Assembly (NCBI GenBank): GCA_017882785.1
Contig: JADGOV010000020.1
Span: 1 to 36,052, forward strand
DNA: 36,052 bases
Source: Frankiaceae bacterium
Lineage (GTDB): Bacteria; Actinomycetota; Actinomycetes; JADGOV01
Reading direction: 5' to 3'
Each line of letters begins with the position of its first letter. Positions within the stretch are counted from its first letter, which is position 1. Shown here one piece after another: positions 1 through 36,052 of this stretch. The notes beneath the pieces were generated by a model that had not been told where the DNA came from, searched no databases, and saw nothing but the letters and a program-made list of their open reading frames with translations. The translations under genes were made by a program, and so were the position numbers.

Positions 1-514
1 ACTTCTTGTCCTTGCTGCCCTCACACCAGTACGCCACCGCACCGGCCAACAGGATGTCCCGCCGGCTCAGCGGGAGCACCTCGCGCGCGGCGTCGAGCTT
101 CCTCTGTTGGCGGGCCGCCTCCCGCCGCCGCAGGGCCGGCGCCCAGGAGGCGTGCCAGCGACCGTCGGCTCGATGCCGCTCGAAGATCGGATGCGGCATG
201 TCCCGCAGCCACAGCGAGCAGCTGCTGGAGGAGACCCCCAGCTCCGCGGCGATCTGCCGGTAGGTCCACCCCTGGGCGCGCAACTCCCGGGCCCGCGCCC
301 GCTGGTCATCCTTGGCCCGTGACCGGCGCAGAGCCGGCAGCGGCGCGGTGCCGACAAGCAGTCTGCCCACCGCGGAGTCACTGCCGAGGTTGAGAAGGTC
401 GCCGATCTCCCGGCGAGACCTGCCCTCGGATCGCAGCTGGACGGCCTGCCTACGCAGGTCCTCACGATCTACCGCAGCACGCTCCCCGACTGCCCTGTCC
501 ACGATGTCGGCCAT
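1..514 (-). CDS. Double helix-turn-helix protein with YWCEGSK motif (partial, 3' end off window)
   Basis: About 171 residues are visible, read from an ATG at 514 toward the window start with no stop. Two helix-turn-helix units are seen: residues about 22–55 (GRSRREIGDLL) and about 72–103 (WTYRQIAAELGVSSSSCSLWL, serine-rich recognition helix). At residues 153–171 the protein enters a LAGAVAYWCEGSKDKK-type stretch, which I recall from actinobacterial proteins with an HTH followed by a LAGLIDADG-like domain. An in-frame TAG four codons upstream fixes the start at or after 514. A TAGATT box ends 6 nt before the ATG, so the mRNA is probably leaderless. Likely DNA-binding; whether it is a regulator or a homing-endonuclease relative cannot be decided because the C-terminal half is missing. 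Confidence 0.72.
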   Translation of the reverse strand, partial: MADIVDRAVGERAAVDREDLRRQAVQLRSEGRSRREIGDLLNLGSDSAVGRLLVGTAPLPALRRSRAKDDQRARARELRAQGWTYRQIAAELGVSSSSCSLWLRDMPHPIFERHRADGRWHASWAPALRRREAARQQRKLDAAREVLPLSRRDILLAGAVAYWCEGSKDKK

Positions 515-520
515 GTCCGG

Positions 521-526
521 AATCTA
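521..526 (-). promoter_or_regulatory. -10 box of a leaderless promoter for the HTH gene
   Basis: TAGATT on the reverse strand, separated by exactly 6 nt from the ATG at 514. This TANNNT-6nt-ATG layout is typical of actinobacterial leaderless transcripts. No convincing -35 is seen. Confidence 0.5.
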
Positions 527-643
527 TGGCCAGGGTGCGACAGTTTCCGGGCGCCCCGAAACCAGCGAGACCTCGGGCCGACACCCGAAGGTCCACCTCG
601 GGCAGTCACCGGTTACCTTGGTTATGTAGACAGGGAGGCTCCG

Positions 644-1537
644 GTGGAGCAACGCGAAGTGACTCTGCACGGCCACCGGGTGGCTTACCGTACCGCGGGC
701 GACTCGGGACCTGTCGTCGTCCTCATCCACGGCATCGCCGGAAACTGCAGCACGTGGGACGACGTCGGCGACCGGATGGCGGGCCACCTGCAGATCATCG
801 CGCCGGACATGCTCGGACACGGTGAGACAGCCAAGCCGCGGGGCGACTACTCCCTCGGCGCTTTCGCCACCGGCCTGCGCGACCTACTGGAACTGCTCGG
901 GCACGAACGGGTCACGGTTGTCGGGCATTCGCTCGGTGGCGGCGTGGCGATGCAGTTCGCCTACCAGTTCCCGGAGCGGTGCGAGCGTTTGGTGCTGGTC
1001 TCCAGCGGTGGACTCGGCCGTCAAGTCACGCCGTTCCTGCGTGCAGCGACCCTTCCCGGCGCAGAGCTGATCCTGCCCCTCATCGCGCACGAGAAGATCT
1101 GCGCCAGCGGCGCGCTGGTCGGCCGACTGCTCGGTCGGTTCGGCGTCAAGCCGGGGGCGGCGACGCTGGAGATGGCACACGGCTATGCCTCGCTGGCGCG
1201 CACCGACGCCAGAGCAGCCTTCGTGCATACCGCCCGGGGAGTGATGGACCCGTTCGGTCAGCGCGTCGACGGCACAGAACGCCTCTACCTGGCCCGTGAC
1301 CTGCCCACGATGATCATCTGGGGTCGGAAGGACACCTTCGTCCCGGTCCGCCACGGCGAGCGGGCGCACCACAAGATCGTAGGCAGCCGCCTGGAGGTCT
1401 TCGAGCGCGCCGGCCACTTCCCGCACCGCGACGAGCCGGAGCGTTTCGCGGAGGTTCTGCTCGACTTCGTCAAGAACACCGAGCCTGCCCACCTCACCCC
1501 CGAGGTGTTCCGGGAGCGGCTGGTTTCGGGCGCCTGA
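644..1537 (+). CDS. Alpha/beta-fold hydrolase
   Basis: 297 residues from a GTG with a good ribosome-binding site (AGGGAGG at 632–638). It has the layout of an alpha/beta hydrolase: oxyanion-region HGIAG near residue 29, nucleophile elbow GHSLGG near residues 94–99 (serine about 96), acid in WGRKD near residue 228, and histidine in AGHFPHRDEP near residue 263. No signal peptide or membrane segment is evident, so it is expected in the cytoplasm. A lid-like insertion lies between the nucleophile and acid. Substrate unknown; the family includes esterases, lactonases and C–C hydrolases. It stands alone, with the desaturase gene 120 bp downstream on the same strand, and both could relate to lipid metabolism. 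Confidence 0.85.
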   Translation: MEQREVTLHGHRVAYRTAGDSGPVVVLIHGIAGNCSTWDDVGDRMAGHLQIIAPDMLGHGETAKPRGDYSLGAFATGLRDLLELLGHERVTVVGHSLGGGVAMQFAYQFPERCERLVLVSSGGLGRQVTPFLRAATLPGAELILPLIAHEKICASGALVGRLLGRFGVKPGAATLEMAHGYASLARTDARAAFVHTARGVMDPFGQRVDGTERLYLARDLPTMIIWGRKDTFVPVRHGERAHHKIVGSRLEVFERAGHFPHRDEPERFAEVLLDFVKNTEPAHLTPEVFRERLVSGA

Positions 1538-1599
1538 AGGCGGCGAGTGCGGCGCGAGTGACTGTTGTCTCGCGTGTCGATAGCGGCATCACTAGCCTA

Positions 1600-1629
1600 G
1601 TTACGGTGGCGTAGGTTACGGTGGCGTAG
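1600..1629 (+). promoter_or_regulatory. Perfect 15-bp tandem repeat, candidate operator of the desaturase gene
   Basis: GTTACGGTGGCGTAG occurs twice, head to tail, at 1600–1614 and 1615–1629. Each unit contains the inverted motif TACG-N4-CGTA, and the junction forms CGTA-GGT-TACG, so the array is a ladder of TACG/CGTA half-sites. It ends 30 bp before the desaturase ATG. This layout suits a dimeric TetR-type repressor; the TetR gene starting at 2654 is an obvious candidate. The regulatory link is inferred. Confidence 0.6.
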
Positions 1630-1659
1630 CCACTTCCTAACGACATCCGAGGTCCGCCA

Positions 1660-2619
1660 ATGACCCCTGCCACCGCCACGCTGCTCGACAAGACACCGAC
1701 GCCCGACCACCTGCAACCGGCAATTCCGGTCGAGGACCGGCAGGCGCGATGGGAACAGATCGCCCTCGCCCTGTTCATCATCGTCCCGCTGGGAGCCGTG
1801 GTCGCGGCCATCCCCGTCCTCTGGGGCTGGGGCATCGGCTGGCACGACGTGATCCTCGCCTTCGTGATGTACGCGATCACTGGCCACGGCATCACCATCG
1901 GCTTCCACCGGTACTTCACCCACGGCTCCTTCAAGGCCAAGCGGCCGCTGCGGGTGGGACTCGCAATCGCGGGCACCATGGCGATCGAGGGCCCGGTCAT
2001 CCGCTGGGTGGCCGACCACCGGCGACACCACGCGTACTCGGATCGGGATGGCGACCCGCATTCGCCGTGGCGGTACGGGGAGACGTTCGGCGCTCTCTGC
2101 AAGGGCCTGTTTCACGCCCACATCGGCTGGCTGTTCGACATCGAACAGACCAACCCGCGGCGCTTCGCACCCGACCTGCTCAACGATCGGGACATCGTAC
2201 GGGTCTCCCGTCAGTTCCCGCTGTGGGTGGCCGTGTCGCTGCTCGGGCCGGCCGTGGTCGGTGGGCTGTGGTCCTGGTCCCTCACCGGTGCGCTCACCGC
2301 CTTCTTCTGGGCAAGCTTGGTCCGCGTCGCCGTCCTGCACCACGTCACCTGGTCCATCAACTCGATCTGCCACACATGGGGAGAACGGCCGTTCGCGACC
2401 CGCGACCGTTCGGTGAACGTATGGTGGTTGGCCGCCCTGTCCATGGGCGAGTCCTGGCACAACCTGCACCACGCGGACCCCACCTGCGCCCGCCACGGTG
2501 TGCTGCGCGGCCAGCTGGACACCAGCGCCGAGCTCATCAGGATGTTCGAAGGGCTCGGTTGGGCATACGACGTCCGCTGGCCCTCCCGAGAACGGATCGA
2601 GGCACGACGAGTCGCGTGA
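1660..2619 (+). CDS. Membrane fatty acyl-CoA desaturase (delta-9 type)
   Basis: 319 residues. The three histidine boxes of membrane di-iron desaturases are all present: HRYFTH (residues 83–88), HRRHH (120–124) and HNLHH (267–271). Hydrophobic segments around residues 34–75, 98–112 and 188–230 give the usual two pairs of membrane spans. The enzyme should introduce a double bond into saturated acyl-CoA chains in the cytoplasmic membrane, using an electron-transfer partner not encoded here. ATG follows a CCGAGG ribosome-binding site. The tandem repeat at 1600–1629 just upstream suggests repressor control, and the next gene is a TetR regulator, a pairing I recall in other actinomycetes. Length is normal for the family. 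Confidence 0.92.
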   Translation: MTPATATLLDKTPTPDHLQPAIPVEDRQARWEQIALALFIIVPLGAVVAAIPVLWGWGIGWHDVILAFVMYAITGHGITIGFHRYFTHGSFKAKRPLRVGLAIAGTMAIEGPVIRWVADHRRHHAYSDRDGDPHSPWRYGETFGALCKGLFHAHIGWLFDIEQTNPRRFAPDLLNDRDIVRVSRQFPLWVAVSLLGPAVVGGLWSWSLTGALTAFFWASLVRVAVLHHVTWSINSICHTWGERPFATRDRSVNVWWLAALSMGESWHNLHHADPTCARHGVLRGQLDTSAELIRMFEGLGWAYDVRWPSRERIEARRVA

Positions 2620-2653
2620 CACCGACCCAGATCTTCCACGGCAGCGGCTCCGG

Positions 2654-3436
2654 GTGAGCGACGACCCGGGATTCGCCGAGATCATCGACGGTCACCGGAC
2701 GGCCCTGCACCCGCTCCCAGCCGACCCGGCTGGGAGCGGGGAGACCGGTACTCCCGACCAGGACGGCCATGACGAGGCGGAAAGCGGGGCGGATGAGCGG
2801 AAGGCCGCGCGGCCCCGGCCCAGCGGACGGGTCCGAATGAGCGGCACCGAACGTCGCGAGCAACTTCTCGACGTCGGCCGCTCGCTGTTCGCCGAACGCG
2901 GCTTCGACGCCACCTCCATCGAGGAGATCGCCGCCCGCGCCAAGGTGTCCAAGCCGGTGGTCTATGAGCACTTCGGCGGCAAGGAAGGGTTGTACGCGGT
3001 CGTCGTCCACCGGGAGATGCAGCGACTGCTGGACACCATTACCGGCGCGCTGACAGCTGCCCACCCCAGGGAAATGCTGGAGGAGGTGGCACTGGCCCTG
3101 CTCAGCTACATCGAGACCGAGCGGGACGGCTTCCGCATCCTCGTCCGCGACTCTCCGGTGGGCGGCGCCTCCGGCACGTTCTCCAGCCTCATCAGCGATA
3201 TCGCCAGCCAGGTCGAGTACATCCTGGCCGGGGAGTTCCGTCGGCGGGGCTACGACCAGAAGCTCGCCGGCCTCTACAGCCAGGCACTCGTGGGCATGGT
3301 CGCGCTCACCGGCCAGTGGTGGCTGGATGCCCGCAAGCCCAAGCGGGACGAGGTCGCCGCACACCTGGTCAACCTGGCCTGGAATGGCCTCTCGGGCCTG
3401 CAGGCCAAACCGACCCTGCGGCTGCGGCAGCGCTGA
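2654..3436 (+). CDS. TetR-family transcriptional regulator
   Basis: The core begins MSGTERREQLL (ATG 2837), followed by a classic TetR HTH (ERGFDATSIEEIAARAKVS, then KPVVYEHFGGKEGLY). The ligand-binding half ends with GMVALTGQWWLD and HLVNLAWNG, as in lipid-linked TetR proteins I recall from actinomycetes. Two starts are possible. GTG 2654 gives 260 residues with an acidic, proline-rich N-terminal extension; codon-position bias between 2654 and 2836 looks coding. ATG 2837 gives a standard 199 residues. A perfect 13-bp hairpin (2710–2740) inside the extension argues for the shorter form. It likely represses the desaturase gene in response to an acyl-CoA or fatty-acid ligand; that role is inferred from position. 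Confidence 0.88.
   Translation: MSDDPGFAEIIDGHRTALHPLPADPAGSGETGTPDQDGHDEAESGADERKAARPRPSGRVRMSGTERREQLLDVGRSLFAERGFDATSIEEIAARAKVSKPVVYEHFGGKEGLYAVVVHREMQRLLDTITGALTAAHPREMLEEVALALLSYIETERDGFRILVRDSPVGGASGTFSSLISDIASQVEYILAGEFRRRGYDQKLAGLYSQALVGMVALTGQWWLDARKPKRDEVAAHLVNLAWNGLSGLQAKPTLRLRQR
2710..2740. terminator. 13-bp perfect GC hairpin between desaturase and TetR core
   Basis: CCCGCTCCCAGCC (2710–2722) and GGCTGGGAGCGGG (2728–2740) form a perfect 13-bp stem with a 5-nt loop. There is no U tract, as is common for actinobacterial terminators. It lies 90 bp after the desaturase stop and could end that transcript or limit read-through into the TetR gene. It would be coding if the TetR start is at 2654. 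Confidence 0.5.
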
Positions 3437-3461
3437 GCGTCAGCCGGCCGCATGCCGCTCG

Positions 3462-5222
3462 TCAGGCGGAGGCGTCCAGCTCCTCAGCCAGGGTCAGCCA
3501 TCGTTCCTCTGTCGTGGCCCGCTCAGCCGCCAGGGCTTGCAGCTCGGCGTCGTAGCCGGTCACCTTCTGATAGTCCGTGGCATGCGCTACGAGCGCGTCG
3601 TGCAGCTCGGTCTCGCGCCGGGCCAGCCGGTCCAGCACCCTTTCCAGACGGGTGAGCTCCTTGCGTACGGCTCTGGAATCGCCGCCCGCCCGTCGGGATG
3701 CGGCGACCACCGGCGCCGCATCCGAGCGACGCCGCTCCCGGTCCAGCGTGAGATATTCCGCGATCCCGCCTGGCAGCGCGGCCAGGCGGCCGTCGCCGAG
3801 CAGCGCCACCGTGGTGTCGGCGACACGTTCGGAGAAGTAGCGGTCGTGGCTGACGACCACCAGCGAGCCCGCCCAGTCGTCGAGCAGGTCCTCGAGCACG
3901 GTCAGCGTCTCGACGTCGAGGTCGTTGGTCGGCTCGTCGAGCAACAGCACATTGGGCCCCGTCATCAGCAGTCGCAGCAGCTGCAGACGGCGGCGCTCGC
4001 CGCCGGACAGTTCGACCACCGGTGTCCACTGCGCGTCACCGGTGAAGCCGAAGCGTTCCAGCAGCTGCGACGCGGTCACCTCGCGCCCCTTCCCGAGTTC
4101 CACCACCCGGGCGACCTCCTCCACGGCGGGCAGGACGCGGATCGTCCCCTCCAGCTCGGCCACCTCCTGGGACAGGTACGCGGCCCGCACGGTCGCGCCG
4201 ATCCGCACCCGGCCCTCGGTCGGCGGCAGCTCCCCGCACAGCAGGCGCAGCAGCGAGGTCTTGCCGCTGCCGTTGACGCCCACCACGGCGACCCGGTCCC
4301 CGGGCCCGACATGCCAGCTGACCCGGTCCAGCAGGACGCGATGCCCGAGCCGCAGCGTGACGTCCGCGAGCTCGTACACCGTCTTGCCGAGCCGCGCGGT
4401 GGCGAACCGGGACAGGGCGAGCCGGTCGCGGGCAGGCGGTTCGTCGGCGATCAGCGCGTTCGCCGCGTCGATCCGGAACCGTGGCTTGGATGTACGGGCC
4501 GGCGGACCCCGGCGCAGCCAGGCGAGTTCCTTGCGGAGCAGGTTCTGTCGGCGCGCCTCGGCCGTGGCGGCCAGCCGGGATCGCTCCGCCTTGGCCAGGA
4601 CGTAGGCCGAGTAGCCGCCCTCGTAGGCCTCGACCCGCCCGCCGGTGACCTCCCAGGTGCGCGTGCAGACCGTGTCGAGAAACCACCGGTCGTGGGTGAC
4701 GACGACGATCGCATGTCGACGGGCGGCCAGATGACCGGCCAGCCAGTTGATGCCCTCCACGTCGAGGTGGTTGGTCGGCTCGTCGAGGATGAGCAGATCC
4801 AGGTCGGTGACCAACAGGGCGGCCAGCGACACCCGGCGCCGTTCGCCACCGGAGAGCGGACCGATCGTCGCATCTCGGGACACGTCGGAGAGCAGCCCAC
4901 CGAGAACCTCCCGAATCCGGGCGTCACCGGCCCACTCGTGCTCCGCCCGATCGCCGACGACGGCGGCCCGGACGGTGTCCGCGGCATCGAGGGCGTCGTG
5001 CTGGGCGAGCAGGCCGACGTGCAGACCGGAGGTGTGCGTCACGCGGCCCCCGTTGGGCAACTCGACGCCGGCGAGGAGCCGGGCCAGGCTCGTCTTGCCG
5101 CCGCCGTTGCGCCCGACCACCCCGATGCGCTCGCCGTCCTCCACCCCGAGTGAGACCTCGTCGAGCAACGCGACCGGGCCGAAGGCCAGAGTTACCGCCT
5201 CGAGGTTGACAAGGTTGCCCAT
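3462..5222 (-). CDS. ABC-F family ATPase (Uup/EttA-like)
   Basis: 586 residues with two nucleotide-binding domains on one chain and no membrane segments, as in ABC-F translation factors. Domain 1: Walker A GRNGGGKTS (about 37–45), signature LSGGERRRV, Walker B LLILDEPTNHLD. Domain 2: Walker A GVNGSGKTS, signature LSGGERRRL, Walker B LLLDEPTNDLD. A charged C-terminal coiled coil of about 70 residues (from KELTRLERVLDRL to the end) matches the Uup-type tail. Family members act on the ribosome or on branched DNA. Start MGNLVNLEAV matches family starts I recall and lies 16 bp after the ispE stop, so co-transcription with ispE is likely. It converges with the TetR gene, leaving only 25 bp. Confidence 0.92.
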   Translation of the reverse strand: MGNLVNLEAVTLAFGPVALLDEVSLGVEDGERIGVVGRNGGGKTSLARLLAGVELPNGGRVTHTSGLHVGLLAQHDALDAADTVRAAVVGDRAEHEWAGDARIREVLGGLLSDVSRDATIGPLSGGERRRVSLAALLVTDLDLLILDEPTNHLDVEGINWLAGHLAARRHAIVVVTHDRWFLDTVCTRTWEVTGGRVEAYEGGYSAYVLAKAERSRLAATAEARRQNLLRKELAWLRRGPPARTSKPRFRIDAANALIADEPPARDRLALSRFATARLGKTVYELADVTLRLGHRVLLDRVSWHVGPGDRVAVVGVNGSGKTSLLRLLCGELPPTEGRVRIGATVRAAYLSQEVAELEGTIRVLPAVEEVARVVELGKGREVTASQLLERFGFTGDAQWTPVVELSGGERRRLQLLRLLMTGPNVLLLDEPTNDLDVETLTVLEDLLDDWAGSLVVVSHDRYFSERVADTTVALLGDGRLAALPGGIAEYLTLDRERRRSDAAPVVAASRRAGGDSRAVRKELTRLERVLDRLARRETELHDALVAHATDYQKVTGYDAELQALAAERATTEERWLTLAEELDASA

Positions 5223-5238
5223 CCCGATACCGCGCCGA

Positions 5239-6252
5239 TCAGATCACGACGCGCGCCCCGGCCACCGGGCCGTGCGCCCGGCGTACGGTGCGGCACACGC
5301 CCATGCCGGCCAGCGCCGCGGCCAGCCGGGTCGCGTCAGTGGAGTCCCGGGCCAGAAAGGCACACGTCGGCCCGGAGCCGCTGACCACACCGCCGACTGC
5401 GCCGAGCTCCCGACCGGCGGCCAGTACCCGGGTCAGCCGGGGGCGCAACCGCAGCGCCGGCGCCTCCAGGTCGTTGTGCAGGGCGCGGCCGAGGGCGACG
5501 ACGTCTCCCGCACGCAGCGCGGCCAGCACCGCGTCGGGCCTGGTCCTTGACGATGGCGCAGGCGGCCCGGGCGACGTTGCGGGACGTGGGTCCCGGTCGT
5601 ACTCGGCGTACACCTCGGACGTCGACAGGCCCTCCGCGTCGAAGGCGAGCACCCAGTGGTACGCGCCGCGGGAGAGCACCGGGGCGAGCTGTTCTCCCCT
5701 GCCGTGACCGAGCGCGGTCCGACCCTGCAGCAGGAACGGCACGTCGCTGCCCAGCGATTCGGCCATCGCCGTCACCCGGGCCGAGGAGAGCTCGAAGCCC
5801 CAGAGCTGCGCGCAGGCGACCAGTGCGGCCGCCGCGTCCGCGCTGCCGCCGGCCATGCCACCGGCAACGGGGATGCCCTTCGCTAGATTGATCCGCACAC
5901 CACCGCGAGCGCCGGCCGCCTTGGCGACCAACCGGGCCGCGCGCGCGGCAAGGTTGTCGCTGTTCCGCGGCACGGCCGCGACGGCCGGGCGCGCACCACG
6001 GCCGCCGGCTGGGACTCCCCTTGGGTTGTCGGCGACAGCCCCCTCACCCTGCACCTCAATGACCAGTCGACCTGCCACGGAGACGGTGACCTCGTCGTAG
6101 AGAGAGACGGCATGGTAGACGGTGGTGAGTGCGTGGAATCCGTCCGCTCGACGGTCGCCGACACCCAGATAGAGGTTGATCTTCGCCGGCACGCGGACGG
6201 TGACCGGCGCCACCGGGGACGCGGCCTGAGGATGCAATCGTCCCGGTGCCAT
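5239..6252 (-). CDS. ispE: 4-diphosphocytidyl-2-C-methyl-D-erythritol kinase
   Basis: 337 residues, GHMP kinase fold. It phosphorylates the 2-OH of CDP-ME in the non-mevalonate isoprenoid pathway. Visible signatures: PAKINLYL with the active-site lysine (K24), and the glycine-rich ATP loop PVAGGMAGGSADAAAAL (129–145) with the catalytic aspartate (D139). C-terminal GSGPTCAFLA completes the fold. An arginine/alanine-rich insertion lies around residues 80–97. The ATG at 6252 is 6 nt downstream of a TAGCAT box that overlaps the end of rsmA, so it probably has its own leaderless promoter in addition to read-through from rsmA. The rsmA–ispE–ABC-F order is conserved in actinobacteria. Confidence 0.93.
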   Translation of the reverse strand: MAPGRLHPQAASPVAPVTVRVPAKINLYLGVGDRRADGFHALTTVYHAVSLYDEVTVSVAGRLVIEVQGEGAVADNPRGVPAGGRGARPAVAAVPRNSDNLAARAARLVAKAAGARGGVRINLAKGIPVAGGMAGGSADAAAALVACAQLWGFELSSARVTAMAESLGSDVPFLLQGRTALGHGRGEQLAPVLSRGAYHWVLAFDAEGLSTSEVYAEYDRDPRPATSPGPPAPSSRTRPDAVLAALRAGDVVALGRALHNDLEAPALRLRPRLTRVLAAGRELGAVGGVVSGSGPTCAFLARDSTDATRLAAALAGMGVCRTVRRAHGPVAGARVVI

Positions 6253-6258
6253 AGCCCG

Positions 6259-6264
6259 ATGCTA
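6259..6264 (-). promoter_or_regulatory. -10 box of a leaderless ispE promoter
   Basis: TAGCAT on the reverse strand, exactly 6 nt before the ispE ATG (6252). It overlaps the rsmA stop codon, so this would be an internal promoter within the rsmA–ispE operon. Confidence 0.5.
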
Positions 6265-7281
6265 AGGAGCCGGACTCGATCGTGTCGCAGCGATACCGAC
6301 GAACGCGGCGACATCGAGCTGCTCGCCGCGAGCGCCGGGGTCCACACCGGCCGCTCGCAGGGCCAGCGCCGCCTTCTCCGGAGACCCGGCCCAGTCGGCG
6401 AGGGCAGCCCGCAGCGTCTTCCGACGCTGGGCGAACGCAGCGTCGACGACCGCGAAGACCTCCGTCCGGCTGACCCGGCGGGCCCTGCCGGTGAGACCGC
6501 TCGACCAGCCGGCCGGGACATCCGGTGCAGAATGCCGGCGAAAGGCGACCAGCCCGGACTCGACGCGCGGCTGTGGCCAGAAGACCTGCCGGCTCACCGC
6601 GCCGGCGCGCCGGACGTCGGCGTACCACCGCACCTTCACCGACGGGCTGCCGTAGACCCGGCTGCCTGGCTCGGCGACCAGCCGATCGGCCACCTCCGCC
6701 TGCACCATCACCAACCCCCGGCTCAGCGAGGGCAACTCGGCAAGGAGGTGCAGCAGCACGGGGACGGCGACGTTGTAGGGCAGATTGGCGACCACGACGG
6801 TGGGCGCCGGGCTCAGCGGGGGCATCCGCAGCGCGTCCGCCGTCAGGACCTGAAGCCGGTCCGCCACGTCCGGTCGGCGCTGGCGGACCGTGGCCGGCAA
6901 CGCGTCGGCAAGCACCGGGTCGATCTCCACCGCGGTGACCCGCCCGGCTGCGGCCACCAGCCCCAAGGTCAGCGAGCCCAGTCCCGGCCCTACCTCCAGC
7001 ACGATGTCCTCGGGCTGAACCTCTGCCAGCCGGACGATGCGACGGATCGTGTTGCCGTCGGCGACGAAGTTCTGCCCGCGTGCCTTCGTCGGGCGCAGCC
7101 TGAGCATGTCGGCCAATGCCCGTACGTCGGAACGGCCGAGCAGCCCGTCCGAGGGATTGCCCGGCCGTTCCCGTGGGTCAGAGGTCGGGGCCGCAGGCCG
7201 GCCACTGGCCGGCGCCGGAACGCTGGTAGAGGAGGTAGGCCCGGGCGGTCTGTTCCGCCGCGGAGGCGTCGATGGGGTCAC
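6262..7281 (-). CDS. rsmA: 16S rRNA dimethyladenosine transferase
   Basis: Also called ksgA. It dimethylates two adjacent adenines in the 3'-terminal loop of 16S rRNA during small-subunit maturation. Motifs: [21 protein letters not shown]-binding [12 protein letters not shown], and catalytic [11 protein letters not shown]. The conserved region begins at [16 protein letters not shown] (from residue 45). The only ATG/GTG/TTG before it in frame is the ATG at 7281, giving a 44-residue Pro/Ser/Arg-rich leader that overlaps the last 104 nt of rpfB out of frame. A TTG or ATG within ALADML would remove part of the conserved N-terminus. The long overlap is unusual, but I see no better start. Confidence 0.9.
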
Positions 7282-8326
7282 CGGAGCCGCCTAGAGCCTG
7301 CCAGGTCGAGATGCTGAATTGATAGAGACCACGGTAGGTCCCGGAAGGGTTGACCGAACGCAGGTTGCCTCCGGACTCACACGCCGCGAGCGCGGCCCAG
7401 TTCAGGCCGCCGGTGCCCCCGGAGTAGGAGGACCCCGACGAGCTCGTCGCATGCGCGGACGAGCGGGTGGTATGTGCCGCCGGCGCGGCGGTCGGGCTCG
7501 CCTTGGTGCCGTACTCCACCACCCGCGTGCGCGAAGGGGTGGTCGTGGTCGCAGTCAGCTTCCGCGTCGTGCGCCTGCCGTCCACGTAGGTGGCGAGGTA
7601 GGTCCTGGTCACCGTCCCGGACGCGCCGGCGGTGACGGTACGGGTCGTGCCCTGACTGAGCTGCCTGTCCGCGCGCCGCACCGTGGAGAAGGCTACCGAG
7701 GAACGCTCTGTCTCCACCTTCGAGCGGACCCGGGTGACCCGGATCGTCTCCGCGTCGGTGGGATAGCTGGTGAGCGCGACGGACACCCGATCGGTGGCCG
7801 CGAGCGCGATGCCGGCGTGCGCCAGCACGGCCCGCACCGTGGGGTCGACTGTCACGAGCCGGCGCGTCTTCCCGTCGGCGACGAGGGTCACGCGGTGCGG
7901 CAGTCGAACGGCGAGGTCCAGCCCGGCGATCGGAATAGCCCTCGAGCGGGAAGCGGAGAGCGCTGCACCGGCCCGACCGAAGCCGAGTTGGTCCAGCGCC
8001 TCCCCGACGCTGTCCGCGAGCACCCACACCTGCCGCCGCTCACCGTCCACGGTCAGCACCAATGCCCGGGCGTGCCGGACGGTCAGCTGCGCCCCGCGGC
8101 GCAGAGTGGAGGACCCGTCGGGCACCACCAGGTCGTGGCTGTCGTACCGGACGCCGGCGCCATCCAACGCACCGGCGACTGTCCTGGCGAACGTGTGCAC
8201 GGTGTGCGGCGACCCGTCGACGGTGACCGTGACGCTCTTGCCGAGCGTGGCGTAGGCGGTGCCAGCGCCGGTGGCGATCGTCGCGGTGGCAACCGCAAGG
8301 GCAATCAGGACGCGCGTACGACGCAC
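7178..8326 (-). CDS. rpfB: Resuscitation-promoting factor, RpfB type
   Basis: 382 residues from GTG 8326, preceded by CTGGAG at a 7-nt spacing. An N-terminal arginine pair and hydrophobic segment ([17 protein letters not shown]) act as signal or anchor. Three DUF348 repeats follow (each opening V-x-VDG or similar), then a G5 domain ([13 protein letters not shown] to GRRTTRKL), a Ser/Thr/Ala-rich linker, and a lysozyme-like Rpf domain with catalytic glutamate in ACESGGN (about E317), plus [17 protein letters not shown]. The last part contains two cysteines for a disulfide. It cleaves peptidoglycan outside the cell and promotes resuscitation and growth. The frame stays open to a GTG at 8503, but the added residues look non-homologous. 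Confidence 0.93.
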
Positions 8327-8558
8327 GACACTCCAGACGTCAGTATTTCCGGGCCTCGGCACTCCCGGCCGCAAAGAATGACGGCAATCGGGTGAACTAC
8401 GGCCAATCCCGGCCACTAGTAACAGGACGATAACGAGCCCCGATCGCAGTGGCAAATCGTCGAAGAGGGGTCTGAGCGTGGCAGTGAGACTTCTCACAAT
8501 CACGGAGCGACCAGGGAGCTGGCCCTGGACCCGTTGATCGGTCGCCGTCAGGTCGCCT

Positions 8559-8717
8559 CGGCGATCACGCTCGTACGTACACGTCCCCCCGCTCGCCGAT
8601 CATGCTCGAACGTGGGTTAGCCCTCGCCGATCATGCTCGAAAGTGCGCCCCCCGGCCCGGCCAACGCGCGATCTAGCATGATCGGCGCAGCCAACGTACG
8701 TTCGAGCATGATCGCCG
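8559..8717. repeat. Nested palindromic intergenic repeat (REP/MITE-like), copy 1
   Basis: This lies in the 460-bp gap between tatD and rpfB. A 20-bp unit, CGSCGATCATGCTCGAACGT, occurs at 8594–8613, inverted at 8698–8717 (19/20 match), and degenerate at 8559–8578 (18/20). Inside it sits a perfect 13-bp inverted pair, CGCCGATCATGCT (8625–8637) and AGCATGATCGGCG (8675–8687). A relative is found at 32694–32759, sharing the loop segment GGCCAACGCGCG. It may be a mobile-derived repeat or act as a bidirectional terminator. No protein-coding signal is seen here. Confidence 0.7.
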
Positions 8718-8789
8718 CAGCCAGGGGGCGACCCGCGGCCCGCGCCGGCCGGCCCACAGCCGCGCAACCCGGGCCCGCCACCGAGCCGC

Positions 8790-9629
8790 TCAGCCGCCGA
8801 AAACGCGCGTAGCCGTCGAGGTCACCGCGCCCGCCACGCGCTCTTCGGTCAGACCTTTCACCGCGGCCAGCGCGCGGACGGTGAGCGGGATGAGGTACGG
8901 CGCGTTCGGCCGCCCCCGAAACGGCATCGGGGTCAGGAAGGGCGCATCGGTCTCCACCAGCAGTAGTTCCAGCGGGGCGACAGCCGCCGCCGCGCGCAAC
9001 CGCCCGGCGTTGGAGAACGTCAGGTTGCCCGCGAAGGACATCACGTAACCGGCATCGGCGCAGGTCCGGGCCATGTCAGCGTCCCCGGAAAAGCAGTGGA
9101 AGACCACGCGCTCCGGCGCGCCAACCTCGGCCAGGATGCGCAGCACGTCCTCGTGCGCGTCGCGGTCGTGAATGACCAGCGCTGTGTCGGTCTGCTTGGC
9201 GATCGCGATGTGCGCCCGGAACGAGGCCTGCTGTTGCGCCGGCGTGGCGGTGGTGCGGTAGTAGTCCAGTCCGGTCTCACCGACCGCGCGCACCTCCGGT
9301 CGCGCCGCCAGTCGGGCGATCTCGGTCAGCGCGTCGTCGGAGGCCGTGCTGGCCTCGTTGGGGTGGATGGCGACCGCGGCCGAGATGTCGGGGTATGCGG
9401 CTGCGGTGTCCGCGCACCAGCGGGAGCTGGGAACGTCGATGCCGATCGTCACCAGCCGACTGACCCCGACCGCCTGGGCGGCGGCCAACGCCTGGTCCGG
9501 TACGGCGCCCATCAGGTCCAGGTGGCAATGGCTGTCCACGGCGGGCACGGTCAGCGCCTCCGGCGCGGGCGGTGCGGATCCTGCCCGACCGGCGCCACGA
9601 CCCGAGGAGCGCCCACCACCGGCACTCAC
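8790..9629 (-). CDS. tatD: TatD-family metal-dependent hydrolase
   Basis: 279 residues. The GTG at 9629 overlaps the metG stop as GTGA and is preceded by CGAGGAG in the metG tail, so translation is coupled to metG. After a glycine/arginine-rich leader of about 27 residues the TatD barrel begins: DSHCHLDL (metal ligands H34, H36), GETGLDYYR, FRAHIAIAKQ, ALVIHDRDAHED, VFHCFSGD, and LLLVETDAPFLTP. Family members are two-metal deoxyribonucleases/exonucleases of the cytoplasm, also linked to D-aminoacyl-tRNA or protein quality control in some species. Gene order metG–tatD–rpfB is standard in actinobacteria. The frame stays open far upstream, but that region is metG antiphase and not part of this gene. 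Confidence 0.92.
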   Translation of the reverse strand: MSAGGGRSSGRGAGRAGSAPPAPEALTVPAVDSHCHLDLMGAVPDQALAAAQAVGVSRLVTIGIDVPSSRWCADTAAAYPDISAAVAIHPNEASTASDDALTEIARLAARPEVRAVGETGLDYYRTTATPAQQQASFRAHIAIAKQTDTALVIHDRDAHEDVLRILAEVGAPERVVFHCFSGDADMARTCADAGYVMSFAGNLTFSNAGRLRAAAAVAPLELLLVETDAPFLTPMPFRGRPNAPYLIPLTVRALAAVKGLTEERVAGAVTSTATRVFGG

Positions 9630-11179
9630 GCCGCGGACTCCTCGGTGCGCGGGAACAGCGGCGCCAGCTTGCGGACCTGCGTGCCCGCGGGCAGCCGTAC
9701 GTGGGCGAGGTCCTGTATCCGCTGGGCGGCCAGCGGGCCGAGCCCGGGCTCTGCGCCCAGGGCGGACCACAGGCTCGCGGCCGCCTTCGGCATCACCGCG
9801 TTGAGCAGTACCGCGCAGGCCCGCAGGGCGTCCGCGGTCGTGCAGAGAACGGTGTCGAGGTCGGCCGCCCTCGCGTCGTCCTTGGCCAGTTGCCACGGCT
9901 CGGTCGTGGTGACGTAGCCGTTCACTGCCCGGATGAATGCGAAGGTCGCCCCGAGTGCGCCTTGGAAGTCCAGGCGGCAGAACCCGTCGTCGGCGGCGTC
10001 GACCGTCTCCGCCAGCATCCTCGCGATCTCCGGATCGGTGGTCGCGGTTGGCAGCACGCCGCCGCGGTAGCGGCCGACCATCGAGGTCAGCCGGGAGGCC
10101 AGGTTGCCGAACTGGTCGGCCAGCTCCGCGCGGTAGCGGGCGGCCATGGATTCCCAGGAGAACGAGCCGTCCGTGCCGTAGGTGATCTCCCGCAGGAAGT
10201 AGTAGCGCAGCGCGTCCGATCCGAAAACGCTGGTGATCTGCGCCGGCGGGATGCCGGTGAGCTTCGTCTTGCTCATCTTCTCCCCGCCCACCAGCAGCCA
10301 GCCGTTGGCGAAGACTGTCCGCGGCAGCGCGAGGTCGGCGGCCAGCAGCATCGCCGGCCAGATCACCGCGTGGAAGCGCAGGATGTCCTTGCCCACCAGG
10401 TGCACATCCGGCGGCCAGATCCGGTTGAAGGTGTCCGGGTCGGTGCCCAGGCCCACGGCGGTCGCGTAGTTGAGCAGCGCGTCGATCCACACATAGAGCA
10501 CGTGGGAGGGGTCCCAGGGCACCGGAATGCCCCAGTCGAACGTGGAACGAGTGATCGACAGGTCCTGCAGACCGCCCTCGACGAAGCGCAGCACCTCGTT
10601 GCGAGCGCTGGCCGGCTGCACGAACTCGGGGTGCTCGCGGTAGAGCGTGAGCAGCCGGTCGGCGTAGTCGGACAGCCGGAAGAAGTAGTTGTCCTCGCTG
10701 ATCTCCTTGACCGGGCGGCCGTGGATCGGACACAGCCCGCCTTCGAGCAGCTCGGACGGCAGCTTGAACTCCTCGCAGGACACGCAGTACGGCCCCGTGT
10801 AGTTGCCCTTGTAGACCTCGCCACGGTCATAGAGCAGCTGCCAGAACTGCTGCACGCGCTCGGTGTGGCGCGGTTGGGTGGTGCGGATGAAGTCGTCGTT
10901 GGCGATGTCGACCTCGCGCAGGACCGGCTGCCAGGCGGTCTGCACCATGTAGTCGGTCCAGTCCTGCGGCGTCATGCCGTGCTCGGCGGCCGCCGTGAGG
11001 ACCTTCTCACCGTGCTCGTCGGTGCCCGTGAGGTAGAACACCTGCTCGCCACGCTGCCGGTGCCAGCGGGTCAGGACGTCGCCGGCGACCGTGGTGTAGG
11101 CGTGCCCGATGTGCGGAGCGTCGTTGACGTAGTAGATCGGCGTCGTGACGTAGAACGCCTTCTCCGGGGTTGCGGGCAT
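9626..11179 (-). CDS. metG: Methionyl-tRNA synthetase
   Basis: 517 residues, class I synthetase charging tRNA-Met. HIGH-box PHIGHAYTT (H23–H26), TGTDEHGEKV, and a KMSKS variant KMSKT at about 301–305. A connective-peptide cysteine cluster (YCVSCEEF then GGLCPIHGR) resembles the metal knuckle with a Cys→His change at the end. Length fits the short MetG type lacking the C-terminal EMAP-like domain. ATG 11179 has a TAGGAT box ending 6 nt before it, so the mRNA is probably leaderless. It heads the metG–tatD unit; rsmI ends 10 bp upstream on the same strand. Confidence 0.94.
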   Translation of the reverse strand: MPATPEKAFYVTTPIYYVNDAPHIGHAYTTVAGDVLTRWHRQRGEQVFYLTGTDEHGEKVLTAAAEHGMTPQDWTDYMVQTAWQPVLREVDIANDDFIRTTQPRHTERVQQFWQLLYDRGEVYKGNYTGPYCVSCEEFKLPSELLEGGLCPIHGRPVKEISEDNYFFRLSDYADRLLTLYREHPEFVQPASARNEVLRFVEGGLQDLSITRSTFDWGIPVPWDPSHVLYVWIDALLNYATAVGLGTDPDTFNRIWPPDVHLVGKDILRFHAVIWPAMLLAADLALPRTVFANGWLLVGGEKMSKTKLTGIPPAQITSVFGSDALRYYFLREITYGTDGSFSWESMAARYRAELADQFGNLASRLTSMVGRYRGGVLPTATTDPEIARMLAETVDAADDGFCRLDFQGALGATFAFIRAVNGYVTTTEPWQLAKDDARAADLDTVLCTTADALRACAVLLNAVMPKAAASLWSALGAEPGLGPLAAQRIQDLAHVRLPAGTQVRKLAPLFPRTEESAA

Positions 11180-11185
11180 ACCTCG

Positions 11186-11191
11186 ATCCTA
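11186..11191 (-). promoter_or_regulatory. -10 box of a leaderless metG promoter
   Basis: TAGGAT on the reverse strand, 6 nt before the metG ATG at 11179. It overlaps the end of rsmI. Confidence 0.5.
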
Positions 11192-12058
11192 CGGAGCCGG
11201 CATCGTGGTTTCGGCCGCCCGCGCGGCCACCACCGCGTCGAAGACCGCCCGCTTGGGGACTCCGTAGCCGCGTGCGACCTCGGCGATCGCCGCCTTGCGC
11301 GCCGTGCCGGCCGCCTCCCTGGCTGCGACCGCGCGCGCCCAGCCCGCCGGGTCCTCGACCGGCGCGGCCGGTGGTGCACCGGCGACGACCAGCGTGACTT
11401 CGCCGCGTACGCCGTCGGCGGCCCAGTCGGCGAGCGCCCGCAGCCCGCCGCGGCGCACCTCCTCGTGGGTCTTGGTCAATTCCCGGCACAGTGCCGCGGG
11501 CCGGTCCGGGCCGAACGCGTCGGCCAGGTCGACCAAGGCCGCCGACACCCGGTGTGGAGCCTCGAAGAAGACCAGCGTCCGCGGTTCGGAGGCGAGCGCC
11601 GCCAGGGCCCGGCGTCGCTCGGCCCCGCGCCGCGGCAGGAAACCCTCGAAGCACCACCGGTCGCACGGCAGACCGGAAATCGCCACCGCTGTCGTTACCG
11701 CGGACGGGCCGGGGAGGACGGTGACCGCTACGCCATTGGCGACCGCGGCGCTCACCAGTCGATACCCGGGGTCGCTGATCGACGGCGTACCCGCGTCGGT
11801 GAGCAGCAGCACCTGGGCACCGCCGAGCAGTCCCTCGACCAGCTCGACGGTGCGGGCCGCCTCGTTGGCGTCGTAGTAGGACAGCAGCCGGCCGGACAGC
11901 TCGACGCCCAGGGCCCCGGCCAGCCGGCGCACCCGGCGGGTGTCCTCCGCCGCTACCACGTCGGCGCCGGCCAATGCGGCGGCCAGCCGAGAGGAGGCGT
12001 CGGCCACGTTGCCGATCGGGGCGCAGGCCAGAATCAGCCGACCTCCCGTTTCGCTCAT
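11189..12058 (-). CDS. rsmI: 16S rRNA 2'-O-ribose methyltransferase RsmI
   Basis: 289 residues from ATG 12058. It methylates the ribose of C1402 in 16S rRNA using SAM. Family motifs: LILACAPIGNVAD at the N-terminus, AAEDTRRVRRL, LLSYYDANE, LLTDAGTPSISDPGYRLV, LPGPSAVTTAVAISGLP, FEGFLPRR, FFEAPHR and ELTKTHEEVRRG. The C-terminal region ends in a small winged-helix-like segment (ARGYGVPKRAVFDAVV). The first glycine-region residues read ACAPIGN, close to the usual ATPIGN. The frame remains open upstream into the mannosyltransferase region, but homology starts at MSETGG. It is divergent from the mannosyltransferase gene with 37 bp between the two start codons. Confidence 0.93.
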   Translation of the reverse strand: MSETGGRLILACAPIGNVADASSRLAAALAGADVVAAEDTRRVRRLAGALGVELSGRLLSYYDANEAARTVELVEGLLGGAQVLLLTDAGTPSISDPGYRLVSAAVANGVAVTVLPGPSAVTTAVAISGLPCDRWCFEGFLPRRGAERRRALAALASEPRTLVFFEAPHRVSAALVDLADAFGPDRPAALCRELTKTHEEVRRGGLRALADWAADGVRGEVTLVVAGAPPAAPVEDPAGWARAVAAREAAGTARKAAIAEVARGYGVPKRAVFDAVVAARAAETTMPAP

Positions 12059-12064
12059 CGCCGC

Positions 12065-12070
12065 ATCCTG
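12065..12070 (-). promoter_or_regulatory. Possible -10 box of rsmI
   Basis: CAGGAT on the reverse strand, 6 nt before the rsmI ATG. It deviates from TANNNT at the first base, so this is weaker than the others. Confidence 0.3.
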
Positions 12071-12083
12071 CCAGCACCGACCG

Positions 12084-12089
12084 TACGAT
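12084..12089 (+). promoter_or_regulatory. -10 box of a leaderless mannosyltransferase promoter
   Basis: TACGAT, 6 nt before the ATG at 12096. It shares a 37-bp intergenic gap with the divergent rsmI promoter. Confidence 0.5.
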
Positions 12090-12095
12090 TCCCCC

Positions 12096-13682
12096 ATGTC
12101 GGTGCCCATCCCTGCGCTGGATGCCGCCCCGGGTCCGGCGGAGGTCGAGGAGGCGGACGCGACAGCGGAGCCGCCCTTCGAACCCGAGGGGAGCGCCTCC
12201 GGGTGGCCGCACCGGCTGTCGCCGCCGATGCCGGCCGACGGCCTGTGGGGATGGCTGGGCCCGCTGCTGGTCACACTCCTCGCCGGAGTGCTGCGCTTCT
12301 CCCGGCTGTCGGTGCCGAAGACCCGGATCTTCGATGAGACGTACTACGCGAAGGATGCCTGGAGTCTGCTGCACCACGGAGTCGAAGTGGACAAGGGTGT
12401 CGGCGAATTCGTCGCGCACCCCCCGCTCGGTAAGTGGGCCATCGCCCTGGGGGAGGCGGCGTTCGGCAACAACTCCTTCGGCTGGCGCTTCTCGGCGGCC
12501 GTGGCCGGCACGCTCGCGGTGCTCATGCTGGCCCGGATCGCCCGCCGCCTCTTCCGCTCCACGCTGCTCGGCTGCCTGGCCGGGCTGCTGCTGGCCGTGG
12601 AGGGACTGGCGTTCGTCCAGAGCCGCACGTCGATGCTGGACATCTTCCTGATGGTCTGGGTACTCGCCGCCTTCGGTTGCCTGCTGCTGGACCGCGACGC
12701 CAGTCGGATCCGCCTGGGTCAGCTGGGTGCCGGTGAACGACCCTGCGGACGAGGTCCCCGGCTGGGCGTGCGCTGGTGGCGCCTCGGCGCCGGCGTCTGC
12801 CTCGGCGCCGCCTGCGCGACGAAGTGGAGCGGGCTCTACTTCCTCGTGGCCTTTGCCGCAATGGCGCTCTGGTGGGATATCAGCGCCCGCCGGGCGATGG
12901 GCGTGCGGCGGCCGCTACGGGCCGCCCTAGTCCGGGACGCCCCTGCGCTGTTCGCCTCGGTCGCGCTGCTCGCCGCTGCGGTGTACACCGCGTCGTGGAC
13001 CGGCTGGTTCCTGGGCAACGGGCACAACGCCTACGGTCACGACACCTATGTCCGGGTCGGCCAGCCAACCCTGCAACACACCGTCGCGGTGGTCCACGGC
13101 TGGGTGCGCTACCAGGTCGACGTCTGGCGGTTCCACGACACGCTGACCGCCCACCACCCCTACCAGTCCCATCCGATCGGCTGGCTGCTGCTGGCCCGGC
13201 CGGTCTCCTACTACTACGTCGGGTCGAAGCTGGGTGTCGGTGGCTGTGCCGCGGCCGGCGGGTGCACGCGGGAGATCCTGGCCATCGGGACGCCGTTGAT
13301 CTGGTGGTCGTCCATCGCGGCGCTGCTGGCAACGGCCTGGACCTGGATCAGCCGCCGGGACTGGCGGGCCGGCGCGATTCTGCTGGCCACCGCGGCCGGA
13401 ATCGTGCCGTGGGCGTACTACGACCTGCAGCGCCGCACGGAGTTCCTCTTCTACGCGCTGCCCTCCGTGCCGTTCCTCATCCTGGCGCTGACGCTGTGCG
13501 CCGGCCTCGTCCTCGGACCCAGGGACGCCCGCCAGGGCCGACGTACGCTGGGCGCGGTCTTCGTCGGCGGCTACCTCGTGGCTGTCCTCGTCAACTTCTG
13601 GTACTGCTTCCCGATCCTCACCGCGCAACTCCTGCCCTACGCCCAGTGGCGACACCTGATGTGGTTCGGCAGTTGGATCTGA
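12096..13682 (+). CDS. Dolichyl-phosphate-mannose–protein O-mannosyltransferase (PMT, GT39)
   Basis: 528 residues, integral membrane GT-C enzyme. It transfers mannose from polyprenyl-phosphate-mannose to serine or threonine of exported proteins on the outer face of the membrane. The N-terminal 45 residues are acidic and proline-rich and probably cytoplasmic. Then come TM1 (WGWLGPLLVTLLAGVL), the catalytic acidic pair in IFDETYYAKDAWSLL, and HPPLGKWAIALGE of the first loop. Many further spans follow, ending with a C-terminal span and the WYCFPILTAQLLPYAQWR segment. ATG 12096 has a leaderless promoter. The rsmI/PMT divergent pair is a conserved actinobacterial arrangement, so this belongs to the core rather than to the downstream glycan island. 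Confidence 0.9.
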   Translation: MSVPIPALDAAPGPAEVEEADATAEPPFEPEGSASGWPHRLSPPMPADGLWGWLGPLLVTLLAGVLRFSRLSVPKTRIFDETYYAKDAWSLLHHGVEVDKGVGEFVAHPPLGKWAIALGEAAFGNNSFGWRFSAAVAGTLAVLMLARIARRLFRSTLLGCLAGLLLAVEGLAFVQSRTSMLDIFLMVWVLAAFGCLLLDRDASRIRLGQLGAGERPCGRGPRLGVRWWRLGAGVCLGAACATKWSGLYFLVAFAAMALWWDISARRAMGVRRPLRAALVRDAPALFASVALLAAAVYTASWTGWFLGNGHNAYGHDTYVRVGQPTLQHTVAVVHGWVRYQVDVWRFHDTLTAHHPYQSHPIGWLLLARPVSYYYVGSKLGVGGCAAAGGCTREILAIGTPLIWWSSIAALLATAWTWISRRDWRAGAILLATAAGIVPWAYYDLQRRTEFLFYALPSVPFLILALTLCAGLVLGPRDARQGRRTLGAVFVGGYLVAVLVNFWYCFPILTAQLLPYAQWRHLMWFGSWI

Positions 13683-13700
13683 CCCGGTCCGGGGGCTCCG

Positions 13701-14606
13701 TCAGGAGTGCACAGCGGGCTCATGATCGCTGTGGGTGGTCGGTTCGAGCTGGAATGTGGAGTGCTCCACGTCGAAGTGCCCGGCCAGGCAACTCTGCAGC
13801 TGGTCGAGGAGTTGGGGGGCGTGCCCGTCGAGGAAGCACGACTCCTCGACGACGACGTGCGCGGACAGCACGGGCAGGCCGGACGTCACGGTAAAGGCGT
13901 GCACGTCGTGCACCTCAAGGATGTGCTCGACGCTGAGGATGTGCTCGCGGACGTGGCCGAGATTCACCCCCCTCGGGCTCGCCTCCATGAGCACGTCCAC
14001 CGACTCGCGCAGCAGCCGCCACGTGCGGGGCAGAATGAACACCCCGATCGCGATGGAGACCACCGCATCGGCGCGGGAGTAGCCGGTGAGGTGGATGACC
14101 AGCGCCGCGAGCAGAACCCCCAGCGAGCTCACGGCGTCGGCGGCGACCTCCAGGAAAGCCCCGCGCAGGTTGAGGCTTTCCGCCTGACCACGGGCGAGCA
14201 GCCACATCGAGGCCATGTTGCCGACCAGGCCGACCGCGCCGAAGACACCCATCAGGCCGGCCGCTACGACGGGTGGATGCTGCAGCCGGCGTACGCCCTC
14301 GACGAGCACGAGGGCACTGGCGGCGAAGAGCAGCACGGCATTGACCACCGCGGCGAGGATCTCCGCGCGCGCGTAGCCGAACGTGCGCTCCGCGGTCGCC
14401 GGGCGGGCTGCGAGCGTGACCGCGAACAGCGCGATGGCGATGCCGGCCACATCGGTGAGCATGTGCGCGGCATCAGCGAGCAGCGCCAGACTGCCGGAGA
14501 GCAGACCGCCGACCACTTCGACCACAAGGATGGTGCCCGACACCGCCAGCACAGTGGCCAGCCGTCCGCGGTGGCGGCTCGCCGCCGTCTCCATCACGTG
14601 GGTCAC
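13701..14606 (-). CDS. Cation diffusion facilitator (CzcD/ZitB-type metal efflux)
   Basis: 301 residues with six predicted membrane spans and a cytoplasmic C-terminal domain. It exports divalent metals (zinc or similar) in exchange for protons. TM2 carries the metal-site motif ADAAHMLTD; TM5 carries E-x3-D (LEVAADAVSS) where other members have H-x3-D. The C-terminal domain (EASPRGVNLGHVREH to the end) has the ferredoxin-like CDF fold and ends in a His-containing tail (TTHSDHEPAVHS). The GTG at 14606 lies 6 bp after the stop of the small upstream gene, with GGGGAG in that gene's 3' end as ribosome-binding site. An ATG at 14594 is an alternative start. It converges with the mannosyltransferase gene. 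Confidence 0.9.
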   Translation of the reverse strand: MTHVMETAASRHRGRLATVLAVSGTILVVEVVGGLLSGSLALLADAAHMLTDVAGIAIALFAVTLAARPATAERTFGYARAEILAAVVNAVLLFAASALVLVEGVRRLQHPPVVAAGLMGVFGAVGLVGNMASMWLLARGQAESLNLRGAFLEVAADAVSSLGVLLAALVIHLTGYSRADAVVSIAIGVFILPRTWRLLRESVDVLMEASPRGVNLGHVREHILSVEHILEVHDVHAFTVTSGLPVLSAHVVVEESCFLDGHAPQLLDQLQSCLAGHFDVEHSTFQLEPTTHSDHEPAVHS

Positions 14607-14612
14607 GTCGAG

Positions 14613-14798
14613 CTACTCCCCGGCCGAACCTCTCCCGCCGTGCTCGGCGGCCAAGAGCTGGAGCAGCTCGTCGCGGTCGTGGGCGATCGCGACCACGCCG
14701 GTGTGGTCCAGCGCGACCCAGCCGTGGTCGCCCTCCAGTTCGCGTTGCTCGATCCACAACTGGCCTGAATGGTGATGGCCGTCGTCACCGACAGTCAC
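14613..14798 (-). CDS. Small DUF5678-like protein coupled to CDF exporter
   Basis: 61 residues from GTG 14798, preceded by GAGGAGG, a strong ribosome-binding site. The N-terminus has a His cluster (DDGHHHSGQ). The rest, ELEGDHGWVALDHTGVVAI then HDRDELLQLLAAEHG, resembles the DUF5678 pattern as I recall it (WVA-x-D-x-G-x-VVA followed by a DELL helix). It ends 6 bp before the CDF start, so the two are almost certainly co-translated. The His cluster next to a metal exporter could suggest metal sensing or delivery, but this is speculation. Confidence 0.62.
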   Translation of the reverse strand: MTVGDDGHHHSGQLWIEQRELEGDHGWVALDHTGVVAIAHDRDELLQLLAAEHGGRGSAGE

Positions 14799-14878
14799 CG
14801 CGCCTCCTCAGACCCGGTCCTCGATACATGCGGCGGTGCCACCGCCGGGTGTCCAGCCAGTGTGTCACTGTCCGCCGG

Positions 14879-15229
14879 TCAGTCGCCCTCGACGGACAGG
14901 AACGCATCACGGCCCGACCGTGGATGCGGGTAGCCCAGCCGGGTCAGCGCGGACACGATCTCCTGGGCTCCGCTCGCGCTTGCGGCCAGGACCGTGGTTG
15001 CCCGGATCTCGAGCCGCCGGTGGGCGTCCGCGAGGTCGGCCAACAAGGCCAACACGGGAGCGATCGTGTCACCGCCACCGAGGTCGTAGTCCAGCCACAG
15101 CTCGTCGACCCGGACGCCGGCCTCTGCCATCGCCCGCAGCCCCGCCACCGCCGCCGCGCTGCCGCGGTAGGTCACGCAGGCCCGGTCGTCGCCGAACCGC
15201 CGACGGTCGTCGATGAGGACCCGGGTCAC
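14879..15229 (-). CDS. cREC-like receiver-fold small protein
   Basis: 116 residues from GTG 15229, which overlaps the stop of the upstream glycosyltransferase as GTGA; CGGAGG lies at proper spacing. The fold pattern resembles the cyclic-phosphate-processing receiver-like domain (cREC): an N-terminal acidic pair (VLIDDRRRF), then WLDYDLGGGDT, then a beta strand with LAASASGAQEI. In typical members I recall the second motif is DHDLG and the third contains HSxNP; here the histidines are replaced (DYDLG, AASAS). Translational coupling to a sugar-transferase-like gene is unusual for this domain. Function unknown; it could be a stand-alone binding or regulatory partner. Confidence 0.6.
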   Translation of the reverse strand: MTRVLIDDRRRFGDDRACVTYRGSAAAVAGLRAMAEAGVRVDELWLDYDLGGGDTIAPVLALLADLADAHRRLEIRATTVLAASASGAQEIVSALTRLGYPHPRSGRDAFLSVEGD

Positions 15230-16317
15230 CGACTTGCCTCCGCGATTCCGGTGCCTGTTGGTGACACCGACCCGACGAGGGCGCGCATCTGTGCGGGAAG
15301 CTCGTCGATCGGGACGGGCGGTGGCAGGAAGGCGTCGAGCAGCGATCGCTGAGCGCTCGACATGCCGGCCTCCACGGCAGCGAGTTCGGGCATCGCCACG
15401 CGCAGCACCGGCGTGCCGTACACGGCTGCCAGGTTGACCAGTGCGGTGCTGTTGAACCCGAGTACCACACCGGCATCCACGACCGCCCGATCCAGCTCTG
15501 CCGGGTCGGAGCTGTGGGCCACCGGCAGTCCGTCGAAATGGGACGGGTCCTCGGCCGGGTGTGGACGAACCAGCAGGGCCAGGCCGGCAGCGGCGCACGC
15601 GGCCTGCACGCCGCGGAGCACCGCCGTGTAGCGGCCGGCGGAAAGCTGCCCCAGCTCCACCCAGGGCTGCGAGATCAACACGGCGGTGTCGGGGCTCGCC
15701 GCGCCGACCGACAAGGGGAGTCGGGCCCGGAACTCGGCGGCGATCCGCGGATCGAGCTGCCAGCCGGTCGGTCCGGGCCGGTAGAGGGCCCAGCGGTCGT
15801 CGGTGAGTCGACGGGCTGCCGTGCTCACCGCGACCGCGCGGACCAGGGCACAGGCCCCCCGTCCACCCTGGCGGCGGAACGCGGCCCATCGGGCACGCCA
15901 CCCGCCGTAGCTGCCGAGCCCTTCATCGACGACCACGACCTGCAGCCGCCGGCGGTTGACCAGCCGGAGCCGCAGGTACGGCTTGATGCCTGGTGCACCT
16001 ATCGCCAGGTAGACCAGCGACTCCCCCGGCCTCGCCCGCCAATCGGCCGGGCCGCTGGCGTGCACCAGGCTCAGCCGCGGGCCGATCGGCAACCGCGTGT
16101 CCATATCCGCCGGAGTAACCCGCGGCTCGCCGAGGAAGGCCCCCAGCCCGAGGTCGACGACGTGGACATGACCGACGCCGGCGGTCTCGCTCAGGTACCG
16201 CAGGTAGGCGGCGACATGCAGCAGGTGGGACCGGCTGCGGACGCCGGACAGGAAGACCCGCGTACCGGCGGCGGCACCGGGCCGGGCCGGTGGCGGCGGG
16301 CCCACCGGGTCAGACAA
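15226..16317 (-). CDS. Sialyltransferase-like glycosyltransferase (candidate nonulosonic acid transferase)
   Basis: 363 residues with a GT-B-like layout. The three motifs that define bacterial sialyl- and polysialyltransferases appear in order: DEG (131–133, in VVVVDEGLGSYGG), HP (in LVRPHPAED, 251–257) and ST (in GFNSTALV, 288–295). The C-terminal AAVYGTPVLRVAMPE fits the nucleotide-sugar-binding side. The complete pseudaminic-acid pathway nearby makes CMP-pseudaminic acid a likely donor; this is inference. No signal peptide. Start is TTG 16317, overlapping the GT2 stop by 8 nt, or GTG 16305; neither has a strong ribosome-binding site, consistent with coupling to the GT2 gene. Order on the strand: GT2, this gene, cREC. 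Confidence 0.72.
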   Translation of the reverse strand: MSDPVGPPPPARPGAAAGTRVFLSGVRSRSHLLHVAAYLRYLSETAGVGHVHVVDLGLGAFLGEPRVTPADMDTRLPIGPRLSLVHASGPADWRARPGESLVYLAIGAPGIKPYLRLRLVNRRRLQVVVVDEGLGSYGGWRARWAAFRRQGGRGACALVRAVAVSTAARRLTDDRWALYRPGPTGWQLDPRIAAEFRARLPLSVGAASPDTAVLISQPWVELGQLSAGRYTAVLRGVQAACAAAGLALLVRPHPAEDPSHFDGLPVAHSSDPAELDRAVVDAGVVLGFNSTALVNLAAVYGTPVLRVAMPELAAVEAGMSSAQRSLLDAFLPPPVPIDELPAQMRALVGSVSPTGTGIAEASR

Positions 16318-17227
16318 CCGGTGGCCGACCGGCCCGAGCCAGCCGGGCCACGGTGCGCCAGCGCAGGGGGCGTCGGGGCCCGGCCGGGGTGGTGAGCCCC
16401 TCCCACAGCCCGAGGAACCACACCCGCAGCGGTCCGGGTCGCCGGACGCGCACCACCGTGATAGCGATCCAGACGCCCACGTAGACCACCGCCAGCATCG
16501 GCGGCAGGTTGCGGCGGGCGACCCAGACCCGGTTCCGGGCGTTCATCCGGTAGTAGGTGTCATGGCGGCTGGGGTTCGTCGCGGGATGGTGGACGACGAT
16601 CTCGGGCACGTAGCGGACGACCCAGCCGGCGTCCCACACCCGCCAGACCAACTCGATGCCCTCATGCGCGTAGAAGAACCGCCCGGGCCAGCCGCCAGCC
16701 TGCTCGAACGCCAGCCGGCGAACCGCGAAGACACCCTCCCAGAGACCGGCGACGACACCGCCCCGGTCGGGCTCCCGAACCCGCAGCCGAGGCACCCACC
16801 GCCGTGGTGCCGGCGCCCCACTGGGGTCGAGCGCACGGGGCTGCACGATGGCCGTCCGCTTGTCCCTAGCCAGGACGGCAGCCAGCCGACGGAGCACGGT
16901 GTCATCGGGAAGGTACGCGTCGTCATCGACGAAGACCAGGACGTCACCTCGGACGTGCCGCGCCCCGATGTTGCGACCCTCCGGGATTCCGACGTTCATC
17001 GGCAGGGCGACGGACCGCACGCCCCTCGGCAGTCCGGTGGGCGTCCACCCGTTACCCACCACCAGCACGTCGAGGACCACGCCGACCTGGGACAGCAGCG
17101 ACGCCAGGACCCGGGTCAGGTCCGCCGGCCGGTTGCCCATCGACAGCACGACCGCCCCGAACGACGGCGCGTGCGCCGGCATCCTCGCTTCGGTGGGCTC
17201 CGCGGTCGCGGCCACGGCCAGGGTCAT
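16310..17227 (-). CDS. Family 2 glycosyltransferase (rhamnosyl/galactofuranosyl type)
   Basis: 305 residues from ATG 17227 with GAGGAGGAGG directly upstream. GT-A fold: SFGAVVLSMGNRPADL, VVGNGWTPTG, NVGIPEGRNIGAR, metal-binding DDD (101–103, in VLVFVDDDAYL), WEGVFAVRR, and the acceptor helix FFYAHEGIELVWRVWDAGW with the usual acidic residue. A hydrophobic stretch near residues 246–262 (LAVVYVGVWIAITVV) may anchor the C-terminus to the membrane. It likely transfers a sugar from a nucleotide donor to a lipid-linked or surface glycan. It heads the three-gene reverse unit with the sialyltransferase-like and cREC genes and is divergent from the methyltransferase-like gene. Confidence 0.88.
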   Translation of the reverse strand: MTLAVAATAEPTEARMPAHAPSFGAVVLSMGNRPADLTRVLASLLSQVGVVLDVLVVGNGWTPTGLPRGVRSVALPMNVGIPEGRNIGARHVRGDVLVFVDDDAYLPDDTVLRRLAAVLARDKRTAIVQPRALDPSGAPAPRRWVPRLRVREPDRGGVVAGLWEGVFAVRRLAFEQAGGWPGRFFYAHEGIELVWRVWDAGWVVRYVPEIVVHHPATNPSRHDTYYRMNARNRVWVARRNLPPMLAVVYVGVWIAITVVRVRRPGPLRVWFLGLWEGLTTPAGPRRPLRWRTVARLARAGRPPVV

Positions 17228-17401
17228 GCCTCCTCCTCGACCGACTTCGCACTTCACGGTATGGCATCGCCGAAAAAGGATTCGGACTGTAGGGGCAAAC
17301 TCCGAGCAAACAACCGGTGGCACGGGACGTCCCAGCACACCGGAGCGACAGCCTGTGGTCAACTACGATGGGCCGTTCCGTCGAGCCGGTGGAGGGTGTC
17401 A
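17228..17401. promoter_or_regulatory. Divergent promoter region between GT2 and methyltransferase-like gene
   Basis: Bidirectional 174-bp gap. On the reverse strand a TACCGT box (17256–17261) precedes the GAGGAGGAGG site of the GT2 gene. On the forward strand TACGAT (17364–17369) precedes GGAGGG (17391–17396) of the methyltransferase-like gene. No clear -35 elements are seen. Confidence 0.35.
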
Positions 17402-19255
17402 TTGTCCCCGTATCAGCCAGACGCGGTGTCGGGTGTGCGTCTGGTCGGCGGCGAGATGCTGCAGTGGTCGGACCTCGGGCAGGGCGTCACACCCGGCGTC
17501 GCGACCGTGCTGTTGCACGCGTTGTGGCGGCAAAGCCCGCCACGGCACGTGCTGGCAGTGGGGCCGCGGGCGGCAAGCTGGGTGGAGGCAACCCCGGTCG
17601 GCGCCGACGTCGACGTTCTGGTGCGCGCCCTGCCCGACGCGCGGGCACTGTCGGCGGTCAGTGGTTTGCGACCGGCTGTCACGGTCTACTGCGGCAGCCT
17701 GGACCGCTTCGAGCCGCAGCAGGCGTACGACCTGATCGTCGCGCTGGACGGCCCCGTGCGGTTGGTCTCTCCCGACTCCGAGGGGATCGGGCATCGCGAG
17801 ACGCTGCAGCGGCTGGCGAAGTGGCTGGGACCTGAGGGCACCCTGGTCGCGGTCCTGGAGAACGATCTCGGTTTCGACAACCTGCTGCGCGTGCAGACCC
17901 GCAACCGCGACAGCTCGGACTCGGCCTGGGACCTGGGGGCCTCCGGATTCGACGAGCGGCCGCTGTACTACCGAGAGGTCAACGACGTCCTGGCCGCCGC
18001 CGATCTTGCGGCGCTCTCGGTCTACGCCGTGTTCCCCTCCGCGGAGAACGTGGCACTTCTCGTCGGCCGCGACTGCGTGGAGGAGCGTGCCCTGGCCCAG
18101 ACCGCCGCCGCCCTCGCGGCCCGGATCGAAGCCCGCCACTTCGCCCAACGTCCCGCGCTCGTCGACGCTGCCGATCTGGCGCTGCGCCTGTTCGAGGCCC
18201 ACCAGGTGATGCCCCTGGCCGCCGGGTGGCTGGTCGTCAGCAGGCCGTCCGCCGCCGAGGGGTCGACGTCGGTGGAGCTACCGGCGCTGCTCGCCGGGGA
18301 AGAGATCACCCGCCCGGAGTGGCGGGTGCAGCGCTCCGTCCAGCGGGTCGACGGCGAGTGGGCGCACAGGCTGTATCCCGCGATCAACGCGTCGGAGATG
18401 CGCGAGGGACATATGGTGCGCGACTACCGGGCGCTCGACACGGCGGTACTGCCCGGACCGACCCTCGAGGCGGCGCTGCGGCGGGCCTGCGCCACCTACG
18501 ACGTCGCCAGGGTCCGTACCTTGGTGCAGCAGTACTCTGGCTGGTTGTGGTCACACGTCGGCACCGTCGACGAGGGCGACCCACGCTTCTTCGCGGTGCC
18601 GGCGAACGTCGTTCTCACCACGGACGGCTGCGCGGTGTTCGACCCCACATGGCGATGGACGCAGCGGCTGCCCGATGACGTGCTGCTCGTGCGGGGGCTG
18701 CGCGACTTCTCCCGCCGACTGCTGCGATCCGGCGCGGAACATCCGTGGGCGCCCGACGTCAACCCCGACCGGCTGACCCAGACGCTGGCGGCCATGGCCG
18801 GGGTGGACGTGAGCGCCAAGGCGATCGACCAGGTGGCCCGGCTCGAGGCGGAGATCGAGGTCGTGCTGGGCGGCGGCGACGCAGTGAGCGAGTCCGTCGC
18901 GTACGCGCAGAACCTTGACGCCGGGCGGTCCCAGTTCTCCTCGCAGTCCGGCGCGTCTCGCGGTTACCGGGAAGCCCTGGCGGTCAGCGGGCGACTGGCC
19001 CAGGCGTTGGGCGACCGGAGCGACCAGGTGGAGTGGCTGCAACTCACCGTCCGCGCCCGCGATCGCCAGCTGGGGGATCTCGAGCGGCGGCAGGAGTCGC
19101 TCCGGGAGTCCGTGAGCTTCAAGATCGGCCGCGCGCTGACGTGGCCGGCGCGGTCGCTCGTTCTGCTGGCTCGGCGAGTGGCGGTGTCCGCCATCCCACC
19201 GGGCTACATCACCAAGGCGATGAACCTGCTCCGCCGGTTCGCCGATCGCACCTGA
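17402..19255 (+). CDS. Large SAM-methyltransferase-like protein of the glycan locus
   Basis: 617 residues if the TTG at 17402 (GGAGGG 5 nt upstream) is used; GTG 17396 is an alternative. The N-terminal third looks like a class I methyltransferase Rossmann fold: HVLAVGPRAASW, AVTVYCGSLDRFEPQ, AYDLIVALDGPVRL, then LGPEGTLVAVLENDLGFDNLL, the beta4–beta5 pattern of sugar or lipid methyltransferases. The middle region (about 230–480) is unassigned. The C-terminal 90 residues form a charged, possibly coiled helix (QALGDRSDQVEWLQL, LERRQESLRE) ending in SFKIGRALTWPARSL, a tail I recall from glycan-assembly proteins. The glycine-rich SAM loop is weak. Role inferred as modification or scaffolding of a surface polysaccharide. 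Confidence 0.65.
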   Translation: MSPYQPDAVSGVRLVGGEMLQWSDLGQGVTPGVATVLLHALWRQSPPRHVLAVGPRAASWVEATPVGADVDVLVRALPDARALSAVSGLRPAVTVYCGSLDRFEPQQAYDLIVALDGPVRLVSPDSEGIGHRETLQRLAKWLGPEGTLVAVLENDLGFDNLLRVQTRNRDSSDSAWDLGASGFDERPLYYREVNDVLAAADLAALSVYAVFPSAENVALLVGRDCVEERALAQTAAALAARIEARHFAQRPALVDAADLALRLFEAHQVMPLAAGWLVVSRPSAAEGSTSVELPALLAGEEITRPEWRVQRSVQRVDGEWAHRLYPAINASEMREGHMVRDYRALDTAVLPGPTLEAALRRACATYDVARVRTLVQQYSGWLWSHVGTVDEGDPRFFAVPANVVLTTDGCAVFDPTWRWTQRLPDDVLLVRGLRDFSRRLLRSGAEHPWAPDVNPDRLTQTLAAMAGVDVSAKAIDQVARLEAEIEVVLGGGDAVSESVAYAQNLDAGRSQFSSQSGASRGYREALAVSGRLAQALGDRSDQVEWLQLTVRARDRQLGDLERRQESLRESVSFKIGRALTWPARSLVLLARRVAVSAIPPGYITKAMNLLRRFADRT

Positions 19256-19265
19256 CCCACGGAGG

Positions 19266-19997
19266 TCACGGCTTCACCCGGAACAGCACCCGCTGGCCCG
19301 GCCTGGCTTGGGCCGCGGAGTCGAGGTCGCCCTCGGCCACCACCGCGATGACTGGGTAGCCGCCGGTCACCGGGTGGTCGACGAGCAGGACGGTCGGGCA
19401 GCCGCGCGGTGGCACCTGCAGCGCTCCGGGCACCATGCCCTCGCTCGGCAGTTCCTCGTGCCGAGCGCGGTCCAGCGTCGGCCCGAGCAGGCGCATGCCG
19501 ATCCGGTTGCTCTGCGGGCTCACCTGGTAGACCCCCGCGGCCAGCGTCCGCACCGCGTCCGGAACGAACCAGTCCGGGCGGGGACCGGGCCGCACTCCGA
19601 GGCCGGCCAGCAGGTCCGTGCTGCGGGACCCGAGCACCGCGGGGAGGTCGACTCCACCCCGGACCCCGAGGTAGGTCCGCAGCCCGGCGCGGGGGCGGCC
19701 GAGTGTGAGGCGCTGTCCGCCACGCAGGTAGAACGGGGCGTTCATCGCTCCCGCCCCGCTCGTCAGGCGCAGCGGGCAGGGCGCTCCACAGACCGAGACG
19801 AGGACGACGCACTCGGCTTCGACGGACAGCCCTCCGAAGGTCACCTCGATGCCTGCGGCGGAAGCGGCATTGCCTACCAGCCGGTTCGCCAGCGCGAGCG
19901 ACCCGCGGTCGGCGGCGCCGGCGGCGCCGATGCCCATGTCGGCCAGGCCCGGTCGCCCCAGGTCCTGCAGGGTGGCCAGCGGATCGGGGGTCAGCAC
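19266..19997 (-). CDS. pxpC: 5-oxoprolinase subunit C (KipA-like), shortened
   Basis: Biotin-carboxylase-like KipA family: LATLQDLGRPGLADMGIGAAGAADRGS split over VLTPDPLATLQDLGR and GAADRGSLALANRLVGN, then YLGVRGGVD, VYQVSPQSNRIGMRL, and LPSEGMVPGALQVPP. With PxpA and PxpB it forms ATP-dependent 5-oxoprolinase, converting 5-oxoproline to glutamate. Oddities: only about 243 residues versus roughly 300 in the family as I recall it; the segment between TDLLAGLG and VRPGPRPDWF appears to lack about 45 residues; and no ATG/GTG/TTG lies before GTG 19997 except far upstream, so the first strand is trimmed or a rare start is used. Converges with the methyltransferase-like gene, leaving 10 bp. Confidence 0.8.
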   Translation of the reverse strand: MLTPDPLATLQDLGRPGLADMGIGAAGAADRGSLALANRLVGNAASAAGIEVTFGGLSVEAECVVLVSVCGAPCPLRLTSGAGAMNAPFYLRGGQRLTLGRPRAGLRTYLGVRGGVDLPAVLGSRSTDLLAGLGVRPGPRPDWFVPDAVRTLAAGVYQVSPQSNRIGMRLLGPTLDRARHEELPSEGMVPGALQVPPRGCPTVLLVDHPVTGGYPVIAVVAEGDLDSAAQARPGQRVLFRVKP

Positions 19998-20014
19998 CCG
20001 AAGGCCCAGCCGGG

Positions 20015-20665
20015 TCAGGAAGCCACCTCCACGAACCGGACCGTGACGCCCGGACGCAGCAGCGCCGGTGGGTCCCGGGACGCGTCGAAGACCGGCAACT
20101 CGGTGCGTCCGATCAGTTGCCACCCGCCGGGTGACATGCGGGGATACACCCCGGTGTAGCAGTCGGCCAGCGCCACCGAGCCGGCCGGGACCGACGTGCG
20201 CGGGCTGGCCCGTCGCGGGATCTCCGGAAGGGCCCATGTGGGCGGACTGGGCATACTGGACACAGTGGGCGTACGGGGTACGAGGTATCCGAAGCCCGGG
20301 GTGAATCCACGGAACGCCACGTCCCAGGACCCGGCAGTGTGCCGGCGCACGATCTCACCAGCCGGTAGGCCGATGAGCTCAGCCACCTCGGCGAGATCCT
20401 CTCCGTCGTAGCGGACCGGGATCTGGAGCAGGCCGGCCGTCGACGGTGCCGACGGAAGCGGGCGCCTGGCCCTGACCGCGTCCCCGATCGCAGCGAGGTC
20501 GCTGACTTTCGCGGCGCAGCGCAGCAGCACGGTGCGCGCGGCCGACACGATGTCCACGACCCCCGGCGGCGGGTCGGCGCGCAGCGCCGCCGTCAGGCCG
20601 AGCACGTCGGCGAGAGCGTCGACCTCGACGAGCAGGGCGGTGTCTCCGCACGCCAGGATTCTCAT
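20015..20665 (-). CDS. pxpB: 5-oxoprolinase subunit B (KipI-like)
   Basis: 216 residues, the usual length. KipI/allophanate-hydrolase subunit 1 family: N-terminal [13 protein letters not shown], middle [19 protein letters not shown], then [20 protein letters not shown] (the FxPGFxYL motif), and [20 protein letters not shown]. It pairs with PxpC as the ATP-dependent half of 5-oxoprolinase. The ATG at 20665 lies inside the 3' part of the pxpA frame. In an undamaged arrangement one would expect pxpA to stop at an ATGA overlap exactly here; instead pxpA reads through in another frame. No good ribosome-binding site is visible, so translation may have depended on that coupling. Confidence 0.87.
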
Positions 20666-21422
20666 CCGGAATCAAGGCGAAGGCGGCGAGGCCGACCTGC
20701 GCAAACAGCAGCGCGTCGCGCACCGCCCCCGCGATGGCCACCGCGCCCGGCGTGTCGCCGTGCACGCAGATCGACTGTGCGCGGACCGGCACGAGGCTCC
20801 CGTCGACCGCCAGGACCTCCCCGCGAACGGCCAGCCGGACGCAGCGCGCGGCGATGTCGCCGGCCTCGTGCAGCACGGCCCCCGGCTGTCCGCGGGGCAC
20901 CAGCGAGCCCGCCGCGGTGTAGGCCCGATCGGCGAAGGCTTCGCTCACGGTGGCCAACCCGGCACTGGCCGCCAGGCGGAGCCATGCCGAACCCGGCAGG
21001 CCGAGAACGGGCAGGGACCGGTTGAACAGGAGCACCGCCTCGACCACGGCCGCGGCCTGGTCCTCGTGGGAGACGATGGCCGAGTACAGGGCGCCGTGCG
21101 GTTTGACGTAACGGACTCGACTACCCGCCACTCGGGCCATCGCCTCCAGGCTGCCCGACTGGTGGAGCACATCGTCGGTCAACTCGGCCGGCTCGACGTC
21201 GATGAACCGCCGGCCGAAGCCGGCCAGGTCGCGGTAGCCGACCTGCGCGCCGATCGCGACCCCCCGGGCGACGGCGGCTGCGCACGTGCGGCGCATCGTC
21301 GTCGGGTCCCCGGCGTGGAAGCCGCAGGCGACATTCGCGCTGGTCACCACGTCGAGCAGGGCGTCATCGTCGCCGAGCGTCCAGTGGCCGAACCCCTCGC
21401 CGAGGTCGCTGTTGAGGTCCAT
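20379..21422 (-). CDS. pxpA: 5-oxoprolinase subunit A (LamB/YcsF family), read-through C-terminus
   Basis: The first ~253 residues are a complete Pxp[14 protein letters not shown] with catalytic acids, [58 protein letters not shown] and [15 protein letters not shown]. Family members end soon after this point (E. coli is about 244 residues). Here the frame continues about 95 residues as an Arg/Ala/Gly-rich tail that is the +/- frame shadow of pxpB, stopping at 20379. A TGA exists one frame away at the pxpB ATG, so a 1-nt deletion or a sequencing error near 20670–20720 would explain it. It starts 3 bp after the SDR stop, in the same operon. Confidence 0.82.
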
Positions 21423-21425
21423 CGC

Positions 21426-22175
21426 TCAGATACTGGACCCGCCGTCGACGGTCAGCACCTGCCCGTTGAGATTGGTGTCCTCAAACAGCAGCGTGCGGAC
21501 CAGCGGCACGATGTCGGTCGGTTCCACGAGGCGGCCCGACGGCGTGCGACGGGTGATCGTGTCGAGTTGCTCGCTGCCCAGCGCCGAGGACATCTCGGAG
21601 GCGAAAAAGCCGGGCGCGACGCAGTTCACCAGCGCGCGGCCGTGCATTTCCCGGGCCAGCGTCCGGGCGGCCGCCTCCAACGCGCCCTTGGCCGCGGCGT
21701 AGACCACCAGCCCCGAGTACCCGCGCTGCGCGCACACCGATGTGATCATGACGATTCGCCCGCGACGGCCGCCGGCCAGCATGCGGCGCAGCACCGCCCG
21801 CGTGAGCAGCAGCGGCGCCGTCAGGTTCGTCTCGATGAGGCTCGCGATCCGGTCCGGCGCGGTGTGCACGAGCAGGCTGTCCTGGCCGGCTGCCGCGTTG
21901 TTGACCAGCGCGTCGATCGGCCCGAGGCGGTTCCCGGCAGCCCGGACGAACGCCTCCACGGCGCGCACGTCGGTGATGTCCACCGCCTCGACATACACCT
22001 CCTCCGGGTGCTCGGCGGCCAAGGCGGCGAGTTCGGGGGTCACGGAGCGGGCGAACGCCGCCACGCGTGCGCCGCGACCCAGGATGTCCTGCACGAGCGC
22101 CAGCCCGAGACCCCGGGAGCCGCCGGAGACGACCACGCACGAGGCGGGTGGGATGGGGGTCAGGTCCTCAGACAT
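21426..22175 (-). CDS. SDR-family oxidoreductase (FabG-like ketoreductase)
   Basis: 249 residues, classical short-chain dehydrogenase/reductase. Cofactor loop SGGSRGLGLA (17–26), NNAA (92–95), catalytic S146, Y159 and K163 (Y-x3-K in VVYAAAKGA), and PGFF after the active site. Basic residues after beta2 (FARSV) suggest NADP(H). It resembles FabG-type beta-ketoacyl reductases. ATG 22175 overlaps the ligase stop by 8 nt. Lying between an ACP/ligase pair and PxpABC, it may reduce an ACP-bound keto-acyl group, for example to a hydroxyacyl substituent; substrate is inferred only. Confidence 0.87.
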   Translation of the reverse strand: MSEDLTPIPPASCVVVSGGSRGLGLALVQDILGRGARVAAFARSVTPELAALAAEHPEEVYVEAVDITDVRAVEAFVRAAGNRLGPIDALVNNAAAGQDSLLVHTAPDRIASLIETNLTAPLLLTRAVLRRMLAGGRRGRIVMITSVCAQRGYSGLVVYAAAKGALEAAARTLAREMHGRALVNCVAPGFFASEMSSALGSEQLDTITRRTPSGRLVEPTDIVPLVRTLLFEDTNLNGQVLTVDGGSSI

Positions 22176-23412
22176 CGCTCTTGAGCGTCTCCTTGATCGG
22201 GATGGAGTCGAGCACCCGAACCCGCCTGGGCACCGCGTAGTCCGGCAGCCGTTGGGCACACCATCGGGTCAGTGCCGCTTCCCCGACCGGGGCCCTCAAC
22301 ACGACGTCCGCCACCACCACCTGCCCCACCAGCGGTGCCCGGCGGCCGCGGACCGCAGCCCAGGCAACGTCCGGGTGGTCGAGCAGCACCGCCCGAACGG
22401 CGGCGGCGGATGCTTTCGAGCCACCCACGTTGATCTCATCGGTAGCCTGGCGACCGACAATGTGCACCCGGTCGCCGACGATCTCGACCTGGTCACCGGT
22501 GCGGATCAGGCCGGTCATCCCGCTCGCCCCCCACGGGGACTCGATGAGGAGTTCGCCGTCGGCGACGCGCAGCCGGGCCCGCCCCGGGACATCGCGGTCC
22601 AGCCAGCCCACGGGGAAGCCGGCCCGCCCGTCGTGCACGGCGATGGTCGCGCCGGCCTCGCTCGAGGCGTAGATCCAGGAGATCCGGGCCCGTGGAAACA
22701 GCTCGCCCAGTCGGTCGAGGATGGCCTGGTCCACGGGCTCACCGCCAAGGGTGAGCTGGGCCAACGGCAGCGCGGCCACGGTCGGGCCGGCCCGCCAGAG
22801 CGCCTGCCGCCAGAACGTCGGCGTCCCGGACACTGCCGAGACCCCCTCGGCCAAGGCCACGTCGGGCCAGTCGTCGAGGTCACCCGGCTCGAGGAAGACG
22901 ATGTCCTGGCCAGGATGCGCCAGCGACAACGTGATGACCTGCCACCAGGCGTAGGCGCCAGGTGAGTACGGACATAGCCACCGCCGCGCCGGCTGCTTGC
23001 CGGTCACCGTGGTCAGCGACGCCAGGCTGTGTGCGACCCGCTTCGGCCGCCCGGTGCTGCCGCTGGTGAGCAGCCACAGCCGACCCGGCTCAGGCGGGCG
23101 AGTCACCGTCGGCGGCACGGTGCCACCGGGGCGGACGAGTGCGAAGCCGTCGCGGCGCAACTCCGCCGCCATGGCCTCATCGACCCGCGCCGCCGTGGCG
23201 AGCAACGTCTCGGCACCGCCGCGCAGGTGGGCGGCGACGGCGACCACAGCGCCGCAGTTGTCCGCGACGAGGTGCGCAGCGACCGGCGGCGGATCCGCCA
23301 GGTTGCCGGCTTCAGTTTCGCCGCGGCCCCCGGACAACTCCGACCACGTCAGGTGCCGGCCCGCCACGACCAGGGTGTTGCCGGCGCCGGGCAGAGCACT
23401 CGCGGCGGTCAC
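22168..23412 (-). CDS. AMP-dependent acyl ligase (acyl-ACP synthetase-like)
   Basis: 414 residues, ANL superfamily but compact. P-loop LLTSGSTGRPK (114–124), SGTPTFWRQAL, WIYASSEAG, RTGDQVEIVGDRVHIVGR, DEINVGGSKAS hinge region, and a C-terminal IPIKETLKSDV whose final lysine (K411) matches the catalytic A10 lysine; the protein ends three residues later. It would adenylate a carboxylic acid and load it onto a phosphopantetheine arm, most likely the ACP encoded immediately upstream. The GTG start overlaps the ACP stop as GTGA, so the two are made together. The N-terminal domain is shorter than in usual acyl-CoA synthetases. Substrate acid unknown. Confidence 0.87.
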   Translation of the reverse strand: MTAASALPGAGNTLVVAGRHLTWSELSGGRGETEAGNLADPPPVAAHLVADNCGAVVAVAAHLRGGAETLLATAARVDEAMAAELRRDGFALVRPGGTVPPTVTRPPEPGRLWLLTSGSTGRPKRVAHSLASLTTVTGKQPARRWLCPYSPGAYAWWQVITLSLAHPGQDIVFLEPGDLDDWPDVALAEGVSAVSGTPTFWRQALWRAGPTVAALPLAQLTLGGEPVDQAILDRLGELFPRARISWIYASSEAGATIAVHDGRAGFPVGWLDRDVPGRARLRVADGELLIESPWGASGMTGLIRTGDQVEIVGDRVHIVGRQATDEINVGGSKASAAAVRAVLLDHPDVAWAAVRGRRAPLVGQVVVADVVLRAPVGEAALTRWCAQRLPDYAVPRRVRVLDSIPIKETLKSDV

Positions 23413-23663
23413 ATCCGCTGGAGGGAATCGAGGAACTCGAGCACATCGCCGACGCTGGCGATCTGCCGCAGTCCCGGGGCGTCGAAGTTCAGCTCGTGGC
23501 CGATGTCGTCCTCGACCCGCAGGGCCAACTCGGAGAAATCCAACGAACGAAAGCCGATATCCCGTAACAGTGCGCCGTCATCGTCCGGAAGCCGCTTACC
23601 CTGCGCCGCTACAACCTCGGCCATCAATCCGCGAATGTCATTCCTGGTAAGTAGGCTCATCAT
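23409..23663 (-). CDS. Acyl carrier protein
   Basis: 84 residues, acidic, with the four-helix ACP pattern. The phosphopantetheine serine is S40 in DIGFRSLDFSELALRVED, matching the D/G-x-x-S-L/M/D site followed by helix II. Start ATG at 23663 or the adjacent 23660. It is the first gene of a six-gene overlapping operon (ACP, ligase, SDR, pxpA, pxpB, pxpC) and is divergent from pseH with 89 bp between. A dedicated carrier protein beside a pseudaminic-acid acetyltransferase suggests that an acyl group is prepared for the sugar. A 4'-phosphopantetheinyl transferase is not in the window. Confidence 0.88.
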   Translation of the reverse strand: MMSLLTRNDIRGLMAEVVAAQGKRLPDDDGALLRDIGFRSLDFSELALRVEDDIGHELNFDAPGLRQIASVGDVLEFLDSLQRM

Positions 23664-23752
23664 CCTGCCTCGAGGGAATCCCAGCCGCGTAAGTGTAGCG
23701 TGAGCGGTGTGCGACTCGGCCCTTTCGGCATCGAGCGGGGCGGTGTGCTCGC
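23664..23752. promoter_or_regulatory. Divergent promoter region between ACP operon and pseH–pseI
   Basis: 89-bp gap that must hold promoters in both directions. Reverse-strand TACACT (23692–23697) and forward TAGCGT (23696–23701) overlap, so the two transcripts could be mutually exclusive or co-controlled. No -35 matches are convincing. Confidence 0.35.
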
Positions 23753-24262
23753 ATGTTGAGGGCGGCCGGCGAGGCCGACCGGCGTGCCGTGCTCCACTGG
23801 CGCAACCATCCTGACGTCCGGGCGATGAGCCTCACCCGTCACGTCATCGCCCCCGCCGAGCACGACGCCTGGTGGGACCGTTCGCTTGCGGATCCGGCTC
23901 GCCGCATCATGGTCTATGAAAGGTACGACGTGCCGTCGGGTGTGGTGACCTTCTTCGACCTCGACCCCGCTGCGGGTTCGGCCTGGTGGGGGTTCTACCT
24001 CGACGTCGATGGCCTCACCGAGCGCGGCGAACTGCTGCCGGCGTGGATCGAGATCTCCCGGGAGGCCCTACGGTTCGCCTTCGACGATCTGGGCCTGGCC
24101 GTGCTGCACGGGGAGGTGCTGGCCGGCAACGAGGCGGTCCGCGCGTTCAACCGGCGCAACCGGATTCGGGAGGTGGGCAGCGGCACCCGCGACATCGACG
24201 GCACGGCCGAGACGGTGATCCGCCTCGAGGCACGCCCCGATGACCGCGGGACCAGCCGGTGA
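23753..24262 (+). CDS. pseH: Pseudaminic acid pathway N-acyltransferase (GNAT)
   Basis: 169 residues, GNAT fold. It begins LRAAGEADRRAVLHWRNHPDVRAM, the usual PseH/RimJ-like opening, followed by FFDLDPAAGSAWWGFYLDVDG, EISREALRFAFDDLGL and VLAGNEAVRAFNRRNRI, the CoA-binding and C-terminal strands. PseH acetylates the C4 amine of UDP-4-amino-4,6-dideoxy-AltNAc from acetyl-CoA, step three of the pathway. Its stop overlaps the PseI start as GTGA. Because an ACP operon is divergently paired with it, an alternative acyl donor (acyl-ACP) is conceivable but unproven. ATG 23753 lacks a strong ribosome-binding site. Confidence 0.86.
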   Translation: MLRAAGEADRRAVLHWRNHPDVRAMSLTRHVIAPAEHDAWWDRSLADPARRIMVYERYDVPSGVVTFFDLDPAAGSAWWGFYLDVDGLTERGELLPAWIEISREALRFAFDDLGLAVLHGEVLAGNEAVRAFNRRNRIREVGSGTRDIDGTAETVIRLEARPDDRGTSR

Positions 24263-25329
24263 CATCCCTGCCCGCCGCCGCCCGCCACGTTCGCATCGGC
24301 GGCCGAGACGTCGGGCCGGCGTACCCACCGTTTGTGGTCGCCGAGCTGTCCGGAAACCACAACGGGGACCTGGGTACGGCCAGGGACCTCGTGCGGGCGG
24401 CCGCTGCGGCCGGAGCCGACGCGATGAAGTTGCAGACGTTCACCGCAGACACGATCACGGTGGACGTCGATCTGCCGGCCTTTCGGATCTCCGCCGAACA
24501 CGAGCTCTGGGGCGGCGCCAACCTCTACCAGCTCTACGACCGGGCACATACCCCCTGGGAGTGGCACGAGCCGCTGTTCGCCCTCGCCCGCGAGTTGGGG
24601 TTGCTCGCGTTCTCCGCACCGTTCGACCCCACGGCAGTCGCCTTCCTGGAAGGCCTCGATGTGCCCTGCCACAAGATCGCCTCCTCCGAGATCACCGACC
24701 TGCCCTTGGTCCGAGAGGCGGCCGCGACCGGCAAACCTGTCATCATCTCGACCGGGATGGCCACCGTCGGCGAGATCGACGCGGCAGTCCGGGCGGCCCG
24801 CGAGACCGGGAACGACGACATCGTCGTGCTGTCCTGCACGGTGTCCTATCCGGCCTCGCCGGCGGACTCCCATCTGCGCCGGATCCCCCTGCTCGCCGAC
24901 ACCTTCGACGCTGTCGTCGGACTCTCCGACCACACGCCCGGCATCGGTGCCGCGCTCGCCGCGGTTGCGCTGGGCGCAGCGGTCATCGAGAAGCACCTGG
25001 TGCTCTCCCGCGACACCGACGGCGTCGACGCGGCGTTCTCCCTCGAGCCCGCCGAACTGGCCGCCCTGGTCCGCGAGTCGCGGATCGGGTGGCAGGCACT
25101 CGGGGAGCCCAGGATCGGGCCGACGGAGAGCGAGGTGGAGGGGCTCCGATTCCGGCGCTCCCTGTACGTGGTCGCCGACGCGCGCGCGGGAGAGATGGTC
25201 ACCCGGGACAACGTGCGCTCGATCCGGCCGGCCGGTGGCCTGCCGCCCGACGCCATCGAGGTGGTACTCGGCCGGCACTTCCGCCGGGAAGCGGCCAAGG
25301 GCACGCCGCTGACCTGGGATCTGGTGTGA
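24259..25329 (+). CDS. pseI: Pseudaminic acid synthase
   Basis: 356 residues, NeuB family with TIM barrel and C-terminal antifreeze-like SAF domain. It condenses the 2,4-diacetamido-trideoxy-L-altrose with phosphoenolpyruvate to make pseudaminic acid. Signatures: VAELSGNHNGDLGTARDLV, MKLQTFTADTITVD, HTPWEWHEPLFALA (typical of PseI rather than NeuB or LegI), KIASSEITDLPLVREAA, ISTGMATVGEID, YPASPADSHLRRIP, GLSDHTPG and EKHLVLSRDTDGVD. The SAF domain runs from FRRSLYVVADARAG to the end (RHFRREAAKGTPLTWD). GTG start overlaps the pseH stop. All metal and PEP residues of the barrel appear intact. Confidence 0.93.
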   Translation: MTSLPAAARHVRIGGRDVGPAYPPFVVAELSGNHNGDLGTARDLVRAAAAAGADAMKLQTFTADTITVDVDLPAFRISAEHELWGGANLYQLYDRAHTPWEWHEPLFALARELGLLAFSAPFDPTAVAFLEGLDVPCHKIASSEITDLPLVREAAATGKPVIISTGMATVGEIDAAVRAARETGNDDIVVLSCTVSYPASPADSHLRRIPLLADTFDAVVGLSDHTPGIGAALAAVALGAAVIEKHLVLSRDTDGVDAAFSLEPAELAALVRESRIGWQALGEPRIGPTESEVEGLRFRRSLYVVADARAGEMVTRDNVRSIRPAGGLPPDAIEVVLGRHFRREAAKGTPLTWDLV

Positions 25330-25488
25330 TCCGCAGCGGGCAGCCCCGCGGGCTCGACGTTTCGCAGGGCATACGCTGCCTCTACTGAGGGCCCGACCAG
25401 CCTCGGGTCACTGACCGGCGGACCCCGATCGGGCCCGACGGCCCCGCCCTCGTTCAGAACTGGTCGACCGTTCCACTTCAACTCGACA

Positions 25489-26739
25489 ATGTGGGGCGGC
25501 CCGGGAATGGTGAAACCAGGCAGGAACCGGTCGCCACTGTTGTCGCACTGCCCTCCGGCAGGCCTGGCCGCCACGACGGGGACGACGGGCCCCGGCACCA
25601 CGCTCACCCGGGCACCCCAGCCGGCGCCGCGGGACGCCGTCCCCAGCTACTGCACAGTGGACGTGGCAGCCGGGGCCAACTGGGCGCTGCGGGATAGTGA
25701 TGGTCCGCCGGTACGGCTGAAATCTGTCGTCGTGCACGTACCGGCCTGCCCCCGCGGCTACCACGGCCAGCACCGGGTCAAAGTACGGATCGGCGGTTCC
25801 GGCTTCCCTCTTGTCATAGCCCACGGTTACACCTCCCACAGCCGCGTCTACCTCCTCGTGCTGGGCCTGTTGGCCCGCTGGTTCAAAGTCATCGCCATCG
25901 ACCTCGCCGGCCACGGGGGCACAGCGGCCCTGCCCCGCCGACAGCAACGGACAGCCGCCTACGCCGACCTGCTGCTGTGCACCATGGATCATCTTGGCAT
26001 CGAGAAGGCGGTGATGGTCGGTCACTCACTGGGCGGACGCGTCGCCGCCGAAGCGGTCAGTATGCAGCCCACCAAGGCGGCCGCGTTGCTACTCGCCAAT
26101 CCCACCACCGGGTCCTTCTGGGACCAGCGGGTGCACCGACTCCGTCGCCACCCCGGCGCTGTGTTCCCACTCATCGGACGGCTCCTCAACGACACCACCC
26201 ACCTGGTGATGAACATCGACACGACCGACCAGTCCGCAACCCTGCTGCGTCTGGGCCGGGAGATGTTCCTCTCCCACGTTCGGGCGCCGTGGCGGCTGGC
26301 GCCGGCCGGCCTGGCGATGCTGACCGCCGCACCCAGCGGGCCGATCCTGGCGAAGGTCGGCCAGGCTGGCGTGCAGACGGTGGTCATCTGGGGGGAAGCG
26401 GATCCGGTTGTCACACGGGCCGACGCCCGGAGCACCGCCGACCTCACAAGGGGCGAGCTGATCGTCGTGCAGGACTCCGGCCATTCCTGGCCGCTGGCCG
26501 ACCGACGGACCCTGCCGGACATCGTCCGTAGTGAACTGGGGGGACATCTCGGTCAGGCGCTGGATGACTGCCTGGGCACCTTCGGCCTCGACGCCGCCAC
26601 CGCCGGCAAGAACGCAGCGGAGACGGTGTGTTACCGCCGCAACTCACTGGCCGTTCGCCTCACACCACCTTTCGCGTACTGGCAGGGGCACCGTCAAAGC
26701 AGCCATCCATTGGTCCTCTGGCAGCGGCACCCGCACTGA
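25489..26739 (+). CDS. Alpha/beta hydrolase in the glycan island
   Basis: Up to 416 residues. The hydrolase domain starts near HRVKVRIGGSGFPLVIAHG and includes DLAGHGGTAALP, the nucleophile elbow GHSLGG (about 178–183, S180), acid in WGEADPV and histidine in DSGHSWPL. Cap helices between contain many small-residue segments. The first 90 residues (proline, glycine and threonine-rich) are not recognised; the real start could be GTG 25660 or GTG 25732, since no ribosome-binding site is convincing at any of them. It lies 160 bp after pseI on the same strand and converges with the 311-residue protein. It might remove or transfer an acyl group from a modified sugar, but this is inferred only from context. 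Confidence 0.72.
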   Translation: MWGGPGMVKPGRNRSPLLSHCPPAGLAATTGTTGPGTTLTRAPQPAPRDAVPSYCTVDVAAGANWALRDSDGPPVRLKSVVVHVPACPRGYHGQHRVKVRIGGSGFPLVIAHGYTSHSRVYLLVLGLLARWFKVIAIDLAGHGGTAALPRRQQRTAAYADLLLCTMDHLGIEKAVMVGHSLGGRVAAEAVSMQPTKAAALLLANPTTGSFWDQRVHRLRRHPGAVFPLIGRLLNDTTHLVMNIDTTDQSATLLRLGREMFLSHVRAPWRLAPAGLAMLTAAPSGPILAKVGQAGVQTVVIWGEADPVVTRADARSTADLTRGELIVVQDSGHSWPLADRRTLPDIVRSELGGHLGQALDDCLGTFGLDAATAGKNAAETVCYRRNSLAVRLTPPFAYWQGHRQSSHPLVLWQRHPH

Positions 26740-26766
26740 CGTCGGGGTGACTTGGCGTCCCGCCGG

Positions 26767-27702
26767 TCACCGGCGCATCTCCTCATCGGCGAGCTCTGCT
26801 GGTCCGGACACGTCGTCCGCGTCGGTGGACAGGTCGCCCTCCGTGCGCAGCGGGGTGCCCGGACCCGCTGTGTAGCGGCGGGCATGCGTCCACCCGAAGG
26901 CCTGCCGGATCTCCAGCGGTGTCAGCTCGGCGCCGATGCCGAGTTCCACCCGAGCGATCTCCGCGGCTTCTGCCACCGGCGCGGCGACCTGGTGCAGCAC
27001 CGGCCAGAGCCGGCCCAGCCGATCGTTGCCACCGAAGACCGGATCCTCGGCATGAAGCAGCATCGGGTCTCCGTACACACCGACCTCGCACCCCACGGAG
27101 GCACCGTAGAAGATCGCGCTGCTCAGCCGGTTGGACACCACCCGCCGGTGCGCCCGCAACTCCGCCAACTGCTTGTAGAGGAACAGGGTGTCGGTGCCTC
27201 TCCAGTTCAGTCCGCGGTAACCGTGCGAGATCACCCGGAACCCGGCCCGCTCGTACTCCCGGCGCACGACGTCGTCCTCGTACTCGTTCCAGTACAGGCA
27301 GATGGTGACCGGGCCCGGTTCGGTGGCGCGGATCTCGGCCACGAAGCTGTCGTGGCTGCCGACGATGTCCTGACCCTCCCAGCCGTGGAAGGGGTAGACG
27401 AGGGTGCCTTCCCGCGGCTGGGGCTGCCGGGCCCAGTTCTGCTGCTCCTCCAGGAGCAGCAGGTAGGCCCACGGCGAGCCGACCACCTGATAGTCGCGCC
27501 GGCCCATCGCCCACCCCCGCCGACGGGGGGCGTCTGACCAGACGAACTTGGGAAACCCGGGTGCGAACTTCGTGCCCACCGCGTATCCGTCGACGACGTT
27601 CCAGCCGTGCTGCAGATAGCCCCAGATCCTGGGCACTTCGGCCAACTCGGCATAGCGAGCCAGAATGTGCGCGTGGCCGTAGAAATGATTGGCATGGTGC
27701 AT
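26767..27702 (-). CDS. Unrecognised transferase-like protein coupled to pseBC
   Basis: 311 residues from ATG 27702, 19 bp after the pseC stop. N-terminus MHHANHFYGHAHILARYAEL, then IWGYLQHGWNVVDG, WSDAPRRRGWAMGRRDY and FHGWEGQDIV. The C-terminal half looks like a GT-B nucleotide-sugar domain: VTICLYWNEYEDD, FRVISHGYRG, and SNRLSSAIFYGASVGCEVGVYGDP followed by HAED. The pattern of a strand plus S-x-R-x3-A-x-x-Y-G is what I would expect for a transferase acting on a glycan. It has no signal peptide or membrane segment. No name can be given; as the third gene of the pseB–pseC unit, a role in assembling or transferring pseudaminic acid is likely. Confidence 0.78.
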   Translation of the reverse strand: MHHANHFYGHAHILARYAELAEVPRIWGYLQHGWNVVDGYAVGTKFAPGFPKFVWSDAPRRRGWAMGRRDYQVVGSPWAYLLLLEEQQNWARQPQPREGTLVYPFHGWEGQDIVGSHDSFVAEIRATEPGPVTICLYWNEYEDDVVRREYERAGFRVISHGYRGLNWRGTDTLFLYKQLAELRAHRRVVSNRLSSAIFYGASVGCEVGVYGDPMLLHAEDPVFGGNDRLGRLWPVLHQVAAPVAEAAEIARVELGIGAELTPLEIRQAFGWTHARRYTAGPGTPLRTEGDLSTDADDVSGPAELADEEMRR

Positions 27703-27721
27703 GGCGGTCGTCTCCGTACGT

Positions 27722-28858
27722 TCAGTGGCCGATGACACGCCGGAGGGCGTCGATGACGCGGTCCTGCTCGGCGTCGGCCAGGTCCACGAACAGCGGCAGC
27801 GAGATCTCCTCCGCGTAATACCGCTCGGCGTTGGGACACAGCCCACGTCGATAGCCGAGGTCTTCGAAAACCGGGTGCCAGTACACCGGGAGGTAGTTGA
27901 CCTGCACGCCGATACCGGCGGCCCGCATGTGGTGGAAGACCTCCCGGCGACGCCCGCCCAGCACCCGCAGCGGGTACAGATGCCAGGTGGGGTCGACGTA
28001 GGGCCGGCGCGCGGGGATCCGCACGCCGGGCAGGTCGGCGAGTCCGGCGTCGTACCGGGCGACGATCTCGGCCCGCCGACGCTTGAAGGCCGTCATCCGG
28101 GCCAGCTGACTGAGCCCCAACGCGCACAGCACGTCGGGCAGTCGGTAGTTCAACCCGAACTCGTGCACCTCCTGATGCCAGGGGCCCTCGTCCGGATACC
28201 GCAGGTCCGCCCTGTCCCGCACGAGCCCGATGTTGTGGAAGCGGGCGGCGCGGACGCCGAGGTTCGGATCGGTGCTCAGCACCGCGCCGCCCTCCGCGGT
28301 GGTGAGATTCTTCGTCGGAAAGAAAGAGAACGTCGTCAGGTCGGCCAACGTGCCGACAGTGCGCCCGTGATACGTCGAGCCGATGGAGTGCGCCGCGTCC
28401 TCGAGCAGGAGCGCGTCGACGCGCTGGGCCACCGCGTGCAGGGCGTCCATCTCCGCCGGGTGCCCGGCGTAGTCCACGGCGGCCACGACCCGCGTCGTCT
28501 CGGTGAGGACGGCCCCGACCGCGTCCGCGTCGAGGTTCCCGGTGTCCTCCTCCACGTCGGCGAAGATGACCCGCGCACCGTGCAGCGCGGCGCTGGAGGC
28601 GGTCGCCACGAACGTGAGCGGCGAGGTCACCACGTCCCGGCCGGGCCCGACGCCGGCCGCGGCGTAGGCGACGTGCAGCGCGGCGGTGCCGCTGGTCACT
28701 GTCACGGCGCTCCGCGCCCCGGTGAAGGCCCGCAACCGCTCCTCGAAAGCGGTGACCGCCGGCCCGGTGGTCAACCAGTCACCCCGCAGCACGTCATTCA
28801 CCGCCGCGATGTCGTCAGCGTTGATGGACTGGCGGCCGTAGGGCAGGACCCCGCTCAC
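27722..28858 (-). CDS. pseC: UDP-4-amino-4,6-dideoxy-AltNAc aminotransferase
   Basis: 378 residues, DegT/DnrJ/EryC1 PLP aminotransferase family. Step two of the pathway: it transfers an amino group to C4 of the PseB product. GTG 28858 overlaps the pseB stop as GTGA. Motifs: YGRQSINADDIAAV at the N-terminus, TSGTAALHVAY (phosphate-binding), DYAGHPAEMDAL, LLEDAAHSIGS, and the PLP lysine K183 in FSFFPTKNLTTAEGG, the same position as in H. pylori PseC as I recall it. C-terminal GIGVQVNYLPVYWHP and ISLPLFVDL are typical. Active-site residues look intact, so the enzyme should be functional. Confidence 0.93.
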   Translation of the reverse strand: MSGVLPYGRQSINADDIAAVNDVLRGDWLTTGPAVTAFEERLRAFTGARSAVTVTSGTAALHVAYAAAGVGPGRDVVTSPLTFVATASSAALHGARVIFADVEEDTGNLDADAVGAVLTETTRVVAAVDYAGHPAEMDALHAVAQRVDALLLEDAAHSIGSTYHGRTVGTLADLTTFSFFPTKNLTTAEGGAVLSTDPNLGVRAARFHNIGLVRDRADLRYPDEGPWHQEVHEFGLNYRLPDVLCALGLSQLARMTAFKRRRAEIVARYDAGLADLPGVRIPARRPYVDPTWHLYPLRVLGGRRREVFHHMRAAGIGVQVNYLPVYWHPVFEDLGYRRGLCPNAERYYAEEISLPLFVDLADAEQDRVIDALRRVIGH

Positions 28859-29838
28859 GCGAAGCGCGCGACCATGTCCCGCATCTCCTCCACACTCAGC
28901 CATTGGTCGTTGGTGTCCGAGCGGTAGGCGAAGCCGGCCGGCACCGGCTTACCGCCCTCCGGCGGCACGTATCCCCACTCGGCGATGGTCGGTTGGACGA
29001 CATACCGATCGTCCAGCCGCAGGGTCCGCCGGGCGTCGTCGATCGCGATCATCTCCTCGTGCAGCTTCTCGCCGGGGCGGATGCCGATCTCATGCACGGC
29101 GGCGCCCGGCGCGACCGCCTCCGCCAGATCCACGATCTTGATGCTGGGGATGCGGGGCACGTAAAGTTCACCGCCGACCATGAGGTCGAAGGATCGGACC
29201 ACGAACTCCACCGCCTGCGGCAGGGTGATCCAGAACCTGGTCATCTCCAGGTCGGTGATCGGCAGTGACTGCCCGGTTGCGGCGAGGTTCCGGAAGAACG
29301 GGATCACTGAGCCGCGGCTGCCCATGACGTTGCCGTACCGGACGACGGCGAAGCGCGAGACATGTCCGGCCGCGTAGTGGTTCGCCGAAATGAACAACTT
29401 GTCCGCGGCAAGTTTCGTCGCGCCGTAGAGGTTGATGGGGCTGGAGGCTTTGTCGGTGGACAGGGCGACGACCTTCTTCACCCCCGCGTCAATGGCCGCC
29501 TCCACCACGTGCTGGGAACCAATTATGTTGGTCTGCACGTATTCAAAGGGATTATACTCCGCGGTGTCCACCTGTTTGAGCGCTGCGGCGTGCACCACAT
29601 AGTCGACACGGTGCATCGCGCGGGTGAGCCGCCCCCGGTCCCGCACGTCGCCGATGAACCAGCGCAGCCGACGGTCGTCGTCGAAGAGCGCGCGGACCTC
29701 GTACTGCTTGTACTCGTCCCGGGAGAAGATGACCAGGCGTGCCGGATCCAGATTGTCCAGGGCGTAGCGGATAAACGCCTTGCCGAAGGAACCGGTGGCC
29801 CCGGTGACGAGAATGGAGGCGCCGGAAAGGGTCGACAT
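28855..29838 (-). CDS. pseB: UDP-GlcNAc 4,6-dehydratase (inverting)
   Basis: 327 residues. First enzyme of the pathway; converts UDP-GlcNAc to the C5-inverted 4-keto-6-deoxy sugar using bound NADP. NAD(P) loop TGATGSFGKAF (12–22), VFIxRDEYKQYE-type region RDEYKQYEVR (40–49), catalytic Asp129/Lys130 in STDKAS and Tyr138 in NLYGATK, with spacing matching PseB. The ATG at 29838 is preceded by CAAGGA. Locally the gene uses AT-rich codons (around 29530–29575: Asn AAT, Ile ATA/ATT, Phe TTT), unlike its neighbours, hinting at more recent acquisition. It is divergent from the cytidylyltransferase gene, separated by 81 bp. Confidence 0.94.
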   Translation of the reverse strand: MSTLSGASILVTGATGSFGKAFIRYALDNLDPARLVIFSRDEYKQYEVRALFDDDRRLRWFIGDVRDRGRLTRAMHRVDYVVHAAALKQVDTAEYNPFEYVQTNIIGSQHVVEAAIDAGVKKVVALSTDKASSPINLYGATKLAADKLFISANHYAAGHVSRFAVVRYGNVMGSRGSVIPFFRNLAATGQSLPITDLEMTRFWITLPQAVEFVVRSFDLMVGGELYVPRIPSIKIVDLAEAVAPGAAVHEIGIRPGEKLHEEMIAIDDARRTLRLDDRYVVQPTIAEWGYVPPEGGKPVPAGFAYRSDTNDQWLSVEEMRDMVARFA

Positions 29839-29919
29839 CGTCAAAGAAGTCCTTGCTGCCGCGGTAACAACTGGCCACCCGGCGCACCTCGCCGGATACG
29901 AGTATGGGATACAGGACCG

Positions 29920-30705
29920 GTGCCGGGAAACACTCACTCTACTCATCGGGCAACCAGCACGGCCGTTGTCGCCGTTGTCCAGGCCCGGATGTCCTCAGCC
30001 AGGCTGCCGGGGAAGGTCCTCCGACCGCTGGCCGGTCGGTCGGTCCTCGGTTGGGTGCTGCGGGCGGCGCAGGCCGCCGACCAGATCGACGAGGTGGTGG
30101 TCGCCACCAGCGTCGACCCACACGACGATCAGGTGGCCGTGGAAGCGGCGCGAGTGCCCGGCGTCCAGGTGTACCGCGGGCCGCTGGATGACGTACTCAG
30201 CCGTTTCGTCGGCGCTGTTGCCGGCCTGGAACACGACGGCACGCAGGTCGGCGCGGTCGTGCGGCTGACCGCGGACTGTCCGCTGCTCGACCCCGAGGTG
30301 ATCAACCTCCTCGTACGCACCTGGCGGGCCTCGCCGACGTTGGATCACCTGAGCACCACCAACCCGCGGTGCCTGCCCCGCGGTCTCGACGTTGAGATCG
30401 TGTCCTGGCCCGCCTTGCTCGACGTCTCCACCTACGCCGACGGGCCGGATCGGGTGCACGTCACCTCGGCCGTCTACCGGCAACCACAGCGCTACGACGT
30501 GGCCGGGATGTGCCTGCACCCGCACGCGGCCGACCTGCGGGTCACCCTGGACACGCCCGAGGACGCCGCGTTGTTGGACGGGCTGGTGCCGCTGCTCGAC
30601 TCCACGCCACCCCGGTGGCGCGACGTGGTCGAGGTGCTCCGCAGTCGATCCGATCTCGTGGCCCTGAACGGGCAGGTGCGGCAGAAGGACTGGAGTGAGG
30701 GCTGA
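29920..30705 (+). CDS. pseF: SpsF-type cytidylyltransferase (CMP-pseudaminic acid synthetase role)
   Basis: 261 residues from GTG 29920. Nucleotidyltransferase of the SpsF/CMP-sugar type: VVAVVQARMSSARLPGKVL (17–35) with the CTP-binding R/S/RLPGK motif, LGWVLRAAQ, VVVATSVDP, VYRGPLDDVLSRFVGA, VRLTADCPLLDPEVIN, GLDVEIVSW and DLRVTLDTPEDAALL. This is the SpsF family (COG1861 type) rather than the canonical PseF/NeuA-like family (COG1083 type), but it is positioned between pseB and pseG and would activate pseudaminic acid to CMP-Pse. Symbol assigned by role and context, not by close similarity to Campylobacter PseF. It overlaps pseG by 11 nt. Confidence 0.84.
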   Translation: MPGNTHSTHRATSTAVVAVVQARMSSARLPGKVLRPLAGRSVLGWVLRAAQAADQIDEVVVATSVDPHDDQVAVEAARVPGVQVYRGPLDDVLSRFVGAVAGLEHDGTQVGAVVRLTADCPLLDPEVINLLVRTWRASPTLDHLSTTNPRCLPRGLDVEIVSWPALLDVSTYADGPDRVHVTSAVYRQPQRYDVAGMCLHPHAADLRVTLDTPEDAALLDGLVPLLDSTPPRWRDVVEVLRSRSDLVALNGQVRQKDWSEG

Positions 30706-31786
30706 CCGTGCCGGCGGCCGCAGCGGCCTCCGGGTGGGGATGCGCTGCGACGCGGGAACCCAGATCGGGGTCGGCCACCTCATCCGCTGTGTCGCACTTG
30801 CCGAGGAGCTGGTATCGCGCGGCGTGGATGTGGTCTTCCTCGGTGATCTCGGCGGGATGGCCTGGGCGTTGCGCCAGCTCTCGTCCCGCGGTCTGCCGTT
30901 GCTGCCGGCTCCGGCCGAGCCGGAGGCACTGCTCGACCTGGTCCGTCGCCGGCACCTGCGGGCCGTTGTCCTGGACGGCTACTCCCTCCCCGCGCACTCC
31001 GGAGCTGCCTTGCGCGCCGGGGGCCTACGGGTGCTGGCCGTCGTCGACGGGTCGTTCGGCCTGGACCAGGAGGCGGACCTCTACCTTGATCAGAACCCGG
31101 GTGCCGCCGATCGGCTGCAGACGTTCCCCCGGGCCGCTTCGCCGGACGGTGGCGCCCAGGCACTCGCCGGTCTGCGCTTCGCGTTGCTGCGCGACCTGGT
31201 CCGCGAGCGCCGCCCACCCAGCGCGCCGCCGCCGCGGCAGCAGCCGGCGGTGCCCTCGGTACTGGCCGTCTTCGGCGGCACCGACCCCCACGGCGCGGCG
31301 GCCCAGGTGGTGCCGCTGCTGCTGGCCACTGGCCGTCCGTTGACCGTGACGGTCGTGGCAGGCCGCCCGGAGACGGCGGCGACGCTGAGCGGGTTGCCCA
31401 CCGCGGAGTCCCAGCGGATCACTGTGAGCCCACCCCTGGACGACCTGCCGGCCGCGGCCCGCGTCGCCGACCTCGTCGTCACCGCCGCCGGCTCCTCGGT
31501 CTGGGAGTTGCTCTGTCTGGGTACGCCGACCGCGGTGGTCTGCGTCACCGACAACCAGGAGGTCGGCTACCGCCACGTCATCGCGCAGCGACTCGCAGCT
31601 CCGGTGGGAGTGCTCGGCGAGCTTCGTGCGCTCGACCCAGGCGCCCGACGGGCGGCGGTGCGGGTCCTGGACGGCCTTCTGAGCGATCCCTCCGCGCGCG
31701 CCGAACTCGCTGCCCGGGGGTGGGCGCAGGTCGACGGCCGAGGCCGGGAGCGGGTGTCCGATGCGCTGCTCGCCGGCCTCGAATAG
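30695..31786 (+). CDS. pseG: UDP-2,4-diacetamido-2,4,6-trideoxy-L-altropyranose hydrolase
   Basis: 363 residues, GT-B-like fold with hydrolase function. It removes UDP to release the free sugar for PseI. N-terminal RCDAGTQIGVGHLIRC with the catalytic histidine (H28), LGDLGGMAWAL, VLDGYSL, VVDGSFGLDQEADLYLDQN, GLRFALLRDL, VFGGTDPHGAA, and the nucleotide-binding C-terminal AGSSVWELLCLGTPT and DNQEVGYRHVIA. The GTG at 30695 overlaps the end of the cytidylyltransferase gene by 11 nt, so the pair is co-translated. This completes the six pathway steps in the window. Length is close to family members, slightly long at the C-terminus. Confidence 0.93.
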   Translation: MRADRAGGRSGLRVGMRCDAGTQIGVGHLIRCVALAEELVSRGVDVVFLGDLGGMAWALRQLSSRGLPLLPAPAEPEALLDLVRRRHLRAVVLDGYSLPAHSGAALRAGGLRVLAVVDGSFGLDQEADLYLDQNPGAADRLQTFPRAASPDGGAQALAGLRFALLRDLVRERRPPSAPPPRQQPAVPSVLAVFGGTDPHGAAAQVVPLLLATGRPLTVTVVAGRPETAATLSGLPTAESQRITVSPPLDDLPAAARVADLVVTAAGSSVWELLCLGTPTAVVCVTDNQEVGYRHVIAQRLAAPVGVLGELRALDPGARRAAVRVLDGLLSDPSARAELAARGWAQVDGRGRERVSDALLAGLE

Positions 31787-31804
31787 CGACCCGGCGTCGG
31801 TATC

Positions 31805-32650
31805 GTGCTGATCCTGCTGGTCGTCGGGGGTCTGTTCACCTCGACCGAGCTGGCGCTGGTGTCGCTTCGGGTCGGCCAGCTCAAGGCCATCGCCGAGCGG
31901 GCGGGCGCGGCCGGCGGGTCGCGAAGCTGGCCGGAGAACCCACCCGCTACCTGGCCGCGGTACAGATCGGCTCGATCGTGGCCGGCTTCTTCGCCGCGGC
32001 CTACGGCTCGGCCACCCTGGCCCACCCCTGGCCCGGCTGTTCGAGGGCTGGGGTGTCGCGGATGATCCGGCGGCGGAGGGGCTGGCGGTCATCGTCGTCA
32101 CCTTGCTCGTCACCTACGTGGCACTCGTACTCAGCGAGCTGACGCCCCGTCGCTACGCGATGCAGCACGCAGGTGGGGTGGCCATGCTGCTGGGTCCGCT
32201 ACTCGACCGCCTCGCCACGCTGTTCCGGCCGCTGATCTGGTTGTTGTCGACGTCGACGAACCTCGTCCTGCGCTTACTGCGCGCCGACCCGACGGCGTCC
32301 GGCGACCAGATCAGCGGCGATGAACTCCGCGAGCTCGTCATGTCCCACGAGGGCCTGAGCGATCAGGAGCGGCGCATCGTCCGTGACGTCTTCGCCGCCG
32401 GCAACCGCCACATTCGGGAGGCGATGCGCCCGCGCACCGACGTCGACTTCCTCGACGCCGTACTCCCGGTGTCGCACGCCGCTCGGCTGGCCTGGGAGCA
32501 CACCCATACCCGGTACCCGTGGCCTCGTGTCACCCAGCTCGGCAGGATGCCGACGGTCGGCGACTCGGTCGAGGTCGCGGAGCACCGGCTCGCCGTCGTG
32601 GCGATCGAGGGCTGGCGGGTGGACCGCCTGCTCGTGACGCCAGTGGAGCC
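31805..32650 (+). pseudogene. Degraded CNNM/CorC (HlyC-type) membrane protein
   Basis: Homology to the CNNM–CBS–CorC family is split over three frames. Frame A: ILLVVGGLFTSTELALVSLR (from 31805) breaks near 31910. Frame B: VAKLAGEPTRYLAAVQIGS and GFFAAAYGSATLA, ends near 32030. Frame C: LVTYVALVLSELTPRRYAM, FRPLIWLLSTSTNLVLRLL, LVMSHEGLSDQERRIV, then AWEHTHTRYP jumps to VTQLGRMPTVGDSVEV of the CorC C-terminal domain, so both CBS domains and their linkers are missing. The N-terminus also lacks its usual lead-in, right after the pseG stop. At least two frameshifts plus a deletion mean this is non-functional. The intact family exports or senses Mg2+/Co2+. Confidence 0.85.
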
Positions 32651-32693
32651 GCCGGGTGGGCCGCCGGGCGCCGGCGTGATCCGGGCCCCTTCC

Positions 32694-32759
32694 GCGCCGA
32701 TCATGCTCAAATGGACGTCCCCAGGGCCTGGCCAACGCGCGTTTCAGCATGATCGGCGC
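32694..32759. repeat. Palindromic intergenic repeat (REP/MITE-like), copy 2
   Basis: Arms GCGCCGATCATGCTCAAA (32694–32711) and its inverse (32742–32759) match at 17 of 18 positions, with a 30-bp spacer. The spacer and right arm (CCAGGGCCTGGCCAACGCGCG then AGCATGATCGGCGC) closely follow copy 1 at 8651–8687. It sits between the pseudogene and the 3' end of the convergent DUF2252 gene, so it could also act as a bidirectional terminator. Confidence 0.68.
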
Positions 32760-32781
32760 GGCCCAACGCGCCGGGCGGCGG

Positions 32782-34221
32782 TCAGATCACCTCGCTGCCC
32801 TGCAGACGTCCGTCGGCAATGGCCTCGACCAGCGACCGGTGATCACTTGCAGTGCAGGCCGCGTACCGCTCGGCGAAGGTGGCGACCGCCTGATCGAACA
32901 CGTCGGATCGGCCGAGGTACCCACTGATCACGGTCGCGTCGCCAGATCGGGCATGCGCCCTGGCCAGCGCCCAGGAACAGAGGGTGGCGTGTTCCCGCAG
33001 GCTGCGCAGGTTCATCGTGGTCAGGTCCGAGCGTCCTTTGCGGTCCCACAGTTGGCGGACGTAGTAGTGCCGACCGCTGCGTGGCCCCTCGCACCACCCG
33101 AGAAAGACGTCTGTCGGACCCTGCGTCAGACGCTGGCCGGCGATGACCCGGCGTCCGTCGTGACTGAACGCCGAGGGTGGGAGGTGCGGCTCCAGCACGG
33201 AGGTCTGCGCCTGCTTGACCTGCAGAACGATACGGTCCGCACCGCGCCGCGATGACGCCTCCAGCAGGCAGACCCAGACCAGCGTGCCGACGCTGCCCAC
33301 CCCGACCACCCGTCTCGCTACGTCCACGATCCGGTACCGATTCACCAGTACGCGCTTGTCGTCGGACAGGCTGGCCCGGTAGGAGTTGAACGTCTCGAGC
33401 ACCTCGTCCATGTCGTGCCCCGAGGAGGCCAGGTGGACCTGGAGCGGAGGGTCTTCCCGGAACCGTACGTTCCCGGACCCCCGACCAACGGTTGCACTCT
33501 CGCCGCCGTCGCCGAGCGTCTCGGTGAGCTTCGCGACCGCACGATCATGGTCTCGGCGGTGTGCCTTGGCGATGTCACGCTCGATCTGCTGGCGGGCGTC
33601 GGTGCCGTAGTGCTGGAGCAGATCATCCGGGCCCTTGAGGTCGTACCACACCTGCAGGCTGGACATCGCCGCGTACCGGGCCAGGCGCTCGCGGTAGGAG
33701 CGCACCGCTGTCGCGACGAGCTCACGACAGACCGGAGTATCGAACCCGTGCTCGACGGCAACGACCCGCAGGCTTGCGGCGAAGCGCTTGACATCCCATT
33801 CCCACGGGCCGGGCAGGGTCTCGTCGAAGTCGTTGATGGAGAACGTCAGATTGCGTTCCGGCGTGGCGAAGGTGCCGAAGTTGCGGATGTGCGCATCGCC
33901 ACACAGCTGCACGTACGGACCCGTCGCCGGGGTGGTGACGAGGTCGGCAGCCATCACCGCTGCCGCCCCCCGGAGGAACGCGAACGGTGACTGGGCCATC
34001 CTGCTGTGCCGGATCCCGATGAGGTCGGGTACTCGAGCGGCGGCCTGCGCCTGCAGGATGCCGATCGGATCCCGTCCCGCCTCTACTCCCCCGTCGGCAT
34101 GCGACGATCGGGGCACCTCGGCCCGAAGCGTCCGGCCGGCCGCTCGGCGCTCCCGCCAACTCTCGGCCGTCGGCCAGTCCTCGACCGAGGGGTCCGATCC
34201 ATCGCGGGTCTGAGCTGTCAC
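32782..34221 (-). CDS. DUF2252 family protein (kinase-like fold)
   Basis: 479 residues from GTG 34221 with GGAGGAG upstream. DUF2252 signatures: RHSRMAQSPFAFLRGAA, YVQLCGDAHIRNFGTFATPE, FSINDFDETLPGPWEWDVKRF, a mid-domain with DLKGPDDLLQHYG, VVGVGSVGT, and C-terminal FLGWCEGPRSGRHYYVRQLWDRKG followed by LARAHARSGD. GDxHxxNFG and NDFDE resemble the catalytic and metal-binding motifs of aminoglycoside-phosphotransferase/choline-kinase-like proteins. Substrate not known. It lies outside the glycan operons and is separated from the methyltransferase by a 112-bp gap in which I see no gene. Complete and apparently functional. Confidence 0.88.
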   Translation of the reverse strand: MTAQTRDGSDPSVEDWPTAESWRERRAAGRTLRAEVPRSSHADGGVEAGRDPIGILQAQAAARVPDLIGIRHSRMAQSPFAFLRGAAAVMAADLVTTPATGPYVQLCGDAHIRNFGTFATPERNLTFSINDFDETLPGPWEWDVKRFAASLRVVAVEHGFDTPVCRELVATAVRSYRERLARYAAMSSLQVWYDLKGPDDLLQHYGTDARQQIERDIAKAHRRDHDRAVAKLTETLGDGGESATVGRGSGNVRFREDPPLQVHLASSGHDMDEVLETFNSYRASLSDDKRVLVNRYRIVDVARRVVGVGSVGTLVWVCLLEASSRRGADRIVLQVKQAQTSVLEPHLPPSAFSHDGRRVIAGQRLTQGPTDVFLGWCEGPRSGRHYYVRQLWDRKGRSDLTTMNLRSLREHATLCSWALARAHARSGDATVISGYLGRSDVFDQAVATFAERYAACTASDHRSLVEAIADGRLQGSEVI

Positions 34222-34333
34222 GCCGACTCCTCCACGTCAGGCCAATCGATCATGTCAGCGGCCGGGCAGACCACTTTGCCAGCCGTGCGGGTCGCGGCGG
34301 CTGTCAGGGTGCAGCCTGCCGTGCTTGGGCGGA

Positions 34334-35029
34334 TCAGCCCGGGCGCCGGACCCGAGCCACCAGCGACACCCCGGGCAGCCTGCGCACCGGCAGTACGCGC
34401 TCGGCCGCTATCACGCACCGCAGCGCCGTATTGACCGAAGGGGACAGCTCGGTCAGGTCGCTGCCCCGGATGTTCCGCCGGCGCAGCCTTACCACCGGGC
34501 GAAGCAGCACGTTCCAGCTCCACAGCTCGAGTAGTGCGAAACCGGCCCCGGTGAGTGCCGCAGTGAGACTCGATCGGTCATACCGGCGGACGTGTCCAAC
34601 CTCGACGTCGTGCGCGGACCACAGGTCCATCCCGGCCGGCACCGCGATGAGGCCGCTGCCACCGGGCCGGAGCACCCGGTACAGCTCGGCTGCGGCGCGG
34701 GCATCGTCGGCGAGGTGCTCGAGAACGTCGAAGGCCACCACGAGATCCAGCCGGCGATCACCCACCGGCAACTGGTGCGCGTCCCCCCGAATCACCGCCA
34801 GGCCGCGCTCGCTGGCCACCTCCGCGCCGTCCGGTCCGTACTCCAGGGCCAGCGCCCTCCAGCCGGCCGCTTGCAGGACCCGGGTATTGCCGCCTCCGGC
34901 CGCCCCCACGTCCAGGGCCACCCCCGGCCGCAGCCCGCGAATCTCCTTGTCGAGGATCCGGCGCCGCTCCCGGTACCACCAGTGGGCGTCCTCGCAGGCG
35001 GCGAGCTTGCGAATCTCGGTGGCCTCCAC
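34334..35029 (-). CDS. Class I SAM-dependent methyltransferase
   Basis: 231 residues from GTG 35029. Rossmann-fold methyltransferase of the UbiE/type 11 pattern: HWWYRERRRIL at the N-terminus (typical of glycan-linked methyltransferases), SAM loop ALDVGAAGGGNTRVL, ALEYGPDGAEVA, GDAHQLPV, DLVVAFDVLEHLADD, YRVLRPGGSGLIAVPAG, then VGHVRRYDRSSL with C-terminal helices FALLELWSWNVLLRPVV. It starts 9 bp after the stop of the upstream GT2 gene, so the two are probably co-transcribed. The GT2 partner points to methylation of a polyprenyl-phosphate-linked sugar or glycan; substrate unproven. Confidence 0.88.
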   Translation of the reverse strand: MEATEIRKLAACEDAHWWYRERRRILDKEIRGLRPGVALDVGAAGGGNTRVLQAAGWRALALEYGPDGAEVASERGLAVIRGDAHQLPVGDRRLDLVVAFDVLEHLADDARAAAELYRVLRPGGSGLIAVPAGMDLWSAHDVEVGHVRRYDRSSLTAALTGAGFALLELWSWNVLLRPVVRLRRRNIRGSDLTELSPSVNTALRCVIAAERVLPVRRLPGVSLVARVRRPG

Positions 35030-35038
35030 CTTGGCAAC

Positions 35039-36052
35039 CTACCGAGCCGCGTCGGATGGGCGTGCTGTGCCGGGCACGGCGTGTTGCGGACCGTCGCCAT
35101 CGGTGATGGCAAGCGACGCTCGTTCGAACGGGAGCGTCCGGCCGTCCACCGTCGGCGCTGTCTCGGCGACCACGTAGAGCGGACGGCGCTTGGACTCACG
35201 GTAGATGCGGGCCACGTACTGCCCGAGGATACCGATGGTGATCATCTGTACGCCGCCCAGGAACAACACGACGGCCATCAGTGAGGTGTATCCCGGTAGC
35301 GCGTACGTCGGATTGACGATCTTGGCGACGACGATGCCGAGAAGAAAGACGACGGAGAGCACCGAGACGAGGAAGCCCAACTTGGTGGCCAGGGTCAGCG
35401 GCCAGTCGGAGAAGCTGACCGTGGCATCGCCGGCCAGGCGGAACATGCGGCGGATCGTGTAGTTGGTCTCGCCGGCGTGCCGAGGCTGGCGGTCGTAGTC
35501 CACCGCGCACTGCCGGAAACCGGCCCAGGCGACCATGCCGCGGATGTAGCGGTTCTGCTCCGGCATGTTGACCAGCACGTCGACGACGCGGCGGTCCATC
35601 AGCCGGAAATCCCCGGCGTCGAGCGGCAGGTCGACGTCGGAGAGGCGCTGCAGGAGGCGGTAGAAGACCCGGGCACTGGCGAGCTTGAAGCGGGACTCGC
35701 CGGCACGGCTGCGACGCCGGCCGTAGACCACGTCCCACCCCTCGAGCCAGCGGGCCAGCATCTCCCCGATCAGCTCGGGTGGGTCCTGCAGGTCGCTGTC
35801 GATGACGACGACGACGTCACCGCGAGCCAGTTCCGTACCTGCGGTAATCGCCAATTGGTGGCCGAAGTTGCGCGACAACCGGTGCGCCACCACGTGCGAA
35901 TCCTCGGCGGCGAGCTGGCGCAGCTGTTCCCAGGACGTGTCCGTACTGCCGTCGTCGACCAGCACCAGCTCATAGCCGAAGTCCTCCGGCAGCGCGGTCA
36001 GGGCGGCGGAGGCGCGGCGGTGGAACTCGGCCAGGCCGGCTTCTTCCTCATA
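35039..36052 (-). CDS. Family 2 glycosyltransferase, polyprenyl-phosphate sugar type (partial 5' end)
   Basis: 338 residues visible; the 5' end lies beyond the window. GT-A domain: EEEAGLAEFHRRA (after the missing start), ELVLVDDGSTDTSW, HRLSRNFGHQLAI, VIDSDLQDPPELI with the DxD, GRRRSRAGESRFK, and GDFRLMDRRVVDVL. Two C-terminal membrane spans (GFLVSVLSVVFLLGIVV and SLMAVVLFLGGVQMITIGILG) end in YVARIYRESKRRPLY, the DPM1/GtrB/ArnC pattern. It should make a polyprenyl-phosphate-linked sugar in the cytoplasmic membrane that is later transferred outside. A 40-residue Ala/Pro-rich tail follows the last span. Coupled to the methyltransferase gene. Confidence 0.9.
   Translation of the reverse strand, partial: YEEEAGLAEFHRRASAALTALPEDFGYELVLVDDGSTDTSWEQLRQLAAEDSHVVAHRLSRNFGHQLAITAGTELARGDVVVVIDSDLQDPPELIGEMLARWLEGWDVVYGRRRSRAGESRFKLASARVFYRLLQRLSDVDLPLDAGDFRLMDRRVVDVLVNMPEQNRYIRGMVAWAGFRQCAVDYDRQPRHAGETNYTIRRMFRLAGDATVSFSDWPLTLATKLGFLVSVLSVVFLLGIVVAKIVNPTYALPGYTSLMAVVLFLGGVQMITIGILGQYVARIYRESKRRPLYVVAETAPTVDGRTLPFERASLAITDGDGPQHAVPGTARPSDAAR

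Follow-up and report, generated by a model that had tools for sequence, protein, structure and literature searches.

Gene organization of the locus

The window (the whole stretch of DNA analyzed, 36,052 nucleotides from the genome of a Frankiaceae bacterium) contains on its minus strand an open reading frame (ORF) that runs from a TTG start at 16317 to 15226 and encodes a protein of 363 amino acids, considered here, on the basis of its motifs, Pfam match, structural model, and residue conservation, as a candidate GT-B transferase of CMP-pseudaminic acid (CMP-Pse). Frame 1 of the plus strand of the same interval is not open. The TTG start overlaps by a few bases the stop codon (16310 to 16312) of the gene directly upstream on the same strand, a GT2 family glycosyltransferase (16310 to 17227; start inferred, ORF extending to 17362), and the two genes thus appear to be translationally coupled. 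Immediately downstream of the transferase, the minus strand encodes a small cyclic-phosphate processing receiver-like domain (PF20274; 14879 to 15250).

Genes for the synthesis of pseudaminic acid (Pse), a sugar akin to sialic acid, were located by model searches in the same window. PseI, the pseudaminic acid synthase (24259 to 25329, plus strand), scored 437.5 bits against TIGR03586 (cut-off, 340.25) and 269.9 bits against the NeuB model, and it is preceded by a PseH-like N-acetyltransferase (23753 to 24262, plus strand; TIGR03585, 78.9 bits, below the cut-off of 93.1). The PseB dehydratase (28855 to 29946, minus strand) exceeded its cut-off as well (TIGR03589, 480.4 bits; cut-off, 407.75), while the PseC-like aminotransferase (27722 to 28903, minus strand; TIGR03588, 417.6 bits; cut-off, 423.5) and the PseG-like hydrolase (30695 to 31786, plus strand; TIGR03590, 135 bits; cut-off, 153.55) remained below theirs. 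A CMP-sugar synthetase, the PF02348 cytidylyltransferase at 29914 to 30705 (plus strand; start inferred, ORF opening at 29362), was assigned to PseF by its position, since the PseF model gave just 26.4 bits, below the cut-off. On the minus strand, a FabG-like SDR oxidoreductase (21426 to 22259) and an AMP-binding acyl ligase (22168 to 23412) are co-conserved with the Pse locus and adjoin a small acyl-carrier-protein-like ORF of 84 amino acids (23409 to 23663; weak hit). In addition, 5-oxoprolinase-type genes (CT_A_B, CT_C_D, and LamB/YcsF; 19266 to 21422, minus strand) lie between the glycan genes.

Two further genes encode uncharacterized proteins. DUFx (26767 to 27702, minus strand; protein starting MHHANHFYGHAHILARY) is conserved in Pse loci and represents a rival candidate transferase (discussed below). 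Searches of Pfam, NCBIfam, and PHROG returned no match for it, and it was rejected as a recognizable glycosyltransferase on account of its poor model (pLDDT 53), the lack of a convincing match, and the lack of profile similarity to the transferase family. Its homologues were observed in L023, L025, L026, L027, L049, L083, L093, L097, L100, and L107. The second, a large protein with a coiled-coil-like C terminus, encoded divergently to the GT2 gene (17384 to 19255, plus strand; start inferred), gave no match in a database search; homologues were observed in L025, L026, L083, L089, L097, and L100, and lie beside the GT2 gene in many relatives. As an idea only, this protein could possibly be a glycan chain regulator of the WbdD-like type.

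Family placement, conserved residues, and predicted fold

The sequence-only reading had pointed to three sialyltransferase motifs in this protein, and the positions that it gave for DEG (131 to 133), HP (253 to 254), and ST (290 to 291) are correct. The protein contains one [DE][DE]G motif, one HP, and four [ST][ST] pairs. When sequences of the same composition were shuffled, the motif order alone recurred in 3.9% and the order together with sialyltransferase-like spacing in 0.5%; thus, the motifs in a single sequence are weak evidence, which becomes strong through conservation among relatives.

HMMER matched residues 208 to 304 to PF07388 (A-2_8-polyST, alpha-2,8-polysialyltransferase) with 27.2 bits (cut-off, 23.3), and profile-profile comparison extended this C-terminal match to residues 100 to 307. 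Specifically, hhalign against 19 PF07388 proteins gave a probability of 95.7% and an E value of 1e-8 with all three motifs in register, pairing DEGLGSYG, RPHP, and NSTAL of the transferase with ADGLMSYG, KPHP, and FSTAL of the Streptomyces-type proteins. An NCBIfam search of the transferase protein returned no match, and PDB sequence searches with the single sequence and with a profile returned nothing relevant, the solved polysialyltransferase not being reached directly. In a 51-protein tree, the commoner Streptomyces-type PF07388 proteins formed a separate clade (split support, 100/100). These actinobacterial proteins are homologous to the transferase and share its motif columns but differ from it by this clade of their own, by an A/S-D-G motif and KPHP, and by lying mostly beside NeuB-like synthases instead of PseI. 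Since the PF07388 cut-off was passed, the new family proposed in the sequence-only reading is not a wholly new one but a separate deep branch. The transferase thus belongs to a superfamily already known, in which its branch has no name, and its fold is not new.

Close relatives are uncommon: within the class, they occur in 3 of 395 genomes (source genome counted), and within one actinobacterial family, the transferase gene was present in 32 of 150 genomes. When two peptide patterns were searched against 84,980 species genomes, nine loci were retrieved, two of which came from the betaproteobacterium Chitiniphilus, so that the earlier restriction to actinobacteria has to be abandoned. Moreover, the window protein grouped with the two Chitiniphilus proteins (100/99, ∼52% identity), apart from the remaining actinobacterial proteins, a placement that suggests gene transfer between phyla. 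No near relatives were found on plasmids. In one genome (G416, L107), the transferase is split across two frames, suggesting a frameshifted or decaying copy, and in another (G408, L106), the transferase match is weak and partial only.

Among 32 relatives, the window protein included, E132, G133, H253, and P254 are invariant (32/32), and D131 occurs in 31, with N in the one exception. T291 is found in all 31 aligned relatives and S290 in 30 of 31, the sole deviation being S290T. E274, which was absent from the sequence-only reading and was added by the present analysis, is kept in every aligned relative and in 19/19 sister-clade proteins, and it precedes S290 by 16 residues, exactly as E323 precedes S339 in the Mannheimia haemolytica polysialyltransferase (MhPST). 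In MhPST, E153 serves as the base and H291 as the acid, while E323 contacts the ribose and S339 and T340 the phosphate (PMC5517516); in the Neisseria meningitidis polysialyltransferase, E153 and H278 stand in the corresponding motifs, and their mutation impairs activity (PMC2169525). The proposed counterparts of MhPST E153, H291, E323, S339, and T340 would be E132, H253, E274, S290, and T291, respectively. Because E153 has the second place of the motif in the characterized enzymes (PMC2169525, PMC5517516), E132 is the predicted catalytic base rather than D131, whose mutation the sequence-only reading had proposed. Likewise, H253-P254 is predicted to form the acid/phosphate site, E274 the ribose contact, and S290-T291 the phosphate contacts. 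The D/E-D/E-G base and the HP motif characteristic of GT38 are thus present, as the invariant E132 and H253.

AlphaFold2, supplied with an 11-row alignment, gave a GT-B model (pLDDT 85, pTM 0.83), whose best PDB match in Foldseek was 5wcn, the GT38 polysialyltransferase of M. haemolytica with CDP (E value 2.8e-7, TM 0.47, 11% identity), with many other GT-B enzymes close behind. The GT-B fold anticipated by the sequence-only reading was therefore recovered, with a CDP-bound bacterial polysialyltransferase as the best solved match, and the conserved E274, H253, S290, and T291 add the C-terminal CMP site of GT38 to this prediction. Non-hydrolyzing 2-epimerases also appeared near the top of the fold search, with a higher TM (0.55), as might be the case for a GT-B-fold protein that is no glycosyltransferase at all, such as a relative of UDP-sugar 2-epimerases; however, both the top match by E value and the pattern of residues point to a sialyltransferase, PF07388 homology was detected, and no epimerase family was matched in Pfam or NCBIfam, which makes such an identity extremely improbable. 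The candidate is most likely a distant relative of the GT38 polysialyltransferases, which make polysialic acid capsules (MhPST and NmB-polyST; PF07388). It resembles them in the GT-B fold and in carrying D/E-D/E-G, the ribose Glu, HP, and ST in equal order (PMC5517516, PMC2169525), and it differs from them in having no direct sequence match to the solved enzyme and in lying alongside a Pse, not a Neu5Ac, pathway.

Association with pseudaminic acid biosynthesis

Among the 150 genomes of the actinobacterial family, PseI exceeded its cut-off in 37, comprising 31 of the 32 transferase carriers and 6 of the 118 transferase-free genomes (Fisher P = 5.7e-25, a value that overstates independence because the genomes share ancestry). 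The 32nd carrier (G466) has PseI fragments at contig ends. PseI lies inside the ∼20-kb stretch examined in 28 of the 32 distinct loci, and in the remaining four it is 12 to 15 kb off, on another contig, or broken by a contig end; usually, the distance to the transferase gene is ∼10 kb or less, Chitiniphilus included. All nine pattern-scan relatives also occur in or near Pse loci, with Pse genes at ≤10 kb. The link to the Pse pathway, previously drawn from one neighborhood, is thus far stronger and extends over 32 loci, and the transferase gene was found only in bacteria with Pse biosynthesis genes.

Loci of the sister PF07388 clade contain a NeuB-like nonulosonate synthase in 16 of 19 cases, with the NeuB model scoring higher than the PseI model in 10/10 tested, and Kdn polymers occur in Streptomyces walls (PMC11481543). 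Both points would suit a sialyl-, Kdn-, legionaminyl-, or Kdo-transferase to which the nearby Pse genes are incidental. Against this stand the co-occurrence with PseI across 32 genomes, the single PseI-model match of the source genome, which is over the cut-off, and the scores at each locus tested (the window and seven relatives, 8/8), where PseI passed the equivalog cut-off and lay far above the NeuB model; such a specificity is accordingly very unlikely.

The NeuB-like synthases beside Streptomyces-type PF07388 genes in L032 to L043 and L045 to L048 are ∼300 amino acids long. In the ten of these that were scanned, the match ends short of the NeuB model end, and the C-terminal domain may be missing.

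Proposed role in surface glycan assembly

From the co-occurrence with PseI and the predicted CMP site, we infer a function in CMP-Pse transfer. The protein is probably (roughly 0.78) an inverting GT-B enzyme with CMP-Pse as its donor, which acts together with the adjacent GT2 to incorporate Pse into a glycan of the cell surface. The donor, CMP-Pse, would be supplied by the neighboring Pse enzymes, and the C-terminal domain would hold the cytidine monophosphate, its ribose through E274 and its phosphate through H253 and S290/T291. The acceptor hydroxyl would lose its proton to E132 in the DEG loop and attack pseudaminic acid at C2. Together with the GT2 of the same operon, the enzyme would assemble a Pse-bearing unit of a surface glycan, either a repeat or a terminal one, in the cytoplasm, and this unit would then be exported.

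The GT2 adjoins the transferase in 28 of 32 loci, and SDR, AMP ligase, PseH, and PseI recur with it in constant order. In Chitiniphilus, the neighbors include a UDP-sugar dehydrogenase and Pse genes, and the transferase gene is flanked by a flippase-like protein on one side and by two GT2s and a WecA-like initiating enzyme on the other, which is the typical layout of a repeat-unit assembly locus. These surroundings bear on a variant of the favored reading with the same donor, in which the enzyme would polymerize poly-pseudaminic acid chains as GT38 enzymes do with polysialic acid. The best fold match is indeed a polysialyltransferase, PF07388 is named after such enzymes, and an ABC exporter gene pair lies directly downstream in L024 and L025; nevertheless, 28 of 32 loci have a second glycosyltransferase adjacent to the gene and Chitiniphilus has several, an arrangement that suits a mixed-sugar repeat, and the sequence and the fold model are equally compatible with single and repeated transfer. 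Polymerization is possible but unlikely. Considering the locus context, that is, the adjacent GT2 and the Chitiniphilus assembly line, we therefore favor transfer of a single Pse residue into a surface glycan. Of the alternatives in the sequence-only reading, a pseudaminyl- or a polysialyl-like transferase, the former gains support from PseI co-occurrence, whereas polymer formation is not supported over single-residue transfer.

A Pse-glycan enzyme that transfers another sugar, with DUFx, the GT2, or an unseen enzyme as the Pse transferase, would be consistent with the conservation of DUFx across Pse loci, even in some where the transferase is missing (L101 and L102). It would also be consistent with G433 (L100), one of the six PseI-bearing genomes of the family that lack the transferase, which has retained the Pse genes together with the large divergent gene but has neither the transferase nor the GT2. 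Near their position, that locus encodes a 483-amino-acid protein with HP and SST motifs (L100, 2847 to 4298, plus strand; no Pfam match), a possible functional replacement; this pattern would fit an exchange of acceptor-specific transferases. However, the CMP-binding residue set is that of sialyltransferases, CMP carries few sugars beyond nonulosonates and Kdo, no glycosyltransferase signature could be detected in DUFx, and the L100 protein, with its similar motifs, may fulfil the same function on a different acceptor. Transfer of another sugar is therefore distinctly improbable.

Maf flagellin pseudaminyltransferases transfer nonulosonic acids and act on flagellin. Nonulosonic acid transfer is shared with the role proposed for the candidate, whereas neither flagellin nor a PF01973 (Maf/MptE-like) protein was found in the source genome. 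To our knowledge, few pseudaminyltransferases have been characterized, and none for actinobacterial glycans was found in the open-access literature. GT118 KpsS1 of Acinetobacter is a retaining KpsC homologue that transfers Pse5Ac7Ac to a surface glycan (cited in PMC12887879). The candidate would share with it the transfer of Pse to a surface glycan, but has no PF05159 match (a proxy for KpsC/KpsS homology) and is predicted to be inverting. PF05159 was not found elsewhere in the source genome either, and these absences argue against flagellar glycosylation and a GT118-type enzyme, both of which were rejected.

As a more specific and tentative proposal, with odds somewhat against it, the transferases may form a clade of inverting pseudaminyltransferases dedicated to Pse and separate from both Maf and the retaining GT118. 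This clade would serve actinobacterial and some betaproteobacterial surface glycans, possibly with an unusual N-acyl group that the acyl ligase, the carrier protein, and the reductase of the co-conserved set would supply. With a conserved enzyme whose partner is identified and whose donor pathway is always present, the Pse-transfer step would become directly testable, and the candidate could provide a tool for pseudaminic acid glycoside synthesis. Moreover, the clade split, with PseI on one side and NeuB-like neighbors on the other, offers a natural comparison for the residues that choose between two sugars.

The SDR, the AMP ligase, and the small carrier-like ORF (21426 to 23663; the carrier ORF was examined in the window alone) recur with PseH and PseI and could be the source of an unusual N-acyl group on pseudaminic acid.
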